Positions 1 through 64,000 of a stretch of 64,000 bases of DNA are shown piece after piece. Under the pieces are notes generated by a model that worked only from the letters and a program-made list of their open reading frames with translations, was not told the origin of the DNA and did no database searches. The stretch is from Streptomyces sp. NBC_00457 (GTDB lineage: Bacteria; Actinomycetota; Actinomycetes; Streptomycetales; Streptomycetaceae): positions 3,968,001 through 4,032,000 of the forward strand of contig NZ_CP107905.1 in the NCBI RefSeq assembly GCF_036014015.1, written 5' to 3'. A program made the position numbers and the translations under genes. Position 1 is the stretch's first letter; each line of letters begins with the position of its first letter.

Positions 1-431
1 AAGTCGCCCAGCATCACGGCCCGTTCGGTGGTGAACTCCGAGCCGCTGAAGGGATAGCGGGCCACTTCCTCGCCACCGGCGACGATGCGGATGTATCCGG
101 GGGCGATCTGCGACAGCTGACCGGCGCCGTCCAGCGTCGCCGTGAAGGACAGCTTCTGGATCTGCGGCGGGATCCTGTCGAGCGTGACCCGGAAGGACTC
201 CGTGTCGCCGGCCTGCGCCCCCAGCAGTTGGATGGACTCCTCGGGGGACTTCGGCTGGTTGAAGAAGATGAAGTACCGGTCGTCCGAGAGCCGTTCGTCG
301 GCGTCGAGGCCGAAGCAGCTGATGTCGAAGCTCAGCCCGGGGCCCGAGATCTGCACACCTACGTACAGATCCGTGCCCGCGGTGAGGTCACTGATCTTGG
401 CCTTGTGGCCGCGTTGGAATTCCCTGGCCAT
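1..431 (-). CDS. TerD-family protein (3' part beyond left edge)
   Basis: The reading frame starts at an ATG at 431 (MAREFQRGHKAKISDLTAG) and runs off the left edge, so the C-terminus is missing. The visible ~143 residues match the TerD/CABP fold: SGPGLSFDISCFGLDADERL, then DDRYFIFFNQPKSPE and a VTLDRIPPQIQKLSFTAT segment. TerD proteins are cytoplasmic calcium-binding beta-sandwich proteins linked to tellurite and stress resistance and, in Streptomyces, to differentiation. It is co-oriented with the metallopeptidase gene upstream (570-1166), with 138 bp between them. Which TerD paralogue this is cannot be told from the fragment. Confidence 0.85.
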   Translation of the reverse strand, partial: MAREFQRGHKAKISDLTAGTDLYVGVQISGPGLSFDISCFGLDADERLSDDRYFIFFNQPKSPEESIQLLGAQAGDTESFRVTLDRIPPQIQKLSFTATLDGAGQLSQIAPGYIRIVAGGEEVARYPFSGSEFTTERAVMLGD

Positions 432-569
432 GCGTAACGACCGTCCCCCATCCCGAATACGAGTGCGTCGCGTCAGGCTAACTGCAAACTCGGACACCGG
501 ACGAAGTCGGTACAGACCCGGTACACAATCACCCTTCGGCGGCGCCTCGGGCGCCGTCGGCGGGAGTGG

Positions 570-1166
570 TCACTCGGTGCGCGCGCCGGGGAGATGCGGC
601 AGCCGGTCGGCGGCGACCACCCCTTCGAGATAGCCGCGGGCCCGCTCGGTCCGCGGGTACGCCTCCAGCAGGCGCCAGAACCGGGGCCCGTGTCCGGGGA
701 CCAGCAGATGCGCGAGCTCATGGAGCAGGACGTAGTCGACGACGTACTCGGGCATGCCCTGCAGCCGGTGCGAGAGCCGGATACTGCCCTCGGCCGGGGT
801 GCACGAGCCCCAGCGTGTGTTCTGGTTGGTGACCCAGCGCACGGACGTAGGCCGGGCGCGACCGCCGAAGTACTGGTCCGAGAGCCGTTCCGCCCGCTCC
901 GCGAGCTCGGCGTCGCCCAGCTGCCGCTTGCTCTCCTGGGCGGCGAGCTTGTCGAGCATGACGTTGACCCAGCGCTGCTCCTCCGCCTCGGACATCCGGG
1001 CGGGAATGAGCACGACGGTGCGATCGCCCTCGCGGTACGCGGAGACCGTCCTGCGTCTGCGGGCGCTCCGGCGCACCTCGATCGCGCTCGCCACCGGGCC
1101 GCTCGGCGGCGGGCTCGTCGTACTGCGCTGTGGAGTTCCGGCGCGGTGCAGTGGGTCGGCGGACAC
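570..1166 (-). CDS. YgjP-like (DUF45/WLM-type) zinc metallopeptidase
   Basis: A 198-residue protein with a GTG start at 1166. The C-terminal half carries YVVDYVLLHELAHLLVPGHG, a HExxH zinc motif (HELAH) followed by a third likely ligand in PGHGPRFW. The preceding VRWVTNQNTRWGSCTPAEGS is the signature of the YgjP-like family, in which the tryptophan/glycine-rich segment precedes the active site. There is no signal peptide or membrane segment, so it should be cytoplasmic. The N-terminal 35 residues are low in complexity, and a later start is possible. Substrate unknown. It diverges from the E1-like gene at 1396. Confidence 0.85.
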   Translation of the reverse strand: MSADPLHRAGTPQRSTTSPPPSGPVASAIEVRRSARRRRTVSAYREGDRTVVLIPARMSEAEEQRWVNVMLDKLAAQESKRQLGDAELAERAERLSDQYFGGRARPTSVRWVTNQNTRWGSCTPAEGSIRLSHRLQGMPEYVVDYVLLHELAHLLVPGHGPRFWRLLEAYPRTERARGYLEGVVAADRLPHLPGARTE

Positions 1167-1395
1167 GCCCCGACGTTACCCGCTGCACATGGGGGAAGTC
1201 CCGACTCCGGGACGGTTCGATTCCGATCCCTCACCAGGCGTCTGATTTGTACGAAGAATATCCACCGCCTGTGGACAACTTTCGGCGTCCGGCCGCGGGG
1301 GCGGGCATGCTGGCACTCGTCGGCGGAGCACTGACCACGCCTCTCCGACGAACGGAGACGTACGGGGATCTTTCACGGGGCTACGGGGGCCTGAC

Positions 1396-2610
1396 ATGCA
1401 TCCGATGGTGAAGCCCGCGCTCAGGCGCGGCTGGCGCGACCTCAACACCGTGCAGTTCGGGATGACACCGGCGCACGCGATGACGCTGGGTCCGATGGAC
1501 ACGGCGACGGGAAGCTTTCTCGATCTGCTCAACGGCACGCGCGGACTCCCACTGCTGCGCGAGGTGGGCCGGCGAATGGATCTGCCGGACGGACATGTCG
1601 ACGAGCTGGTTGGGCGGCTGGCGCGGTCCGGCCTCGTCGACGACGCGTCAGGCGGCGGCCCGGCGGCCGAGGCACTGCGCAAGAAGAAGGAGGTCCTGGA
1701 CCGGCTGCGCCCCGATCTGGCCTCCCTGACCCTGACCACCTCCGCACCGGGCGACGCGATGCGGCAGCTGGCGGCCCGCCGCTCCCTGCGGGTCCAGGTG
1801 CGGGGCGCCGGCCGGGTGGGAGCGGTGCTCGCCTCCCTGCTGTCGGGCGCCGGCGTCGGAGAGGTGGACGTACTCGACGGCGGCACCGTCGAGCCCTGGG
1901 ACATCGCACCGGGTGGCCTGCCCGCCGAGTCGGTCGGCGACCGCAGAGCCGAAGCGGCCCGCCGGGCCGTACGCCGGGCGGCACCGGACAGGCCGCCGCG
2001 CCGCGGCCCGCAGCCCCCGCTCGAGGACGGCGACCCGGGATTCTCCCTGGTCGTCCTCGCGCCACGGGACGACGTCGGTGTGCACGCCCCCGTCCCCGCC
2101 ACCGCCGAGCCGCTGATCACCTCCGGCACGCCTCATCTGTACGCCGGAGTCGTGGAGGGAACCGGCGTGGTCGGCCCTCTCGTCCTGCCCGGGGAGACCA
2201 GCTGTGCGGGCTGTCTGCACGAAGGGCGCACAGACCGGGATCCGGCCTGGCCACGCCTGGTGGCCCAGTGGCGCTCGGGGAAACAACGGCAGGTGGGACC
2301 CTGCGATCTGGCGCTGGCCACCACAGTCGCCGGGCTTGCCGCCACACATGCGCTCGCCTTCCTGGACGGCCATCTGCCGTCGACCGCCGGCGCCCGCTGG
2401 GAGGTGTCCCTGCCCGGCCTCCACTGGCATGCGCGGCCGATCTGGGCCCATCACGCATGCCCCTGCGGCGCCGCGGAGAAAGCTAAGGGGGCACACTCCT
2501 CGGAGGACGAGAACTCACACGAGACAATGGCAGAGCAACAACCGTCGAAGGAGTTTCGCCGTACGACACACGCGGCGCGGCTGGCTGGGACCTGGAGGGC
2601 GCATGTCTGA
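1396..2610 (+). CDS. ThiF/E1-like protein with possible N-terminal winged-helix (RRE-like) domain
   Basis: A 404-residue protein. The first ~90 residues (VKPALRRGWRDLNTVQFGMT, then DLLNGTRGLPLLREVGRRM) resemble the winged-helix peptide-binding domain fused to ThiF-like proteins of RiPP pathways. The following region has a Rossmann-type VQVRGAGRVGAVLASLL nucleotide-binding segment typical of E1/MoeB/ThiF folds, and a CAGC (about 275) plus a CPCG near 357 that could bind zinc. No catalytic cysteine in the usual E1 position is obvious. The last 8 bases overlap the ABC1-kinase gene, so the two are probably translationally coupled. The last ~45 residues are charged and probably disordered. The family assignment is by eye; the substrate is unknown. 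Confidence 0.7.
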   Translation: MHPMVKPALRRGWRDLNTVQFGMTPAHAMTLGPMDTATGSFLDLLNGTRGLPLLREVGRRMDLPDGHVDELVGRLARSGLVDDASGGGPAAEALRKKKEVLDRLRPDLASLTLTTSAPGDAMRQLAARRSLRVQVRGAGRVGAVLASLLSGAGVGEVDVLDGGTVEPWDIAPGGLPAESVGDRRAEAARRAVRRAAPDRPPRRGPQPPLEDGDPGFSLVVLAPRDDVGVHAPVPATAEPLITSGTPHLYAGVVEGTGVVGPLVLPGETSCAGCLHEGRTDRDPAWPRLVAQWRSGKQRQVGPCDLALATTVAGLAATHALAFLDGHLPSTAGARWEVSLPGLHWHARPIWAHHACPCGAAEKAKGAHSSEDENSHETMAEQQPSKEFRRTTHAARLAGTWRAHV

Positions 2611-3973
2611 TCTTCCCCGGAAGGCGGTCACCCGGACCGCCAAGCTCGCCGCGCTCCCGCTCGGCTTCGCCGGGCGGGCCACCTGGGGACTGGGCAAGCG
2701 GATCGTCGGCGAGTCCGCGGAGATCGTCGGCCGCGAACTGCAGCAGCGCACCGCGGAGCAGTTGTTCAAGGTCCTCGGCGAGCTGAAAGGCGGGGCGATG
2801 AAGTTCGGGCAGGCCCTGTCCGTCTTCGAGTCCGCGCTGCCCGAGGAGGTCGCCGGGCCCTACCGGGCGGCGCTGACCAAGTTGCAGGACGCGGCCCCAC
2901 CGATGCCGACGCGCACCGTGCACGCCGTGCTCTCGGAGCGGCTCGGCGAGGAGTGGCACGACCTGTTCCTCGAGTTCGAGGACAAGCCCTCCGCGGCAGC
3001 CTCGATCGGCCAGGTGCACCGGGGAGTGTGGCAGGACGGCCGCGAGGTGGCGGTCAAGGTGCAATACCCGGGCGCCGGAGAAGCCCTGCTGTCCGATCTG
3101 AACCAACTGAGCCGTTTCGCCCGCCTGTTGGGCCCGCTCATCCCGGGGATGGACATCAAGCCCCTCATCGCGGAGCTGCGCGACCGGGTCTCGGAAGAGT
3201 TGGACTACGGCCTGGAAGCGCAGGCCCAGCAGGCGCACGCCGAGGAGTTCACGGACGACCCGGACGTCGTGGTGCCCGAGGTGGTCCACCAGTGTGAGCA
3301 GGTTCTGATCACCGAGTGGATGGACGGCATCCCCATGTCGGAGATCATCTCGGAGGGCACCCAGGACCAGCGCGACCGGGCCGGCCAGCTCCTGGCCCGC
3401 TTCCTCTTCTCCGGCCCGGCCCGCACCGGCCTCCTGCACGCCGACCCGCACCCGGGCAACTTCCGGCTCCTGCCCGGCGGTCCCGACGGCGAGGACGACT
3501 GGCGCCTGGGCGTGCTGGACTTCGGCACCGTGGACCGCCTCCCGGGCGGACTGCCGACCCCGATCGGCGACTCCCTGCGTATGACGCTGGACGGCGAGGC
3601 GGACGCCATCTATGAACTGCTGTGCACGGAGGGCTTCGTCAAGGACTCGATAGACCTGGACCCCGACGCCGTCCTCGACTACCTCCTGCCGATCATCGAA
3701 CCGGCCCGTGTGGACGAGTTCACCTTCACCCGCGGCTGGATGCGCAGCCAGGCGGCCCGAGTCGCCGATCCGCGTTCCCCCGCCTACCAGTTGGGCAAGC
3801 AGCTCAATCTGCCTCCGGCGTATCTGCTGATACACCGGGTGACCCTCAGCACGATCGGCGTGCTGTGCCAGCTGGGAGCGACGGTGCGACTGCGCGAGGA
3901 ACTGGAGGAGTGGCTGCCGGGGTTCATGCCTGAGGAGATCCTGGACGAGGAGGATTCGGCGGCGGAGGCGTAA
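2603..3973 (+). CDS. ABC1 (UbiB/ADCK) family atypical kinase
   Basis: A 456-residue protein starting MSDLPRKAVTRTAKLAALP inside the end of the upstream E1-like gene (8-base overlap). The features of the ABC1 family are clear: the KxGQ motif appears as GGAMKFGQALSVFES, the alanine-rich nucleotide loop as KPSAAASIGQVHRG, the ATP-binding lysine in EVAVKVQYPG, the catalytic LLHADPHPGNF and the LDFGTVDRL metal-binding motif. Members are atypical protein-like kinases linked to isoprenoid lipid and quinone metabolism. The mycobacterial counterpart also sits beside whiB7. Coupling to the E1-like protein suggests a joint function, which is an inference. Confidence 0.9.
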   Translation: MSDLPRKAVTRTAKLAALPLGFAGRATWGLGKRIVGESAEIVGRELQQRTAEQLFKVLGELKGGAMKFGQALSVFESALPEEVAGPYRAALTKLQDAAPPMPTRTVHAVLSERLGEEWHDLFLEFEDKPSAAASIGQVHRGVWQDGREVAVKVQYPGAGEALLSDLNQLSRFARLLGPLIPGMDIKPLIAELRDRVSEELDYGLEAQAQQAHAEEFTDDPDVVVPEVVHQCEQVLITEWMDGIPMSEIISEGTQDQRDRAGQLLARFLFSGPARTGLLHADPHPGNFRLLPGGPDGEDDWRLGVLDFGTVDRLPGGLPTPIGDSLRMTLDGEADAIYELLCTEGFVKDSIDLDPDAVLDYLLPIIEPARVDEFTFTRGWMRSQAARVADPRSPAYQLGKQLNLPPAYLLIHRVTLSTIGVLCQLGATVRLREELEEWLPGFMPEEILDEEDSAAEA

Positions 3974-3995
3974 GCGGCGGCGGTGTGAGCCGGGC

Positions 3996-4205
3996 TCACC
4001 ACCAGGCCGAGTCCAGCCGCCCCTCGATGGCTCTGAGGTTCTCGCGGGAGCAGGTGTCGCAGAAGTAGTGGCGGGTGCCGTTCTCCACGGAGCAGGTCCA
4101 GGTGGGCCGGGGAACCGAGGCACGGGTGCCGCAGCGGGCACACACGAGAGAGGTCGGCTCCGCGCCGGCACCGCCGTTGTCACTGCCTCCGGGAAGACTC
4201 GTCAC
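3996..4205 (-). CDS. small zinc-ribbon protein
   Basis: A 69-residue protein with a GTG start at 4205 (first residues MTSLPGGSDNGGAG). It holds two CxxC pairs: LVCARCGTRA and YFCDTCSREN, spaced by about 27 residues with TWTCSVENGTRHY between, which looks like a treble-clef or zinc-ribbon fold. It is convergent with the ABC1 kinase and lies downstream of the wblC operon on the same strand, but a strong hairpin (4252-4291) separates it from that operon. Function unknown; the start is chosen because the longer frame reads through the hairpin. Confidence 0.7.
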   Translation of the reverse strand: MTSLPGGSDNGGAGAEPTSLVCARCGTRASVPRPTWTCSVENGTRHYFCDTCSRENLRAIEGRLDSAWW

Positions 4206-4251
4206 CCGGTGACGATATCGCCGTGGCCGGCGGATCTGCGGGCACAACGCA

Positions 4252-4291
4252 CCGCGGGGGCCGGTCCGTTCGGACGGACCGGCCCCCGCGG
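4252..4291 (-). terminator. hairpin terminator after wblC operon
   Basis: A perfect inverted repeat with 18-base arms (4252-4269 and 4274-4291) and a 4-base TCGG loop, just downstream of the 107-residue gene that follows wblC. There is no U-run, as is common for GC-rich actinobacterial terminators. Confidence 0.75.
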
Positions 4292-4341
4292 GAAAGCTCT
4301 CGCCCCCCTGTTCGGGAGGCCACCGCTTCAGGTGTTCTCGA

Positions 4342-4665
4342 TCACTGCATGACGGCCATGGCGAGCGCACGGCGGGCGCGCAGCGACGCGCGCTCCGCCC
4401 GGCGCTGCATCCGGCGAGCGGCCACCAGGCGCAGGGCCTGGCGTTCCCGCTCGGCCTCGTACAGGCGCTCGTGCATATGCGCACGAGCCATGGCTTCTGG
4501 GATGAGTTGCATCTCTCGGGTCCTGTTCTGACGCGAGTCGATCGCGCCGGTGGTGGTGACGTCTTCGATCGCGGAGCCGGCGGGCTCGTTGGTGGACGGC
4601 TTCATCGGGGCCTGCTTCTTGGGGTCGTGCGTGAGGGGGCGGTCGATCGTTCCTGCGGTGTTCAT
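4342..4665 (-). CDS. hypothetical protein co-transcribed with wblC
   Basis: A 107-residue protein of unknown function. Its start codon overlaps the wblC stop codon (shared ATGA, 4662-4665), so translation is probably coupled. The N-terminal half is polar and probably disordered; from about residue 55 an Arg/Ala/Glu-rich stretch (ERLYEAERERQALRLVAARR, then MQRRAERASLRARRA) looks like a long basic amphipathic helix or coiled coil. No cysteine cluster or membrane segment. Its place in the operon suggests a role in the WblC antibiotic-stress response, but nothing in the sequence shows what that is. Confidence 0.75.
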   Translation of the reverse strand: MNTAGTIDRPLTHDPKKQAPMKPSTNEPAGSAIEDVTTTGAIDSRQNRTREMQLIPEAMARAHMHERLYEAERERQALRLVAARRMQRRAERASLRARRALAMAVMQ

Positions 4666-5030
4666 GCCGTGACCGGGTTCTTGCGCGGGCGGCCACGCGG
4701 CCGCTTCCGGGCGACGACGACACCCTGGACGAACAGCTCGCCACCCCAGACGCCCCAGGGCTCACGCCGCTCCTTGGCGCCGGCGAGGCAGGCCTCGATC
4801 AGCGGGCAGGTGCGGCAGAGGGACTTGGCGTACTCGACGTCCGCCGGCGACTCGGCGAAGAAGACCTCCGGGTCGTAGGAACGGCAGGGGACGGGCACGC
4901 CGAGGTTCTCGATGGCGTCGTCCAGCGCGGTGAGCGCGGTGAGCGGGGTCAAGGTGGAGTCCTCCGTGAGGCCGGGCTTGGGGATCGTGTCGGAAGGCGG
5001 TACGGACGGGGCGTGCGCTTCGAGTTGCAC
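4662..5030 (-). CDS. wblC: WhiB-family transcription factor WblC (WhiB7)
   Basis: A 122-residue protein with a GTG start at 5030. The four iron-sulfur cysteines are visible (one in VPVPCRSYDP, then LCRTCPLIEAC), followed by the EPWGVWGGE turn used to bind the sigma factor and a C-terminal AT-hook RGRPRK. The AT-hook identifies the WhiB7/WblC subgroup, which turns on ribosome-protection, efflux and drug-modifying genes when translation is inhibited. It is the first gene of a two-gene operon. The upstream region (5031-5690) has the features of an autoregulated, attenuated leader described in separate entries. Confidence 0.95.
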   Translation of the reverse strand: MQLEAHAPSVPPSDTIPKPGLTEDSTLTPLTALTALDDAIENLGVPVPCRSYDPEVFFAESPADVEYAKSLCRTCPLIEACLAGAKERREPWGVWGGELFVQGVVVARKRPRGRPRKNPVTA

Positions 5031-5148
5031 GGTTCGTCTTCCTCGTCTGGTCGGTCCGGCCCTGTTGGGCCGGTGGTCGGCTGGTACCGGGTTCTTTTCT
5101 TGTCCCGAGGCCCCTTCGCTCCGCCGTCCCTGGTCGGGGACAAACAGA

Positions 5149-5183
5149 AGGGCCGCGGATCCCGGATGGGGTTCCGCGGCCCT
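5149..5183 (-). terminator. intrinsic terminator in wblC leader (attenuator)
   Basis: On the minus strand an 11-base perfect stem, AGGGCCGCGGA with TCCGCGGCCCT, encloses a 13-base loop and is followed directly by TCTGTTTGT. It lies about 118 bases before the wblC start and about 20 bases after the stop codon of the upstream ORF. This is the arrangement expected for ribosome-mediated attenuation, known for whiB7/wblC leaders in actinobacteria. Confidence 0.8.
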
Positions 5184-5203
5184 GAAGGCGCCGGCCTGAT
5201 CAA

Positions 5204-5530
5204 TCAGGCTGGATCACTCCAGGGTTCTGGCCCACGGAAGGCCCACATCTGGTGGTGCTGCGTCGTCTGCTTCCGGAATCCGGCACCGGTCGCCGCAAGG
5301 GCATAGGCCTTGGCCTGTGCCACTACAGCCGCTTCCAGTGCCATGACCGGTCGCTCATTGCGCTCGCTCACGGGAAGGCCCGCAGGAGACACCGAGGACG
5401 CCGGGCGCGCGGCACGAATGCCGGACAGACCGGTGCCCGGGTTGGAGGCGCCGAGCATGCACAGGGAGGCGACGACCGAGCGATCGGTCATTTTCACGGT
5501 GCTGATGAAGCTGGTGTTGATGCTGATCAC
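5204..5530 (-). CDS. putative upstream ORF of the wblC leader
   Basis: A 108-codon frame with a GTG start at 5530 preceded by an excellent ribosome-binding site (AAAGGAGG, 8 bases away). The product begins MISINTSFISTVKMTDRS and ends with EPWSDPA. It matches no family I recognise. The stop codon lies about 20 bases before the attenuator stem, and a small dyad (CCTGATTGATCAGG) covers the stop. The position between the wblC-type promoter and the terminator argues that its translation senses ribosome inhibition. Leader ORFs of whiB7 genes are usually short, so 108 codons is long; it may instead be a small gene in its own right. Confidence 0.55.
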   Translation of the reverse strand: MISINTSFISTVKMTDRSVVASLCMLGASNPGTGLSGIRAARPASSVSPAGLPVSERNERPVMALEAAVVAQAKAYALAATGAGFRKQTTQHHQMWAFRGPEPWSDPA

Positions 5531-5641
5531 TGGACTCGCCTCCTTTCGGCGTCTGGGGGACTGGGGTGAGCCAGTCCGACGGAAATGCAAGTACAACACG
5601 GAATCAGGGCCTCCGAGAAGGCCTCCGTCCCCGTGGCTAAG

Positions 5642-5680
5642 AACCTATGGGGATTGCTGGGGCATGCGCAAACTATTTTT
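5642..5680 (-). promoter_or_regulatory. candidate WblC-autoregulated promoter of wblC
   Basis: On the minus strand: an AT-rich element AAAAATAGTT (within 5670-5680) directly before a -35 TTGCGC (5666-5671), an 18-base spacer and a -10 TAGGTT (5642-5647). WblC/WhiB7-dependent promoters have an AT-rich box abutting the -35 element, to which the AT-hook binds. The promoter sits directly downstream of the uvrD2 stop codon and would give a leader of about 600 bases. Positional inference; no start-site data. Confidence 0.55.
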
Positions 5681-5694
5681 CCGACGAGTTGGTT

Positions 5695-7893
5695 TCAGCC
5701 CTCGTCTTCCTCTCCCGGCCCCTCCCGGCCTGCGCAGATGGCCAGCACATCGGCGCCGTAGCGGTTGAGCTTGCGCACCCCCACGCCCGGGATCCGCGCC
5801 AACTCGCCGTCGTCGTCGGGCACGGCCTCGGCGATGGCCATCAGCGTCTTGTCGGTGAAGACGCAGAAGGCGGGCTGGCCGCTGCGCTGCGCCTGTTCCG
5901 CACGCCACTCACGCAACCGCTCGTAGAGGCCCTCGTCCATGTCGGAGGGGCAGTCCTCGCAGCGCATCAGCTTCATCTCGCCGGCCTCGGTGAGGGTGCG
6001 TCCGCAGACTCGGCAGCGGGCCGGGCTGCGCTGTCTGCGTCTCGGCGCGACGGCCGGCGTGCTGGTGGTGAAGCCACGCTCGACGCCACCGGCGCCGACC
6101 GTCGCGGCGCGGCCGGCGATGGTGGTCGAACCGGGGCGCAGCCCGTCGAGGAAGGGGCTGGGCTTGCGGTTCGGGCGGCCGCCGGGCGAGCGGGACAACG
6201 CCCAGGAAACATGGAGCTGTTCTCGAGCGCGGGTCACGCCGACATAGAGGAGCCGGCGTTCCTCCTCGATCTGCTCCTCCGTCTTCGCATAGGTGATCGG
6301 CATCATGCCGTCGGCCACGCCCACCAGGAAGACGACGTCCCACTCCAGGCCCTTGGCCGAGTGCAGGGAGGCGAGCGTGACGCCCTGCACGGTCGGGGCG
6401 TGCTGGGCGTTCGCCCGCTCGTCGAGCTCCGCGACCAGGTCGCCGAGGGTGGCGCCGGGGCTGGCGGCGGCGAAGTCCACCGCCAGGTTCACCAGGGCGG
6501 CCAGGGACTCCCACCGCTCTCTGACGGCACCGGACCCGGCCGGGGGATGCGGCGTCCAGCCCTCGCCGGAGAGCACGGCACGCACCTGGGAGGGGAGGTC
6601 GACCGCGTCGTCGAGCAGGGAGTCGTTGCCGCCGAAACGGGCCGCGCCCCGCAGGGCGATGCCCGCCTTACGGACCTCGGGCCGGTCGAAGAACCGCTCG
6701 GCGCCCCGCAGCTGGTAGGACACCCCGGCGTCGGCGAGGGCCTGTTCGTAGGTCTCGGACTGGGAGTTCGTACGGAACAGGATCGCGATCTCGCTCGCCG
6801 GGACACCGGCGTCGATGAGCTCTCGGATACGACGGGCGGCGCCTTCTGCCTCGGCGGGCTCGTCGTCGTACTGGGTGTAGGCGGGCTCGGGGCCCGGGGC
6901 TCGCTGGGAGATCAGCTCCAGGCGGTGATCGGCTGCGCGTCCGCGGGCCTGGGCGAGCAGGCCGTTGGCCAGGTGGACGACCTGTGGGGTGGAACGGTAG
7001 TCACGGACCAGCTTGACCACGGTGGCGCCGGGGTGGCGGGTGCGGAAGTCGAGCAGATGGTCCGGGGTTGCTCCTGTGAACGAGTAGATCGTCTGGCTGG
7101 CGTCGCCGACCACGCACAGGTTCTCCCGGTCGCCGAGCCACAGCTCCAGCATGCGCTGCTGGAGCGGGCTGACGTCCTGGTACTCGTCGACCACGAAGTG
7201 CTGGTACTGGGCGCGGACCTGCTCGGCGATGTCGTGCCGGTCCTGGAGGACGGCGACGGTCAGCAGCAGGACGTCCTCGAAGTCGATGACGGCGCGACTG
7301 CGCTTGACGTCCTCGTAGGCGGAGTAGAGCTGGGCGATCTCGGCCGGGTGACGGGGGATCTCGCGGCCGGACTTGGCGGCGGCGGCAGCGTAGTCGGCGG
7401 GGACGGTCTGGGTGACCTTGGACCACTCGATCTCGGCGGTGACGTCCCGCAGCTCGCCGCGGTCGAGGCGGATGCTGCAGGCAGCGGCCGCGTCGGCCAC
7501 CAGTTGGATCTTGCGGTCGACGAGCCGGGGCATGGAGCCGCCGATCGCCTTCGGCCAGAAGTACTGCAGCTGGCGCAGGGCTGCCGAGTGGAAGGTGCGG
7601 GCCTGGACCCCGGCGGCGCCGAGCTGGCGCAGCCGGCCGCGCATCTCCCCGGCGGCACGGTTGGTGAAGGTGACGGCCAGCACACTGGAGGGCTGGAGAA
7701 TTCCGGCGCGCACCCCATAGGCGATGCGGTGGGTGATCGCCCGTGTCTTGCCCGTGCCTGCGCCCGCCAGCACACAGACCGGGCCCTGCAGGGCGGTCGC
7801 CACCTCGCGCTGCTCGGGGTCGAGCCCTTCGAGCACCGCGTCGGCCGAGCCCGGTGCCTGCGGGAAGAGCGTGGAGTGCGTTGCTGCTGTCAC
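5695..7893 (-). CDS. uvrD2: ATP-dependent DNA helicase UvrD2 (SF1A, HRDC domain)
   Basis: About 732 residues from the GTG at 7893 (MTAATHSTLFPQAPGS); a longer frame to 7980 is open but unlikely. Walker A is VLAGAGTGKT, the Q-like motif GLDPEQREVA precedes it, and motif II is VDEYQDVSPLQ. Towards the C-terminus there is a four-cysteine motif (CRVCGRTL ... LMRCEDCPSD) and then an HRDC domain (CVFTDKTLMAIAEAVPDD, IPGVGVRKLNRYG). This combination marks mycobacterial-type UvrD2, a 3'-5' helicase in DNA repair. The neighbouring mycoredoxin and nudC match the mycobacterial order. Confidence 0.93.
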   Translation of the reverse strand: MTAATHSTLFPQAPGSADAVLEGLDPEQREVATALQGPVCVLAGAGTGKTRAITHRIAYGVRAGILQPSSVLAVTFTNRAAGEMRGRLRQLGAAGVQARTFHSAALRQLQYFWPKAIGGSMPRLVDRKIQLVADAAAACSIRLDRGELRDVTAEIEWSKVTQTVPADYAAAAAKSGREIPRHPAEIAQLYSAYEDVKRSRAVIDFEDVLLLTVAVLQDRHDIAEQVRAQYQHFVVDEYQDVSPLQQRMLELWLGDRENLCVVGDASQTIYSFTGATPDHLLDFRTRHPGATVVKLVRDYRSTPQVVHLANGLLAQARGRAADHRLELISQRAPGPEPAYTQYDDEPAEAEGAARRIRELIDAGVPASEIAILFRTNSQSETYEQALADAGVSYQLRGAERFFDRPEVRKAGIALRGAARFGGNDSLLDDAVDLPSQVRAVLSGEGWTPHPPAGSGAVRERWESLAALVNLAVDFAAASPGATLGDLVAELDERANAQHAPTVQGVTLASLHSAKGLEWDVVFLVGVADGMMPITYAKTEEQIEEERRLLYVGVTRAREQLHVSWALSRSPGGRPNRKPSPFLDGLRPGSTTIAGRAATVGAGGVERGFTTSTPAVAPRRRQRSPARCRVCGRTLTEAGEMKLMRCEDCPSDMDEGLYERLREWRAEQAQRSGQPAFCVFTDKTLMAIAEAVPDDDGELARIPGVGVRKLNRYGADVLAICAGREGPGEEDEG

Positions 7894-8075
7894 ACCGCCA
7901 TGCTGCCAGGTCACCGGAGACGGGTGAGCCGGTTGTCCACAGGCAGGCACCCGCAGTCGTACTAATGCGGCAGGCGTCACGTGCGGACGGATACCCCCCG
8001 CGGGAATGGCGGCGCGGTCGCGTACGTTCCCTTCCTGCGACCACCCGTCCCCGACCGCCGAGGAGCGCGAGAGAC

Positions 8076-8330
8076 ATGCCGGGCACTGTGACGATGTACA
8101 GCACCACGTGGTGCGGCTACTGCCGTCGGCTGAAGAGCCAGATGGACCGCGAGGGCATCGCGTACAACGAGATCAACATCGAGCAGGACCCGGAGTCGGC
8201 CGCCTTCGTGGAGAAGGCGAACGGCGGGAACCAGACGGTGCCCACGGTCTTGATCATTGCCCCCTCGGGCAATGAGTCGGTCATGACCAACCCGAGCCTT
8301 GCCCAGGTGAAGGCCGCTCTCGCTACCTGA
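8076..8330 (+). CDS. mycoredoxin (Mrx1-like glutaredoxin fold)
   Basis: An 84-residue protein with the redox motif C-G-Y-C at residues 13-16 (MYSTTWCGYCRRLK) and the cis-proline region TVPTVLI. Mycoredoxins reduce mycothiol mixed disulfides in the actinobacterial cytoplasm using mycothiol as cofactor. The C-terminal part reads TVPTVLIIAPSGNESVMTNP, several residues longer than the usual TVLFPDGSTLTNPS of this family as I remember it. That usual sequence is found just downstream as a remnant (8336-8431), so the 3' end of this gene seems to have been replaced or duplicated. Confidence 0.9.
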   Translation: MPGTVTMYSTTWCGYCRRLKSQMDREGIAYNEINIEQDPESAAFVEKANGGNQTVPTVLIIAPSGNESVMTNPSLAQVKAALAT

Positions 8331-8335
8331 GAGCT

Positions 8336-8431
8336 GAGGAACCCCAGACCGTGCCCACCGTGCTGTTCCCGGACGGCTCGACGCTCACGAACCCTTCGCT
8401 GGCCCAGGTCAAGCAGAAGATCGGCGCGTAA
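8336..8431 (+). pseudogene. remnant of a second mycoredoxin 3' end
   Basis: Directly after the mycoredoxin stop codon, in another frame, the sequence encodes EEPQTVPTVLFPDGSTLTNP and then SLAQVKQKIGA followed by a TAA at 8429-8431. This repeats the last ~30 codons of the intact gene (QTVPTVL ... TNPSLAQVK) but is clearly diverged from it at the nucleotide level, so it is not a recent tandem slip. It has no start codon or ribosome-binding site of its own. It is most simply the original gene end left behind after recombination with a diverged allele. Confidence 0.8.
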
Positions 8432-8440
8432 CAGGGGAAT

Positions 8441-8482
8441 GCAGGAAGGCGGTCCCGAGACAGCTCGGGACCGCCTTCCTGC
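8441..8482. terminator. bidirectional terminator between mycoredoxin and nudC
   Basis: A perfect inverted repeat with 19-base arms (8441-8459, 8464-8482) and a 4-base loop, in the gap between the convergent mycoredoxin remnant and nudC. Confidence 0.85.
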
Positions 8483-8495
8483 GTATCAGAACACG

Positions 8496-9440
8496 TCAGA
8501 AAACGCTGCGCGTCGGCAGTGGCTTGCCGTACCAGAGCTCGATGAGGCGGGCCGCGATCGAGATGCCGTACGGCGGGAGGACCTCGCCGGAGTCGAAGGC
8601 GGCGCGCAGCTCGTCGCGGGTGAACCAGCGGGCCTCGTGGATCTCGTCGCCGTCGACCTCGATGTCGGTCGTGGTGGCGCGCGCCATGAAGCCGAGCATC
8701 AGGCTGGACGGGAAGGGCCAGGGCTGGCTGGCGACGTATTCGACCTGGCCGACGGTGATGCCGGCCTCCTCGAAGACCTCGCGGCGCACGGACTGCTCGA
8801 TGGACTCGCCGGGCTCGACGAAGCCGGCGAGCGTGGAGAAGCGGCCCTCGGGCCAGTGCACCTGGCGGCCGAGCAGGATGCGGTCCTCTGCATCGGTGAC
8901 GGCCATGATCACGGCCGGGTCGGTGCGCGGGTAGTGCTCGGCGCCGCAGGCCGGGCAGCGGCGGATGTGGCCGGCCGCGGCGATGACCGTGCGCTCGCCG
9001 CAGCGGGAGCAGAAGCGGTGGGTGCGCTGCCAGTTCTCCAGACCGACCGCGTGCACCATCAGGCCTGTGTCGCGCGGTGACAGCAGCAGCCCCGCCTCGC
9101 GCAGCCCCGCCGCGCGCGCGGACTGGTCGATGCGGCCGGGGAGGGCGTCCTTCTGGAGGGCGAAGTAGCTGACGCCGTCCTCGTCGATGCCGAGGAAGTA
9201 GCGGTGTGCCTCGGTGAGGGGGGCTTCGAAGGAGGGGGTCATGACGAGTTCGGTGCGCCCGTCGGGCGTCTCGTCGATGAGGACCTGACCGCCGGAGACC
9301 ACGAAGCAGCGGGTCGTGGGGTGGCTCCATGCCGCCGCGAGCCAGGCCTCGTCGAGCCGGTGGTGGGCGGCGCGGTCGATGCCGCTGGGGGTGGTGAGCG
9401 AGATGGGTCGGTCGGCGGTGTGGTCGGTCCAGGTGGTCAC
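8496..9440 (-). CDS. nudC: NAD(+)/NADH pyrophosphatase NudC (Nudix)
   Basis: About 314 residues from the GTG at 9440 (MTTWTDHTADRPISLTTPSG). The four-cysteine zinc site appears as FCSRCGERT ... RRCPACGAEHYPRT. The Nudix box is GFVEPGES ... REVFEEAG, followed by the NudC-type SQPWPFPSSLMLGF array that fixes the NAD(H) subfamily. The enzyme cleaves NAD(H) to NMN(H) and AMP, and NudC proteins also remove NAD caps from RNA. The frame stays open to 9596 but that extension overlaps the M20 peptidase stop and is low in complexity. Confidence 0.95.
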   Translation of the reverse strand: MTTWTDHTADRPISLTTPSGIDRAAHHRLDEAWLAAAWSHPTTRCFVVSGGQVLIDETPDGRTELVMTPSFEAPLTEAHRYFLGIDEDGVSYFALQKDALPGRIDQSARAAGLREAGLLLSPRDTGLMVHAVGLENWQRTHRFCSRCGERTVIAAAGHIRRCPACGAEHYPRTDPAVIMAVTDAEDRILLGRQVHWPEGRFSTLAGFVEPGESIEQSVRREVFEEAGITVGQVEYVASQPWPFPSSLMLGFMARATTTDIEVDGDEIHEARWFTRDELRAAFDSGEVLPPYGISIAARLIELWYGKPLPTRSVF

Positions 9441-9585
9441 GGGTGCTTCCAACTCCCCCGGTGCAGCGGATTGTTTCGGCGAGCGGTTCGACGGAACCTG
9501 CGGCGGGTGGTGACGGCTTGATGGTGCGGGGGCGGCCTCTCCAGTGTGCCCCGCGCGGGGCACACCTCCGGGTGGTGCGGAGGGC

Positions 9586-10998
9586 TCAGGGAGCATGGCG
9601 CCAGTTGTCCGCGAGGTCGGCCCACAGATATGCGCTGGTCTCGACGCCTTTGAGGAGCAGATCCAGCTCGACCTTCTCGTTCGGGGCGTGCCAGCCGTCG
9701 GACGGGACGGAGATGCCCAGGAAGAGCACGGGAGCGCCGAGCACTTCCTGGAGGTCGGCGGCCGGTCCCGAGCCGCCGACGCGTGTGAAGAGGACCGGTC
9801 TTTCGAAGGCTCGGCTCATGGCGCGGGCCACAGACTGCAGCGCCGGGTGGTCGAGCGGCGTGAGGCACGGACGCGTGGCGGCGGCGAAGGTGATCTCGTG
9901 CCGGATTCCGGCGGGCACCTGGTCGGCGGCCCAGGCACGCACGGCCTGCTCGATCCGCTCGGGGTCCTGCCCTGTGACGAGCCGGAAGGAAAGCTTCACC
10001 ATCGCGGACGACGGAATGATGGTCTTGCTTCCGGGCCCCTGGTAGCCACCCCCGATGCCGTTGACCTCGGCGGTGGGGCGGGCCCAGATCCGCTCCAGGG
10101 TGGTGTGCCCGGCCTCGCCCTGGGTGGCGTACGACTTGGCCGTGCGCAGCCACTGCTCCTCGTCGAAAGGCAGCTCGGCGAAGAGTTCGCGCTCCCGGTC
10201 GGTGAGTTCGACGATGCCATCGTAGAAGCCGGGGATCGTCACGCGCGCGTGGTCGTCGTGCAGCGCGGCTACGAGGCGGGCGGCGGCGGTCGCCGGGTTG
10301 GGGACGGCGCCGCCGAAGGCACCGGAGTGGATGTCCTGGTCGGGGCCGTGGAACTGGATCTCGCACTCGGCGAGGCCGCGCATGCCGGTGCACACGGTGG
10401 GGGTGTGCTCGTCCCACATGCTGGTGTCGGAGACGATCACGGCATCGGCCGCGAGCCGGTCCGCGTGCTCCTCGACGAGGGCGCGGAAGTGCGGGGAGCC
10501 GGACTCCTCCTCGCCCTCGATCAGCAGCTTGAGGTTGACGGCCGGGGTGGCGCGGCCCGTCGCGGCGAGGTGCGCGCGGACGCCGAGTGTGTGGAAGAAC
10601 ACCTGGCCCTTGTCGTCGGCAGCCCCGCGCGCGTAGAGGCGGTTTTCGCGGACGACCGGCTCGAAGGGGTCGCTGTCCCAGCCGTCCTCGCGGGCGGCGG
10701 GCTGGACGTCGTGATGGCCGTAGACCAGGACCGTGGGCGCCTCGAGGTCGTCGGCGGGCCACTCGGCGAAGACGGCGGGTGCCCCGGGTGTCTGCCAGAC
10801 CTCGGTCGTGGGGAAGCCGGTCTCCTTGAGCTTGGCGGCGAGCCAGTCGGCGCTGCGGCGCACGTCCGCCGCGTGGTCGGGCTGCGCCGACACGGACGGG
10901 ATGCGCAGCCACTCGGCGAGGTCGTCGAGGAAGGCGGTGCGGTGCTGCTCGATGTGCGTGCGGACGGCGCTGACGGCACTGTCAACGGACTGGCTCAT
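9586..10998 (-). CDS. M20-family dipeptidase/metallopeptidase
   Basis: About 470 residues from the ATG at 10998 (MSQSVDSAVSAVRTHIEQHR). Metal-binding residues of the M20 family are visible: the first His in VLVYGHHDVQPA, the bridging Asp region ARGAADDKGQV, the catalytic-base glutamates in LLIEGEEESGSP, and VIVSDTSMWDEHTP. The dimerisation (lid) domain follows with FHGPDQDIHSGAFGG. Members hydrolyse dipeptides or N-acyl amino acids with two zinc ions. There is no signal peptide, so it is probably cytoplasmic. It lies between adnB and nudC on the same strand. Confidence 0.92.
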   Translation of the reverse strand: MSQSVDSAVSAVRTHIEQHRTAFLDDLAEWLRIPSVSAQPDHAADVRRSADWLAAKLKETGFPTTEVWQTPGAPAVFAEWPADDLEAPTVLVYGHHDVQPAAREDGWDSDPFEPVVRENRLYARGAADDKGQVFFHTLGVRAHLAATGRATPAVNLKLLIEGEEESGSPHFRALVEEHADRLAADAVIVSDTSMWDEHTPTVCTGMRGLAECEIQFHGPDQDIHSGAFGGAVPNPATAAARLVAALHDDHARVTIPGFYDGIVELTDRERELFAELPFDEEQWLRTAKSYATQGEAGHTTLERIWARPTAEVNGIGGGYQGPGSKTIIPSSAMVKLSFRLVTGQDPERIEQAVRAWAADQVPAGIRHEITFAAATRPCLTPLDHPALQSVARAMSRAFERPVLFTRVGGSGPAADLQEVLGAPVLFLGISVPSDGWHAPNEKVELDLLLKGVETSAYLWADLADNWRHAP

Positions 10999-11008
10999 GG
11001 TCACGAGC

Positions 11009-14000
11009 CTATCGGCCCGCACCGACATCCTGATTGGGCGGTTCGTCACACGACGGCTCCTCCGTCAGCAGCCGCTCCAGCGCGGCCCGGCCCGGGAGGT
11101 CCTGCGGCCGTACGACCTCACCACCGCGCACATACACGAACGCGGCGTGGACCGACTCCAGGGGCACGCCCTGCTGCTCGGCCCAGGCCAGCCGGTACAG
11201 GGCGAGCTGGAGGGGGTCGGCGGTGCGGGCACGGCTGGTCTTCCAGTCGACGATCTCGTACGACGTCCTGTCGCCGTCGCTCTCCCGGTAGACGGCGTCG
11301 ATCCGGCCCCGGATCACCCGGCCGGCGATCGCGAGCTGGAAGGGGGCCTCCACGCGGTAGGGCGTGCGGTGCGCGTACGGGGTGCGCTCGAAGGCGTCCT
11401 TGAGGGCCTCCAGATCGCGTTCGTCGGCGATCTCGGCCTCGCTGCCGGGCAGCTCCTCCGGGTCCAGCATGGGCAGCGTCAGCTCTTCGAAGCGGGCTTC
11501 GACCCACGCGTGGAAGCGGGTGCCGCGGCGTGCGGCGGGCTGCGGCGGGCGGGGCATGGGGCGGGCCAGCTCCTGTGCGAAGCCGTCCGGGTCGGCGGCC
11601 AGGCGCATCAGCTGCGATGCGGTCAGGGTCGTCGGCAGGGGTACGTCCGTGCTCCCCCGCCGGGCGCGCAGGAGTTCGCCGGTGAGGGCGTCGAGGTCAC
11701 GGTCCCAGGAGGCGATGGCGCGGGCTTCCTCCGGGGTGAGGCGGGGGTGAGGGCGCGGGAGATCCGGGTCGCCGGAGTGTTCGGTGAGGTCCAAAGGCGC
11801 CGCCTGGTGCGGGACGGTCGGACGGTCCGGGGTCCACGATTCCCAGTCGCCCGGGTCCTCCTCGAAGGGGGTGTCATCTTCGCCGTATTCATCGGATTCG
11901 TGGCCTTCGTCGTACAGGACCTCGTCGTCCTCCGGTGGCGGCCAGTCAGGGTCGTCGTACGTGTCCGGGTCGTGCGTGGCCGCCGGGTGGCCGTCGGTGT
12001 GGGAGGCGAGGTCTTCGAGGTGCGCCAGGACCGTCTCGGCCGCGGCGCGGCGGCGGGCGAGGGCCATGTCGTCGAGGGGCAGGGGCCAGACCTGGTCGAC
12101 GGTGGCCCGGTGCAGGGCCGGGTTCTCCTCGTCCTCGGCGGGTTCGTCCGCCCAGGCCTCGATCTCACCGTGTCCTGCCGCGCAGTGGCCGTACAGCGCC
12201 TGGAGGAAGTCTGACGGGCCGCGGGGCTTCTTCTGCGCGGGCCCCCACCAGTGGCCGGAGCCGAGGAGGAGGGAGCGGGGGCGGGTGAACGTGACGTAGC
12301 CGAGACGGAGTTCCTCGGTGTGCTGGTGCTCCTTCATGGCCTCCTGGAATGCCTTGAGGCCTCGGGAGTCCCATGCCTCGACGTCCGGCAGGGTGTCGGC
12401 GTCGCCGCGCAGGTCGTGCGGCAGCACCTTGCTCTGCGCGGTCCACTTCTCGCGGCCCTGGGTGCTGGGGAAGGTGCCGGTGACCAGGCCGGGGACGACC
12501 ACGACGTCCCACTCCAGGCCCTTGGACTTGTGCGCGGTGAGCACCTTGACGGTGTTCTCGCCGCCGGGGAGGGCGTTGTCGAGGCCCTTCTCGTACTGTG
12601 CGGCGGTGCGCAGGAAGCCGAGGAAGGCCAGCAGGGTGGCCTCGCCGTCGCCCGCGGCGAACGAGGCGGCGATGTCCAGGAAGTTGGACAGGGTCTCGCG
12701 GCGGCGTGCGGCCAGGGCGTGCGGGGATGCCGACAGTTCCACTTCCAGGCCGGTGACGGCGAGGACGCGGTGGAGGACGTCCATCAGCGGGTCGGACAGG
12801 GAGCGGCGCAGGTCGCGCAGTTCGGCGGCGAGCCGGGCGAACCGCACGCGCGCGTCCGGCGAGAACGGCAGCCCGTCGTCCTCCCCTTGCGCCTCGATCG
12901 GCATTTCCAGGAACGTGTCGAGGGCGTCCGCGAGCGATATCACCTCGGCCGGGTCGACGCCCTCGACCGCCTCGGCGAGCCGACGGTCCGGATCGTCGTC
13001 GGCCTCCACGCGCGCGTGCGACACGAGATACCGGGCGCGCCGGCCCAGGAGAGCGAGGTCGCGCGGGCCGATCCGCCAGCGCGGGCCGGTCAGCAGCCGG
13101 ACCAGCGAGGCGTTGGCGCCGGGGTCCTGAAGGACTTCGCACACGGCGACCAGGTCGGCGATCTCGGGCAGGTGCAGCAGCCCGGACAGGCCGACGACCT
13201 CGACCGGGATGTCGCGGGCGACGAGCGCGCCCTGGATCTCGGCGAAGTCGGTCGCCGTGCGGCACAGGACGGCGATCTCGCCGGGCGCCTTTCCGGTCCG
13301 TACGAAATGGGCGACGGAGTCGGCGATCCAGTCGATCTCCTCGGCGTGGGTGCGCAGCAGGGCGCAGCGGACCACACCGTCGCGTTCGGCGCCGGGGGCC
13401 GGGCGCAGCGCCTCCACGCCCGCGTGCATGGCGCGCAGGGGCTCGGCGAGGCCGTTGGCGAGGTCGAGGAGGCGGCCACCGCTGCGGCGGTTCTCGCTGA
13501 GTGACTGGCGGGTGGCGGGGCTGCCGTCGGCGTGGGCGAAGTGCTCGGGGAAGTCGTCGAGGTTGGCGACGGAGGCGCCGCGCCAGCCGTAGATCGCCTG
13601 GCAGGGGTCGCCGACGGCGGTCACCGGGTGGCCCGTGCCGCCGCCGAACAGACCGGCCAGGAGGACGCGTTGGGCCACCGACGTGTCCTGGTACTCGTCG
13701 AGCAGCACCACGCGGAACTCGTCGCGCAGGATCCGGCCCACTTCGGGGAGCCCGGCGAGGCCGGCCGACAGGGCGATCTGGTCGCCGAAGTCGAGCAGGT
13801 CGCGCTCGCGCTTGGCGGCCCGGTAGCGGATCACCAGCTCGGCGAGTTCACGGCGTGCGGCGGCGGCCTCGGGGACCTTGCGCAGGTCGGCGTTGGTGAG
13901 CTTGACGCTTTGCAGGGCTTCGAGCAGCTCGGCGTCGTACGCGCGCAGGTCCTCGGGCCGTACGAGGTGCTCGGCGAGTTCGGCGTCGAGGGTGAGGAGG

Positions 14001-14530
14001 TCGCCGACGAGGTCGGGGAAGGAGCGGGTCAGGGCCGGGTAGGGCCCCGGGGCCTCGCGCAGGACGCGCGCGGCGAGTTGGAAGCGGGTGGCGTCGGCGA
14101 GCAGGCGGGAGGTCGGTTCGAGGCCGATGCGCAGGCCGTGGTCGGTCAGCAGGCGGCCCGCGAAGGCGTGGTACGTCGAGATCACCGGCTCGCCCGGAGG
14201 GTTGTCCGGGTCGATGACATCGGGGTCGGTGACGCCCGCCTTGATCAGTGCCTTGCGGACGCGCTCGGCGAGTTCACCGGCGGCCTTGTTGGTGAAGGTG
14301 AGGCCGAGGACCTGTTCGGGGGCGACCTGTCCGGTGCCGACCAGCCACACCACGCGGGCCGCCATCACCGTCGTCTTGCCCGAACCGGCTCCGGCCACGA
14401 TCACCTGCGGGGCGGGCGGCGCGGTGATGCAGGCCGTCTGCTCCGGGGTGAACGGGATGCCGAGGAGCTCCTTGAGCTGATCGGGATCGGTGATACGAGC
14501 GGGCACCTCAGAGAGGCTAGCGGCGACCAC
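11009..14530 (-). CDS. adnB: AdnB-type helicase-nuclease (UvrD motor plus RecB-like nuclease)
   Basis: A 1,173-residue protein. The SF1A motor starts with PFTPEQTACI and Walker A IVAGAGSGKTTV, with motif II LLDEYQDTSVAQR and later VLTAHKSKGLEWDVVVVPG. The C-terminal RecB-family nuclease has RGRIDAVYRE, the acidic residue/lysine pair in YEIVDWKTSRA and QLALYRLAW. Residues ~830-900 form a very acidic linker. No Fe-S cysteine set is seen, unlike the partner. With the upstream gene it matches AdnAB, the actinobacterial end-resection motor-nuclease. A GTG at 14530 is used; a GTG at 14506 is an alternative. Confidence 0.9.
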   Translation of the reverse strand: MVAASLSEVPARITDPDQLKELLGIPFTPEQTACITAPPAPQVIVAGAGSGKTTVMAARVVWLVGTGQVAPEQVLGLTFTNKAAGELAERVRKALIKAGVTDPDVIDPDNPPGEPVISTYHAFAGRLLTDHGLRIGLEPTSRLLADATRFQLAARVLREAPGPYPALTRSFPDLVGDLLTLDAELAEHLVRPEDLRAYDAELLEALQSVKLTNADLRKVPEAAAARRELAELVIRYRAAKRERDLLDFGDQIALSAGLAGLPEVGRILRDEFRVVLLDEYQDTSVAQRVLLAGLFGGGTGHPVTAVGDPCQAIYGWRGASVANLDDFPEHFAHADGSPATRQSLSENRRSGGRLLDLANGLAEPLRAMHAGVEALRPAPGAERDGVVRCALLRTHAEEIDWIADSVAHFVRTGKAPGEIAVLCRTATDFAEIQGALVARDIPVEVVGLSGLLHLPEIADLVAVCEVLQDPGANASLVRLLTGPRWRIGPRDLALLGRRARYLVSHARVEADDDPDRRLAEAVEGVDPAEVISLADALDTFLEMPIEAQGEDDGLPFSPDARVRFARLAAELRDLRRSLSDPLMDVLHRVLAVTGLEVELSASPHALAARRRETLSNFLDIAASFAAGDGEATLLAFLGFLRTAAQYEKGLDNALPGGENTVKVLTAHKSKGLEWDVVVVPGLVTGTFPSTQGREKWTAQSKVLPHDLRGDADTLPDVEAWDSRGLKAFQEAMKEHQHTEELRLGYVTFTRPRSLLLGSGHWWGPAQKKPRGPSDFLQALYGHCAAGHGEIEAWADEPAEDEENPALHRATVDQVWPLPLDDMALARRRAAAETVLAHLEDLASHTDGHPAATHDPDTYDDPDWPPPEDDEVLYDEGHESDEYGEDDTPFEEDPGDWESWTPDRPTVPHQAAPLDLTEHSGDPDLPRPHPRLTPEEARAIASWDRDLDALTGELLRARRGSTDVPLPTTLTASQLMRLAADPDGFAQELARPMPRPPQPAARRGTRFHAWVEARFEELTLPMLDPEELPGSEAEIADERDLEALKDAFERTPYAHRTPYRVEAPFQLAIAGRVIRGRIDAVYRESDGDRTSYEIVDWKTSRARTADPLQLALYRLAWAEQQGVPLESVHAAFVYVRGGEVVRPQDLPGRAALERLLTEEPSCDEPPNQDVGAGR

Positions 14531-14597
14531 TGACAGTAGATGCCGAATCGGCCCCCGGGGTGGAGGAAGCGCAGGTCAGCACAGGTGGTGCGGTATC

Positions 14598-17500
14598 TCA
14601 CTCCACCACGTGTCGTCCCTCGGGGCGCGCGCTGCACGACGCCCGGAACGCGCAGTGCGCGCAGTGCTGGCCGGACGTCGGCGTGAACCGCTCGTCCAGG
14701 ACCTTGCCCGCGGCGGTGGCCAGCAGGTCGCCGACCCACTCCCCCTCCAGGGGCTGTTGCGCCTGCACCTTGGGCAGGGTCTCGCCGCCGTCCCGCTGGG
14801 CGGCGCCCTGGCGCAGCTGGACGAGTTCGGCGCCGCCCGGCTCGGGGCGGCGCCCGTCGAAGGCGTCGTCGACGGCGCCCTCGCGGACCGCGAGTTGGTA
14901 GACGGCGAGTTGCGGATGGTGGGCGACCTCGGCAGCCGTGGGCGCCTGTTTGCCGGTCTTGAAGTCGACGACGTAGGCGCGGCCTTCGCCGTCCGCCTCG
15001 ACGCGGTCCATCTGGCCGCGGATACGCACCTCGTAGTCACCCGCTTCGAGGGTGACGTCGAAGTCGTGCTCACTGGCGACCGGAGTACGTCCCGTGCGGT
15101 CCATGACGTGCCACTTCAGGAACCGTTCGAGCGCCACGCGCGCGTGCTCCTTCTCCTGCGCCGACTTCCAGGGCGCGTCGAAGGCGAGCGCGTTCCACAC
15201 CGAGTCCAGCCGCTCCATGAGGACGGCGAGGTCGGCCGGGGTGTGCCCGGAGGCGACCTCGTCGGCGAGGACGTGCACCACGTTGCCGAAGCCCTGGGCG
15301 ACGGTCGCGGGCGCGTCCGCCTTCACCTCACGGCCCAGGAACCACTGCAGGGCGCAGGTGTTGGCGAGCTGGTCGAGGGCGCTGCCGGAGAGGACGACGG
15401 GCTGGTCGCGGTTGCGTAGCGGCACCTTGGACTCGGTCGGCTCGAACATGCCCCACCAGCGGTAGGGGTGCGCGGACGGCACCAGGGGGCGGCCGTCCTC
15501 GTCGGCGAGCGCGGCGAGCCGGGCCAGCCTGCGGGCGGCGGCCTCCCTGAGGGTGTCGGAGACCCGTGGGTCGACCGTCGTGGCGCGGAGTTCGGCCACG
15601 AGCGCCGCGACGGACAGCGGGCGGCGCGGGCGGCCCGTCACGTCCTTGGGTGCGACGCCCAGTTCGGTCAGGAAGCGGGACGGCTGGTCGCCGTCGTCCG
15701 CGGGCGCCTTCACGGCCGTCACGACGAGGCGTTCACGCGCGCGCGTGGCGGCCACGTAGAACAGGCGGCGCTCCTCGGCGAGCAGGGCACCCGGGGTGAG
15801 CGGTTCGGCCAGTCCGTCGCGGCCGATGCGGTCGGCCTCCAGGAGGGAGCCGCGGCGGCGCAGGTCGGGCCACAGTCCCTCCTGGACGCCCGCGACGACG
15901 ACCAGGCGCCACTCCAGGCCCTTCGAGCGGTGCGCGGTCATCAGGCGCACCGCGTCCGGTCGTACGGCACGCCGCGTGAGTGTGTCGGCGGCGATGTCCT
16001 CGGCCTCGATCTCCTCCAGGAAGTTGAGGGCGCCGCGCCCGCCGGTGCGTTCCTCGGCGCGAGCCGCGGTGGCGAACAGGGCGCATACGGCGTCCAGGTC
16101 GCGGTCCGCGTTGCGCCCGGCCGCGCCTGAGCGCCGGGCGGCCCGCTCCAGCCGTGCGGGCCATGGAGTGCCGTCCCACAACTCCCAGAGCGCCTCCTCC
16201 GCCGTACCACCGCCGGCCAGGCGCTCACGTGCCTTGCGCAACAGCGCGCCGAGACGCTGAGCGCCCCGCGCGTACGCCGGATCGTGCGCGACCAGCCGCT
16301 CCGGCTCGGCCAGCGCCCGCGCGAGGAGGTCGTCCGACGGCGGCGGCAGCGGGTTGCCCCCGGCCCGCTCCTCCTCGCGCAACGCCCGGCCCAGACGGCG
16401 CAGGTCGGCCGCGTCCATGCCGGCGAGCGGGGAGGCCAGCAGGGTGAGGGCGGTTTCGGTGTCGAGCCAGGAGGTGTCCGACGCGGCTACTTCAGAGGCA
16501 TCGGCCTCTCCGGAGGCATCGGCCTCTTCAGAGGCATCGGCCTCGCCTGCCCCCTCGTCCCGTACGCCCCCCTCGGCCGCTTCCGCCGTCGCCACCGCCC
16601 GCAGTGCCGTCAGCAGGGGTGCCACCGCGGGTTCGTGCCGGAGGGGCAGGTCGTCGCCGTCTATGTCCAGGGGGACACCGGCCGCTGTCAGCGCGCGGCG
16701 GACTGTCGGGATGGTGCGGGACCCGGCGCGCACCAGGACGGCCATGTCGCTCCAGGGGACGCCGTCCTCCAGATGCGCCCGACGGAGGATGTCGGCGATG
16801 TTGTCCAGCTCGGTGCCGGGCGTCGGATACGTGTAGACCTCGACGCGACCGCCGTCACGGACCGGGGTGAGCTCCCGGTGGGCGCGGACCTTTTCGGCGG
16901 GCAGCCGTGTCAGCGGCATCCGTTGGGTCAGCAACCGGGTGGCGCCCAGCAGGTCGGCGCCGGAGCGACGGGAGGTGCGCAGGACCTCCACGGGCGCCGG
17001 GCGGCCGTCCGCGCGCGGGAAGGCGTCCGGGAACTCCAGGATGCCGTTCACGTCGGCGCCCCGGAACGCGTAGATCGACTGGTCGGGGTCGCCGAAGGCG
17101 ACGAGCGTGCGGCCGCCGCCCGCCAGTGCGTGCAGCAGCCGTACCTGAGCCGGATCGGTGTCCTGGTACTCGTCGACGAACACGGCGTCGTACCGGTCGG
17201 CCAGCTGGGCGGCGACCTCGGGGCGGTGTGCCAGGAGCACCGCGCGGTGGACGAGTTCCGCGTAGTCGAGTACGCCCTGCAGGTCGAGAACGTCGAGGTA
17301 CTCGGCGAGGAAGGTGGCCGCCGCCCGCCAGTCGGGGCGTCCGATACGGCGGGCGAAGGCATCGAGGGCATCGGGGTCAAGACCCAGTTCGCGGCTGCGG
17401 GCGAGGACCGCGCGGACCTCGTCGGCGAAACCGCGCGTGGTCAGACACGCACGCAGCTCGTCCGGCCAGCGCACATGTGCGAGGCCGAGCCGCTCCAGAT

Positions 17501-17972
17501 CGGGCTGGCCGGCGAGCAGTTCCCGGACGGCGACGTCCTGCTCGGGGCCCGACAGCAGCCGTAGGGGCTCCACGAACAGGTCGCTGTCCTGGTGGGCGCG
17601 GACCAGGGCGTAGCAGAACGAGTGGAAGGTGGTCGCCTGCGGCGCGCGCGCCGCCCCCATGCGCAGTGCCATGCGGTCGCGCAGTTCGACGGCCGCCTTG
17701 CGGCTGAACGTCAGGACGAGGACCCGCTCGGGGTCCACGCCCCGGGCGATCCTGGCCGCCACGGACTCCACGAGCGTGGTGGTCTTGCCGGTGCCCGGAC
17801 CGGCGAGGACGAGCAGTGGACCCCTGCCGTGGTCAACCACCGAGCGCTGGGCCGCGTCCAGATGAGGGGGAACCACTCGCGGCGGCGGGGTACGGACCAG
17901 CCGGTAAGCGCCACGGCTCCCCTGTCGCACCTGGGAGTGCGACAGGCGCCTGGTGGAGGAAGAGGAGCTCAC
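14598..17972 (-). CDS. adnA: AdnA-type helicase-nuclease with Fe-S cysteines
   Basis: A 1,124-residue protein with a GTG start at 17972. Walker A is LAGPGTGKTTTLVE, motif II FVDEYQDTDPAQVRLL and motif VI region MTAHRSKGLEWRLVVVAG. A Glu/Ala-Ser-Glu-rich repeat (EADASEEADASGEADASE) lies near residue 480. The C-terminal nuclease has IRGQMDRVEADGEG and YVVDFKTGKQ, and cysteines in NTCALQWF plus HCAHCAFRASC form a four-cysteine Fe-S cluster as in AddB-type nucleases. It is 67 bases upstream of adnB on the same strand, matching the mycobacterial adnA-adnB order. Role: processing of double-strand breaks. Confidence 0.9.
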   Translation of the reverse strand: MSSSSSTRRLSHSQVRQGSRGAYRLVRTPPPRVVPPHLDAAQRSVVDHGRGPLLVLAGPGTGKTTTLVESVAARIARGVDPERVLVLTFSRKAAVELRDRMALRMGAARAPQATTFHSFCYALVRAHQDSDLFVEPLRLLSGPEQDVAVRELLAGQPDLERLGLAHVRWPDELRACLTTRGFADEVRAVLARSRELGLDPDALDAFARRIGRPDWRAAATFLAEYLDVLDLQGVLDYAELVHRAVLLAHRPEVAAQLADRYDAVFVDEYQDTDPAQVRLLHALAGGGRTLVAFGDPDQSIYAFRGADVNGILEFPDAFPRADGRPAPVEVLRTSRRSGADLLGATRLLTQRMPLTRLPAEKVRAHRELTPVRDGGRVEVYTYPTPGTELDNIADILRRAHLEDGVPWSDMAVLVRAGSRTIPTVRRALTAAGVPLDIDGDDLPLRHEPAVAPLLTALRAVATAEAAEGGVRDEGAGEADASEEADASGEADASEVAASDTSWLDTETALTLLASPLAGMDAADLRRLGRALREEERAGGNPLPPPSDDLLARALAEPERLVAHDPAYARGAQRLGALLRKARERLAGGGTAEEALWELWDGTPWPARLERAARRSGAAGRNADRDLDAVCALFATAARAEERTGGRGALNFLEEIEAEDIAADTLTRRAVRPDAVRLMTAHRSKGLEWRLVVVAGVQEGLWPDLRRRGSLLEADRIGRDGLAEPLTPGALLAEERRLFYVAATRARERLVVTAVKAPADDGDQPSRFLTELGVAPKDVTGRPRRPLSVAALVAELRATTVDPRVSDTLREAAARRLARLAALADEDGRPLVPSAHPYRWWGMFEPTESKVPLRNRDQPVVLSGSALDQLANTCALQWFLGREVKADAPATVAQGFGNVVHVLADEVASGHTPADLAVLMERLDSVWNALAFDAPWKSAQEKEHARVALERFLKWHVMDRTGRTPVASEHDFDVTLEAGDYEVRIRGQMDRVEADGEGRAYVVDFKTGKQAPTAAEVAHHPQLAVYQLAVREGAVDDAFDGRRPEPGGAELVQLRQGAAQRDGGETLPKVQAQQPLEGEWVGDLLATAAGKVLDERFTPTSGQHCAHCAFRASCSARPEGRHVVE

Positions 17973-18238
17973 GTGGTTCGCCGGTCCTGGTGGGTGTGCT
18001 GGTTTGCGATCCGCGGCGCGTGCAGGGCGTTGGCCGCGTGGTGAGGGGGACGCGTGCCGCCGACGCTACGCCGACGGATGGTGCGGAAGCAGGGCTTCCG
18101 ATTGGCGCATCCGCCCCTTCAGTGCGCTCACGTCTCGTGCGTCCCTCATCCCACGAACGTACGGCATGCCACGGACGTGCCCTGTTTCCCTCGTACGGGC
18201 CACAGGTTGCCCTTGGGCGGGTCCGATGGCGGAAGCTG

Positions 18239-18643
18239 TCAGGTGTGAGGTTCCGCGTGTTCGCCGCCGTCCCACCGCGCCCGCTTCATGTCGACCCGAG
18301 GCAGGTGGCCCTCGGCCGCCCTGCTCGCCTCCTTCAGCGGTGTGCCCTCCGCGCGGTAGTGGTCGAGCGCCCGCAGTTCGTGGCCGGGCAGCAGGACACC
18401 GTCCGCGCGGATGACCCGCCACCACGGAACGGCTCCTCCATAGAGCGCCATCACCCGGCCGACCTGCCGGGGCCCTCCCTCCCGTCGCCCACCACCACCC
18501 TTGCCGGAGAGCGCTCCGCGCTCGCCCCCTTCGCTCTGAAGCCACTCGGCGACATCGCCGTACGTCATCACGCGCCCCGGCGGAATCAGCTCGGCGACCT
18601 CGAGGACCCGCTCTGCGTACTCCGGAAGGCTCTCCTCGCTCAT
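18239..18643 (-). CDS. alkyltransferase-like (ATL/MGMT-fold) DNA-binding protein
   Basis: About 134 residues from the ATG at 18643 (MSEESLPEYAERVLEVAELI); an ATG 9 bases upstream is possible. The MGMT DNA-binding fold is recognisable (IPPGRVMTYGDVAEWL), but the alkyl-acceptor motif PCHRV is replaced by PWWRVI, so the active cysteine is tryptophan as in ATL proteins. ATLs bind O6-alkylguanine and hand it to nucleotide-excision repair rather than repairing it directly. A glycine/arginine-rich insertion (SGKGGGGRREGGPRQ) is present. It precedes adnA on the same strand with 266 bp between. Confidence 0.9.
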   Translation of the reverse strand: MSEESLPEYAERVLEVAELIPPGRVMTYGDVAEWLQSEGGERGALSGKGGGGRREGGPRQVGRVMALYGGAVPWWRVIRADGVLLPGHELRALDHYRAEGTPLKEASRAAEGHLPRVDMKRARWDGGEHAEPHT

Positions 18644-18829
18644 CCGTCCCATCCTGCCGCACCCCACCGACAATGTGACGCCCTCGTGACTGTGCGTATC
18701 CCTCGCCCCCGAGCGGCGCTTCGGGCAGACTGTGCGCCCCCGCGTTTGCACCCTGATGCCCCTGTGTGTCGGTGGGGCATGCCACCATCGTGCGGGCGGT
18801 GATCGGTGATACGAGATCAAGAAGAGACG

Positions 18830-21619
18830 ATGAAGCAGCAGGGTGTGCACCCGGAGGGCGCGAAGAGCACCTCTGACGCTTCATCGCGCCCGCACACCGC
18901 CGACGCGGACGACAAGGACGCACACGACACAGCCGAGGAGGCGGTGGTCGCGAGCATCTCCGGCCCAGGCGCCGAGCACATCGACGAGGCCCACCCCGAC
19001 GAGGACGACGCGCACACCGACGAGGTCGAGGGCGACGAACCGCTCCTCCCCGCGCGCGTGCACCGCCCGTCCGACCTGATGCGGCTCCTGGTGGGCGTGC
19101 TGGCCGTCGCCGTGCTCATCGCGATCGCCGCGTTCGCGCACGGCACCACCTCGGGCCTCGAACAGGACATCAACAAGGGCACCGGGCAGGCACCCGATCT
19201 GCTCATCAAGATCGCGGGGCTGGCGTCCAGCATCGCGATCCTCCTGGTGCCGGTCGCGTTCGCGATCGAACGGCTGATCAAGCGGGACGGGCTGCGTATC
19301 GCCGACGGTGTGCTCGCGGCGGTCCTCGCGCACGGAGTGACGCTCGCCACCGATCTGTGGGTCGCCAAGGCGGCCCCCGACTCGATCCAGGAGGCGCTCA
19401 CCCAGCCCTCCCCCGGCGACATCCATGCCCTCACCGACCCTGTGCACGGCTATCTCGCCCCGGTCATCGCGTACATGACGGCCGTCGGCATGTCGCGTCG
19501 GCCACGCTGGCGCGCGGTGCTGTGGATCGTGCTGCTCCTGGACGCCTTCTCGATGCTCGTCACCGGCTACACCACGCCGTTCTCGATCATCCTGACGGTG
19601 CTGATCGGCTGGACCGTCGCCTACGGGACGCTGTACGCGGTCGGCTCGCCCAACGTCCGTCCTACCGGACGGACACTGATGGCGGGCCTGAGGCATGTGG
19701 GCTTCCGTCCGGTGACCGCGTCCCGCGAGGACGCGCAGGAGACGGCGGAGAGCGGCGACCGCGGCCGACGCTACTTCGTCACCCTGGAGGACGGTCCGCC
19801 GCTGGACGTCACGGTCGTCGACCGCGAGCAGCAGGCACAGGGCTTCTTCTACCGGGTGTGGCGCAATCTGACGCTGCGCGGCATCGCCACCCGCCGCAGT
19901 CTGCAGTCGCTGCGCCAGGCGCTGGAGCAGGAGGCGCTGCTCGCCTACGCGGCCATCGCAGCCGGTGCAAACGCGCCCAAGCTGATCGCCACCTCCGAGC
20001 TCGGCCCGGACGCCGTGATGCTCGTCTATGAGCACACCGGCGGGCGCACACTCGACTCGCTGGACGACAACGAGATCACCGACGATCTGCTGCGCAGCAC
20101 CTGGCACCAGGTGCAGGCGCTGCAGTCACGGCGGATCGCGCACCGGAGGCTGGCAGGCGACGCGATTCTGGTGGATCGTTCCGGCACGGTCATCCTCACC
20201 GATCTGCGCGGCGGCGAGATCGCGGCCGGTGAACTGCTGCTGCGCGTGGACATCGCCCAGCTGGTGACGACGCTCGGACTGCGCGTGGGCGCCGAGCGCG
20301 CGGTGGCCTCCGCGGTCGAGGTCCTCGGTCCCGACACCGTCGCCGACTGCCTGCCGATGCTCCAGCCCATCGCGCTGACGCGCTCCACGCGCGCGACACT
20401 GCGGAAACTGGCCCGGGAGCGGGCGCAGCGCGAGCGCGACGCCGTCCTGGAGGCGTCCCGGCAGGCCAAGCAGGCCCGGGTGGACGAGGCCCACGGCGAG
20501 GCCCACGAGGACACGAAGCCCGTACTCGACAAGCTCGACAAGAAGGCCGTACGAGCGGAGCAGCGAGCCGAGAAGCGGGCCATCGACGAGGCCATGGACG
20601 AGGCGCGCGAGGAGGATCTGCTCACGCAGATCCGCCACCAGGTGCTGCGGATCAGGCCGCAGGCGCCGGTCGAGCCGGCCCGCCTGGAGCGGGTGCGGCC
20701 ACGCACGCTGATCAGCCTCATCGCCGGTGCGATCGGCGCGTACTTCCTGCTGACGCAGCTCACGCACATCGAGTTCGGTCCGCTGATCGCCAACGCCGAG
20801 TGGGGCTGGGTCGCGGCGGCCGTGCTGTTCTCGGCGTGCAGCTACTTCGCCGCGGCGATGGCGCTGCTGGGGTTCGTGCCGGAGCGGGTGCCGTTCCTGC
20901 GGACCGTGGCCGCCCAGGTCGCCGGGTCCTTCGTGAAGATCGTCGCCCCGGCCGCGGTGGGCGGCGTGGCTCTGAACACGCGGTTCCTGCAGCGCGAGGG
21001 GGTGCGGCCGGGGCTCGCGGTGGCGAGTGTCGGCGCCTCTCAGCTGTTCGGGCTCGGCGCCCACATCATGATGCTGCTGGCCTTCGGCTATCTCACCGGC
21101 ACCGAGAAGACGCCGTCGCTGTCGCCGTCCCGGACGGTCATCGCGGGTCTGCTGACGGTGGCGGTGCTGGTCCTCGTGGTGACCTCGGTGCCGTTCCTGC
21201 GGAAATTCGTCTCCACGCGCGTGAGGTCGCTGTTCGCGGGTGTCGTGCCGCGCATGCTCGACGTGCTGCAGCGCCCGCAGAAGCTGCTGACCGGCATCGG
21301 CGGCATGCTCCTGCTGACGGCCTGCTTCGTGATGTGCCTGGACGCGTCGATCCGCGCGTTCGGCGACGAAACGACGTCGATCAGCATCGCCAGCGTCGCC
21401 GTCGTCTTCCTTGCGGGCAACGCACTGGGGTCCGCCGCCCCGACACCGGGCGGTGTGGGCGCGGTCGAGGCGACCCTGACGGTCGGTCTGATCGCCGTAG
21501 GTCTACCCAGTGAGGTCGCCGCCCCCGCGGTGCTGCTGTTCCGGCTGCTGACACTGTGGCTGCCGGTACTGCCGGGCTGGCTGGCCTTCAACCACCTGAC
21601 GCGCAAGGGCGCCCTGTAG
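18830..21619 (+). CDS. membrane protein with kinase-like domain and LPG-synthase/flippase-like TM domain
   Basis: A 929-residue protein starting MKQQGVHPEGAKSTSDASS at 18830. After an acidic N-terminal ~80 residues come about six membrane segments (LMRLLVGVLAVAVLIAIAAF, then LIKIAGLASSIAILLVPVAF). A soluble region of ~350 residues follows with a degenerate kinase fold (EALLAYAAIAAGANAPKLI, LVYEHTGGRTLD, RRLAGDAILVDRSG, ILTDLRGGE), then a charged Ala/Glu/Lys helix. The last ~280 residues form a seven-helix lysylphosphatidylglycerol-synthase/UPF0104 domain with GSAAPTPGGVGAVEATL. The family is common in actinobacteria; its lipid or glycan substrate is unknown. Confidence 0.85.
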   Translation: MKQQGVHPEGAKSTSDASSRPHTADADDKDAHDTAEEAVVASISGPGAEHIDEAHPDEDDAHTDEVEGDEPLLPARVHRPSDLMRLLVGVLAVAVLIAIAAFAHGTTSGLEQDINKGTGQAPDLLIKIAGLASSIAILLVPVAFAIERLIKRDGLRIADGVLAAVLAHGVTLATDLWVAKAAPDSIQEALTQPSPGDIHALTDPVHGYLAPVIAYMTAVGMSRRPRWRAVLWIVLLLDAFSMLVTGYTTPFSIILTVLIGWTVAYGTLYAVGSPNVRPTGRTLMAGLRHVGFRPVTASREDAQETAESGDRGRRYFVTLEDGPPLDVTVVDREQQAQGFFYRVWRNLTLRGIATRRSLQSLRQALEQEALLAYAAIAAGANAPKLIATSELGPDAVMLVYEHTGGRTLDSLDDNEITDDLLRSTWHQVQALQSRRIAHRRLAGDAILVDRSGTVILTDLRGGEIAAGELLLRVDIAQLVTTLGLRVGAERAVASAVEVLGPDTVADCLPMLQPIALTRSTRATLRKLARERAQRERDAVLEASRQAKQARVDEAHGEAHEDTKPVLDKLDKKAVRAEQRAEKRAIDEAMDEAREEDLLTQIRHQVLRIRPQAPVEPARLERVRPRTLISLIAGAIGAYFLLTQLTHIEFGPLIANAEWGWVAAAVLFSACSYFAAAMALLGFVPERVPFLRTVAAQVAGSFVKIVAPAAVGGVALNTRFLQREGVRPGLAVASVGASQLFGLGAHIMMLLAFGYLTGTEKTPSLSPSRTVIAGLLTVAVLVLVVTSVPFLRKFVSTRVRSLFAGVVPRMLDVLQRPQKLLTGIGGMLLLTACFVMCLDASIRAFGDETTSISIASVAVVFLAGNALGSAAPTPGGVGAVEATLTVGLIAVGLPSEVAAPAVLLFRLLTLWLPVLPGWLAFNHLTRKGAL

Positions 21620-21680
21620 CTCGTACCTCGTACGGCTCGCGCCCCGAGCGCACATCCGTGCGCGACAGCAGGATGGGGTC

Positions 21681-23228
21681 ATGCCCAACCGCTCCCGGCT
21701 GCGCGCCGCTGCCCTGACCGCCACCGCCGTGCTGCTGTCCGCCGTGCTGGCGGGCTGCGGCGACGACGACTCGCAGAACGAGGATCTGTCGGCCCAGTCG
21801 CTGAGCTGGAAGGACTGCCCGGCCCCCTCCCAGGCGCAAGGCGGCGGAGGCGCCCCGTCACCTCTGGCGAACGGCGACGAATGGCAGTGCAGCACCATGA
21901 AGGCGCCGCTCGACTGGGACGAGCCCAAGGGCGACACCATCGATATCGCCCTGATCCGCGCGAAAACGAGCGGCGACGAGAGCAAGCGCATCGGCTCGCT
22001 CATCTTCAACTTCGGCGGGCCCGGCGGCTCGGGCGTCACCACGCTGCCCGCCTTCGGCGAGGACTACGCGAAACTGCGCACCCGCTACGACCTGGTGAGC
22101 TTCGACCCGCGCGGTGTGGGCCGCAGCGCCCCTGTGAAGTGCGAGAACGACCAGCAGCTCGACGCCTACTTCCAGCAGGACGCCACCCCAGAGAACGCCG
22201 CCGAGCGCACCGAACTCCTGGACGACACCAAGGAGTTCAACGCGGCCTGCGAGAAGAACTCCAAAAAGGTCCTGCCCCATGTCCGCACCACCGATGCGGC
22301 CCGTGACCTGGACCTGATGCGCCAGGTCCTCGGCGACGCCAAGCTGCACTACTTCGGCATCTCCTACGGCACCGAACTCGGCGGCGTCTACGCCCACCTG
22401 TTCCCGAAAAACGTGGGCCGTGCCGTGTTCGACGCGGTCGTCGATCCGACGGAGAACCCCGAGCAGGGCTCGCTCGGCCAGACCGAGGGCTTCCAGCTCG
22501 CACTCGACAACTTCGCCGAGCACTGCGCCTCGCAGGTCGAGGACTGTCCGATCGGCGACAGCGCACAGGACGTCAAGAACCGCATCGCCAAGCTGCTGAA
22601 GGACCTCGACAGCAAGCCGATCACCGGCGTCTTCCCCCGCGAGCTGACCCAGACCGCGGCGACCAGCGGCATCGCACAGGCCCTGTACTCCCAGGACTTC
22701 TGGGAGTACCTCACTCAGGGCCTGGATCAGGCGTACGACGGCAACGGCCAGATCCTGATGCTGCTGTCCGACTCACTGAACGGGCGCAGCGAGAACGGCG
22801 AGTACAGCAACCTCACGGCGGCCAACATCTCCATCAACTGCGCGGACGACAAGCCGCGTTACACCGCCGCCTACGTGGAGCGGAAACTGCCGGAGTTCCG
22901 GGCCGCCTCGCCGGTGTTCGGCGACTATCTCGCCTGGTCCATGATCAGCTGCACGGACTGGCCCGTGGCGGGCTCCGCCGACCACCCCGACGTGAGCGCG
23001 CCCGGCGCGGCCCCGATCCTGGTCGTGGGCAACACCGGCGACCCGGCCACACCGTACGAGGGCGCGCGCAAGATGGCGCAGGCCCTGGGCCAGGGCGTCG
23101 GCGTCGAGCTCACGTACAAGGGACAGGGGCACGGCGCCTACGACAGCAAGAACAAATGCGTGCAGAGCGCGGTGAACGGCTATCTGCTGGACGGGAAGGT
23201 CCCGGCCGCCGGGACCGTCTGCTCCTGA
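21681..23228 (+). CDS. secreted S33-family peptidase lipoprotein (Tap-like), copy 1
   Basis: A 515-residue lipoprotein: signal peptide ending in the lipobox LAGC (C ~32). The alpha/beta-hydrolase core shows the oxyanion FNFGGPGGSG, the nucleophile in YFGISYGTELGGVYAHL, the acid in VVGNTGDPATPYEGARK and the histidine in GQGHGAYDS. This is the tripeptidyl-aminopeptidase (SlpD/SlpE) type of Streptomyces mycelium-associated peptidase, releasing short peptides outside the cell. A paralogue follows in tandem at 23367. Part of the two genes around the catalytic serine is almost identical. Confidence 0.93.
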   Translation: MPNRSRLRAAALTATAVLLSAVLAGCGDDDSQNEDLSAQSLSWKDCPAPSQAQGGGGAPSPLANGDEWQCSTMKAPLDWDEPKGDTIDIALIRAKTSGDESKRIGSLIFNFGGPGGSGVTTLPAFGEDYAKLRTRYDLVSFDPRGVGRSAPVKCENDQQLDAYFQQDATPENAAERTELLDDTKEFNAACEKNSKKVLPHVRTTDAARDLDLMRQVLGDAKLHYFGISYGTELGGVYAHLFPKNVGRAVFDAVVDPTENPEQGSLGQTEGFQLALDNFAEHCASQVEDCPIGDSAQDVKNRIAKLLKDLDSKPITGVFPRELTQTAATSGIAQALYSQDFWEYLTQGLDQAYDGNGQILMLLSDSLNGRSENGEYSNLTAANISINCADDKPRYTAAYVERKLPEFRAASPVFGDYLAWSMISCTDWPVAGSADHPDVSAPGAAPILVVGNTGDPATPYEGARKMAQALGQGVGVELTYKGQGHGAYDSKNKCVQSAVNGYLLDGKVPAAGTVCS

Positions 23229-23366
23229 GGCCGGGGCCGAAATCCAGGCAAACTTGCAGGTCAGAAGGTTATCCACAGGGCCCGGCAGGTGCTGCGAGAT
23301 CCGCCTACCATGGCCTGACCGCCATCCGCGGATCCACGCGGACGGCCTGCGAGGGGGTAGAAGCAC

Positions 23367-24941
23367 ATGGCGCGTATCGTCCGGTGGACGGCTCTGACGG
23401 CCGCCGCCGCACTGCTGGCGGCGGGCTGCGGCAGCGGCTCGTCCGACGACGGCAAGGACGGGGAGGAGAGCAGCGGGGGGAGGTCCTCCGCTACGGCGCC
23501 GTCGTCCGGTTCCTCCGGCACGGCAGGCGGTACGGCGGATCCGCCGCCCTCCTCACTGACCTCGCAGAAGCTGGACTGGGGGCGCTGCGAGGCCACCGCG
23601 GACGCGCCCGCGCCGGGCGGCGACTGGCAGTGCGCGACGCTCAAGGTGCCGCTGGACTGGGCGGAGCCGAGCGGCGAGACGATCGGCCTCGCACTGATCC
23701 GCGCCAAGGCCACCGGGGACGACCGCATCGGCTCACTGCTGTTCAACTTCGGCGGCCCGGGTGGCTCGGGCGTCTCCGGCCTGCCGTCGTTCGCATCGTC
23801 GTACGCCCTGCTCCGCGAGCGCTACGACCTGGTGAGCTGGGATCCGCGCGGGGTCGCCGCCAGTGAGGGTGTCCGCTGCCGCGGCGACAAGGAGATCCAG
23901 GCCACCGAGGCCGTCGACGTGACCCCGGACACCGGGGCCGAGGAAAAGGCCTACCTCCGGGACGCGGCCGACTTCGCGAAGGGCTGCGAGAAGGACGCCG
24001 GGGAGCTGATGGCCCATGCGTCCACCACGGACACCGCCCGCGACATGGACCTGATGCGTCAGGTCCTCGGCGACGCCAAGCTGCACTACTTCGGCATCTC
24101 CTACGGCACCGAACTCGGCGGGGTCTATGCCCACTTGTTCCCGCGCAACGTGGGGCGGCTGATCCTGGACGCGGCCGTCGACCCGACCGCCGGGAGGGTG
24201 GGCCACGCAGAGAACCAGGCCAGGGGCTTCCAGCGCGCGCTGGACAACTACCTGAAGTCCACCGGTCAGGACCCCGAGGAGGGCTCCCGGAACATCGCGG
24301 ACCTGCTGGACCGGATCGACGCGGATCCGCTGCCGACGTCGTCCGGCCGGGAGCTGACGCAGACGCTCGCGGTCACCGGCATCGCGCTGCCGCTGTACAA
24401 CCAGTCGTCCTGGCCGACGCTGACCAGTGCCCTGACGGCGGCGGAGGAAGGCGACGGCTCCGAACTGCTGGCGCTCGCCGACGGCTACAACGAGCGCGAC
24501 GCATCGGGGCACTACGGCACGACGACCCACTCGCAACGGGTCATAACGTGCTCGGACGACAAGGAGCGGCCGACGGCCGCCGAGGCGAAGAAGCTGCTGC
24601 CGAAGTTCGAGAAGATCTCGCCGGTCTTCGGGGACTTCTTCGGCTGGGACACGGCCGGCTTCTGCCACGACTGGCCGGTGCCCGGGCAGTTCGAGACGCC
24701 GGAGGTGAGCGCGCCGGGAGCGGCGCCGATCCTGGTGGTCGGCACCACCGGCGACCCGGCGACGCCGTACGAGGGCGCCCGCAGGCTGGCGGACGAACTG
24801 GGCCGGGGCGTCGGCGTGATGCTGACCTGGAAGGGCGAGGGTCACGGTGCGTACGGCAACGGGAACGACTGCATCGACTCGACCGTGAACGCGTATCTGC
24901 TCGGCGGCAAGGTGCCGAAGGACGGCAAGGTCTGTTCATGA
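23367..24941 (+). CDS. secreted S33-family peptidase lipoprotein (Tap-like), copy 2
   Basis: A 524-residue paralogue of the preceding gene, 138 bp downstream. Signal peptide with lipobox LAAGC, then a Ser/Gly-rich linker. FNFGGPGGSGVSGLPSF, the serine in HYFGISYGTELGG, the aspartate in VVGTTGDPATPYEGARR and the histidine in GEGHGAYGN are all present, so it should be active. The preserved triads in both copies argue for two working peptidases with different specificity rather than decay. A hairpin terminator follows at 24944. Confidence 0.93.
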   Translation: MARIVRWTALTAAAALLAAGCGSGSSDDGKDGEESSGGRSSATAPSSGSSGTAGGTADPPPSSLTSQKLDWGRCEATADAPAPGGDWQCATLKVPLDWAEPSGETIGLALIRAKATGDDRIGSLLFNFGGPGGSGVSGLPSFASSYALLRERYDLVSWDPRGVAASEGVRCRGDKEIQATEAVDVTPDTGAEEKAYLRDAADFAKGCEKDAGELMAHASTTDTARDMDLMRQVLGDAKLHYFGISYGTELGGVYAHLFPRNVGRLILDAAVDPTAGRVGHAENQARGFQRALDNYLKSTGQDPEEGSRNIADLLDRIDADPLPTSSGRELTQTLAVTGIALPLYNQSSWPTLTSALTAAEEGDGSELLALADGYNERDASGHYGTTTHSQRVITCSDDKERPTAAEAKKLLPKFEKISPVFGDFFGWDTAGFCHDWPVPGQFETPEVSAPGAAPILVVGTTGDPATPYEGARRLADELGRGVGVMLTWKGEGHGAYGNGNDCIDSTVNAYLLGGKVPKDGKVCS

Positions 24942-24943
24942 CG

Positions 24944-24988
24944 ACGGCGGGGGCCGCGCGCACCCGTGGTGCATGCGGCCCCCGCCGT
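24944..24988. terminator. terminator between peptidase and moeZ
   Basis: A 14-base inverted repeat (ACGGCGGGGGCCGC at 24944-24957 with its complement at 24975-24988) between the convergent peptidase and moeZ genes, with a smaller GCACC/GGTGC stem inside the loop. Confidence 0.8.
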
Positions 24989-25003
24989 TCGGCAGACCTG
25001 AGG

Positions 25004-26182
25004 TCAGTAGACCGGCTTGCTCGGCTCGATCTGGTTGACCCAGCCGATCACGCCGCCGCCGACGTGCACGGCGTCCGCGAAGCCCGCGGACTTCAGCACG
25101 GCGAGGACTTCCGCACTGCGGACACCCGTCTTGCAGTGCAAGACGATCTTCTTGTCCTGCGGAAGGGTCTCCAGGGCGGTGCCCATGAGGAACTCGTTCT
25201 TCGGGATCAGCTTGGCGCCCGGGATGGAGACGATCTCGTACTCGTTGATCTCGCGGACGTCGATGATCTCGATGTTCTCGCCGTCGTCGATCCACTCCTT
25301 GAGCTGCTTGGGAGTGATCGTCGAACCGGCCGCGGCCTCCTGGGCCTCCTCGGAGACGACGCCGCAGAAGGCCTCGTAGTCGATGAGCTCGGTGACGGTC
25401 GGGTTCTCGCCGCAGACCGCGCAGTTCGGGTCCTTGCGGACCTTGACCTGGCGGTACTGCATCTCCAGGGCGTCGTAGATCATCAGGCGGCCGACGAGCG
25501 GCTCACCGATGCCCGCGAGGAGCTTGATGGCCTCGTTGACCTGGATGGAGCCGATGGACGCGCACAGCACGCCCAGGACACCGCCCTCGGCGCAGGAAGG
25601 GACCATGCCGGGGGGCGGGGGCTCCGGGTAGAGGCAGCGGTAGCAGGGGCCGTGCTCGGACCAGAAGACGGAGGCCTGACCGTCGAAGCGGTAGATCGAA
25701 CCCCAGACGTACGGCTTGTTCAGCAGCACGCAGGCGTCGTTGACCAGGTAGCGGGTCGCGAAGTTGTCCGTGCCGTCGACGATCAGGTCGTACTGGCTGA
25801 AGATGTCCATCACGTTGTCGGCCTCGAGCCGCTCCTCGTGAAGGACCACGTTCACGTACGGGTTGATGCCCTTGACGGAGTCACGGGCCGACTCGGCCTT
25901 GGAGCGGCCGATGTCGGCCTGGCTGTGGATGATCTGGCGCTGCAGGTTCGACTCGTCGACCTCGTCGAACTCGACGATGCCGAGGGTGCCGACGCCCGCG
26001 GCGGCCAGGTACATCAGCGCCGGCGAGCCCAGGCCGCCGGCGCCCACACAGAGCACCTTGGCGTTCTTCAGCCGCTTCTGCCCGTCCATCCCGACGTCAG
26101 GGATGATCAGGTGACGGGAGTACCTGCGGACCTCGTCTACGGTGAGCTCAGGAGCTGGCTCGACCAGGGGTGGCAGCGACAC
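25004..26182 (-). CDS. moeZ: adenylyltransferase/sulfurtransferase MoeZ
   Basis: A 392-residue fusion. The N-terminal MoeB/ThiF domain has VGAGGLGSPALMYLAAAG (about 46-63), the DGTDNFATRYLVND segment and two zinc CxxC pairs (CYRCLYP, NCAVCGE); the cysteine of CAEGGVLG is the E1-type position. The C-terminal rhodanese domain carries the persulfide cysteine in LHCKTGVRSAE (about 350). MoeZ activates the C-termini of ubiquitin-like sulfur-carrier proteins and loads sulfur for molybdopterin, thiotemplated amino acids and 2-thiosugars. Start GTG at 26182. Confidence 0.95.
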   Translation of the reverse strand: MSLPPLVEPAPELTVDEVRRYSRHLIIPDVGMDGQKRLKNAKVLCVGAGGLGSPALMYLAAAGVGTLGIVEFDEVDESNLQRQIIHSQADIGRSKAESARDSVKGINPYVNVVLHEERLEADNVMDIFSQYDLIVDGTDNFATRYLVNDACVLLNKPYVWGSIYRFDGQASVFWSEHGPCYRCLYPEPPPPGMVPSCAEGGVLGVLCASIGSIQVNEAIKLLAGIGEPLVGRLMIYDALEMQYRQVKVRKDPNCAVCGENPTVTELIDYEAFCGVVSEEAQEAAAGSTITPKQLKEWIDDGENIEIIDVREINEYEIVSIPGAKLIPKNEFLMGTALETLPQDKKIVLHCKTGVRSAEVLAVLKSAGFADAVHVGGGVIGWVNQIEPSKPVY

Positions 26183-26245
26183 GGGGGCTCCGTTGGTCGG
26201 TCAATCACTACAGTTGTTCTCCCCGTAACAGTGCCATGCGCTTTT

Positions 26246-26995
26246 TCATTCCGAGACACCCGTTCCGACCCGCGAGACGATCTCATCCCAGTAGCCGGGC
26301 ATCGTCTCCCAGGGGTCGGTGCGGCCGCCCTGGTCCGTGCGGTCGGTGAACCAGATCGTCGAGGCCCCCTGCCAGCGGGCGATGCGCAGGGCCTCGTCGA
26401 GGTGGCCGAGGGGTACTCCGTGCACCAAGTGGCAGAAGCGCTCGGGCGGGTGGTCGGCGGTCCACTCCGCCACCTGCGACCAGCGGTAGTCGCTCCACGG
26501 GCCGGAGAAGGTGACCAGTTGGTCGGCGCTCTCGGCGTAGCCGGGGTGGGGATGGGTGCCGTGGCCGAGGACGATGTGGGGGTCGTCACTGATCGCGCGG
26601 AGCGTGGTGGTCGTGCGGTGGACCTCCGGGAGCGCGGCGCCTTCGGTGGGACAGCGGTCCAGGAGGAAGCCGTCGACCTGGTACCAGTCGAGATAGCGGT
26701 GCGCTTCGGAGATCAGCTCACCGAAGACCCGGGCGCCGTAGGTGGTGTCGAGGTGGCCGAGGACGCGCAGGCCCGCGTTGCGGAGCCGGCCGGCCGCTTC
26801 CAGGCAGTGCGGGTCGGGGCGGCTGCCCGGGCCGTCGGCGACGTTGAGGACGGCCCAGTGCACCGGCGTGCCGGGGCGGGTGAGTTCGGCCCACTCGGCG
26901 GGGGCGACGAGGGGGTGCGCGAAACCCGGGATGCCGAAGCCGGTGCGCAGGTCAGTACTGGCAGTGCTCGAATTGGTGCTGGTCAGATGCGGCAT
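26246..26995 (-). CDS. spherulation-specific family 4 (Sph3-like, GH135-type) protein
   Basis: A 249-residue protein. GFGIPGFAHPLVAPAEWAEL at the N-terminus, HWAVLNVADGPGSRPD, LGHLDTTYGAR and WYQVDGFLLDRCPTEG give the TIM-barrel pattern of the spherulin-4 family, whose fungal member Sph3 is a GH135 hydrolase acting on galactosaminogalactan. The acidic residues in VDGFLLDRC are the likely catalytic region. No signal peptide is visible, which is odd for a hydrolase of an exported polymer. Its first 13 bases overlap the end of the epimerase gene, so the two are coupled. Confidence 0.8.
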   Translation of the reverse strand: MPHLTSTNSSTASTDLRTGFGIPGFAHPLVAPAEWAELTRPGTPVHWAVLNVADGPGSRPDPHCLEAAGRLRNAGLRVLGHLDTTYGARVFGELISEAHRYLDWYQVDGFLLDRCPTEGAALPEVHRTTTTLRAISDDPHIVLGHGTHPHPGYAESADQLVTFSGPWSDYRWSQVAEWTADHPPERFCHLVHGVPLGHLDEALRIARWQGASTIWFTDRTDQGGRTDPWETMPGYWDEIVSRVGTGVSE

Positions 26996-27942
26996 GCCGC
27001 CTCCATCCAGATGTCGGCGAGGGATTCTTCGAGGTTGATCCGGGGGCGCCAGCCGAGCCGGTCGCGTGCGGTGCGGACATCGGCCTGCTGCCAGCTGCCG
27101 CAGCCGTCCGGGTACGGGTACGCGACGGGGGCCGCGTGGTCCGATTCGGAGCGGGGGTGGCCGATGGTGGCCCTCAAGGGGCCTGGGTGCCCGTCGAGTT
27201 CATGGAGGGCCCCGCCGTATCCGGCCACGCGCGCGAGGACCGCCGCGGCGTCACGGAGACGGACGGCGCGTCCCGAGCCGATGTTGATGACGCCCTGCGC
27301 GGCGGAGAGCGAGGCGGCGTGCACGGCGCGGGCGACGTCGCGGACGTCGATGAAGTCGCGCTGGACGCCGAGGCCGCCGAGTTTGAGTTCGCCGTCGCCG
27401 GACTGCATGGCGCGGCGCATGGCCTCCGCCAGGCGGCCGAGCGGGGAGCCGGCGGGGGTGCCGGGGCCCGCCGGTGAGAAGACGCGGAGGACCACGGCGT
27501 CCAGGCCGGAGCCGAGGACGAGTTCGGTGGCGGCGAGTTTGCTGACGCCGTACGGGCCGCCGGGGCGGGGCACGGCGTCCTCGGCCGTGGAGGAGCCGGG
27601 CTGGCTGGGCCCGTACTCGGCGCCGCAGCCGATCTGGACGAGGCGGGCGCCGCAGCCGCTGCGGCGAAGAGCCTCGCAGACCGTGGCCACGGCGACGGTG
27701 TTGTGGCGGGTGAGTTCGCGGGCGCCGCCTCGGGTGGCGCCGGCACAGTTGACGACGACGCCGGGGTGCACCGCGTCGAGGAAGCGGGTGAGCGCGCCGG
27801 GGCTGCCGGACGCGAGGTCGAAGCGGACGTCCGCGTCGTCGCCGCGGCCGAGCGCGGTGAGCTGGACGGCCGGGTCGGCGAGCAGACGGTCGGCGACGAA
27901 GCGGCCGAGGTAGCCGTTGGCTCCGATCAGCAGGACCCTCAT
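26983..27942 (-). CDS. NAD-dependent sugar-nucleotide epimerase/dehydratase
   Basis: A 319-residue extended SDR protein, ATG at 27942 (MRVLLIGANGYLGRFVADRL). Visible elements: the GxxGxxG dinucleotide loop GANGYLG, CAGATRGG, and the active-site tyrosine and lysine in GPYGVSKLAATE, then QRDFIDVRDVARAV and INIGSGRAV. Substrate is not readable from sequence. By context it could supply the building block (for example UDP-GalNAc from UDP-GlcNAc) for the PelF-like glycosyltransferase upstream, an inference. It overlaps the Sph3-like gene by 13 bases. Confidence 0.85.
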   Translation of the reverse strand: MRVLLIGANGYLGRFVADRLLADPAVQLTALGRGDDADVRFDLASGSPGALTRFLDAVHPGVVVNCAGATRGGARELTRHNTVAVATVCEALRRSGCGARLVQIGCGAEYGPSQPGSSTAEDAVPRPGGPYGVSKLAATELVLGSGLDAVVLRVFSPAGPGTPAGSPLGRLAEAMRRAMQSGDGELKLGGLGVQRDFIDVRDVARAVHAASLSAAQGVINIGSGRAVRLRDAAAVLARVAGYGGALHELDGHPGPLRATIGHPRSESDHAAPVAYPYPDGCGSWQQADVRTARDRLGWRPRINLEESLADIWMEAACRI

Positions 27943-28075
27943 CGGGCGGCTCCCGGGACCGAGGTTCCGGGTCGGGAGGTGATCATCTGGGGTTCTCCTT
28001 CTCGGGGGTGGTGGTTCGGGGCGGCCGGCATACAGCCGACCGGCCGGGGTGCGTGTCGCCAGCTGTCGCGCCGTG

Positions 28076-28376
28076 CGCATGACGACTCGTCCGGTGCGGA
28101 CGCGGCATGGGGCCTCGTCCGATGCGGGCGTGGCACAGCGACTCGTGATGCCCACATGGGACGGCGACTTGTCCGGTGTGCGCTTGGCACGGCGACGCGT
28201 CCAGTGCTCGTCTCATGGCGACGCCCGATCGCGCGTGGCGCGGCGACCGGTCCGGTGCGCGTCTCATGGCGCCCCGTTCGATCGCGCGTGGCACGGCGAC
28301 TCGTCCGATGTGCGTGGCACGACTCCTCGTCCGACGCGCGTCTCATGGCGACCCGTCCGATCGCGCGTGGGCCGAC
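28076..28376. repeat. degenerate 26-28-bp tandem repeat block
   Basis: About eleven imperfect head-to-tail units of 25-28 bases with cores such as CGTGGCACGGCGACTCGTCC and CGTCTCATGGCGACCCGTCC, followed by GATCGCG or GATGTG. The GGCACGGCGAC and CTCATGGCGAC variants tend to alternate, giving a ~53-base higher-order unit. It fills the gap between the membrane-protein gene (whose stop codon lies inside it, at 28343) and the epimerase gene. Frames across it give only low-complexity peptides. Not CRISPR: there are no unique spacers. Confidence 0.75.
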
Positions 28377-29626
28377 GCCTTCGTCAGTCGGCGGTTCGCG
28401 TGGAGCAGGAGGGTCAGGGCCGCGGCTCCGCAGGTGAGGGCGGGGACGCTGCCGGGGCCCCAGGTTTCGACGAGCGTGTCGACCGGGGCGGTCAGGAAGC
28501 CGCAGCCGGGGAGGCGGCCCGCGAAGACCGTGGCCAGGGCCGCTCCTTCGACCGTCGCCGTCGCGATGAGGACGACTGCGGGGGCGTGCGTGAAGCCGTG
28601 GGCGGTGAGGAGGCGGGCCAGGAACAGGAGGGCGCCGAGGGTGACGGTCTGGGCGTAGGCCGCGGGCTCGTCCAAGGCGGCGCCGGTCAGGGCGAGGAGG
28701 GCGGTAAGGAGGCATAGGAACAGAGCGACCGTGCCGCACAGCAGGGGTCGTACGGAGGAGGTGAACTCGTTCAGGCCACGACTGACCGTCAGTTTGCGGC
28801 GGGCTCGTGCGGCGAAGAGGTGGGCGCTCCACGCCGCGGGGGCGCAGGCCAGGGTAAGGGCGAGGACCGGTGCGGTGGCGAGGGGCCAGGGGCCGCCGTC
28901 CGTGGCGCCGGTGGGCAGGTCGTCGGGTCCTCCGGCCACGGCCGCGCGGAGCAGTCCGTCGCCGAGGACGGCGTAGGCCACCAGCCACCAGGTCCACAGG
29001 CCACTGCCGGGTTCGGGCGAGCGGCCCTTCGGGGCGAACGGGCCGCGGGACAGGGCCGCGCGGATGCCCAGAGCCACGGCCAGGACGCCGACGGCCGCCG
29101 TGATCAGGCGTGGCTGGCCGTGGGTGAGGCGCAGGCCGGCCAACGTGGCCGCGCACAGTGCGCCCGGCAGCAGGGTGAGCAGCGCCCAGTCGGCTCGGAG
29201 CCGGAGGGCTGTCGGCGGCGTGGGGCGGTGGGTCGTCTCGCCGTCACGCGGGACACGGGCGTACATCTCCTCCGCCAGGGAGAAGACGTCCCGGTGACGG
29301 AAGCGGGACGCGGTGCGGTCGGTGACACCGTGGGCCTCCAGGCCCGCCGCGATCTCCAGGGGATCCACGGCGCGTTCGCACAGCTCACGGTGACGGTGCA
29401 TCAGTGCCTTCACCGGATCCGCGGCAGCGGCACGGCGCCCGGGAACGTGGGCCGGGGCAGGGTCGGGAGCGGGCTTGTCGGGCTCCGGCTCCGTATCGCC
29501 CTGTGCGTGCGGCTGCCCGGCATCGCTCAAGCAGGCGGCTCCCGACAGCCACTCCTCCGAGCGCGTGTCCCACGCTCCGACGCCGGCCGGTGTGCCGGGG
29601 CGGTCCAGTTCGCCCAGGTCGCTCAT
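28343..29626 (-). CDS. polytopic membrane protein of the PelF-like cluster
   Basis: A 427-residue protein. The first ~145 residues are soluble and polar; about eight membrane helices follow (for example ADWALLTLLPGALCAATLAG, LITAAVGVLAVALGIRAAL, LWTWWLVAYAVLGDGLLRA, ending LTCGAAALTLLLHANRRLT). I recognise no family. Its ATG overlaps the stop codon of the PelF-like gene (ATGA, 29623-29626), so they are coupled. It could play the part of PelG, the 12-helix Pel transporter, but is shorter and lacks a resemblance I can point to. The last few codons and the stop are inside the tandem-repeat block. Confidence 0.8.
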   Translation of the reverse strand: MSDLGELDRPGTPAGVGAWDTRSEEWLSGAACLSDAGQPHAQGDTEPEPDKPAPDPAPAHVPGRRAAAADPVKALMHRHRELCERAVDPLEIAAGLEAHGVTDRTASRFRHRDVFSLAEEMYARVPRDGETTHRPTPPTALRLRADWALLTLLPGALCAATLAGLRLTHGQPRLITAAVGVLAVALGIRAALSRGPFAPKGRSPEPGSGLWTWWLVAYAVLGDGLLRAAVAGGPDDLPTGATDGGPWPLATAPVLALTLACAPAAWSAHLFAARARRKLTVSRGLNEFTSSVRPLLCGTVALFLCLLTALLALTGAALDEPAAYAQTVTLGALLFLARLLTAHGFTHAPAVVLIATATVEGAALATVFAGRLPGCGFLTAPVDTLVETWGPGSVPALTCGAAALTLLLHANRRLTKASAHARSDGSP

Positions 29627-31356
29627 CGTGCTCCCTCCGTCGCGGGTACGGGGCCGCCCGCGCGTACCGGCGGCCGTCCCGTCGCCCAGCCGGGGCCGCC
29701 GCGGGCCGCCACGCGGGCTGCCGGGTCGGTCCAGCGGCCGGGGACGTGGGCTTCGGCGGGGTCACCGAACGGCAGGGGTTCTCCGGTGGCGTCGAGGACG
29801 ACACGGCGGACCGGGCACTGCGAGACGATCTCCAGGTAAATGCCGTGAAATGCCGCGGTGTTCTGCTCGACCGTGAAGAGTTCGAGCGCGCGTGCGCGGG
29901 CGGCGGCGCCCAGGCGTGCACGGCGCTCGGGATCGCGCAGCAGCGCCACGCACGCCTCGGCGAGCGCCCGCGGATTGCGCGGCGGCACGACCAGTCCGGT
30001 GCCGCCGATGACCTCCACGACGGCGCCGACGTCGGTGGACACCGTGGCGCGACCGCAGAACATGGCCTCGACGAGGCCGATCGGGAAGCCCTCCACGACG
30101 CTGGACAAGACCGCCACCGCTCCCCCGGCGTACGCCTCGGCGAGCGTCGGAGCCTCGGGGCCGCCGATCTCCTCGAAGGCCACCGGGTTACGGCCGACCG
30201 CGTGCGGGCCCTCCGCCTCGTCCGGGAAGAGCTGGGCGGCGAGTGCCCTGCAGTGGGCCAGGTAGGCCGTGCCCTCGGCGCCCGACGGGGTACCGACGAT
30301 CCGCAGCCGGGTCTTCGGTTCCTCCTTGCGCACCTCCGCGAAGGCGTGCAGCAGGGAGACCAGATCCTTGGTGGGTTCGATCCGGCCGACCCAGACCAGG
30401 GTGTCCGGATCCACGCACTCCGGCGCCTCGCCCACCTCGGCGAAGCGGGCGGCCTCCATGCCCGGGTAGACCGTGCGCAGCTTGTCGCGATCGGCGCCGC
30501 AGCGTTCCTGCCAGCGGCGGGCGTGCGAGTTGCCGGACGTGATGACGGCCGCCCGGCGGTAGATCTCGGCGGCGAGCCGACCGTGGAAGGCCGCGAGCAG
30601 GGCCCGTACGGCGGGCGCCGCGTCGCCTGCGGTCAGGTAGTGCGTGCGCAGCTGTACGCCGTACTCGGTCACCAGCAGCGGTACGCCCGAGAAGTGGCGC
30701 GCGACCAGCCCCGGCAGGGCGGCCGGGCCGCCGGACGCCGCGTGGCACAGGTCGACCGAGCCGAGCCCGTCGTCCTCGTACCAGTCGAGCGACAGGGGGC
30801 GCAGGGCGCGTTCCAGATGCGCGGCGACGGTGAGGAGTTCGGGTACGCGCGCCTCCCGCGCCGTGCGCAGGGCGCCGCGCGCGCGACAGGCGCGTTCGAG
30901 AGCGCGTACGGCGGTCTCGGAGCGGAGCGCTCCCACCAGGCCGCCCTCGTCGCGGGCGAGTTCGGCGAGCCCGTACAGCGCGCTGCCGAAACGGTCCGCC
31001 TCGGAGGTGGCGCCTGCCTCAGAGGCGGTCCCTGCATCAGGGGTGGCCTCCGCCCCGATGCCCCCCGTCGCGCACACGGCAGCCGCCAACTCGCCGTAGC
31101 AGTCGGCGAAACGCCGCCGCGCCCGCCGCCCGTACCGGACACCGTCGTCCTCGGCCGTCCACAGCGGCGCCGTCCGCACCCGGCCGACCTGCGACGGCAG
31201 CGGCACCCAGCCCTCGTCCTCCTGGCGTGCACTGCGGCTGAGCGCGTAGACATCGAACTCGTGCTGCTCGAGCCCGCGCACGAGCCGGTCGCACCAGAGC
31301 CTGGCGTCACCGCTCACATACGGATAGCCACCCTCCGTAAGCAGTCCGATGCGCAC
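29623..31356 (-). CDS. GT4 glycosyltransferase with DUF3492 (PelF-like)
   Basis: About 577 residues from the GTG at 31356 (RIGLLTEGGYPYVSGDARLW); a longer frame to 31464 lacks support. The N-terminal DUF3492 signature with LTEGGYPYVSG and HEFDVYALS is that of PelF, the cytoplasmic glycosyltransferase that polymerises Pel polysaccharide. The GT4 C-terminal lobe has VWVGRIEPTKDLVSLLHAFA, and the donor-binding acidic motif in VVEGFPIGLVEAMFCGR. A low-complexity insert (ATPDAGTASEAGATSEAD) interrupts the N-terminal domain. PelF uses UDP-sugars (GalNAc/GlcNAc). Confidence 0.88.
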   Translation of the reverse strand: MRIGLLTEGGYPYVSGDARLWCDRLVRGLEQHEFDVYALSRSARQEDEGWVPLPSQVGRVRTAPLWTAEDDGVRYGRRARRRFADCYGELAAAVCATGGIGAEATPDAGTASEAGATSEADRFGSALYGLAELARDEGGLVGALRSETAVRALERACRARGALRTAREARVPELLTVAAHLERALRPLSLDWYEDDGLGSVDLCHAASGGPAALPGLVARHFSGVPLLVTEYGVQLRTHYLTAGDAAPAVRALLAAFHGRLAAEIYRRAAVITSGNSHARRWQERCGADRDKLRTVYPGMEAARFAEVGEAPECVDPDTLVWVGRIEPTKDLVSLLHAFAEVRKEEPKTRLRIVGTPSGAEGTAYLAHCRALAAQLFPDEAEGPHAVGRNPVAFEEIGGPEAPTLAEAYAGGAVAVLSSVVEGFPIGLVEAMFCGRATVSTDVGAVVEVIGGTGLVVPPRNPRALAEACVALLRDPERRARLGAAARARALELFTVEQNTAAFHGIYLEIVSQCPVRRVVLDATGEPLPFGDPAEAHVPGRWTDPAARVAARGGPGWATGRPPVRAGGPVPATEGAR

Positions 31357-31580
31357 AAGTGCACCCCCGATCTCCCGTATGGGGAGCCGCCGTTGACTCG
31401 ACGGCTCGCAGCGGGAAGAACGTATGCGGACAAGGCGGTGGCGCGACGGACGGTTGTCCATCACGCCACCAAAAGGGGTGAACGGTCGTAACTTTCCCGT
31501 GCGGATCGCGTTCGGTCGCGCTAAGAGATCAAGCAGTTACGTTTCGTTAGGTCACGGCACGGCGGACTTCGGTGCGTGCG

Positions 31581-33122
31581 TCAACTCCCGGGATACGGCC
31601 AGGGGTTGGCCCGGCAGCGGATCCCGTCGTGGTTGAGGAACTTGGTCTGCTGCTGCATGACCGGGGCGAGGTCGCCGTTCTTGTCGCAGGTGACGTGGTT
31701 GTACTCGAGCCGGTGGCCGATCTCATGGTTGATCAGCATCTGCCGGTACGCATGCATTTGATCGCCGTACGTCTTCGACCCCTGCGCCCATCGATACGCG
31801 TTGATCATCACGCGCTCGGTCGACGCCGAGTCGCAGGACACGTTGTCCTCGGTCGTGTCCAGGCCGGACTTGGCGCACCACTCGGCGGTGGTGCCGGGGC
31901 TGGCGAGCGTGATCACGAAGTCGGGCTTGCCGGAGTAGATGCGCTCGAAGGTACGGGCGCCGTTGTGGGCCCAGCTCCGGTCGTCGTTGAGCGTCTTCTG
32001 CACGGCCTGCGCGAAGAGTTCACCGTCGAGCCCCAGCCCTTGCTCCACGTCCACGCGGTAGGTGTACTTCTGTCCCGTCCCCGGGGCCTTGTCGATACCG
32101 GCGATCGCGTCGAACTTGCCCGAGCCGTCGAGCGTGGCGCTGAGCGGGTATTTCTGGTCCATCTTCTGCGCATACGTCAGCGTCGCCGCGCTCGGCGCCG
32201 TGGAGGGCGTCGGCTGCCCGTCCGCGCGCGCGGCACCGTCACGGGCGTCCCGGGCCTGGTCGGTGGCGGACTGGGACTGCACGCCGTCGTCGTCACGGCT
32301 GCCGGTGACCTGGCCGGCCACGACGACGGCCAGCACGGTCGTGACCGCGAGGGCCGCGATCCCCGTGAAGGTCCGCCCCTTGCCGCCCTTGGCCTGCGCG
32401 GGCTCGCCGGTGGGCGGCGCGTCGTCGGCGTCGCCCTCGGTGTCGTTCGCGATGCCGGTCGCCCCGGACCAGTGGGTGACGGAGGCGTACGGGTCGGAGG
32501 AGGTGGGCGCACGGGGTGAGAAGACGTCGACGTCCGCACCGAAGGCGTCGACGTAGTCCTGGCGTGGCCCGCCCGGAGGCGCCTGCCGCTGTCGCGGTAT
32601 CGAGGCGCCGGGCCCGGCCGGAGCCCCGTACCCACCCCCGCCGCGCCCCCTCGGCTCACCCCAGCCCCCACCGGGTTCCCGCTGCTCGGGGTGGCCACCC
32701 CGAACTTGAGGGACCCCGCGCGCGGGTGTGCCGTCGGCATAACGGGGGGTGCCGTGAGCGGGAGTGCCGTCGGGAAGCCGCGGGAAACCATGCGCAGGGG
32801 TTCCGTCGGGAAGCCTGGGGAAACCATGCGCGGGCGTCCCATCCGCAAGCCTCGGAAAGCCGTGGGCCGGCGTGCCTTCGGGAATCCTGGGAACACCCCG
32901 AGCGGGCGCCCCATCCGCAAGCCTCGGAAAGCCGTGCGCCGGCGTGCCGTCAGGAATCCTCGGCGCACCGCGACCCGAGGGACCGTCAGGAGCCCTCCCC
33001 ACACCCCGAACAGAGGAACCGTCAGGACCCCTCGGCGCACTCCGAGGCGCTGGAGTGCCCTCGGAAGGCTCACCCTTGACCGCGCCCTTGGGCGCAGGTC
33101 CGCGCCGACTGTGGCGTCCCAC
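31581..33122 (-). CDS. DUF3152 zincin-like membrane-anchored protein with 12-residue repeats
   Basis: A 513-residue protein. Residues ~1-200 are disordered and include seven 12-residue repeats (PDGTPAHGFPRL and variants, residues 57-140). A basic/Gln-Arg segment and one membrane helix near 255-275 (GIAALAVTTVLAVVVAGQV) follow, so the rest should be outside the cell. The DUF3152 domain ends with INHEIGHRLEYNHVTC, a HExxHxxxxxH metzincin-type zinc site, and paired cysteines. Homologues occur across actinobacteria (Rv3207c in M. tuberculosis). Protease activity is predicted, not shown. Confidence 0.88.
   Translation of the reverse strand: MGRHSRRGPAPKGAVKGEPSEGTPAPRSAPRGPDGSSVRGVGRAPDGPSGRGAPRIPDGTPAHGFPRLADGAPARGVPRIPEGTPAHGFPRLADGTPAHGFPRLPDGTPAHGFPRLPDGTPAHGTPRYADGTPARGVPQVRGGHPEQREPGGGWGEPRGRGGGGYGAPAGPGASIPRQRQAPPGGPRQDYVDAFGADVDVFSPRAPTSSDPYASVTHWSGATGIANDTEGDADDAPPTGEPAQAKGGKGRTFTGIAALAVTTVLAVVVAGQVTGSRDDDGVQSQSATDQARDARDGAARADGQPTPSTAPSAATLTYAQKMDQKYPLSATLDGSGKFDAIAGIDKAPGTGQKYTYRVDVEQGLGLDGELFAQAVQKTLNDDRSWAHNGARTFERIYSGKPDFVITLASPGTTAEWCAKSGLDTTEDNVSCDSASTERVMINAYRWAQGSKTYGDQMHAYRQMLINHEIGHRLEYNHVTCDKNGDLAPVMQQQTKFLNHDGIRCRANPWPYPGS
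32703..32954 (-). repeat. 36-bp in-frame repeats in DUF3152 gene
   Basis: Seven 36-base units encoding 12-residue repeats of the type PDGTPAHGFPRL, with A/P/E at the first position and F/V/T at the ninth. Older, more degenerate units extend N-terminally. The array lies in the predicted cytoplasmic disordered region. Confidence 0.85.
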
Positions 33123-33130
33123 CTCGCCCC

Positions 33131-34129
33131 TCAGCTCCCCGCGGTCTCGACGGCGGTCCCCGTGACGGCACTCAACTCACCGGTGTCGGCGAGGAGTTCC
33201 TGGAAGGTCCGCGCCACCACCTCGGGGTACTCCATCATGGCCACGTGCCCGGCGTCCGGCAAGGACACCAGCCGGGAGGAGCGGAAGGAACGGGCCGCCT
33301 TCTGGCTCATGCGGTAGCCGACGAGCTGGTCCCGGCCGCCGTATATGAGAAGGGTCGGCGCGAGGACGCGCTCGGCCTGGCGCCACAGCCCGTGCTGGCC
33401 GCCCAGCGTGTAAGCGTTGACGATCCCGCGCGCGGAGCGTGCCAACGCGTCCCAGAAGTACGGCAGTTGCAGCCGCCGCGCCATCTCCTGCACGGCGTTG
33501 TCGAACTCCTCGGGCGTCACACGCGCGCGATCGCCGTAGCAGAGCGCCATCACCCCGCGCACCCGCTGCTCCGCGGACCAGTCCCTGCTGTACCGGGTGA
33601 ACAGGCTCGCCACACCGGGCAGCGCCAGCAGGGCCGTCGGGACGGCGGTGGGCTGGACACGCAGTTCGGGAAGGGCGGGCGACACAAGCGTGAGCGTACG
33701 CACCAGATCGGGGCGCACGGCGGCGACGCGGGTGGTGATCGCGCCGCCGAGCGAGTTGCCGAAGAGGTGCACGGGCCCGCGCCCGGAGGAGTCGAGATAG
33801 CGGATCACCGCCCGAGCATGGGCGGTGACGGAGTAGTCGCCGTCGTCCGGTGGCGGGGAATCGCCGAAGCCGGGCAGATCGAGGGCCTCGCTGTCGACAT
33901 GCGCATCGAGCAGCGGCATCAGCCCCGACCAGTTCTGCGAGGAACCGCCGAGTCCATGGACGTACAGCGCGGGCGGCAGACCTGCGCGAGCCGCGGGCCT
34001 CGACCGGACCGTCAGCGTGATTCCCGGCAGCCGCACCGACCTGAGCCGCTCACCCTCGGCGACCCTGACGGGCGACACCTTGGGGAGCGCACTGCTGGCC
34101 GGCGCGGATGGGAGCTCGGTCGAAGACAT
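33131..34129 (-). CDS. alpha/beta-hydrolase
   Basis: A 332-residue soluble hydrolase. The oxyanion region is ALYVHGLGGSSQNWS, the nucleophile elbow GNSLGGAIT, the acid in LIYGGRDQLVGY and the histidine in DAGHVAMMEYP. The triad is complete, so it should be active as an esterase, lipase or C-C hydrolase; substrate unknown. There is no signal peptide. It lies 8 bp upstream of the DUF3152 gene on the same strand and is probably in its operon. Confidence 0.9.
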   Translation of the reverse strand: MSSTELPSAPASSALPKVSPVRVAEGERLRSVRLPGITLTVRSRPAARAGLPPALYVHGLGGSSQNWSGLMPLLDAHVDSEALDLPGFGDSPPPDDGDYSVTAHARAVIRYLDSSGRGPVHLFGNSLGGAITTRVAAVRPDLVRTLTLVSPALPELRVQPTAVPTALLALPGVASLFTRYSRDWSAEQRVRGVMALCYGDRARVTPEEFDNAVQEMARRLQLPYFWDALARSARGIVNAYTLGGQHGLWRQAERVLAPTLLIYGGRDQLVGYRMSQKAARSFRSSRLVSLPDAGHVAMMEYPEVVARTFQELLADTGELSAVTGTAVETAGS

Positions 34130-34451
34130 GCAGCAATGTTACGAGACGATCACGCAGTGGTTCATGTGTTCGCCATCACAAGCCCCGCGCGAATCACGAG
34201 AGCTGACACCCCCGCCCCGCACGAATCATGACAATCACCCCTCGTTATGTTTTACGCGGTCCTGCAAGAGGGCCGCTGGCCTCCGGGCCCGGCATGACTG
34301 GTCCCCCCCCCACCCGGACGCACCGCGTCACGATCCGGACGCGGATCGCATAGCGTCCGGATCGGGTGTCTCCTAGGCTCGTACAGAGGGCACCCGCATG
34401 TGGCCCCTGCTTTCCCAGGGACGTTCGTAGGAAGTAGGAAGGGAGCCCATC
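34130..34451. other. intergenic region with divergent promoters
   Basis: 322 bases between the divergent hydrolase and the small acidic-protein gene. It holds a comparatively AT-rich stretch near 34220-34250 and the dyad at 34332-34363 with a possible -10 TAGGCT (34374-34379). No RNA gene or further ORF is seen. Confidence 0.5.
34332..34363. promoter_or_regulatory. 11-bp inverted repeat upstream of acidic small protein
   Basis: GATCCGGACGC at 34332-34342 is repeated inverted at 34353-34363 with a 10-base gap. It overlaps the place where a -35 box should be for the -10-like TAGGCT at 34374, so it could be an operator. It could also be a hairpin. No factor is assigned. Confidence 0.4.
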
Positions 34452-34673
34452 ATGGCCGTAGACCCGACCGACCCCGACACCTTCGAGGAGATCGAGGAGA
34501 GCGACGAGGAGATCGACGTCGAGGCCCCGGAAGGCGACGCCGCCGAGCAACAGGCCGATGTCGCGCCGGATCGCGACGACTCGCTGAACGACGTGGACCC
34601 GGACGGCGCCAGCGAGGCGGATCTGCTGGAACAGGCCCGCGTGGTGTCACTGGACGAGGACGACTACCGGTGA
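34452..34673 (+). CDS. small acidic hypothetical protein
   Basis: A 73-residue protein, ATG at 34452, preceded by GGAAGGGAG. About one third of residues are Asp or Glu (DTFEEIEESDEEIDVEAPEG, ending SLDEDDYR); it has no cysteine, hydrophobic core or membrane segment and is probably intrinsically disordered. Function unknown. It is followed by the TetR-family gene on the same strand with 171 bp between. Confidence 0.7.
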   Translation: MAVDPTDPDTFEEIEESDEEIDVEAPEGDAAEQQADVAPDRDDSLNDVDPDGASEADLLEQARVVSLDEDDYR

Positions 34674-34844
34674 GCAGCAACGAGGCGGCATAATGCCCGA
34701 CCCACCCCTGTTTGAAACCCTTCATCCCGCTTTCGTAGCCGTCCGGTCCGTGAAATTCTGCGCTCGCAGCGCGCACACCACGGTTACCGAAAAGTACGAT
34801 GGCCGCGCGGCGCACACCGCATGTGGACGACTTTGGGAGGCGGC

Positions 34845-35486
34845 GTGACAGCCATCGAGCAGACAGAGGCGGCACGCCCGAGGGGCACGCGCCTGCCGCG
34901 CCGGGCCCGGCGGAACCAGTTGCTGGGCGCCGCCCAGGAAGTCTTCGTGGCACAGGGCTACCACGCGGCCGCGATGGACGACATCGCCGAGCGCGCCGGC
35001 GTCAGCAAGCCGGTGCTCTACCAGCACTTCCCGGGCAAGCTCGACCTCTACCTCGCCCTGCTGGACCAGCACTGCGAGTCCCTGATCCAGGCCGTACGCC
35101 ACGCGCTCGCGTCGACGACCGACAACAAGCAGCGCGTACGGGCGACGATGGACGCGTACTTCGCGTACGTCGAGGACGACGGCGGCGCCTTCCGCCTGGT
35201 CTTCGAGTCCGACCTGACGAACGAGCCCGCGGTACGCGAGCGCGTCGACAAGGTCACGATCGAGTGCGCCGAGGCGATCCGCGACGTCATCGCCGAGGAC
35301 ACCGGCCTCTCGAACGCGGAGTCGATGCTGCTGGCCTCTGGTCTCGGCGGCCTCGCCCAGGTCGTGGCCCGCTCCTGGCTGCACAGCGACCGCAGCGTCC
35401 CGCGCGACGAGGCGGTCCAACTGCTGACCTCACTGGCCTGGCGGGGCATCGCCGGCTTCCCGCTGCACGGCAGCGAGCACCACTGA
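34845..35486 (+). CDS. TetR-family transcriptional regulator
   Basis: About 213 residues from the GTG at 34845, which has a textbook GGGAGG four bases upstream; the ATG at 34821 is less likely. The helix-turn-helix is complete: RRNQLLGAAQEVFVAQGYH, MDDIAERAGVSKPVLYQHFP, GKLDLYLALLDQH. The C-terminal ligand domain ends RGIAGFPLHGSEHH. The order TetR then DUF3107 is the same as Rv3208-Rv3208A in M. tuberculosis. Ligand and targets are not readable. Confidence 0.92.
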   Translation: MTAIEQTEAARPRGTRLPRRARRNQLLGAAQEVFVAQGYHAAAMDDIAERAGVSKPVLYQHFPGKLDLYLALLDQHCESLIQAVRHALASTTDNKQRVRATMDAYFAYVEDDGGAFRLVFESDLTNEPAVRERVDKVTIECAEAIRDVIAEDTGLSNAESMLLASGLGGLAQVVARSWLHSDRSVPRDEAVQLLTSLAWRGIAGFPLHGSEHH

Positions 35487-35655
35487 CCGCCGTACGGCAC
35501 CGAGGCACGAGGCACCATGACCGTCCGTTTGTTCCCGTCCGCTGTTCGCTCCTGGCGTTCCCCTGCGCAACGTGTACATCCCCTCACCGGGCTAATGTGT
35601 GCTGCGTACGGCGCGCAAGGTCGCGCACTTCACTGACCGTCGGAGGGACATAGCC

Positions 35656-35883
35656 GTGGAGGTCAAGATCGGCGTGCAGCACGCGCCCCGCGAGATCGTT
35701 CTGGAGAGCGGTCAGAGCGCCGAGGAGGTCGAGCGGGCGGTGTCCGACGCGCTGGCCGGCAAGTCGGCGCTGCTGAGCCTCGTGGACGAGCACGGCCGCA
35801 AGGTCCTGGTCCCGGCGGACCGCCTCGCCTACGTCGAGCTCGGCGAGCCGGCGCCGCGCAAGGTGGGCTTCGGCGCGCTGTAG
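35656..35883 (+). CDS. DUF3107 protein
   Basis: A 75-residue protein with a GTG start at 35656 preceded by CGGAGGG. MEVKIGVQHAPREIVLESGQ, the Lys/Leu-rich middle and the end PRKVGFGAL match DUF3107, a small conserved actinobacterial family next to the TetR gene. Function unknown. A strong terminator follows. Confidence 0.9.
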   Translation: MEVKIGVQHAPREIVLESGQSAEEVERAVSDALAGKSALLSLVDEHGRKVLVPADRLAYVELGEPAPRKVGFGAL

Positions 35884-35899
35884 TCACGTGTGAAGGAAG

Positions 35900-35932
35900 G
35901 GGCCCGGCGGTCGCTCGACTGCCGGGCCCTTT
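35900..35932 (+). terminator. intrinsic terminator after DUF3107 gene
   Basis: GGGCCCGGC (35900-35908) pairs with GCCGGGCCC (35921-35929), followed by TTT. Confidence 0.85.
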
Positions 35933-36072
35933 CCTGTCCCTGGCCGACTTCCTTCACATGCGGACACATACGGACTACATATCGCGCACACGGGAGGATT
36001 GCATTCCGCAGGTCACGGGTATGACGGGCTACGTCCGTGGTGCGCAGGCAGGCGTGTGGGAGGGACCCCGTG

Positions 36073-36342
36073 ATGATCTTGGAAGCGCTCGGCTCCGCAG
36101 TGCTCGGCCTCGCACTGGCCTGGGCCGCGATCCACCGCCTCTCGCACCGCCTCCCCGCCCGCTCCCTGGTCCTCCCGACCGGCGTAGCAGGCGCCCTCCT
36201 CGGCGCCTTCCTCACCCACAGCGCCCTGGACGCAGGCAACGTCCTCCTGATCCTGACCGGCGCGGCCACGGTCTCCGCAGCGTCACTTTCCCTGCTGGTG
36301 CGCCCGTCAGGAAGACTCCGCCGACGATCAGCAACGGCGTAG
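36073..36342 (+). CDS. small integral membrane protein
   Basis: An 89-residue protein. The ATG at 36073 is chosen because GGAGGG lies eight bases upstream; the GTG just before it is also possible. Three hydrophobic helices are visible: ILEALGSAVLGLALAWAAIH, VLPTGVAGALLGAFLTHSA and VLLILTGAATVSAASLSLLV, followed by a basic tail (RPSGRLRRRSATA). No family recognised. It is convergent with the ferritin-like gene across a dispersed repeat. Confidence 0.75.
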   Translation: MILEALGSAVLGLALAWAAIHRLSHRLPARSLVLPTGVAGALLGAFLTHSALDAGNVLLILTGAATVSAASLSLLVRPSGRLRRRSATA

Positions 36343-36370
36343 CCTCAGACTGATAACTCCGTTCAGAACA

Positions 36371-36432
36371 GCGCCCCTTCAGGGGCGCGGGGAACTGCGC
36401 GACAAGCCCCCACAGCCCCGCAGCCGCGACTC
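36371..36432 (+). repeat. dispersed intergenic repeat, copy A
   Basis: Begins with a small palindrome (GCGCCCCTTCAGGGGCGC) and continues GGGGAACTGCGCGACAAGCC then CCCGCAGCCGCGAC. The same sequence recurs at 45299, 52942 and (inverted) 61186, always at gene 3' ends. Confidence 0.85.
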
Positions 36433-36456
36433 AGCAGAACCGCCCCCCACGAAGCG

Positions 36457-37203
36457 CTACGCCGCCAACCCCAACGCAGCCATCCGCTTCGTATGCGCCT
36501 CAGTGATCCGCGAAAACATCCGCCCGACCTCCGCAAGATCGAACCCGTCGGCAACCCCACCCACCAACATCGTCGACAACGCGTCCCGGTCAGCCACCAC
36601 CCGCTGAGACTGCGACAACGCCTCCCCCATCAACCGCCGCGCCCACAGCGCAAGCCGCCCCCCCACCCGCGGATCCGCGTCGATCGCCGCCCGCACCTTC
36701 TCCACGGCGAACCCGGCATGCCCCGTGTCGTCCAGCACAGCCAGCACCAGCTCGCGCGTGTCCGCGTCGAGCCGCGCGGCGACCTCACGGTAGAAGTCGC
36801 TGGCGATCGAGTCGCCGACGTACGCCTTGACCAGCCCCTCCAGCCAGTCCGAAGGCGCCGTCTGCTTGTGGAAGCCGTCCAGCGCGGCGACGAACGGCTC
36901 CATCGCCCGCGTCGGCTCCTCACCGATCTCCGTGAGCCGGTCGCGCAACCGCTCGAAGTGGTGGAACTCGGCCGACGCCATCTTCGCCAGCTCCGCCTTG
37001 TCCGCCAGCGTCGGCGCCAGCTTGGCGTCCTCCGCCAGCCGCTCGAACGCCGCCAGCTCTCCATAGGCGAGCGCGCCGAGCAGGTCGACGACCGCGGCGC
37101 GGTACTGCGGGTCGGCGGCGGCCTTCGCCCAGTCCTGGGCGGCGACTCCGGTGGCTTCGGCAGGGACGTCGGAGGCGTTGTCAGGCTTGTCAGAGGTCGT
37201 CAT
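36457..37203 (-). CDS. ferritin-like fold (MiaE-like) protein
   Basis: About 248 residues (MTTSDKPDNASDVPAEATG); a GTG 9 bases upstream (37212) is an alternative start. Helices carry the di-metal ligand pattern of the ferritin-like superfamily: LLGALAYGELAAFERLAEDA, then MASAEFHHFERLRDRL, VKAYVGDSIASDFYREVAAR and VLDDTGHAGFAVEKV, which resembles MiaE-type hydroxylases. It corresponds to Rv3210c, which also neighbours an RNA helicase. A tRNA or protein hydroxylase role is possible; substrate unknown. Confidence 0.85.
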   Translation of the reverse strand: MTTSDKPDNASDVPAEATGVAAQDWAKAAADPQYRAAVVDLLGALAYGELAAFERLAEDAKLAPTLADKAELAKMASAEFHHFERLRDRLTEIGEEPTRAMEPFVAALDGFHKQTAPSDWLEGLVKAYVGDSIASDFYREVAARLDADTRELVLAVLDDTGHAGFAVEKVRAAIDADPRVGGRLALWARRLMGEALSQSQRVVADRDALSTMLVGGVADGFDLAEVGRMFSRITEAHTKRMAALGLAA

Positions 37204-37526
37204 GAAGCGCACAATAGCCCGCTCGCCGCACTAAGGAAGTCCCTGGTCAGTCACTGTGACGACGACTACCTGAAGTGGTGTGACGACAACAACGTGACCT
37301 AATCGGCCATCGCATGTGCGCGTTTCCGGGGTATGGTGGTAATGCGCCTGCTGAGTACATCGACGTAGCTCGACGGTTACTCGACAGGCCGCACGTATGA
37401 GGATGCCCGGTCGGTGGCCCGATCGGCTCCGACCAGACAGCTCTCCACGGCCGTACGGCACTCTGCGTACAAAGCCTGGAGGGACCCTCAGCGGTTCGAG
37501 CGCTAGAGCGTCGGCAGAGGTCTCCC
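37204..37526. other. intergenic region before RNA helicase gene
   Basis: 323 bases between the divergent ferritin-like gene and the helicase frame. A possible -10 TATGGT at 37332-37337 would give a leader of about 180-280 bases, and GC-rich dyads occur in it (for example GGAGGGACCCTC). Long leaders are common for DEAD-box helicase genes, but no defined riboswitch or leader ORF is seen. Confidence 0.35.
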
Positions 37527-40235
37527 GTGCCATACGGCTCGCCGTACGGCAGCCGACGTCCCCCGGCACGGTCTGACACGACCCCCGCGCTCGCCTCGCG
37601 CCGCACACACAGAAGAGGCAGCACCCTGACTACTACCTTCCGAGAGCTCGGGATTCTTCCCGAGACAGCCGAGGCCCTTGAAGCCGTCGGCATCATCACC
37701 CCCTTCCCCATCCAGGAGATGACGCTCCCCGTCGCCCTCACGGGCACCGACGTCATCGGCCAGGCCAAGACCGGCACCGGCAAGACGCTGGGCTTCGGCC
37801 TTCCGCTGCTCGAGCGCGTCACCGTCCCCGCAGACGTCGAGGCGGGCCGCGCCAAGCCCGAGGCCCTCACCGACGCCCCGCAGGCGCTCGTCGTGGTCCC
37901 CACGCGCGAGCTGTGCACCCAGGTGACGAACGACCTGCTGACCGCGGGCAAGGTGCGCAACGTCCGCGTGCTCGCCATCTACGGCGGCCGGGCGTACGAG
38001 CCTCAGGTCGAGGCCCTCAAGAAGGGCGTCGACGTCGTCGTCGGCACCCCGGGCCGGCTGCTCGACCTCGCGGGCCAGAAGAAGCTCAACCTCAAGCACA
38101 TCAAGGCGCTCGTCCTCGACGAGGCCGACGAGATGCTCGACCTGGGCTTCCTGCCCGACGTCGAGAAGATCATCAACATGCTTCCGGCCCGTCGTCAGAC
38201 GATGCTGTTCTCGGCGACCATGCCGGGCGCGGTCATTGGTCTCGCGCGCCGCTACATGTCGCAGCCCACGCACATCCGCGCCACCGCGCCGGACGACGAG
38301 GGCCAGACGGTCCGCAACACCGCGCAGTTCGTCTACCGCGCGCACAACATGGACAAGCCGGAGATGGTCGCGCGCATACTGCAGGCCGACGGCCGCGGTC
38401 TCGTGATGGTCTTCTGCCGTACGAAGCGGACGGCGGCGGACCTCGCCGACCAGCTGCAGCAGCGCGGCTTCGCCTCCGGCGCGGTCCACGGCGACCTCGG
38501 CCAGGGCGCCCGCGAGCAGGCGCTGCGCGCCTTCCGCAACGGCAAGGTCGACGTCCTCGTCTGCACCGATGTCGCAGCTCGCGGCATCGACGTCGAGGGC
38601 GTGACCCACGTCATCAACTACCAGTCCCCCGAGGACGAGAAGACGTACCTGCACCGCATCGGCCGTACGGGCCGCGCGGGCGCCAAGGGCATCGCGATCA
38701 CCCTCGTCGACTGGGACGACATCCCGCGCTGGCAGCTGATCAACAAGGCGCTGGAGCTGAACTTCAACGACCCGCCGGAGACGTACTCCAGCTCCCCGCA
38801 CCTCTTCGAGGAACTGAACATCCCCGCGGGCACCAAGGGTGTTCTGCCGCGCTCGGAGCGCACACGCGCCGGGCTCGCGGCCGAGGCGGTCGAGGACCTC
38901 GGCGAGACGGGCGGACGTGGCGGTCCGCGCGGCCGCGGTGGCCGTGACGGCCGTGGCGGTCGGGACGAATCCCGCTCCGCCGACCGTGAGCGCCAGGCCC
39001 GCACGCCGCGTCGCCGCCGCCGTACACGCGGCGGGTCCGAACAGGACGAGACGGCTCCCAGCGGTACGACCCCTGTCGCGGACACCCCGGCGGAGACCAC
39101 CGCGGACGACGTGACCGCTCCCCGCACCCCGCGCCGGCGTCGCCGCACCCGCGGCGGAGCGGCGGAGCCGCTGACGACGGCCACGGAGCCGACGACCGCC
39201 GAGCCCGCGGCAACCGCCGTGGCGACCGCGGAGGGCCCCGCCCTGGACGCCCCCGAGACCCCGGCCAAGCCGCGCCGCCGCCGTACGCGCAAGTCGACGG
39301 AGCCGGCCACGGCCACCGAGGACACGCAGACCGCGTCCGCCGTACAGGTGTCGGAGGCTCCGGCCGCCACCGAGGCCCCCGAGACCGACGCTCCCGCCCC
39401 GCGCCGCCGCACCCGCAAGGCCACGGCCGCCGCGGAGACCGCGGTCGACACGGCGGAGGGCGCGGAGGAGACCAAGCCCCGCCGCACCCGCAAGACCGCG
39501 GCTGCCGCCGAAGCAGCGGTCGACACGGCCGAAGGCACGGAGGCCAAGCCGCGCCGCACGCGCAAGGCTGCCGCCACCACCGAGGCACCGGAGTCCACCG
39601 AGGCGAAGCCGCGCCGTACGCGCAAGACGGCGGCCGAGACCGCTGTCGACACCGCCGACGGCACGGAGGAAGCCAAGCCCAAGGTCCGCCGCACCCGTAA
39701 AACCGCGGCTGCCGCGGAAACCGCGGTCGAGACGGCCGAGGGCACGGAGGAGACCAAGCCTCGCCGCACCCGCAAGACCGCGGCTGCCGCCGAAGCAGCG
39801 GTCGACACGGCCGAAGGTGCGGAGGCCAAGCCGCGCCGCACCCGCAAGACCGCCGCCGCGGTCGACGCCGTCGACGGCACGGAGGAGGCCAAGCCCACGG
39901 TCCGCCGCACCCGCAAGACCGCGGCAGCCGCCGAAGCAGCGGTCGACACGGCCGAAGGCACGGAGGCCAAGCCGCGCCGCACCCGCAAAGCTGCCGCCAC
40001 CACCGAGGCGCCGGAAGCCACGGAGCCCAAGCCGCGTCGTACCCGCAAGGCCGCCGCCGCCGTCGAGACGGCGGAGATTCCGGCGCAGGCCACGCAGGAG
40101 CCGGATGCTGCCGCCCCGCGCCGCCGTATCCGCAAGGCCACGGCGTCCACCGAGGCGCCGGAGACCACGGAGCCGAAGCCGCGCCGCACGCGTACGCGTA
40201 AGGCCACGGCCGCCGTGGAGCCCGCTGAGGGCTGA
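37527..40235 (+). CDS. DEAD-box RNA helicase with long basic repeat tail
   Basis: Up to 902 residues. The helicase core (roughly 35-430) has the Q motif GIITPFPIQEMTLP, AKTGTGKT, PTRELCTQV, LVLDEADEMLDLGF, MLFSATMPGA, and HRIGRTGRAG. The remaining ~450 residues are disordered: first RGG-like (RGGPRGRGGRDGRGGRDE), then three PRRRRRTRGG blocks and about a dozen KPRRTRK units separated by Ala/Glu/Thr-rich spacers. RNA unwinding, for example in ribosome assembly or cold adaptation, is expected of the family. The GTG at 37527 has AGAGG upstream; an in-frame CTG at 37626 with AGAAGAGG seven bases upstream starts right at the conserved domain. Confidence 0.92.
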   Translation: MPYGSPYGSRRPPARSDTTPALASRRTHRRGSTLTTTFRELGILPETAEALEAVGIITPFPIQEMTLPVALTGTDVIGQAKTGTGKTLGFGLPLLERVTVPADVEAGRAKPEALTDAPQALVVVPTRELCTQVTNDLLTAGKVRNVRVLAIYGGRAYEPQVEALKKGVDVVVGTPGRLLDLAGQKKLNLKHIKALVLDEADEMLDLGFLPDVEKIINMLPARRQTMLFSATMPGAVIGLARRYMSQPTHIRATAPDDEGQTVRNTAQFVYRAHNMDKPEMVARILQADGRGLVMVFCRTKRTAADLADQLQQRGFASGAVHGDLGQGAREQALRAFRNGKVDVLVCTDVAARGIDVEGVTHVINYQSPEDEKTYLHRIGRTGRAGAKGIAITLVDWDDIPRWQLINKALELNFNDPPETYSSSPHLFEELNIPAGTKGVLPRSERTRAGLAAEAVEDLGETGGRGGPRGRGGRDGRGGRDESRSADRERQARTPRRRRRTRGGSEQDETAPSGTTPVADTPAETTADDVTAPRTPRRRRRTRGGAAEPLTTATEPTTAEPAATAVATAEGPALDAPETPAKPRRRRTRKSTEPATATEDTQTASAVQVSEAPAATEAPETDAPAPRRRTRKATAAAETAVDTAEGAEETKPRRTRKTAAAAEAAVDTAEGTEAKPRRTRKAAATTEAPESTEAKPRRTRKTAAETAVDTADGTEEAKPKVRRTRKTAAAAETAVETAEGTEETKPRRTRKTAAAAEAAVDTAEGAEAKPRRTRKTAAAVDAVDGTEEAKPTVRRTRKTAAAAEAAVDTAEGTEAKPRRTRKAAATTEAPEATEPKPRRTRKAAAAVETAEIPAQATQEPDAAAPRRRIRKATASTEAPETTEPKPRRTRTRKATAAVEPAEG
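39258..40220 (+). repeat. repeats encoding PRRTRK basic motifs
   Basis: Degenerate in-frame repeats encode about thirteen RRTRK-type motifs, mostly as KPRRTRKTAAAAE or KPRRTRKAAATTE with an AVDTAEGTE spacer. Units run 60-90 bases with near-identical codons in several copies, so the array is prone to expansion and contraction. Confidence 0.8.
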
Positions 40236-40246
40236 CAGCGCACCCT

Positions 40247-40282
40247 GATGGCCCGGTCCCACCTCGCGTGGGCCGGGCCATC
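40247..40282 (+). terminator. terminator after RNA helicase gene
   Basis: GATGGCCCGGTCCCAC (40247-40262) pairs, with one bulge, with GTGGGCCGGGCCATC (40268-40282); loop CTCGC. Confidence 0.85.
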
Positions 40283-40367
40283 GGCGTTCCTACGCACCGC
40301 ACCAGCCGTCCCACAACGGCCGGGAACCGGACACCGACGTCGCCGCCCCACCCGATAACCTCACCTC

Positions 40368-41246
40368 GTGACCAGCTCAGCGCCCGTCCCCCCGCCGCCC
40401 GGCGCCCGCCTCCACCGACTGCACACGCCCCGTGGCGACTTCGCCGCCGTCGACTCGCCGGTGCACTCCGGCGTCGAGCCGAGGGGCGTCGTGCTGATGG
40501 TCCCCGGCTTCACGGGCAGCAAGGAGGACTTCACGCTGCTGCACGAGCCGCTGAACGCGCGCGGCTACCGGATCGTGGCCGTCGACGGGCGCGGACAGCA
40601 CGAGTCCGACGGCCCGGAGCACGATGAATCGGCCTACACGCAGGACGAGTTGGCGAAGGACGTGCTCGCACAGGCCGCGGCACTCGGCACGCCCCTGCAT
40701 CTCCTCGGGCACTCCCTCGGCGGCCTGATCGCCCGCGCCGCCGTCCTCCTCGACCCCTCGCCCTTCCGCTCGCTCACCCTGATGGCCTCGGGTCCCGCCG
40801 AGGTCTCCGACTCCCAGAAGCAGCGCATCAAGCTGCTGCACGACACGCTCGCGGTGCTGACGATGCCCGAGGTGTGGGAGGCGATCCTGGCCATGGGCCC
40901 TCCGGAGGAGGTCGGCGGCCCGGCCCGCGGAATCGGCGACCTGGGCCAGCTTCAGCGCCGCTGGCTGGGCACCAAGCCCGCCCAGCTCATCGCGACGGGC
41001 CGCCAGCTGTGCACCGAGCCGGACCGGGTCGCCGAACTCACCGCCGTCCCGCTCCCGTTCCATGTGCTGTCGGGTTCCCGCGACGACGCGTGGCCGGTGA
41101 CGCTCCTCGACGACATGGCCGTACGGCTGAACGCGCGCCGCTCGGTCGTGGCCGGCGCGGAGCACTCGCCCAACATGGACCAGCCGCTCCCCACGGCCCA
41201 CGCCCTCGCGGACTTCTGGGACGACGCCGGCCAGGACCTCAACTAA
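40368..41246 (+). CDS. alpha/beta-hydrolase (esterase-like)
   Basis: A 292-residue protein, GTG start at 40368. Triad elements: oxyanion VLMVPGFTGSKEDFTLLHEP, nucleophile LLGHSLGGLIAR, acid in VLSGSRDDAWPVT and histidine in VAGAEHSPNMDQP. No signal peptide. Substrate unknown. Its TAA stop (41244-41246) is directly followed by the IS630 insertion point; without the IS it would abut the stop codon of the convergent NYN-domain gene. Confidence 0.9.
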   Translation: MTSSAPVPPPPGARLHRLHTPRGDFAAVDSPVHSGVEPRGVVLMVPGFTGSKEDFTLLHEPLNARGYRIVAVDGRGQHESDGPEHDESAYTQDELAKDVLAQAAALGTPLHLLGHSLGGLIARAAVLLDPSPFRSLTLMASGPAEVSDSQKQRIKLLHDTLAVLTMPEVWEAILAMGPPEEVGGPARGIGDLGQLQRRWLGTKPAQLIATGRQLCTEPDRVAELTAVPLPFHVLSGSRDDAWPVTLLDDMAVRLNARRSVVAGAEHSPNMDQPLPTAHALADFWDDAGQDLN

Positions 41247-42386
41247 CTAGTGTCCTGCGCCGGAGATCCGTCGGCAGAGGCGGGCGAGGGAGTCGAGGAT
41301 TTCTTCGGCTGTCTTGGTCCAGATGAAGGGCTTGGGGTCTTCGTTCCAGTCTTTGACCCAGGCGCGGATGTCGGCTTCCAGGGCCTGGATGTTCTTGTGT
41401 GCGCCCCGGCGGATCATCTGGTGGGCGAGGTAGCCGAACCATCGCTCGACCTGGTTGATCCACGAGGAGCCGGTCGGGGTGAAGTGCAGCTCGAACCGGG
41501 GGTGTTTGGCCAGCCAGGCCTTAATCGCTGGAGTCTTGTGGGTTCCGTAGTTGTCCACGATCAGGTGGATCTGCAGGTGCGCGGGCACCTCCTTGTCGAT
41601 GCGGATCAGGAACTTCTTGAATTCCGCGGCCCGGTGCCTGCGGTGCAGGGCGGTGATGACTTCGCCGGTGGCGACGTCGAAGGCGGCGAACAGGGTGGTC
41701 AGGCCGTTGCGGACGTAGTCGTGGGTGCGCCGCTCGGGCATGCCCGGCATTATCGGCAGGACCGGCTGGGACCGGTCCAGGGCCTGGATCTGCGACTTCT
41801 CGTCCACCGACAGCACGACCGCCCCCTCGGGCGGGTTGAAGTACAGGCCGACGACGTCGTAGACCTTCTCGACGAACAACGGGTCCGTCGACAGCTTGAA
41901 GGTGTCCGCCAGATGCGGCTTGAGCTGGAACCGCCGCCAGATCCGGCCCACGGTGGACTTCGACAGGCCACTGTGCTCGGCCATCGATTTCCGGGACCAG
42001 TGGGTGGCGTTCTTCGGCAGCTGTTCCAGCGTGGTGACCACGACCGCCTCCACCTGGTCGACGCTGATGGTGGGCGGCCGGCCCGGCCGGGGCTCGTCCG
42101 CCAGCCCCTCCAGCCTCTCGGCGAGAAACCGCCGCCGCCACTTGCGAACGGTGTCCGCCGTCACCCCAAGATCCCGGGCGACCGCGACGATCGGTGGTAC
42201 CTCCGGGCCCGCGCACGCCAACACGATCCGCGCGCGCAAGGCCAGAGCCTGGGCCGATGTCGCCCGACGCGTCCACCGCTCCAACACCGCCCGCTCCTCA
42301 TCAGACAGCAGCAACGGCTCGAGTTTCGGGCCCCGACGAGGAACTGACGCACCAGCAGCAGAAGTCACACAACTACTAACGATCAA
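41247..42386 (-). CDS. IS630-family transposase
   Basis: A 379-residue protein from a TTG at 42386 (GTG at 42368 is an alternative). The N-terminal helix-turn-helix region contains PIVAVARDLGVTADTVRKWR, followed by the hinge region with GLADEPRPGRPPT. The DDE catalytic residues are visible in VVLSVDEKSQIQALDR, LIVDNYGTHKTP and SSWINQVERWFGYLA. The reading frame is intact, so the element may be active. Its TAG stop is completed by the TA target duplication plus one flanking base at the insertion point. Confidence 0.95.
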   Translation of the reverse strand: MIVSSCVTSAAGASVPRRGPKLEPLLLSDEERAVLERWTRRATSAQALALRARIVLACAGPEVPPIVAVARDLGVTADTVRKWRRRFLAERLEGLADEPRPGRPPTISVDQVEAVVVTTLEQLPKNATHWSRKSMAEHSGLSKSTVGRIWRRFQLKPHLADTFKLSTDPLFVEKVYDVVGLYFNPPEGAVVLSVDEKSQIQALDRSQPVLPIMPGMPERRTHDYVRNGLTTLFAAFDVATGEVITALHRRHRAAEFKKFLIRIDKEVPAHLQIHLIVDNYGTHKTPAIKAWLAKHPRFELHFTPTGSSWINQVERWFGYLAHQMIRRGAHKNIQALEADIRAWVKDWNEDPKPFIWTKTAEEILDSLARLCRRISGAGH

Positions 42387-42406
42387 CTACTGGCGCAGGA
42401 CACTAG
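41248..42406 (-). mobile_element. IS630-family insertion sequence
   Basis: A complete element of about 1,155 bases (41250-42404). Terminal inverted repeats GTGTCCTGCGCC on the left and GGCGCAGGACAC on the right are exact, and both ends are flanked by TA (41248-41249, 42405-42406), the duplicated target of IS630/Tc1-type elements. The outer bases read CTAG on both sides, so a 4-base duplication cannot be excluded. One intact transposase gene lies inside. No other copy is present in the window. Confidence 0.92.
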
Positions 42407-43296
42407 TACAGCGTCTGCAGGTGCTCCCAGAAGCCGTCGCGCAGCGCCCGCCGCAGATCCGCCTGCCCGCGCAGCGAGTACTGCAGCAGGCCCTCCGCCT
42501 CCACCAGCAGGTCCTGGTCCACGGAGCCCGGCAGATACGGATGCCCGGGCAGCAGCTCCACCAGCGACTCCCTGCCGCGCGCCGCCAGCCACTTCGCGGC
42601 GATCTGTGCGCCGACGAAGCGCACGTCCTCGCGGGCGGGCCGGGTGCTCGTGAGGTCGTAGGCGGGGGCGGTGCGCCGGGCGACGTACGGCTTGAAGAAG
42701 TCGAGGTCGAAGGTGCGCTGGCTGTCGACCTCCCACAGCAGCGGCTCCGCCTGGTTGCGGCCCTCCGGTGCCTCGATGCCCCACAGGTGCACCCGCGCGC
42801 CGTACCCCTGCGCCGCCTCCACGGCCGACACCAGATCCTCGTCGCCGCCGAGCAGGGCCGCGTCGCTGATCGCGCGGTGCCGGGCGAGTGACTCCAGGTC
42901 GGAGCGGATGAGGGAATCGACGCCCTTCTGCTGGTTGTTGGCGTTCAGATTCCCCAACCGCACCTTGACGTCCGGGAGTTCGGCGATGGACTGCTGCTCG
43001 GCGGTGTGGATACGGCGCCGGGCGCCGTCGTACCAGTAGACCCGCAGCAGCCGGCTGTCCGCGAAGATCGTGCGAGCCTTGTCGATGAGCGCGTCGATCA
43101 GTCCCTCGGCGTCGAGGTCGAAGGCGCGCCGGTCCTCGGTCCCGGCGACGAGCCGGCCCGCGGCCGCGTACAGATACCCGGCGTCGACGAAGATCGCATG
43201 GGTGGATGGCGTTTTCGCCACCTCGGCGAGCATGCGCTGGAGCAGCTCATTGGTGCGGTCGATACGGGCGCCGAGCGCCGCGAGGTCGTCGTTCAT
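42403..43296 (-). CDS. NYN-domain (PIN-like) protein
   Basis: About 297 residues from the ATG at 43296 (MNDDLAALGARIDRTNELLQ); an ATG at 43305 is possible and the frame stays open to 43422. The NYN fold is recognisable by its acidic pocket: HAIFVDAGYLYAAAG, LRVYWYDGARRR, KGVDSLIRSDLES and ISDAALLGGDEDLVSAVEAA. NYN domains are PIN-like metal-dependent RNases. A C-terminal ~110 residues of unknown fold follow. The RNA target is unknown. The IS630 element lies directly at its stop codon but does not change the protein. Confidence 0.85.
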   Translation of the reverse strand: MNDDLAALGARIDRTNELLQRMLAEVAKTPSTHAIFVDAGYLYAAAGRLVAGTEDRRAFDLDAEGLIDALIDKARTIFADSRLLRVYWYDGARRRIHTAEQQSIAELPDVKVRLGNLNANNQQKGVDSLIRSDLESLARHRAISDAALLGGDEDLVSAVEAAQGYGARVHLWGIEAPEGRNQAEPLLWEVDSQRTFDLDFFKPYVARRTAPAYDLTSTRPAREDVRFVGAQIAAKWLAARGRESLVELLPGHPYLPGSVDQDLLVEAEGLLQYSLRGQADLRRALRDGFWEHLQTLY

Positions 43297-43488
43297 CGCC
43301 TCCATTGTCCCGGCGGTCACGCTGTGAACACAACCGGTCCCAAAGGGTCTCCGAAGTCTCCTATACCGGGCAGTAGTTAGCCGTTCGAAAAATTTCTTTA
43401 GCGTAGGGAATGTTTGTAACACGCAGCTCGTTGACTAGAGACGTACAGCAATTCTCCTCAGGAGGATGACCAGACGAAGGGAGAAGCC

Positions 43489-43641
43489 ATGCGCTTCGAG
43501 ATCATGCGACTCGACGACGTCGACGGCACGCCCGTGGACACCACCGTTGTGGACGCCGCCTCCGTCAACCGGATCGTTCAGCAGGCCGCCGCCATAGGCC
43601 AGCGGCTGTGGATCCGTCCGGCCGACACCACGGCCTCGTAA
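43489..43641 (+). CDS. small conserved protein (50 residues)
   Basis: A 50-residue ORF: MRFEIMRLDDVDGTPVDTTV, then VDAASVNRIVQQAAAIGQRL and WIRPADTTAS. It has a good ribosome-binding site (AGGGAGAAGCC before the ATG), G/C-biased third codon positions and a strong downstream terminator. It looks like a single small beta-alpha unit. I recall similar short proteins in other Streptomyces but know of no function. An alternative ATG at 43467 in another frame lies next to an AGGAGG but gives an implausible peptide. Confidence 0.7.
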   Translation: MRFEIMRLDDVDGTPVDTTVVDAASVNRIVQQAAAIGQRLWIRPADTTAS

Positions 43642-43666
43642 CAGACGCGGATCACCGCAGAAGCTT

Positions 43667-43707
43667 CAGAGCCCCCGCCCCGGCACCGACGCCGGGCGGG
43701 GGCTCTG
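43667..43707. terminator. bidirectional terminator
   Basis: CAGAGCCCCCGCC...CGGC pairs with GCCGGGCGGGGGCTCTG across the loop ACCGAC, between the convergent 50-residue gene and marC. Confidence 0.85.
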
Positions 43708-43720
43708 CGCTTGCCCGGGT

Positions 43721-44326
43721 TCAGCTCTCCTGGATCACCAGGGTGACCCCGTTGATGATCTGCTGCACGGCGATCGCGGACAGCATCATGCCGGCGAGCC
43801 GCGTCACCAGGACCACGCCGCCGTCCTTGATGACCCGGATGATCAGCAGCGAGTACCGCATCACCAGCCACAGCACGACATGGATGGCCAGGATCGCCAT
43901 CCACACCGACACCTGCGTGGCGACACTGTCGGCCTTCTGCACGGCGAGGATGACGGAGACGATCGCACCGGGCCCGGCGAGCAGCGGCATGCCCAGCGGT
44001 ACGAGCGCCACGTTCACGTCCTTGGTCTGCTTCGGCTCGTCCGTCTTGCCGGTGAGCAGGTCGAGCGCGATCAGCAGAAGCAGCAGCCCGCCCGCGATCA
44101 TCAGCGCGGGAACGGAGACATGCAGATAGTCGAGGATCTGATGCCCCAGCAGCCCGAACACGGCAATCACACCGCCGGCGACACAGACGGCCTGGAAGGC
44201 CATCCGCCTCTGCACCCTCGCCGGACGGCCGGAGGTCAGCGCCAGGAAGATCGGGGTGATCCCAGGGGGATCCATGATGACGAACAGGGTGAGGAAGAGA
44301 GAGCCGAAGACAGCGACGTCGAACAT
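43721..44326 (-). CDS. MarC-family integral membrane protein
   Basis: A 201-residue protein with six hydrophobic helices: MFDVAVFGSLFLTLFVIMDP (with PPGITPIFLAL, typical of the family), FQAVCVAGGVIAVFGLLG, VPALMIAGGLLLLLIALDLL, VPLGMPLLAGPGAIVSVILA, WMAILAIHVVLWLVMRYSLL and LAGMMLSAIAVQQIINGV. MarC/UPF0056 proteins are of uncertain transport function; despite the name they are not drug-resistance pumps. It is 46 bp downstream of the PHP gene on the same strand. Confidence 0.93.
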   Translation of the reverse strand: MFDVAVFGSLFLTLFVIMDPPGITPIFLALTSGRPARVQRRMAFQAVCVAGGVIAVFGLLGHQILDYLHVSVPALMIAGGLLLLLIALDLLTGKTDEPKQTKDVNVALVPLGMPLLAGPGAIVSVILAVQKADSVATQVSVWMAILAIHVVLWLVMRYSLLIIRVIKDGGVVLVTRLAGMMLSAIAVQQIINGVTLVIQES

Positions 44327-44372
44327 GAGTGAGCCTTGCGAGAGAGAGTGACGGGTGAGCGTGCGGTGAGCC

Positions 44373-45233
44373 TCAGCGCGCTCCGCCGGCCCCCGGCACC
44401 GGGAACGCCCCGGTCGCCCGCCGCGTGATCTCCCCGTACACCTCGGGATCCGTCGTGTACTCGCCGAGCAGAACGGTCTTCCGGCTGCCGTGGTAGTCGC
44501 TGGAGCCGGTGGTCAGCAGCCCCAGCTCCTTCCCCAGCCCCCGCAGCCGCTCACGCGTCTCCGGGTCGTGGTCCATGTGGTCGACCTCGATACCGTCGAG
44601 GCCCGCGGCGGCCATCTCGGCGATCGCGGACTCCGGCACGGTGCGCCCCCGCTTGCTGGCCGCCGGATGCGCGAACACCGCGACCCCGCCCGCCGCCTTG
44701 ATCAGCCGGATCGCCTCGAAGGGGTCGGTCTCGTGCTTCTCGACGAACGCCCGCCCGCCGTCCGCCAGCCAGTCCCGCGTGAAGGCGTCCCCCACGGTGG
44801 GTACGACGCCCAGCTCCACCAGCGCGGAGGCCACATGCGGCCGCCCCACGGACCCGCCACCGACGATCCGCTCGACCTGCTCCCACGTCACCGCCACGCC
44901 CAGCTCGTTCAGCTTCCCGACCATGCCCTTGGCCCGCGGCACCCGATCGTCCCGCACCAGCTCCCGCTCGGCCAGCAACGCCGGCTCCTCGGGATCGAAC
45001 AGATAGGCCAGCATGTGCATGCTCACCCCGTCGATCCGACACGACAGCTCGGCCCCGGTGACAAGCGTCAGCCCCTCCGGCAGCGCAGCGATCGCCTCGG
45101 CATACCCCCGAGTGGTGTCGTGATCGGTGAGCGCAACAACGTCCAACCCAGCAGCGGCAGCATTCCGCACCAGCTCAGCCGGGGTATCCGTGCCATCGGA
45201 AGCCGTGGAGTGGGTATGCAGATCTATTCGCAA
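44373..45233 (-). CDS. PHP-domain phosphoesterase
   Basis: A 286-residue protein, TTG start at 45233 with GGAG eight bases upstream. Metal ligands of the PHP fold: RIDLHTHSTASDGTDTP, VVALTDHDTTRGY, TLVTGAELSCRID, GVAVFAHPAASKRG and LLTTGSSDYHGSR. It resembles the YciV/RnaAM and 3',5'-nucleoside bisphosphate phosphatase group, which degrade short RNA or pAp. Exact substrate unknown. Confidence 0.9.
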   Translation of the reverse strand: MRIDLHTHSTASDGTDTPAELVRNAAAAGLDVVALTDHDTTRGYAEAIAALPEGLTLVTGAELSCRIDGVSMHMLAYLFDPEEPALLAERELVRDDRVPRAKGMVGKLNELGVAVTWEQVERIVGGGSVGRPHVASALVELGVVPTVGDAFTRDWLADGGRAFVEKHETDPFEAIRLIKAAGGVAVFAHPAASKRGRTVPESAIAEMAAAGLDGIEVDHMDHDPETRERLRGLGKELGLLTTGSSDYHGSRKTVLLGEYTTDPEVYGEITRRATGAFPVPGAGGAR

Positions 45234-45298
45234 GACGCGAACTCCAGCAGGTGATGGTGCGAAGGGGACGCTTCAGAATAACGGCTGTGAAACTGACT

Positions 45299-45346
45299 TA
45301 GGGGCGCGGGGAACTGCGCGACAAGCCACAACGAACCCGCAGCCGC
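45299..45346 (+). repeat. dispersed intergenic repeat, copy B
   Basis: GGGGCGCGGGGAACTGCGCG (45301-45320) followed by ACAAGCCACAACGAACCCGC and AGCCGCC, between the PHP start and the DUF6758 stop. The 5' palindrome arm is missing in this copy. Confidence 0.85.
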
Positions 45347-45378
45347 CAACGATCAGGCACCCCCCGAGCTACTGGGCG

Positions 45379-46020
45379 CTACGGCTCAAGCAAGCGCGGC
45401 GACAACGCTCCACAGGGAACCAAGTCCACCTCAGCCCCCGCATCCCGCAAATCCGTAAGCACCAGCTCGTCATACATCAGCAGCCCCGACTGCTCGGGCC
45501 ACACCACCGCCCACAGCCACAGCCCCCGCGCCTCACCGGCAAAGACCGCACGGTCATCGGGTGACCCGGCGACATGCCACAACGGCGTAGGCCGCCCCGC
45601 GGCCAGCACCTTCGCCTGCGGCGGCTTCTCGACGTTCATGTACGGCCCCGGGTCGGGCCCGTCGATCCCCGCATATCGCGCACCGAGCCCGACACCGAGC
45701 TCCTCGGCCACCAGAATCAACTCACCCATACCGCCGAGCGGCCCCGGCCCCGAGCACGCCACGGCCGTCGCACGCCCCCCGCTGCGGTCGTCGCCCGCGC
45801 AGCCCACACCGGTGAACAGCCAGCCCACCGGAAGCGGCCACGGCATCCACACGGGTACCTGCGTGCGGTGCACCACCACGCTGAGGGCCTCGACGCTGGG
45901 CGGGATCACGGGCTGCAGCGGATGCACGGTGCCGTGCACATCGCACTGCCAGGAATCGGCGAAGAGTCCGGGAGCCCTGACCCGGCCACCACACTTCGGG
46001 CAACTGGGTTCGCCCCTCAT
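45379..46020 (-). CDS. DUF6758 protein with N-terminal zinc ribbon
   Basis: A 213-residue protein beginning MRGEPSCPKCGGRVRAPGLF; CPKC with a later C-x2-H pair (WQCDVHGTVH) suggests a zinc ribbon. The rest is a Gly/Pro/Trp-rich domain (WPLPVGWLFTGVGCAGDDRS, SGPGPLGGMGELILVAEEL) without membrane segments. I believe it belongs to DUF6758, a Streptomyces family of unknown function. The preceding order SUFU then DUF6758 is co-directional. Confidence 0.75.
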   Translation of the reverse strand: MRGEPSCPKCGGRVRAPGLFADSWQCDVHGTVHPLQPVIPPSVEALSVVVHRTQVPVWMPWPLPVGWLFTGVGCAGDDRSGGRATAVACSGPGPLGGMGELILVAEELGVGLGARYAGIDGPDPGPYMNVEKPPQAKVLAAGRPTPLWHVAGSPDDRAVFAGEARGLWLWAVVWPEQSGLLMYDELVLTDLRDAGAEVDLVPCGALSPRLLEP

Positions 46021-46172
46021 AGGGCCCCACGGTCCTACCCCTGCTCCGCCACGTCAAGGACGATCACCCGTCCGGCCGGAACGAGGTGCGACCACACCAC
46101 AGCCGTCGCTTGCACGACGGTGTCGCCGTGTTCGCCAACTGACCCCTCACGGCGACCGGTTGGTGAGATGAG

Positions 46173-46769
46173 TCACTCGGGCGGCAGGTCCAGCGCGACG
46201 GACCCGCGGGACGGATCCCGCAGATCCGTCCCGTTCGCCAGCCAGCGCTCCTGAAGAGCCTGGGCGCCGTGCACGCGCTTCCAGGCGGCCTCGTTCGGCG
46301 TCATGGGGAGCAGCGGCAGGAACTGGACGGGGTCCATCGGCTCGTCGAGGTCCAGGTCCTCGACCAGGCCACCGGGCTCGGCGACCAGGACCGAGGTGAA
46401 GGGGGCGCCGGGCCAGAGGGGATCGCCGACGTCCAGGGACGCGCCGGGAGCCACGATCAGGCCCTCCACCTGCGGAGAGGCGGCGAGGACGGCGAGCGGG
46501 CGGAGCACCTTGTCGGTGTCGGCGAGCCCGGATCGTACGGAGAGGACCAGCTCGGCGCGGGGGCCCTTGACCGGGTCGGCGATGACCGCGGTGGGGTCCG
46601 CCATGGGGTGCGCGGACATGCCCAGCGTGGCGTAGCGGACGATGTCGTCCTGCTGGAAACGCAGCACCTCGATGCGGTCGGTACCGAGGAAGGTGACCGC
46701 GGCGCGTGCGTCCGGTTCGCCCAGCGCGGTGCGCAACCGGGCCTCGACCAGAGGAAGAACATCAACCAT
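46173..46769 (-). CDS. SUFU (suppressor of fused) domain protein
   Basis: About 198 residues from the ATG at 46769 (MVDVLPLVEARLRTALGEPD); the frame stays open to 46859 but that part is not protein-like. The pattern VLSVRSGLADTDKVLRPLAV, GDPLWPGAPFTSVLVAEP and FLPLLPMTPNEAAWKRVHGA is that of bacterial SUFU-domain proteins, which are linked to toxin immunity in some bacteria. No toxin gene is adjacent, so a housekeeping role or orphan immunity function are both open. Confidence 0.8.
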   Translation of the reverse strand: MVDVLPLVEARLRTALGEPDARAAVTFLGTDRIEVLRFQQDDIVRYATLGMSAHPMADPTAVIADPVKGPRAELVLSVRSGLADTDKVLRPLAVLAASPQVEGLIVAPGASLDVGDPLWPGAPFTSVLVAEPGGLVEDLDLDEPMDPVQFLPLLPMTPNEAAWKRVHGAQALQERWLANGTDLRDPSRGSVALDLPPE

Positions 46770-47235
46770 GCGGTGAGCATAGAACTCGTCAGGACCGGGC
46801 AAACGAGCACCTTGACACTTCAGTCGGCTGATACTCTTGCCCGTGGTTCGGGGCAGCACGCTGCGGCGTCGCGATCGAGTCCCGACGCCGACGACACTCC
46901 CTTACGAGGGACCGGCCGGAGGAGGTGGGGCTGCAATGGATCGAAGTCGACCGTGCAGTAGCACCCGCTCTTCCCGCCGCTGACGTAGCCGCTCTGCTTC
47001 TCTAGCCGGCCGCCACCTCTCGCACCTTCTTCACCGCGGAAGAGCCTTCGTTTCGTATTGCCTGATCTGTCTGTCCCGCAGCAGTAGCTGAATCAGTAGC
47101 GAAGCTCACCACCGCGATGGTGCGGTGCTCCCCGCTTTGTGGACGTGCCAAACATGTGAAGTCAGGACGTCCCCATTCCGGGTAGTTCCACCCCTCGTCG
47201 GAGCCTTTCGCTGCCTGACCGCGAAGGAGCCTGCC
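46770..47235. other. intergenic region with possible corA leader
   Basis: 466 bases between the divergent SUFU and corA genes. A consensus -35 TTGACA lies at 46812-46817, but the nearest -10-like TACTCT (46832-46837) is only 14 bases on. A 15-codon ORF (46936-46983, MDRSRPCSSTRSSRR) has GGAGGAGG upstream. The stretch 47020-47110 is unusually rich in A/T for this genome. No known magnesium riboswitch is recognised. Confidence 0.4.
46936..46983 (+). CDS. possible 15-residue leader peptide upstream of corA
   Basis: ATG GAT CGA... to TGA, 15 residues rich in Arg and Ser (MDRSRPCSSTRSSRR). GGAGG precedes the ATG by about 10 bases. It is too short for codon statistics. A leader peptide controlling corA is conceivable, since Mg-transport genes in other bacteria use them, but the distance to corA (252 bases) and lack of conservation data leave this weak. 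Confidence 0.25.
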   Translation: MDRSRPCSSTRSSRR

Positions 47236-48351
47236 ATGTCGATGATCCGCGACCTGCGTGCCGCCGTCCGTCCGTCCCGTCCGTCGCTCCGCAAGGACAC
47301 CGCCGGGTACGACACGACGCGCGACCCGTCGACGCCCTCGGCCGTGGTCGACTGCGCCATCTACCGCGACGGCGCCCGCCTCGAAACCCCGACGCCGCTC
47401 ACCCCGCACGAGGCGATGCGTCTGGTGCGGCGCGACGGGGGCTTCGTCTGGATCGGGCTGCACGAGCCCACCGAAGCCGAATTCTCCGGTATCGCAAGCG
47501 AGTTCGGGCTGCACCCACTGGCCGTCGAGGACGCCGTCCAGGCCCATCAGCGGCCCAAGCTGGAGCGGTACGACGACTCCCTGTTCACCGTCTTCAAGAC
47601 CATCCACTACATCGAGCACGACCAGCTCACCGCCAACAGCGAGATCGTGGAGACCGGCGAGGTCATGTGCTTCACCGGACGGGACTTCTTCATCACCGTC
47701 CGGCACGGCGGACAGGGCTCGCTGCGGGCACTGCGGCACCGGCTGCAGGACGACCCCGAGCTGCTCGCCAAGGGCCCCTCGGCGGTGCTGCACGCGATCG
47801 CCGACCATGTGGTCGACGGGTATGTCGCGGTCGCCGACGCCGTGCAGGACGACATCGACGAGGTCGAGACCGAGGTCTTCTCGCCGGGCCGCAAAGGCAG
47901 CCCGCGCGGCACGGACGCCGGGCGGATCTACCAACTCAAGCGTGAGGTGCTGGAGTTCAAGCGGGCCGTCGCGCCGCTGCTGCGTCCCATGCTGCTGCTC
48001 TCCGAGCGCCCGATGCGGCTGATCGACCCCGACATCCAGAAGTACTTCCGGGACGTCGCCGACCACCTGGCCCGGGTGCAGGAGCAGGTCGTCGGCTTCG
48101 ACGAGCTGCTCAACTCGATCCTCCAGGCCAACCTCGCGCAGGCGTCCGTCGCGCAGAACGAGGACATGCGCAAGATCACGTCCTGGGCGGCCATCATCGC
48201 CGTACCGACGATGGTGTGTGGTGTGTACGGCATGAACTTCGACTACATGCCCGAGCTGCGCTGGAAGTTCGGCTACCCGATGGTCCTGACCATCACCGTC
48301 GCCATCTGCTTCGGCATCCACCGCACCCTGAAGCGCAACGGCTGGCTGTGA
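47236..48351 (+). CDS. corA: CorA-family magnesium/cobalt transporter
   Basis: A 371-residue protein, ATG at 47236 with GAAGGAGC upstream. A large acidic cytoplasmic domain (HPLAVEDAVQAHQRPKLERY, then the coiled helix FDELLNSILQANLAQASVAQ) leads into two C-terminal helices; the first ends with the selectivity signature VCGVYGMNF, the second is YPMVLTITVAICFGIHRT. CorA forms a pentameric Mg2+ channel. Two genes away is a soluble MgtE-N protein, consistent with a magnesium-homeostasis neighbourhood. Confidence 0.94.
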   Translation: MSMIRDLRAAVRPSRPSLRKDTAGYDTTRDPSTPSAVVDCAIYRDGARLETPTPLTPHEAMRLVRRDGGFVWIGLHEPTEAEFSGIASEFGLHPLAVEDAVQAHQRPKLERYDDSLFTVFKTIHYIEHDQLTANSEIVETGEVMCFTGRDFFITVRHGGQGSLRALRHRLQDDPELLAKGPSAVLHAIADHVVDGYVAVADAVQDDIDEVETEVFSPGRKGSPRGTDAGRIYQLKREVLEFKRAVAPLLRPMLLLSERPMRLIDPDIQKYFRDVADHLARVQEQVVGFDELLNSILQANLAQASVAQNEDMRKITSWAAIIAVPTMVCGVYGMNFDYMPELRWKFGYPMVLTITVAICFGIHRTLKRNGWL

Positions 48352-48374
48352 GCGTTGCTGGCTACGCTGGGCTC

Positions 48375-48887
48375 ATGACACCTGAGCTGCTGGAGCAGGC
48401 CCTCGTCGAGGAGGCCACCAAGAAGTCCGGGCTCGTCTGGGTCAAGGGGCCCGGCGGGCCGGTCCGGGCGCTGTGGCATGTGTGGCACGAGGGTGCGGCG
48501 TGTCTGGTCGGCGACGGGCCGGGCGAGCAGCCGTTGCCGGGGCTGGCCGACGGGGCCGCCGCCGAAGTGACCGTCCGCAGCAAGGACAAGGGCGGTCGGC
48601 TGATCTCCTGGGCGGCGAAGGTCGTCGAGCTGTCGCCGGGGTCCGAGCAGTGGGACGCCACGGTCGCCGAACTCAAGGGCAAGCGGCTGAACGCGCCCGA
48701 CGGAGAGGCGATGCCTCAGCGGTGGGCTCGGGAATGTCGCGTGGTGCGGCTGGAGCCGACGGGGACGACGGCGTCGCTGCCCGACGACAACCAGGCGGCG
48801 GCGCCGCTGCCGACCTCGGCGACCACGCGTCATCCGATGCCGGCGGGCCTGCCGCGTCTGCTCATGAAGAAGCGGAAGAAGAAGTAG
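48375..48887 (+). CDS. hypothetical protein
   Basis: A 170-residue protein, ATG at 48375, 23 bp after corA and probably co-transcribed. The first ~125 residues (LVEEATKKSGLVWVKGPGGP, VRALWHVWHEGAACLVGDGP, GGRLISWAAKVVELSPGSEQ, AMPQRWARECRVVRLEP) look like a compact beta-rich domain of the size of flavin-reductase-like or pyridoxamine-oxidase-like folds, but no family is recognised with confidence. The C-terminus is disordered and ends KKRKKK. Confidence 0.8.
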   Translation: MTPELLEQALVEEATKKSGLVWVKGPGGPVRALWHVWHEGAACLVGDGPGEQPLPGLADGAAAEVTVRSKDKGGRLISWAAKVVELSPGSEQWDATVAELKGKRLNAPDGEAMPQRWARECRVVRLEPTGTTASLPDDNQAAAPLPTSATTRHPMPAGLPRLLMKKRKKK

Positions 48888-48894
48888 GCATGGG

Positions 48895-49656
48895 TCAGGA
48901 CGTCGGCAACGCCTTGCCGTAGTCCACCGTCTCGTCCTGCTTCGGTTCCTCGATCTTGAAGTCCTTGCCCCATTCCGTGAAGAGCAGGGTGCCGGCGCTG
49001 CCCGCGCGGACCAGGCGGAGGGGATACGGCCGGCCCTCCAGGGAGACGTCGAGCGTGCCGCCGGAGCCCTTGTCGCCGGCGATGCGGATGGTGCGGGTGC
49101 CGGACTCCTCGTGGTGACCGTCGGTCTCCAGGGTGCCGTGCAGGGTCAGCAGGCCGTCGAGGAGGACGTCCTTGTCGGTGAAGCCGCTGAACTTCTTGTA
49201 CGAGGGGTCTCCCTGGGGCACCTTCACATACTTGCCCTCGAGCTTGTCGGCGGCGGCCGTGTCGGTGTCTTCGGACGCGTCGCCCTTGGCGTGCTCGGGA
49301 TGCCAGAACTCCGCGTCCGCCTTCAGGAACAGCTGCTCACCGATCCGCAGCAGGCGGAACGTCGTCCCCTCGGCGGTGACCTCGCCCGAGCCGCCGTCGG
49401 ACTTCAGACGCATGTCGAGTTTGTAAGTGCGCCCGCTGGTGACCACTGTTCCGGAGAGGTGCACCGCGGTGGCGGACTCGGCGGCCGTGCGGGTTCTGCT
49501 CTGGATCTTGTCGGCCGGCAGCTTGCCGACCCCGTTCGTGCCCGCGTCGGGGTCCTCGCTGCATCCCGTCAGTGCCGCCGTGCCCGTCACGGCCAGGGCG
49601 CACATCGCGCCCACCAGCGTGGCCCTGCGGGTACGGCCCTGGGGAATCGCAGTCAC
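48895..49656 (-). CDS. lipoprotein (LolA/LprG-like)
   Basis: About 253 residues from the GTG at 49656 (MTAIPQGRTRRATLVGAMCA). The signal peptide ends at the lipobox LTGC followed by SEDPDAGTNG. The mature part (SATAVHLSGTVVTSGRTYKL, FRLLRIGEQLFLKADAEFWH, KYVKVPQGDPSYKKFSGF, PYPLRLVRAGSAG) has the pattern of the LolA-like/LppX-LprAFG fold, which binds lipids or glycolipids at the outer membrane face. Function not known. It is convergent with the gene ending at 48887, only 7 bp apart. Confidence 0.85.
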   Translation of the reverse strand: MTAIPQGRTRRATLVGAMCALAVTGTAALTGCSEDPDAGTNGVGKLPADKIQSRTRTAAESATAVHLSGTVVTSGRTYKLDMRLKSDGGSGEVTAEGTTFRLLRIGEQLFLKADAEFWHPEHAKGDASEDTDTAAADKLEGKYVKVPQGDPSYKKFSGFTDKDVLLDGLLTLHGTLETDGHHEESGTRTIRIAGDKGSGGTLDVSLEGRPYPLRLVRAGSAGTLLFTEWGKDFKIEEPKQDETVDYGKALPTS

Positions 49657-49882
49657 AGGTGCGGCTGCCTTTCTGACGAGGGTTCCTTCAGCGGCGTACC
49701 GCAGAGTACCGGGGCCGGGCGGGGCCGGCGGAGCCAGTCCGTCCGGACCGCTCACCAGGGCGGACCCGATCGGGACGGGCTAGCCTGAAGGCCGTTCGAG
49801 CGGGCAATTCAGAACATGTGTGAGCAACCTGTACGACACTTCGGAACAGACGCAGCAACCCGTACGAGAAGGAGGCGCAGCC

Positions 49883-51169
49883 ATGGCAGCCGGCGCCCCC
49901 CGGATCTTCGTCTCGCACCTCTCCGGCGTCGCCGTGTTCGATCCGGCCGGTGATCAGGTCGGGCGGGTACGCGATCTCGTCGTCGTGCTGCGTGTCGGGC
50001 GGCGTCCGCCCCGGGTGCTCGGACTGGTCGTCGAACTCGCCACCCGCCGCCGGATCTTCCTGCCCATGACCCGGGTGACCGGCATCGAGTCCGGACAGGT
50101 CATCACCACCGGTGTGCTCAACGTCCGGCGCTTCGAGCAGCGGCCCACCGAGCGGCTGGTCTTCGGGGAGTTGCTCGACCGGCGCGTGACGCTGGCGGAG
50201 ACCGGCGAGGAGGTCACGGTGCTCGACGTGTCGGTGCAGCAGTTGCCGGCGCGTCGGGACTGGGAGATCGACCGGGTGTTCGTGCGCAAGGGAAGGAAGG
50301 GCGGCGCCTTCCGGCGGGCCAAGGGCGAGACGCTGACCGTCGAGTGGTCCCACGTCACCGGATTCTCCCTGGAGGAGCACGGACAGGGCGCCGAGAGCCT
50401 CCTCGCCACCTTCGAGCAGCTGCGCCCCGCCGACCTCGCGAATGTGCTCCACCATCTCTCCCCCAAACGGCGCGCGGAGGTCGCCGCCGCCCTCGACGAC
50501 GACCGCCTCGCCGACGTACTCGAAGAACTCCCCGAGGACGACCAGATCGAGATCCTCGGCAAGCTGAAGGAGGAGCGCGCGGCCGACGTCCTGGAGGCCA
50601 TGGACCCGGACGACGCGGCCGACCTGCTGGGCGAACTGCCGGAGGAGGAGAAGGAGCGGCTGCTGGGTCTGATGCAGCCCGCCGAAGCGGCCGACGTACG
50701 GCGTCTGATGGCGTACGAGGAGCGCACCGCGGGCGGCCTGATGACCACCGAGCCGATCATCCTCCGTCCCGACTCCACCGTCGCCGACGCCCTCGCCCGC
50801 GTCCGCAACCCCGACCTGTCCCCCGCGCTCGCCGCCCAGGTCTACGTCTGCCGCCCGCCCGACGAGACCCCGACCGGCAAGTACCTCGGCACGGTGCACT
50901 TCCAACGCCTGCTGCGCGATCCGCCGTACACCCTGGTCAGCTCGCTCGTCGACGACGACCTGCTACCGCTCGCCCCGGACGCGGCGCTGCCCCTCGTCGC
51001 CGGGTTCTTCGCGACGTACGACATGGTCGCGGCGCCCGTCGTCGACGAGTCGGGGTCGCTGCTCGGGGCGGTGACCGTGGACGACGTACTCGACCACATG
51101 CTGCCCGACGACTGGCGGGAGTCGGAGTTCGACGACCTCGACGAGGGGGTGGGGACGAGTGGTGCCTGA
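49883..51169 (+). CDS. soluble MgtE-N / CBS / PRC-barrel protein
   Basis: About 428 residues from the ATG at 49883, which has AAGGAGG seven bases upstream; the GTG at 49820 is less likely. An N-terminal PRC-barrel-like region (IFVSHLSGVAVFDPAGDQVG) is followed by an MgtE-N superhelix (DLANVLHHLSPKRRAEVAAA, DDAADLLGELPEEEKERLLG, AGGLMTTEPIILR) and two CBS modules (GKYLGTVHFQRLLRDPP, GSLLGAVTVDDVLDHMLPDD). The MgtE channel domain is absent, so this is probably a Mg2+ sensor or regulator rather than a transporter. Confidence 0.9.
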   Translation: MAAGAPRIFVSHLSGVAVFDPAGDQVGRVRDLVVVLRVGRRPPRVLGLVVELATRRRIFLPMTRVTGIESGQVITTGVLNVRRFEQRPTERLVFGELLDRRVTLAETGEEVTVLDVSVQQLPARRDWEIDRVFVRKGRKGGAFRRAKGETLTVEWSHVTGFSLEEHGQGAESLLATFEQLRPADLANVLHHLSPKRRAEVAAALDDDRLADVLEELPEDDQIEILGKLKEERAADVLEAMDPDDAADLLGELPEEEKERLLGLMQPAEAADVRRLMAYEERTAGGLMTTEPIILRPDSTVADALARVRNPDLSPALAAQVYVCRPPDETPTGKYLGTVHFQRLLRDPPYTLVSSLVDDDLLPLAPDAALPLVAGFFATYDMVAAPVVDESGSLLGAVTVDDVLDHMLPDDWRESEFDDLDEGVGTSGA

Positions 51170-51749
51170 GCGCGAGACCGCGACCCGTGAGCGGACGCCC
51201 GCCGGCGCGACGGCCGCCGCCCGGCCGCGCCACCCCCGGCTCGACCAGCCCGCCCCGCCCCGGCGCCGGGTCCTGCCGGAGTGGGACCCGGAGGCCTTCG
51301 GGCGGCTGAGCGAGCGCATCGCGCGCTTCCTCGGCACCGGGCGGTTCCTCGTCTGGATGACGTTCGCCATCATCATGTGGGTGCTGTGGAACGTGGCCGC
51401 GCCCAGCGTGCTGCGCTTCGACGAGTACCCGTTCATCTTCCTGACGCTGATGCTGTCGCTGCAGGCCAGCTATGCCGCGCCGCTGATCCTGCTCGCGCAG
51501 AACCGGCAGGACGACCGCGACCGGGTCAACCTCGAACAGGACCGCAGGCAGAACGAGCGGTCGATCGCCGACACCGAGTATCTGACCCGGGAGATCGCCG
51601 CCCTGCGCATCGGCCTCGGCGAGGTCGCGACCCGGGACTGGATCCGCTCGGAACTGCAGGACCTGGTCAAGGAACTGGAGGACCGGCAGGACGGACACGG
51701 CGTATTCCCGGCAGATCGGCCGCGCGGACGTGACGTAGACGACCGCTGA
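51159..51749 (+). CDS. DUF1003 membrane protein
   Basis: A 196-residue protein whose start overlaps the MgtE-N gene by 11 bases. After a basic, proline-rich N-terminus come RLSERIARFLGTGRFLVWMT, two membrane helices (LVWMTFAIIMWVLWNVAAPS and FIFLTLMLSLQASYAAPLIL) and LLAQNRQDDRDRVNLEQDRR, the DUF1003 signature, then a charged helix. Function unknown; DUF1003 genes are often beside Mg2+ transport genes. Coupled translation with the MgtE-N protein suggests a complex. Confidence 0.92.
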   Translation: MVPERETATRERTPAGATAAARPRHPRLDQPAPPRRRVLPEWDPEAFGRLSERIARFLGTGRFLVWMTFAIIMWVLWNVAAPSVLRFDEYPFIFLTLMLSLQASYAAPLILLAQNRQDDRDRVNLEQDRRQNERSIADTEYLTREIAALRIGLGEVATRDWIRSELQDLVKELEDRQDGHGVFPADRPRGRDVDDR

Positions 51750-51792
51750 CGGGCTTTCCGGGGTACTTGTGAGGCGCCGTACCATCGTCCTT

Positions 51793-52926
51793 ATGGCTAC
51801 GGAAGACGCGGTGCGCGAAGCACTGTCGACGGTGAACGACCCCGAGATCAACCGCCCCATCACCGAACTCGGGATGGTCAAGTCGGTTCAGATCGGTGCG
51901 GACGGAGCGGTCGCGGTTGCCGTGTACCTGACGGTTTCCGGCTGTCCGATGCGCGACACGATCACGCAGCGTGTGACGGAGGCGGTGGCGCGGGTCGAAG
52001 GCGTCACCCGCGTCGACGTCGAACTGGACGTGATGAGCGACGAACAGCGCAAGGAGCTGGCCTCCGCCCTGCGCGGCGGCACGGCCGAGCGCGAGGTCCC
52101 CTTCGCCAAGCCCGGCTCCCTCACCCGCGTGTACGCGATCGCCTCCGGCAAGGGCGGCGTCGGGAAGTCCTCCGTCACCGTCAACCTCGCGGCGGCGATG
52201 GCGGCGGACGGCCTCAAGGTGGGCGTCGTCGACGCCGACATCTACGGCCACTCCGTGCCCCGCATGCTGGGCGCCGACGGCCTTCCCACCCAGGTCGAGA
52301 ACATGATCATGCCGCCCTCCGCCAACGGCGTGAAGGTCATCTCCATCGGCATGTTCACGCCGGGCAACGCCCCGGTGGTCTGGCGCGGCCCGATGCTCCA
52401 CAGGGCACTGCAGCAGTTCCTCGCGGACGTCTACTGGGGCGACCTGGACGTCCTGCTGCTTGACCTCCCGCCCGGCACGGGCGACATCGCCATCTCGGTG
52501 GCCCAGCTGGTGCCGAACGCGGAGATCCTCGTAGTCACCACGCCCCAGCAGGCCGCTGCCGAGGTCGCCGAGCGCGCCGGCTCCATCGCCGTCCAGACCC
52601 ACCAGAAGATCGTCGGCGTCGTCGAGAACATGTCCGGCCTCCCCTGCCCCCACTGCGGCGAGATGGTCGACGTCTTCGGCACGGGCGGCGGCCAGGTCGT
52701 CGCCGACGGCCTCACCCGCACCACCGGCACGAACGTCCCCGTCCTCGGCAACATCCCCATCGACGTCCGCCTCCGCGAGGGCAGCGACGAAGGCAAGCCG
52801 GTCGTCCTGACCGACCCGGACTCCCCCTCCGGCTCCGCACTGCGCGCGATCGCGGGGAAGCTGGGGGGACGGCAGAGGGGCCTGTCGGGCATGGCGCTGG
52901 GAATCACGCCGAGGAACAAGTTTTAA
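51793..52926 (+). CDS. mrp: Mrp/ApbC/NBP35-type Fe-S carrier P-loop ATPase
   Basis: A 377-residue protein, ATG at 51793. An N-terminal MIP18/DUF59 domain (TVNDPEINRPITELGMVKSV, TVSGCPMRDTITQRV) precedes the deviant Walker A SGKGGVGKSS (118-127), the VVDADIYGHSVPRML switch and LLDLPPGTGDIAISVAQLV. The cluster-binding CPHC motif (LPCPHCGEMV) is present. The family holds and transfers Fe-S clusters to apoproteins. The same gene is near sigE-rseA-htrA-tatB in Mycobacterium (Rv1229c). Confidence 0.95.
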   Translation: MATEDAVREALSTVNDPEINRPITELGMVKSVQIGADGAVAVAVYLTVSGCPMRDTITQRVTEAVARVEGVTRVDVELDVMSDEQRKELASALRGGTAEREVPFAKPGSLTRVYAIASGKGGVGKSSVTVNLAAAMAADGLKVGVVDADIYGHSVPRMLGADGLPTQVENMIMPPSANGVKVISIGMFTPGNAPVVWRGPMLHRALQQFLADVYWGDLDVLLLDLPPGTGDIAISVAQLVPNAEILVVTTPQQAAAEVAERAGSIAVQTHQKIVGVVENMSGLPCPHCGEMVDVFGTGGGQVVADGLTRTTGTNVPVLGNIPIDVRLREGSDEGKPVVLTDPDSPSGSALRAIAGKLGGRQRGLSGMALGITPRNKF

Positions 52927-52941
52927 GAGACGGCGGGGAAA

Positions 52942-53022
52942 CGCCTTCAGGGCGCGGGGCTGTATCGATATGCGGCTCCGCCGCGTGGGCGCGACAAGCC
53001 ACAGCGAACCCGCACCCGCGAC
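52942..53022 (+). repeat. dispersed intergenic repeat, copy C (variant)
   Basis: Same family as the copy at 36371 but with the middle changed: after GCGCGGGGCTG it reads TATCGATATGCGGCTCCGCC then GCGTGGGCGCGACAAGCC and ACAGCGAACCCGCACCCGCG. It lies between the convergent mrp and 53075-53833 genes. Confidence 0.8.
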
Positions 53023-53074
53023 ACATCTGAGGCCCTACGGCGAAGGGGCGCCGAAACCCACCGGCGCCCCACTC

Positions 53075-53833
53075 TCACGCGTACGCGGCAACGTCCTTGA
53101 TCACAGCGAACCCCAGCCCATACGCACTCATCCCGCGCCCATACGCCCCCACATGCACCCGTTCCGGCGTGGACCCGGCCAGCACCCACCCGAACTCGGA
53201 CTCCCGGTAGTGGAACGGCGTAGGCACACCGTCCACAGGTAGGGACAACGTCGACCACGCCGCCCCGTCGAGATCGTCGGCCAGCGCCCACGCCGTCTCC
53301 GTCTGCTGCTCCACCCAGTCGTCCCGCAGGGTGTGGTCCATCTGCCCGGGCCAGGTGAAGGACAGCAGCCCCACCCCCGCCAGCCACGCCGCCGAGGACA
53401 CCGACGTGGCCTCCAGCAGCCCCGTACCGTCGGCGCTCCGCCGGGACGGATTCGCCGCGACGGTCACCACGACCGCGAACTTCTCCTTGGCATCCGCCGC
53501 GGCAACGGCCTCATTGCGGACGGAGGGCTCGTCGCCGTGCCCGATCGACCCGTGCTCCACGGCCCCGTCGGCCGCCGTCCCCACCTGCATCAGCCAGCGC
53601 GGCCCCGTGAAGGCCTCATCGAGGCCGTACCACGGGAAGGGCGCCAGCAGGTAGCCGTCGACCGTACGCCGGGCAGAGGGGACCTGTTGTCCACCCTCCG
53701 CGGCTGCCGGCTGCGCGACTCGACTCGTCGTCTCCATATGCCCGGACGCCTCCTCGCTCGTGTCGGGCCGGTGCGGCCCGCCCCCCTTGCTCTCGTCGGC
53801 CCGGGACGGCCCGCCCCCCTCGGGCGCAGTCAT
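53075..53833 (-). CDS. conserved hypothetical protein
   Basis: About 252 residues from the ATG at 53833; an ATG at 53848 and an internal MET at about residue 38 are alternatives. No family is recognised. The N-terminal ~55 residues are charged and low in complexity; the rest is a single domain with FPWYGLDEAFTGPRWLMQVG, VVVTVAANPSRRSADGTGLL, GVGLLSFTWPGQMDHTLRDD and PFHYRESEFGWVLAGSTPER, which looks soluble. No signal peptide or cysteine cluster. It lies between mrp and tatB on the opposite strand. Confidence 0.75.
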   Translation of the reverse strand: MTAPEGGGPSRADESKGGGPHRPDTSEEASGHMETTSRVAQPAAAEGGQQVPSARRTVDGYLLAPFPWYGLDEAFTGPRWLMQVGTAADGAVEHGSIGHGDEPSVRNEAVAAADAKEKFAVVVTVAANPSRRSADGTGLLEATSVSSAAWLAGVGLLSFTWPGQMDHTLRDDWVEQQTETAWALADDLDGAAWSTLSLPVDGVPTPFHYRESEFGWVLAGSTPERVHVGAYGRGMSAYGLGFAVIKDVAAYA

Positions 53834-53954
53834 CCGGTCCCACAACAACTCGGCAGCATATCCACAGCGCTCGGGGCAGCCGGGAAATCGCCCGGCGCGT
53901 GGGCCGCTCGGAGGCCGTCTTCAGGCCGCGGGGCGCAGGGGCGGAGTATGAAAC

Positions 53955-54055
53955 GCGTCACGTACGACGCCGGCGGGCGCCGCGGTCGTACGGCTCTGGC
54001 GGCGTCGTACGCACTGCTCAGAGGGCGTCGTACGAACGCTCAGGTGGCGTCGTAG
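53955..54055. repeat. GGCGTCGTA short direct repeats
   Basis: Three imperfect ~22-base direct repeats containing GGCGTCGTA followed by a CTCAG (at about 53998, 54026 and 54047), the last inside the end of tatB. GTCGTACG also occurs upstream. Small and degenerate. Confidence 0.4.
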
Positions 54056-54489
54056 TCGAAGGGCGGGCGCTCGTCGGGCGTGCTCTCCGGCTTCTTCGTC
54101 ATGTCGATGCGGGAGCCGGACGAACCCGACGACGCGGCGGAGGACGAAGACGACGAGGAGTCGGCGTCGCGGCTGTGGACCGCGTCCGTGACCTCGGCCA
54201 TCTCCTTCTTCAGGTCGAAGCCGTTGCGGATCTCCTTGAGCCCCAGTTCGTCGTTGTCCATCTGCTTGCGGATGAACGTCTTGGGATTGAGGTCCTCGAA
54301 CTCGAAGTCCTTGAACTCCGGGCCGAGTTCGCTGCGGATGTCCTCTTTGGCGCTCTCCGAGAACTCCCGGATCTTGCGGACGGTCCGCATGACGTCCTGA
54401 ATGACCTTCGGAAGCTTTTCCGGACCGAAGACGAGCACGGCGAGGACAACGAGCGTGATCAGCTCGAGCGGTCCTATGTCATTGAACAC
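54040..54489 (-). CDS. tatB: Sec-independent translocase subunit TatB
   Basis: About 149 residues from the GTG at 54489, which has GAGGAG six bases upstream; upstream codons to 54714 are non-coding in character. VFNDIGPLELITLVVLAVLV is the TatB membrane helix with its conserved Glu, followed by FGPEKLPKVIQDVMRTVRKI, the amphipathic helix. The C-terminus is a serine-rich disordered tail (DADSSSSSSSAASSGSSGS). TatB with TatC recognises twin-arginine signal peptides. It lies downstream of the sigma factor, anti-sigma and HtrA genes. Confidence 0.93.
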   Translation of the reverse strand: MFNDIGPLELITLVVLAVLVFGPEKLPKVIQDVMRTVRKIREFSESAKEDIRSELGPEFKDFEFEDLNPKTFIRKQMDNDELGLKEIRNGFDLKKEMAEVTDAVHSRDADSSSSSSSAASSGSSGSRIDMTKKPESTPDERPPFDYDAT

Positions 54490-54729
54490 CTGAAGCTCCT
54501 CGCGAGTCCCTCGGTCCTCAGCCCTCGGTGGTCTGTGGTCGTCCGTGGTCCGGGCCGGGTCCACGGTACCCGGCGATGCCGTACGACCGGTACTGTCCCG
54601 AGGCCTCCGAAGCGGGTGGGAGTGCGGTTTTCGGAGTTGTTTGCCTTGTGGGGGCGCTGATGGGCGGGTTGGCGGGTCCGGACTGTGACATTTCTGTGAG
54701 TCTCGGCGGATCACGGTTTTCGGAGTGTT

Positions 54730-56937
54730 TCAGTCGGCGTCGGAGGAACCGAGCACCAGCGCGATCCGGATCTCCTTGCCGTCGCGCTCCAGCGTCAGCT
54801 CCAGACGGTCGCCGGGGCGGTGGGCGCGGGTCTTGACGATCAGCTCCTCGCCGGAGTGGATGCGCTGGCCGTCGACCTCGGTGATGACGTCGCCCGCCTT
54901 GATGCCGGCCTTGTCGCCGGGGCCGCCCGCGTTGACCGCGGGGCCGCCGCCGGTTTCCTGCGTGCCGACGCGGGCGCCGTCGCCGGCGTACTCCATGTCG
55001 AGGGTGACGCCGATGACCGGATGGGTCGCCTTGCCGGTGTTGATCAGCTCCTCGGCGACGCGCTTGGCCTGGTTGACGGGGATGGCGAAGCCGAGCCCTA
55101 TCGAACCGGCCTGGCCGCCGTCCAGGTCGGAGCCGTCGCCGGCGGAGCGGATGGCGGAGTTGATGCCGATGACGCGGGCTTCGGCGTCGAGGAGAGGGCC
55201 ACCGGAGTTGCCGGGGTTGATGGGCGCGTCGGTCTGCAAGGCGTCGACGTACGACACGTCACTGCCGTCGCCGCTCTCGCCGCCCGCGGTGATGGGCCGC
55301 TCCTTGGCGCTGATGATGCCGGAGGTGACCGTGCCGGCCAGGTCGAAGGGGGCGCCGATGGCGACGACGGGGTCACCGACCTGGACGTTGTCGGAGTTGC
55401 CGAGCGTCAGGGGCCTCAGGCCTGTGACGCCGCTGATCTTGACGACGGCGAGGTCATAGCCGCCGTCCCGGCCTACGACCGTGGCCTTGGCGGTGTCGCC
55501 GCTGTGGAACGTCACGGAGATCTCGCCGCCTGTTCCGGCCGGTTCCACGACGTGGTTGTTGGTGAGGATGTGGCCGCGGTCGTCCAGTACGAAGCCGGTG
55601 CCGGTGCCCTGTGCTTCGCTGCCGCTGACATGCAGGGTGACCACGCTGGGCAGCGCCCGCGCGGCGATCCCCGCGACACTGTCCACCGGCCGCCCGGTGG
55701 GCTCCGCTTCGGCCTGCGGCAACTCCACACTCCCCACGCCACCATTCCGCTCGAGGTACGCCCCTACGGCACCCCCGACGCCCCCGGAAACCAGCGCCAG
55801 CAGCAGGGCACCGCCGAGCAGAGCGTTACGCGTGAGCTTACGGCGCTGGGTGGCGGTGGGTACGGCCGCGCCGTTCTGCTGGAGGGGGGCGGTGACCGGG
55901 GCCCAGGGGTCGTAGTTCTGCCAGGGGTTGGCGGGGGGTGGGAAGGGGGCTGCGGGCGGAGCGGGGGCGGCGGGGGGCACGGTGAGGGCTGACGCGGGAG
56001 GAGGCGGGGCAGGGGGCTGCGTCGGCGTCGGCACGGGCGGGACTGAGGATCCATGGGTCGGCGTCGGCACCGGCGCCGATGTGCCGTGAGCCGGCATCGT
56101 CGTGGGCGCGGGCTCGGACGCGGACGTGCCGTTCGTCGGCGCTGGCGTCGGCGTCGACACAGGCGTTGGCGCCGACGCGTCCTGCGGAGCCGCAAGCGTC
56201 GGCGTGCCCTCGGCCGGTGTGGTCGCCGGGTGCTGGACCGGCGGGGCGGGTGCCCAGGGGCCGGGCTCGCCGTACGGAGGGGTGCTGTACGGGTCAGGGT
56301 CATGCAGGGGTCTGGGGCGTTCGGTGGCCGACTCCGGCTCGCTGTCCGCCTGCGAAACCGGCGTCACAGAGGGCTGAGCCCGCACGAAGTCGTCCTCGCC
56401 CCCCGCCTCCTCAGGAAGCCGCAGCTCGAAGTCCCCCTCGGACGAGCCCGCATCGCCCCGACCTCCCGCAGGCCGCTCCAACTCGAAGTCGCCCTCAGCC
56501 GAAACCGCGTCACCACCACGAGCTCCCACAGGCCGACCCAGCTCGAAGTCCCCATCCCCCGAGCCCCCGTCACCCCCGCGACGTCCCGCAGGCCGCTCCA
56601 ACTCGAAGTCGCCCCCAGCCGAAGCCACGTCGCCACCCCGACCCCCCACAGGCCGACCCAGCTCGAAGTCCCCATCCCCCGAGCCCCTGTCACCGCCGCG
56701 ACGTCCCGCAGGCCGCTCCAACTCGAAGTCGCCCTCAGCCGAAACCGCGTCACCACCCCGACCCCCCACAGGCCGACCCAACTCGAAGTCGCCTTCAGCC
56801 GCCGCCTCGGCCGGTGTCACCTCGGCCAGTGTCGCCTCGGCCTGCGTCGGGGAAGCGTCCTGGGCCACCGCGCCCGCAGGGGGTTGCGGGCGAGGTCGGC
56901 TCCACCACTTCGCCTTCGTGGGCTTCCCCTCGTTCAT
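54730..56937 (-). CDS. HtrA-like serine protease with PDZ domain and N-terminal repeats
   Basis: About 735 residues from the ATG at 56937 (MNEGKPTKAKWWSRPRPQPP). Residues ~48-186 are seven 20-residue repeats (EGDFELGRPVGGRGGDAVSA alternating with EGDFELERPAGRRGGDRGSG); a Pro/Thr/Ala-rich linker follows, then one membrane helix (ALLGGALLLALVSGGVGGAV). The extracellular protease has the triad in ILTNNHVVEP, GGYDLAVVKI and INPGNSGGPLL, and a C-terminal PDZ domain. It degrades or refolds damaged envelope proteins. Operon context with an ECF sigma factor supports envelope stress. Confidence 0.93.
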   Translation of the reverse strand: MNEGKPTKAKWWSRPRPQPPAGAVAQDASPTQAEATLAEVTPAEAAAEGDFELGRPVGGRGGDAVSAEGDFELERPAGRRGGDRGSGDGDFELGRPVGGRGGDVASAGGDFELERPAGRRGGDGGSGDGDFELGRPVGARGGDAVSAEGDFELERPAGGRGDAGSSEGDFELRLPEEAGGEDDFVRAQPSVTPVSQADSEPESATERPRPLHDPDPYSTPPYGEPGPWAPAPPVQHPATTPAEGTPTLAAPQDASAPTPVSTPTPAPTNGTSASEPAPTTMPAHGTSAPVPTPTHGSSVPPVPTPTQPPAPPPPASALTVPPAAPAPPAAPFPPPANPWQNYDPWAPVTAPLQQNGAAVPTATQRRKLTRNALLGGALLLALVSGGVGGAVGAYLERNGGVGSVELPQAEAEPTGRPVDSVAGIAARALPSVVTLHVSGSEAQGTGTGFVLDDRGHILTNNHVVEPAGTGGEISVTFHSGDTAKATVVGRDGGYDLAVVKISGVTGLRPLTLGNSDNVQVGDPVVAIGAPFDLAGTVTSGIISAKERPITAGGESGDGSDVSYVDALQTDAPINPGNSGGPLLDAEARVIGINSAIRSAGDGSDLDGGQAGSIGLGFAIPVNQAKRVAEELINTGKATHPVIGVTLDMEYAGDGARVGTQETGGGPAVNAGGPGDKAGIKAGDVITEVDGQRIHSGEELIVKTRAHRPGDRLELTLERDGKEIRIALVLGSSDAD
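56380..56796 (-). repeat. 60-bp in-frame repeats in HtrA-like gene
   Basis: Seven 57-60-base units encode GDFEL-containing 20-residue repeats. Odd units read GRPVGGRGGD and even units ERPAGRRGGD, giving a 120-base higher-order unit. Near-identical codons in units show recent homogenisation. Confidence 0.9.
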
Positions 56938-57071
56938 GCGCTCCCCACAGCTGGCCGCGGCACGGCTCGTCGGCGGTGGCCGCAGATCGTCTACTCCGCG
57001 CCCGGCTGCCTGCCTGGGCGCGACCCTCCCTGGATTCAACCAGGTTCACGCGCCGTGGCGCAGAGGGCGGG

Positions 57072-58052
57072 TCAGCGGCCCGTGCCGGCGGAGCCGGACG
57101 AGGTCGCGTCAGGGACGGGCGCGGCGAACAGGCCGGGGTGCGTGATCTCCGGGTCGGTGGACCACGAGGTGAGGGTGAGCGGCGGGGTGGAGTTCAGCGG
57201 ACGTATCAGCGGAGACATGGCGGCCGCACCGGCGACCACCGGCGTGGTCAGCGGATGTGCCGCGGCCTGCTGGACGTGCCCGCCGCCGGGGGCCGGAACG
57301 CCGGGCAGCAGGGGGGCCGAGACGGCGGTCGGGGCGACCGGGGTCTGACCGAGCGGCGTCTGCTGACCGCCCTGGGCCAGCAGCGGGCCGACGCCCACAC
57401 CCCGGCGGCGCTGGCTCTCGGGCGCCGTAGCGGCTCCCGAGCCCTGTGTCCGCATCGGGGTCACATTGCTGCCGCCGGAGCCGTCCCGCGCGGCGTTCGT
57501 GGTCTCGCCGGTGCCGGCGGTGACCCCGCCGAGCGCGATCGCGGCCAGCGACACCGCCCCGGCCGCGACGAAGGCGAACCGCATGCCGCGTGAGGCCGAC
57601 CGCTCGGCCTCATGACGGCTGACGTCATGTATACGGAAGCCGCGGCCCGCCGACGGAAGCATGGAGTCATGCGCGCGGGCGGGGACGTAGCCGAACTCGA
57701 AGCGCTCGCTCCGCTTCATCCCGAAGACGCCGGCGGCCGCTGGCCGTCCGGAGAGTCCGTCACCGAACCCGTCCAGCGGAGAGCCACCGTCGCCGTCACC
57801 TCCCCCCGGCAGCCCCTGGAGGCGGGCCAGGAAGCTCTCGGAAGGGGGCGGCGGGGCCGCTTCCGCGAAGACGTTCTTCAGACGGCGCTGCGCGTCGGCC
57901 TCTGCCTTGCACTTCGAGCAGGTGGCCAGATGCGCGAGCACGCGCTCGCGCGCCTCATGACCGAGCTCGCCGTCGACCAGCGCGGCGAGTCGGTCTCCCA
58001 GGTGCTGTTCTGCGAGGTGCCCCTCGGCGGGTTTGGGCCGTGATCCACTCAC
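57072..58052 (-). CDS. zinc-binding anti-sigma factor (RseA/RsrA-like)
   Basis: A 326-residue membrane protein, GTG at 58052 overlapping the sigma-factor stop (GTGA). The zf-HC2 anti-sigma domain is [20 protein letters not shown] followed by [17 protein letters not shown], giving HxxxCxxC. A membrane helix near residue 170 ([20 protein letters not shown]) is followed by ~130 Pro/Thr/Ala-rich extracellular residues. It should hold the ECF sigma factor inactive until an envelope signal. The HtrA-like gene is 134 bases downstream (stop of this gene at 57072). Confidence 0.9.
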
Positions 58053-58822
58053 GCGGACGCGCCCCCTCCCCCCAGTACCGGGACACGGGCCGCGAAGGAG
58101 CGGCGCTCGGCCCGGGCCTCGGGCGACCTGTGCGCCAGGGCCTTGCGCAGCTGCGAGCGGCCGCGGTGAATACGGGACCGGACCGTGCCGAGCTTGACCC
58201 CGAGGGTCGCGGCGATCTCCTCGTACGACAGGCCTTCGATGTCGCACAGGACGACCGCGGCGCGGAACTCGGGCGCGAGGGTGTCGAGGGCCTGCTGGAC
58301 GTCCGCGTCGAAGTGCGCGTCGTTGAAGATCTGCTGCGGGTTGGGCTCGCGGCTGGGCAGGCGCTCCGCCGCGTCGTCGCCGAGCGCGTCGAAACGGATG
58401 CGCTGCTTGCGGCGGACCATGTCCAGGAACAGGTTCGTGGTGATGCGGTGCAGCCAGCCCTCGAAGGTGCCCGGCGTATAGGTCGACAGGGAGCGGAAGA
58501 CGCGGACGAAGACCTCCTGGGTGAGGTCCTCGGCGTCGTGCTGGTTGCCGGTGAGGCGGTAGGCCAGGCGGTAGACCCGGCCGCTGTGGGTGCTGACGAT
58601 CTCCTCCCAGGTGGGCGGAGTCCACGCCTGCCCGTCCGCGTCGCTGGAGAAGGTCGCGGTCTGGGCGTAGTCGCCGGCGTGGTGGTGGTCAGCAGCGGTG
58701 TCGTTCACGGATTTCGGCTTGCCTGCCGATCCGAGGAAGCGCCGCAGCACTCCTCCCCGATCCCCAGGCGCAGCCGCACCTCCCCTGTCGGCTCTGGTGG
58801 TGTCCAGTGGAGCCCCTACCAT
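58049..58822 (-). CDS. ECF RNA polymerase sigma factor (SigE-like)
   Basis: About 257 residues from the ATG at 58822, which has GAGG upstream; the frame stays open to 58939. The N-terminal ~75 residues are a disordered extension. Sigma region 2 is [20 protein letters not shown] and [15 protein letters not shown] with the [17 protein letters not shown] segment, and region 4 is [20 protein letters not shown] with [20 protein letters not shown]. It corresponds to mycobacterial SigE by neighbours (anti-sigma, HtrA, TatB), not to Streptomyces sigE of other nomenclature. Target genes are expected in envelope stress. Confidence 0.93.
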
Positions 58823-59051
58823 AGCCACCTCGCCCGTTAGCTCCGGATAAGCGGTTTTACGAGAAATTGATCTGGGCTGATACGGCTCATGCGGCTGCGT
58901 CAGCACTTGCTCGCCGTCCCGCATCTCTTCGTGATCCATCCGTGTCCCCCGCTCTTGTCTCCCACCCCCTTAAACGCCCGGTCCCATCTGCGGGTTCCCG
59001 GGCGCAACGGATACAGTCGCGCCCAGGCATACACGGGGACAGGAGAGGGTC

Positions 59052-59684
59052 ATTACCGGCAACCGGCAGACGAGCTGGGCGTTCGCCGACGCCTATCTCG
59101 CCGAGGACGAAGCCCTGCGCTGGGCCCGTGACCGGGCCCGCGAGGCGGGGCTGCGCTCGGTGTCGCCCGGCGCGGGCGCCGCGCTGCGGATGCTCGCCGC
59201 CACCGTGGACGCCAAGGCGGTCGCGGAGATCGGCACCGGCACCGGCGTCTCCGGGATCCATCTGCTGCACGGTATGCGGCCGGACGGCGTGCTGACCACC
59301 GTCGACCCCGAGCCGGAGCACCAGCAGTTCGCCCGCCAGGCCTTCCGCGCCTCCGGCTTCGCCAGCAACCGGGCCCGCTTCATCCCCGGCCGCGCCCTCG
59401 ACGTCCTGCCCCGTCTCGCCGATGTCGGCTACGACCTCGTCTTCTGCGACGGTGACCGGCAGGAGGTCATGGACTACCTCGCTGAATCGTTGCGCCTGCT
59501 GCGCCCCGGCGGCCTGGTCGTCTTCGAGGGCGTCTTCGCCAACGGCCGGACGGTGGACTCCGGACCGCAGCCGACCGAGGTGCTGCGGCTGCGGGAACTG
59601 CTGCGTGCGGTGCGCGAGAGCCAGGAGCTGGTGCCGTCGCTGCTGCCGGTGGGCGACGGGCTGCTCTGCGCGGTCAAGCGCTGA
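59052..59684 (+). CDS. O-methyltransferase with probable ATT start
   Basis: About 210 residues. The class I SAM-binding motif is AVAEIGTGTGVSGIHLLHGM, with TVDPEPEHQQFARQAFRA, DVGYDLVFCDGDRQE and LRPGGLVVFEGVFANGR completing the fold. The conserved N-terminus RQTSWAFADAYLAEDEALRW begins before the first ATG/GTG/TTG in frame (GTG at 59160), and the frame has no canonical start back to a stop at 58971. An ATT at 59052 has AGGAGAGG five bases upstream. It corresponds to Rv1220c, divergent from sigE in Mycobacterium too. Confidence 0.85.
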   Translation: MTGNRQTSWAFADAYLAEDEALRWARDRAREAGLRSVSPGAGAALRMLAATVDAKAVAEIGTGTGVSGIHLLHGMRPDGVLTTVDPEPEHQQFARQAFRASGFASNRARFIPGRALDVLPRLADVGYDLVFCDGDRQEVMDYLAESLRLLRPGGLVVFEGVFANGRTVDSGPQPTEVLRLRELLRAVRESQELVPSLLPVGDGLLCAVKR

Positions 59685-59747
59685 CCCGACATCCTGGTCC
59701 GCCCTGACAGCCATAACCCGGTCCGGCCCTTACGGCCGTACGGCAAA

Positions 59748-59785
59748 CAGCCGCCCCGGCATCTCATACGATGCCGGGGCGGCTG
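59748..59785. terminator. terminator between O-methyltransferase and DUF3117
   Basis: CAGCCGCCCCGGCAT (59748-59762) is perfectly repeated inverted at 59771-59785 with an 8-base loop; on the minus strand it is followed by TTTG. Confidence 0.88.
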
Positions 59786-59807
59786 AAAGGGTATGGTCGC
59801 TAGCGCC

Positions 59808-59975
59808 TCAGCCGACGACCTTCTTGAGGGCATCGCCCAGCGCGTCGGCCTCGTCAGGGGTCAGCTCGACGACGAGCCGACCGCCGCCTTCGAGCGGAAC
59901 GCGCATGACGATGCCCCGCCCCTCCTTGGTCACCTCGAGCGGGCCATCGCCCGTCCGCGGCTTCATGGCCGCCAT
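59808..59975 (-). CDS. DUF3117 protein
   Basis: A 55-residue protein, ATG at 59975 with GGAAGGGG upstream. MAAMKPRTGDGPLEVTKEGR, GIVMRVPLEGGGRLVVELTP and DEADALGDALKKVVG match DUF3117, a tiny, highly conserved actinobacterial family (Rv1211). Function unknown. The longer frame upstream is not supported. Confidence 0.92.
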   Translation of the reverse strand: MAAMKPRTGDGPLEVTKEGRGIVMRVPLEGGGRLVVELTPDEADALGDALKKVVG

Positions 59976-60357
59976 GCTCGTTCCCCTTCCTGAAACCAGC
60001 TCATAGTCAAAGCCGACGGCCCTGGAGGGCATGCGCGGCCCCTGCCCAAAAGGCGCAGGACACGCGACACCGGCATCGAACACATTGCTTCCAAGCCATT
60101 ATCCCGCATCTCAGGACCCGATGACCAACATCAGTCGGCATCGCTTGGGCAACGCGCGCGAGCAAAACCACTCAATTCGGCGATGTGACTGCGATACTGC
60201 GCCGCCGCTGCCACCGCCGCCGTACAAATCGTGTCACGAATTCTTTGACGCAGGTCACACGTCCGTTCCGGTCCGTCTTCGGTGATCTACGCCATGCTGT
60301 CCTCAGACAGTGACGTACCGACGAGTACGCCGGAGCCGCAACCGGAGGGGATACGCC
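59976..60357. other. intergenic region between DUF3117 and enoyl-CoA hydratase
   Basis: 382 bases between divergent genes. Holds AT-richer promoter-like patches around 60170-60250 (for example TTTGACGCAGGTCACACG near 60243, with TGTCAC before it) and a small CTGTC/GACAG dyad near 60300. No ORF or RNA is recognised. Confidence 0.4.
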
Positions 60358-61161
60358 ATGGCCGACACCGTGCTCTACGAGGTCAGCGACGGGCTCGCGA
60401 CGATCACCCTGAACCGCCCCGAGGCGATGAACGCGCTGAACATCGCGACGAAGGTCGCACTGCGCGACGCGGTGCTGGCGGCAGCCGCCGACGACGCCGT
60501 ACGGGCCGTGCTGCTGACCTCCGCCGGTGACCGGGCGTTCTGCGTGGGCCAGGACCTCAAGGAGCACATCGGCCTGCTGGCGGCCGACCGGGAGACCGGC
60601 TCGCGGCAGACCATGACGACGGTGCGGGAACACTACAACCCCATCGCGCGGGCGCTGACGGAGATGCGCAAGCCCGTGGTGGCCGGGGTGAACGGCGTCG
60701 CGGCGGGGGCCGGGTTCGGGTTCGCGCTGGCCGCGGACTATCGAGTCGTGGCCGACTCGGCCGCCTTCAATACGTCGTTCGCGGGCGTGGCGCTGACCGC
60801 CGACTCCGGGATCTCGTGGACGCTGCCGCGTGTCGTCGGGCCCGGGCGGGCCGCCGATCTGCTCCTGTTCCCGCGGAGCATCAAGGCGCAGGAGGCGTAC
60901 GAGCTGGGGATCGCTAACCGGGTCGTGCCGGCCGCCGAGCTGCGGGCGGAGGCCGAGAAGACGGCTCGGGCGTTGGCGGCGGGGCCGACGGTGGCTTATG
61001 GGGCGATCAAGGAGGCGGTGGCCTTCGGCATGTCGCACTCTCTTGCGGAGACGTTGGAGAAGGAGGACGAGTTGCAGACTCGGGCGGGGTCTTCTGAGGA
61101 CCATGCGATTGCTGTGCAGGCTTTCGTCAATAAGGAACAGCCGAAGTACTTGGGCCGGTAG
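60358..61161 (+). CDS. enoyl-CoA hydratase/isomerase family protein
   Basis: A 267-residue crotonase-fold protein, ATG at 60358 with GGAGGGG upstream. CoA-binding and oxyanion elements: ATITLNRPEAMNALNIAT, RAFCVGQDLKEHIGL, and VAGVNGVAAGAGFGFALAAD, with the second catalytic region FNTSFAGVALTADSGISWTL. The glutamate at the crotonase position of a classical hydratase is not clear, and the DxG at the second site suggests an isomerase-like (PaaG-type) member. The pathway is unknown; neighbours give no hint. Confidence 0.9.
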   Translation: MADTVLYEVSDGLATITLNRPEAMNALNIATKVALRDAVLAAAADDAVRAVLLTSAGDRAFCVGQDLKEHIGLLAADRETGSRQTMTTVREHYNPIARALTEMRKPVVAGVNGVAAGAGFGFALAADYRVVADSAAFNTSFAGVALTADSGISWTLPRVVGPGRAADLLLFPRSIKAQEAYELGIANRVVPAAELRAEAEKTARALAAGPTVAYGAIKEAVAFGMSHSLAETLEKEDELQTRAGSSEDHAIAVQAFVNKEQPKYLGR

Positions 61162-61185
61162 AGCTCGGGGCCGTGGCGCCGTCGG

Positions 61186-61246
61186 GGGGTGCGGGTTCGT
61201 GGGGGCTGGTCGCGCAGTTCCCCGCGCCCCTTACGGGGCGCTTCTG
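61186..61246 (-). repeat. dispersed intergenic repeat, copy D
   Basis: In minus orientation it reads AGCGCCCCGTAAGGGGCGCG then GGGAACTGCGCGACCAGCC, CCCACGAACCCGCACCCCCC. It covers the convergent 3' ends of the hydratase and tag genes; the last codons of tag lie inside its palindrome. Confidence 0.85.
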
Positions 61247-61818
61247 GCAACGCATGATTCCAAGTGGTCGTCCACCAATCCGCATGCCTGCATCAGGGCG
61301 TAGGCCGTTGTGGGGCCTACGAAGCGCAGGCCCCTCTTCTTCAGGGCCTTTGACAGGGCTGTCGACTCCGGAGTGACTGCCGGGACGTCGCCGAGTGCTT
61401 TCGGGACCGGGCGGGTCGTCGGGTTCGGGGCGTGGGACCAGATGAGGGTGTCCAGGTCGCCCGGGGGCCAGTCGGACAGCACGCGTGCGTTGGAGAGTGT
61501 TGCGTCGATCTTGGCGCGGTTGCGGATGATGCCGGGGTCGGTGAGGAGGCGGTCTCTGTCGGTGTCCGTGAAGGTGGCCACCTTGGCGATCTCGAAGCCG
61601 GCGAAGGCGGTGCGGAAGCCGGGGCGGCGGCGCAGGATGGTGATCCAGGACAGGCCGGACTGGAAGGCTTCCAGGCTGAGGCGTTCGAAGAGGGCGTCGT
61701 CGCCGTGGACCGGGCGGCCCCACTCCTCGTCGTGGTACGTCACGTAGTCCGGCGTGGACAGGGCCCAGGGGCAGCGCAGGGCGCCGTCCGGGCCGGCGAC
61801 GGCCTGGCCCTCGCTCAC
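61231..61818 (-). CDS. tag: 3-methyladenine DNA glycosylase I (Tag)
   Basis: A 195-residue protein, GTG at 61818 overlapping the DivIVA-like gene (GTGA). The Tag zinc ligands are all in place: Cys in LRCPWALSTP, His in YVTYHDEEWG, and His/Cys in LVDDHLESC near the end. GLSWITILRRRPGFRTAF with FTDTDRDRLLTDPGIIRNRA are family segments. It removes 3-methyladenine from DNA. The last residues (VARSAP) come from a dispersed repeat, so the C-terminus is recent. Confidence 0.95.
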   Translation of the reverse strand: MSEGQAVAGPDGALRCPWALSTPDYVTYHDEEWGRPVHGDDALFERLSLEAFQSGLSWITILRRRPGFRTAFAGFEIAKVATFTDTDRDRLLTDPGIIRNRAKIDATLSNARVLSDWPPGDLDTLIWSHAPNPTTRPVPKALGDVPAVTPESTALSKALKKRGLRFVGPTTAYALMQACGLVDDHLESCVARSAP

Positions 61819-62162
61819 TGCTGGTCCCCCTCGGGGTGTTTGTCCATGGAGTGGCGGGCGGCCTGCGCGCCGGCCAGTGCGGACTCCAGGTCGGCGATAC
61901 GGGCGTCGCGCTCGGCCAGCTCCGCGCCGAGGCGGCTGAGGGCGTCGTCCACGTCGGCCATGCGGTAGCCGCGGGCGGCGAGCGGGAAGCGGAGGCTCTC
62001 CACGTCGCCGCGGCTGACCGGGCGGTCCAGCGGCAGCGGGTCCTGGAGGCGCTCGGGGGCGACCTCGGGCAGCGGGCCGTTCGCGCCGCCGCCCAGCACG
62101 GCGAGGGTCACCGCGGCGACGACCACGGCGAGCGCGACGACCAGGAACAAGAACATAACCAT
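61815..62162 (-). CDS. DivIVA-domain membrane protein
   Basis: A 115-residue protein. An N-terminal membrane helix (MFLFLVVALAVVVAAVTLAV) is followed by the DivIVA N-terminal motif (FPLAARGYRMADVDDALSRL) and a coiled coil (ELAERDARIADLESALAG). Small one-helix DivIVA-like proteins of this type are conserved next to tag and folP2 (Rv1209 in M. tuberculosis). It probably binds membranes or a coiled-coil partner. Overlaps tag by 4 bases. Confidence 0.85.
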   Translation of the reverse strand: MVMFLFLVVALAVVVAAVTLAVLGGGANGPLPEVAPERLQDPLPLDRPVSRGDVESLRFPLAARGYRMADVDDALSRLGAELAERDARIADLESALAGAQAARHSMDKHPEGDQQ

Positions 62163-62300
62163 CGCTGAGGGTCCCCACGAGATCGGTCGGATGTGTCGGG
62201 TGTATCAGGGTCCGATCGTGCCATGCGAGTCTGACAGTCAGGGTCGCAGGCGGCCCAAAGCCTGGATGTACCAGGGAAGCACTAAGAGAGGTCACAGGGG

Positions 62301-63161
62301 ATGCTCAGGCTGGGCAGGCGGGAATTCGGGCCGCACGAGCCGGTGATCATGGCGATCGTGAACCGGACCCCGGACTCCTTCTACGACCAGGGGGCCACCT
62401 TCCGTGACGAGCCCGCCCTCGCGCGCGTGGAGCAGGCGGTGTCAGAGGGTGCTGCGATCATCGACATCGGCGGGGTCAAGGCGGGGCCGGGCGAAGAGGT
62501 GTCGGCCGAGGAGGAGGCGCGGCGGACGGTCGGCTTCGTGGCGGAGGTGCGGCGGCGCTTCCCGGACGTGATCATCAGCGTGGACACGTGGCGGCACGAC
62601 GTCGGGGAGGCGGTGTGCGAGGCCGGGGCGGATGTGCTGAACGACGCGTGGGGCGGGGTCGATCCGCGGCTTGCGGAGGTTGCGGCGCGGTACCGGGTGG
62701 GGCTGGTGTGCACGCACGCGGGTGGGGCTCAGCCGCGGACGCGGCCGCATCGGGTGACGTACGACGATGTCATGGCCGACATTCTGCGGGTGACCGTGGG
62801 GCTGGCTGAGCGGGCGGTGTCGCTGGGGGTGCCTCGGGAGTCGGTGATGATCGATCCTGGGCATGACTTCGGGAAGAACACGCGGCACAGTCTTGAGGCG
62901 ACGCGGCGGCTCGGGGAGATGGTCGGGACGGGGTGGCCGGTGTTGGTGTCCCTGTCCAACAAGGACTTTGTGGGGGAGACGTTGGATCGGCCCGTGAAGG
63001 AGCGGGTGGTGGGGACGTTGGCGACGACCGCGGTGTCCGCGTGGCTCGGGGCGCAGGTGTATCGGGTGCATGAGGTCGGCGAGACTCGGCAGGTGCTGGA
63101 CATGGTTGCGGCCATCGCTGGGCATCGGGCGCCGGCTGTTGCCCGGCGGGGGCTGGCGTAG
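62301..63161 (+). CDS. folP2: FolP2-type dihydropteroate synthase homologue
   Basis: A 286-residue TIM-barrel protein, ATG at 62301. VIMAIVNRTPDSFYDQGATF is the FolP2 variant of the pterin-site motif (FolP1 has NVTxDSFSDGG), followed by AAIIDIGGVKAGPGEEV, IISVDTWRHDV, DVLNDAWGGVDPR and MIDPGHDFGKNTRHS. In mycobacteria FolP2 does not act as a dihydropteroate synthase, so folate synthesis is not assured; it may use another substrate. Neighbours LOG, DivIVA-like and tag are syntenic. Confidence 0.88.
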   Translation: MLRLGRREFGPHEPVIMAIVNRTPDSFYDQGATFRDEPALARVEQAVSEGAAIIDIGGVKAGPGEEVSAEEEARRTVGFVAEVRRRFPDVIISVDTWRHDVGEAVCEAGADVLNDAWGGVDPRLAEVAARYRVGLVCTHAGGAQPRTRPHRVTYDDVMADILRVTVGLAERAVSLGVPRESVMIDPGHDFGKNTRHSLEATRRLGEMVGTGWPVLVSLSNKDFVGETLDRPVKERVVGTLATTAVSAWLGAQVYRVHEVGETRQVLDMVAAIAGHRAPAVARRGLA

Positions 63162-63204
63162 GGCCCGCGGCGGAGCCGCTAATGGATGCTGTTTCGCCCC
63201 CGCC

Positions 63205-63330
63205 GCCCCTACCCGTCCCATCCTGAAGGGGCTCCGCCCCTTCGACCCCGTTCGGGGGCCAGCCCCCGGACCCCCGCTCCTCAAACGCCGGAGGGGCTGA
63301 AAAGGATCAAACGCCGGAGGGGCTCAGACA
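63205..63330. repeat. dispersed intergenic repeat, second family
   Basis: GAAGGGGCTCCGCCCCTTCG palindrome, then CCAGCCCCCGGACCCCCGCT and two copies of TCAAACGCCGGAGGGGCT (about 63282 and 63309). It fills the gap between the convergent folP2 and LOG genes. A common Streptomyces intergenic sequence. Confidence 0.8.
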
Positions 63331-63341
63331 ATCAGCCCCAG

Positions 63342-64000
63342 CTACCGTCCCGCCTCCTTCGACACCAGTGCCACCGCCTCGTCCACGTCGTCCGTCACGT
63401 GGAAGAGCATGAGGTCCTTTTCGGAGGCCTTTCCCTGGGCGATGAGGGTGTTGGTGAGCCAGTCGATGAGGCCGCCCCAGTAGGCGCTGCCGAAGAGGAC
63501 GATGGGGAAGCGGGTGACCTTCTGGGTCTGGACGAGGGTGAGGGCCTCGAAGAGTTCGTCGAGGGTGCCGAGGCCGCCGGGGAGGACCACGAAGCCCTGG
63601 GCGTACTTGACGAACATCATCTTCCGGACGAAGAAGTAGCGGAAGTTGAGGCCGATGTCGACGTAGGGGTTGAGGCCCTGTTCGAAGGGGAGCTCGATGC
63701 CCAGGCCGACGGAGATGCCCTTGGCCTCACAGGCGCCCTTGTTGGCTGCCTCCATGGCGCCGGGGCCGCCGCCCGTGATCACTGCCCAGCCGGCCTCCAC
63801 CAGGCCGCGACCCAGGCGGACGCCCGCGTCGTACTCCGGTGAGTCCACCGGCGTACGGGCGGAGCCGAAGACGCTGATCGCGGGCGGGAGTTCGGCGAGG
63901 GTGCCGAAGCCTTCGATGAACTCCGACTGGATGCGCAGGACGCGCCAGGGGTCGGTGTGGACCCAGTCCGAGGGGCCGCCGGCGTCCAGCAGCCGCTGGT
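63342..64000 (-). CDS. LOG-family protein (5' part beyond right edge)
   Basis: At least 219 residues; the start lies past the right edge. The frame is open to 64000 and reads QRLLDAGGPSDWVHTDPWRV before the Rossmann-like LOG core: ISVFGSARTPVDSPEYDAGV, VITGGGPGAMEAANKGA and the catalytic FVVLPGGLGTLDELFEALTL. LOG enzymes cleave cytokinin- or other nucleoside monophosphates to free base and ribose phosphate. In Streptomyces the physiological substrate is uncertain. Confidence 0.92.
   Translation of the reverse strand, partial: QRLLDAGGPSDWVHTDPWRVLRIQSEFIEGFGTLAELPPAISVFGSARTPVDSPEYDAGVRLGRGLVEAGWAVITGGGPGAMEAANKGACEAKGISVGLGIELPFEQGLNPYVDIGLNFRYFFVRKMMFVKYAQGFVVLPGGLGTLDELFEALTLVQTQKVTRFPIVLFGSAYWGGLIDWLTNTLIAQGKASEKDLMLFHVTDDVDEAVALVSKEAGR

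Follow-up and report, generated by a model that had tools for sequence, protein, structure and literature searches.

A moeZ-linked, genus-wide Streptomyces gene set related to Agd3/PelF exopolysaccharide operons, with a probable Sph3-fold pseudo-hydrolase

We favour, with modest confidence, the reading that four genes beside moeZ in Streptomyces sp. NBC_00457 belong to the Streptomyces core genome, are paralogous to the actinobacterial Agd3/PelF exopolysaccharide operons but have no deacetylase, and serve a developmental pathway for an envelope glycan in which the GH135 protein is a non-catalytic partner. More tentatively, the locus may encode a core, development-specific glycan synthase in which (i) a GH135 protein has become a non-catalytic cytosolic partner of PelF, (ii) the SDR serine has changed to cysteine, and (iii) a leader RNA over the ribosome-binding region of the synthase controls the whole. 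The leader, the cysteine switch, and the degenerate Sph3-fold protein (Sph4) were found here in the genus Streptomyces only. Below, type A denotes the moeZ-linked locus and type B the Agd3-containing sister operon; the class sample included 19 Streptomyces genomes, this one among them, with 18 other type A loci.

Gene content of the locus

Coordinates below refer to the window, i.e., the whole 64,000-nucleotide stretch analysed.

31348..31486, minus strand: conserved leader, about 139 nt (model R1, 164.8 bits), directly before the PelF-like gene and overlapping its first 9 nt
29623..31356, minus strand: PelF-like GT4 glycosyltransferase P0004 (DUF3492 + GT4; PF11997, PF13692, and NF038011 scores)
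28343..29626, minus strand: membrane protein P0003, PelF-coupled (AF2 model; homologues after PelF)
28116..28385, no strand: degenerate 26/53-bp tandem repeat (Tandem Repeats Finder), mostly within the membrane-SDR gap
26983..27942, minus strand: extended SDR P0002 (PF01370, 125.9 bits; best PDB match 2pk3)
26246..26995, minus strand: Sph3-fold (GH135/Spherulin4) protein P0001, predicted cytosolic, with Ser164 at the acid/base Glu position
25004..26182, minus strand: moeZ/moeB-like gene (ThiF + rhodanese; PF00899 288 bits, PF00581 57.9), syntenic neighbour

All four genes of 26246..31356 lie on the minus strand where the sequence-only reading had placed them, with its ATGA overlap of 4 bp between the PelF-like and membrane genes (29623-29626) and its 13-base overlap between the SDR and Sph4 genes (26983-26995). 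Because 400 bp of mostly degenerate tandem repeat (27943-28342) separate the membrane and SDR genes, the four do not make one tight operon by spacing. A promoter scan found no sigma-70-type promoter, and a terminator scan returned two terminator-like sites versus 0.9 expected. The moeZ/moeB-like neighbour is conserved, but has no known membership in the pathway.

Glycosyltransferase, membrane protein, and SDR

P0004, with the N-terminus VRIGLLTEGGYPYVSG, matches PF11997 (DUF3492) at 100.2 bits (cut-off 23.3) and PF13692 at 85.8 bits, and both EX7E catalytic glutamates are kept in 19/19 type A PelF-like proteins. Its assignment as a PelF-like GT4 enzyme is supported, but with 98.9 bits it falls slightly below the 100-bit cut-off of the PelF equivalog NF038011, which scores 172 and 160.5 bits on two sister-operon PelFs.

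For P0003, the earlier description of an eight-helix membrane protein is right in kind but not in number, as the AF2 model (mean pLDDT 76) shows an N-terminal helical domain and about nine membrane helices; that domain (about 71-124) is conserved. In a separate scan, 76 of 80 loci have a homologue after PelF, and the type A and type B membrane proteins are homologous (profile probability 99.7%). P0003 itself has no Pfam match up to E 1; a Pfam search of 83 relatives (E up to 1) touched 19 families, which we take as chance since none covers more than five members and the best E is 0.0089. PelG gave no match in the genome at E <= 0.001, in line with the earlier reading that the locus lacks a PelG-like gene, and sequence kinship of P0003 to PelG was rejected, its profile reaching 0.1% against a 39-PelG profile, with unrelated permease controls at 0.2% and a positive control at 99.7%. 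Foldseek found no match to the model below E 0.001; its top structural rows are MurJ, WzxE, and MATE transporters, a weak fold match by which the modelled fold would be weakly MOP-like.

P0002 is a sugar-nucleotide SDR (PF01370), as had been proposed, but the C4-epimerase role is not supported: its best PDB match is 2pk3, the GDP-6-deoxy-D-lyxo-4-hexulose reductase RMD (distant, 76 bits), and the GalE equivalog scores 33.2 bits against a cut-off of 262.3. RmlD (34.8) and Fcl (35.0) score no better than GalE, so that NCBIfam leaves the subfamily open; by sequence, P0002 is nearest to GDP-4-keto-6-deoxyhexose reductases among solved relatives. The SDR serine is replaced by cysteine (Cys106 in P0002) in 31/31 genus copies (19 + 12).

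An alternative to which we give some, though minor, weight is that the locus makes a short or lipid-/protein-linked glycan and no polymer, the GT4 enzyme adding a few sugars (possibly 6-deoxyhexoses via the RMD-like SDR) and the membrane protein flipping the product. The likeness of the SDR to GDP-6-deoxyhexulose reductases and the transporter rows of the membrane model are consistent with this, as is one sister operon that additionally carries Man-1-P guanylyltransferase-like and LegB-like 4,6-dehydratase genes. Against it, type A gene lists hold no adjacent 4,6-dehydratase or nucleotidyltransferase, the membrane fold match is weak, and the literature treats PelF and fungal Gtb3 as synthases of polymers (PMC13254593 and PMC7229062).

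The Sph3-fold protein

P0001 matches PF12138 (Spherulin4) at 81.6 bits (cut-off 30.2) and has the Sph3 barrel, so that its earlier placement in the spherulin-4/Sph3 fold is upheld, but not its naming as a GH135-type hydrolase. The equivalent of the Sph3 acid/base Glu222 is present in 0/34 type A copies (Ser164 in P0001), and that of the nucleophile Asp166 in 19/34 (Asp113 in P0001); both are kept in 46/46 distinct sister-operon copies. The sequence has no signal peptide and no hydrophobic N-terminus. Judged on these features, P0001 is probably a pseudo-hydrolase.

The type A protein might instead still be an enzyme through other residues, e.g., a transglycosylase or lyase using H148, R171, Q174, H192, and D218, which are invariant in 18/18 type A copies and variable among 15 type B copies. 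The gene is also under purifying selection. We nonetheless hold this to be unlikely, given that the nucleophile position too is lost in 15/34 copies and that no precedent was found in this analysis.

Less probable again is the pathway originally proposed, i.e., a working Pel/galactosaminogalactan-type GalNAc polymer system in which UDP-GalNAc comes from a C4-epimerase and the Sph3 hydrolase is active. Such a standard product fits poorly with the loss of catalytic residues and the lack of a deacetylase; the SDR lies closer to RMD than to GalE and carries the cysteine, the PelF score is slightly under its cut-off, the genome has no PelG match, and Sph4 would not be secreted. An Agd3-like protein has no match in this genome. 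Across the genus sample it has 12 matches in 8/19 genomes, every one at a type B locus: the eight genomes with type B have it, and the 11 without type B, including this one, have none. One such protein (L076:2039-4183) matched no PDB sequence, and Pfam Agd3_CE stayed below its cut-off in both copies tried from the genus, while in L092 both Agd3 domains scored above theirs. No GH114 gene is adjacent to the locus, the sole match in the genome lying about 3.1 Mb away.

Conservation and ancestry

The gene set is old and genus-wide in Streptomyces, which bears out the expected co-occurrence. Beside moeZ, all 19 sampled genomes carry the PelF-like gene and the SDR, 18-19 the membrane gene, and 18 Sph4; by tblastn on the 18 other loci, the PelF-like gene and the SDR were found in 18/18, and the membrane gene and Sph4 in 17/18 each. 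The membrane gene of L067, missed by tblastn, is there as a called gene. These Sph4 counts replace a first look with Pfam, which had seen a copy near the locus in 7/19 genomes. The gene order next to moeZ, and moeZ itself, are kept in 18/18 other loci.

The type A set is paralogous, on a long branch, to operons of the make-up Agd3-PelF-membrane-(nucleotidyltransferase/SDR)-Sph4-GH114. Kinship to Pel/GAG-type operons is supported. In the PelF tree (without L090, whose PelF is cut by the contig end), the PelF-like clade has support 100/100, type A is sister to the moeZ-linked copy of another genus of the family (100/99), and, with midpoint rooting, the two join the Agd3-operon lineage of the family (100/96). 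The Sph4 tree took 13 of the 34 strong Sph4 rows from the named scan. The single sister-genus copy keeps the SDR serine and has neither Sph4 nor a leader match.

All four genes are under purifying selection, with dN/dS far under 1 (seven pairs each: Sph4 0.19-0.39, SDR 0.02-0.17, PelF 0.22-0.32, membrane 0.38-0.54).

Leader and published expression

Model R1, which includes the window's own copy, has a single match in this genome. The region 31357-31500 folds with a z of -4.7, and the G-rich stretch preceding the start codon is predicted to be base-paired in the outer stem. Covariation is modest: four pairs vary on both sides, a count equalled by 107/500 shuffles (13/500 for cells, 10/500 for score), so that an RNA structure is suggested only. 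The start-motif script missed one of the 19 upstream regions (L060), and alignment A8 omits L061 (Ns), L062, and L068 (both divergent); all four match the finished model. In Rfam, 31200-31700 gave no family at gathering, with two chance-level matches of 17.3 (gathering 80) and 16.2 (gathering 40). The leader appears to be new, its sequence matches being limited to the genus.

By gene order, the locus would correspond to S. coelicolor SCO5174-5177, a mapping anchored by SCO5178, which is moeB (PMC4340878). SCO5174, SCO5175, and SCO5177, which the literature lists under the names 'Transferase' and 'Hypothetical protein', are raised by log2 2.2-3.8 in MII (multinucleated mycelium) versus MI (PMC3610822 Table 3); transposon mutants in SCO5174 make less actinorhodin, and the gene was grouped with envelope genes (PMC6585502). 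If the mapping holds, this expression supports the suggested link to aerial development. The terms looked for were absent from the BldM/WhiI paper. The open-licence literature yielded nothing joining DUF3492 with Streptomyces, only SCO5183 among SCO5179-5183, and no description of the locus as a pathway.

That the locus is a decaying Agd3-type remnant without present function, as its lack of deacetylase, GH114, and nucleotidyltransferase, its lost catalytic residues, and a truncated PelF in L241 could suggest, is highly improbable given the low dN/dS of all four genes, their presence throughout the genus sample, the conserved leader, and, if the mapping is right, published developmental induction.

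Proposed mechanism

In the developmental envelope-glycan pathway that we favour, the PelF-like GT4 enzyme would build the glycan at the cytosolic face, and P0003 would anchor it via the conserved N-terminal domain and pass the product through the membrane. The nucleotide sugar would be produced or completed by the RMD-like SDR. The Sph3-fold protein would remain cytosolic and bind the growing glycan or the synthase in a non-catalytic role, as partner or regulator, cutting no polymer. Expression would fall in the reproductive (multinucleated/aerial) mycelium, with the leader perhaps gating translation. If true, this names a genus-wide Streptomyces envelope glycan pathway of aerial growth, and gives an example, open to testing, of a polysaccharide hydrolase turned into a non-catalytic partner of a synthase. 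A further lesson is that PelF and GH135 matches alone should not name a polymer.

Comparison with known systems

The claim of an undescribed polymer locus may hold for this locus only, as Agd3-containing actinobacterial operons are in print (Bamford et al. 2020, PMC7229062); these combine GH114 and, in some cases, spherulin-4 with a cytoplasmic GT and a multi-spanning membrane protein. Type A shares with them the PelF-like cytoplasmic GT, the homologous multi-spanning membrane protein, the SDR, and the spherulin-4 gene. It differs in lacking Agd3 (CE18/CBM87), an adjacent GH114, the nucleotidyltransferase, and the dehydratase, in the altered catalytic residues of Sph4 and the SDR, and in its fixed position beside moeZ.

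With the Aspergillus galactosaminogalactan cluster (uge3, gtb3, agd3, sph3, ega3) the locus shares a GT, a membrane part, an epimerase-like SDR, and an Sph3-fold protein, Gtb3 and Uge3 being likened by description; here, however, there is no deacetylase and no Ega3-type neighbour, Sph4 would be cytosolic and has no Glu222, and the SDR is RMD-like. Compared with Sph3 itself (GH135, PDB 5c5g/5d6t), P0001 has Ser for Glu222 and Arg for Glu167, without signal or anchor. The Gram-positive pelDEADAFG operon (Whitfield et al. 2020, PMC7112168) likewise has a membrane protein next after a DUF3492 GT4, whereas here there is no PelG by sequence and the PelF equivalog cut-off is narrowly missed. Lastly, RMD (PDB 2pk3), the nearest solved relative of P0002, differs from it at the SDR serine, which is cysteine in P0002.

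The four-gene locus and its conservation in Streptomyces

The sequence-only reading described four co-oriented genes with 4-bp and 13-bp overlaps, all of which were borne out; the block lies beside moeZ (25004-26182, minus strand):

29623-31356, minus strand: PelF-like GT4 transferase gene (P0004)
28343-29626, minus strand: membrane protein gene (P0003)
26983-27942, minus strand: SDR gene (P0002)
26246-26995, minus strand: Sph4 gene, Spherulin4/Sph3 fold (P0001)

Pfam assigned DUF3492 and GT4 to P0004, Epimerase to P0002, and Spherulin4 to P0001; it matched no family to P0003, for which the homologues bearing an organism name among the best 120 of 2826 are all from Streptomyces. Against the NCBIfam PelF model, P0004 scored 98.9 bits (cut-off, 100). 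The host genome (10.8 Mb, single contig) contains one DUF3492 and one Spherulin4 match, both at this locus. A degenerate 26/53-bp tandem repeat (28116-28385) occupies much of the membrane-SDR intergenic gap, which measures 99-410 bp across 17 other loci of this moeZ-linked kind (type A).

Within a class-level sample of 196 genomes, DUF3492 was present in 23, i.e., every Streptomyces member (19/19, including the present genome) and 4 others. Comparison with 18 other Streptomyces loci revealed a recurrent order of DUF3152 gene, PelF-like gene, membrane protein gene, SDR, Sph4, and moeZ; by tblastn, the PelF-like gene and the SDR were each found at 18/18, the membrane gene at 17/18 (the L067 copy, at 37% identity, was detected via a called gene only), and Sph4 at 17/18 (the exception being locus L068). 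With start codons as set by the gene caller, the PelF-membrane overlap is exactly 4 bp in 11 of the 17 measured pairs and the SDR-Sph4 overlap exactly 13 bp in 15 of 16. Seventeen additional Streptomyces genomes were taken from an order-level sample (197 genomes) for having the weakest PelF match; the SDR was found at 80-95% identity in all 17, with an adjoining type A Sph4 in 16 (exception, genome G347). The 13 genomes of the order sample from outside the family yielded generic GT4-level matches only (best E values, 1.6e-11 to 9.6e-19).

The DUF3152 gene (31581-33002, minus strand), a conserved upstream neighbour, carries 36/72-bp repeats at its start (32767-33045). At 8/18 loci, four additional, similarly sized genes, absent in the window, separate it from the PelF-like gene; judged by eye from the sequence letters, this insert in locus L072 (2729-8238) reads like an oligopeptide ABC transporter.

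A conserved leader upstream of the PelF-like gene

Immediately upstream of the PelF-like gene lies a conserved element:

31348-31486, minus strand: leader, ~139 nt, with its 3' end 9 nt into the PelF-like gene

Column conservation averages about 90% across 18 upstream regions; the 67% found further upstream is an unfair control, since different genes sit there in different loci. The window copy (144 nt) folds at -72.3 kcal/mol (z, -4.7), and 97% of cells are compatible with three helices, against 31-59% when the partners are slid. Changes on both sides occur in 4 pairs, a count often reached by shuffles, and the leader could alternatively represent a palindromic DNA site. As an RNA, its predicted outer stem would pair CACCCC with GGGGGUG shortly 5' of the start codon, and the leader could thus mask the ribosome-binding region of the PelF-like gene.

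In a 118-genome sample, a covariance model detected one full-length copy, at the same place, in 10/10 Streptomyces genomes (7 of these copies had gone into building the model and 3 had not), with short partial matches only in 2/108 genomes outside the genus. Of 34 loci to which the model was applied, nine of type A that had no part in building it, L241 among them, carry a full-length copy; L242, a locus from another genus of the same family, gave none, and the best match among the sister operons (type B, see below) reached 23.1 bits. Rfam holds no family for this element, which is confined to Streptomyces in the samples searched. At L241 (7826-10003), only the N-terminus of the PelF-like gene is left, and it shares a 725-aa ORF with the membrane gene; the leader, SDR, and Sph4 are retained at this locus.

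Published expression and phenotype data

SCO5178 is listed as moeB, a putative sulfurylase (PMC4340878), and in the window three genes separate the PelF-like gene from moeZ; by gene order alone, SCO5174 ("Transferase") would thus be the PelF-like gene, SCO5175 the membrane protein, SCO5176 the SDR, and SCO5177 Sph4. Table 3 of PMC3610822, on conserved genes with no known function whose induction in MII relative to MI is strongest, includes SCO5174, SCO5175, and SCO5177, with log2 ratios at 24/48/72 h of 2.2/3.5/3.5, 2.4/3.8/3.5, and 2.6/3.3/3.0, respectively; SCO5176 is absent from that table. Mutants of SCO5174 are reported to have lowered actinorhodin, and the gene is grouped with those for cell-envelope homeostasis, including cslA and glxA (PMC6585502). 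The earlier suggestion of a role in aerial development gains support from published expression, provided that the SCO gene mapping holds.

The SDR and the sister operons

The best PDB relatives of P0002 are GDP-6-deoxyhexose 4-ketoreductases (2pk3, the reductase RMD), with 126 bits in the profile search and 76 in the single-sequence search, compared to 89 and 49.5 bits, respectively, for the best UDP-glucose 4-epimerase. NCBIfam scores were 34.8 (RmlD), 35.0 (Fcl), and 33.2 bits (GalE), all far below cut-off. The SDR serine is replaced by Cys in 19/19 plus 12/12 type A copies and is Ser in 11/11 type B rows; Tyr and Lys are retained in 19/19 type A copies. Its dN/dS (0.02-0.17) is the lowest among the four genes.

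Type B loci number 13, at one or two per genome in 8/19 Streptomyces genomes, and usually encode a homologous membrane protein, Sph4, and, upstream, a secreted protein of ~700 aa. The one Streptomyces type B PelF tested scored 172 bits, above the family cut-off. For L092, a locus outside the genus, the secreted protein exceeded the cut-offs for CBM87_Agd3 (53.4 bits) and Agd3_CE (43.4 bits); those of L076 and L078 matched Agd3_CE only, under cut-off. Protein searches located 12 Agd3-like proteins in the same 8/19 genomes, all at type B loci (12/13; L082 is without), and none in the window's genome. Three observations weaken the sequence-only reading of a GalNAc-type polymer with a hydrolase: the catalytic residues, the resemblance of the SDR to RMD, and the missing deacetylase.

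Scanning named genomes yielded 537 relatives, from which the 80 best loci were retained; these favour type B because a type B protein led the query alignment. At the thresholds set, the 80 contained PelF (78/80), the membrane gene next to it (76/80), a same-strand upstream Agd3-like gene (76/80), a nucleotidyltransferase (72/80), an SDR (70/80), Sph4 (34/80), and GH114 (32/80). In type B operons (L076; L161-L204), the RMD-like SDR is accompanied by a Man-1-P guanylyltransferase-like gene and, in 37/80 loci, by a LegB-like 4,6-dehydratase gene, which hints at a 6-deoxy amino sugar and not plain GalNAc. The Meiothermus granaticius (Deinococcota) locus L151 is a non-actinobacterial Agd3-PelF-membrane-nucleotidyltransferase-SDR operon.

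Ancestry and relation to described operons

In a midpoint-rooted PelF tree (55 rows), the 19 type A proteins form a single clade (100/100) with L242, a long row, as sister (100/99); together they attach, through a long branch, to the type B clade of the family (100/96). The two types also come apart in the Sph4 tree (18 rows of type A and 28 of type B; 100/100). At L242, PelF-like, membrane, and SDR genes are moeZ-linked, the SDR serine is kept, and that site has neither Sph4 nor a leader match; the Sph4 of this genome is on a different contig and of type B. This arrangement perhaps represents an earlier stage.

Agd3-type operons, including some from Actinobacteria with "Spherulin-4 annotated genes," appear in Bamford et al. 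(2020; PMC7229062). The type A locus is real and conserved, and is a new variant of an operon kind already described.
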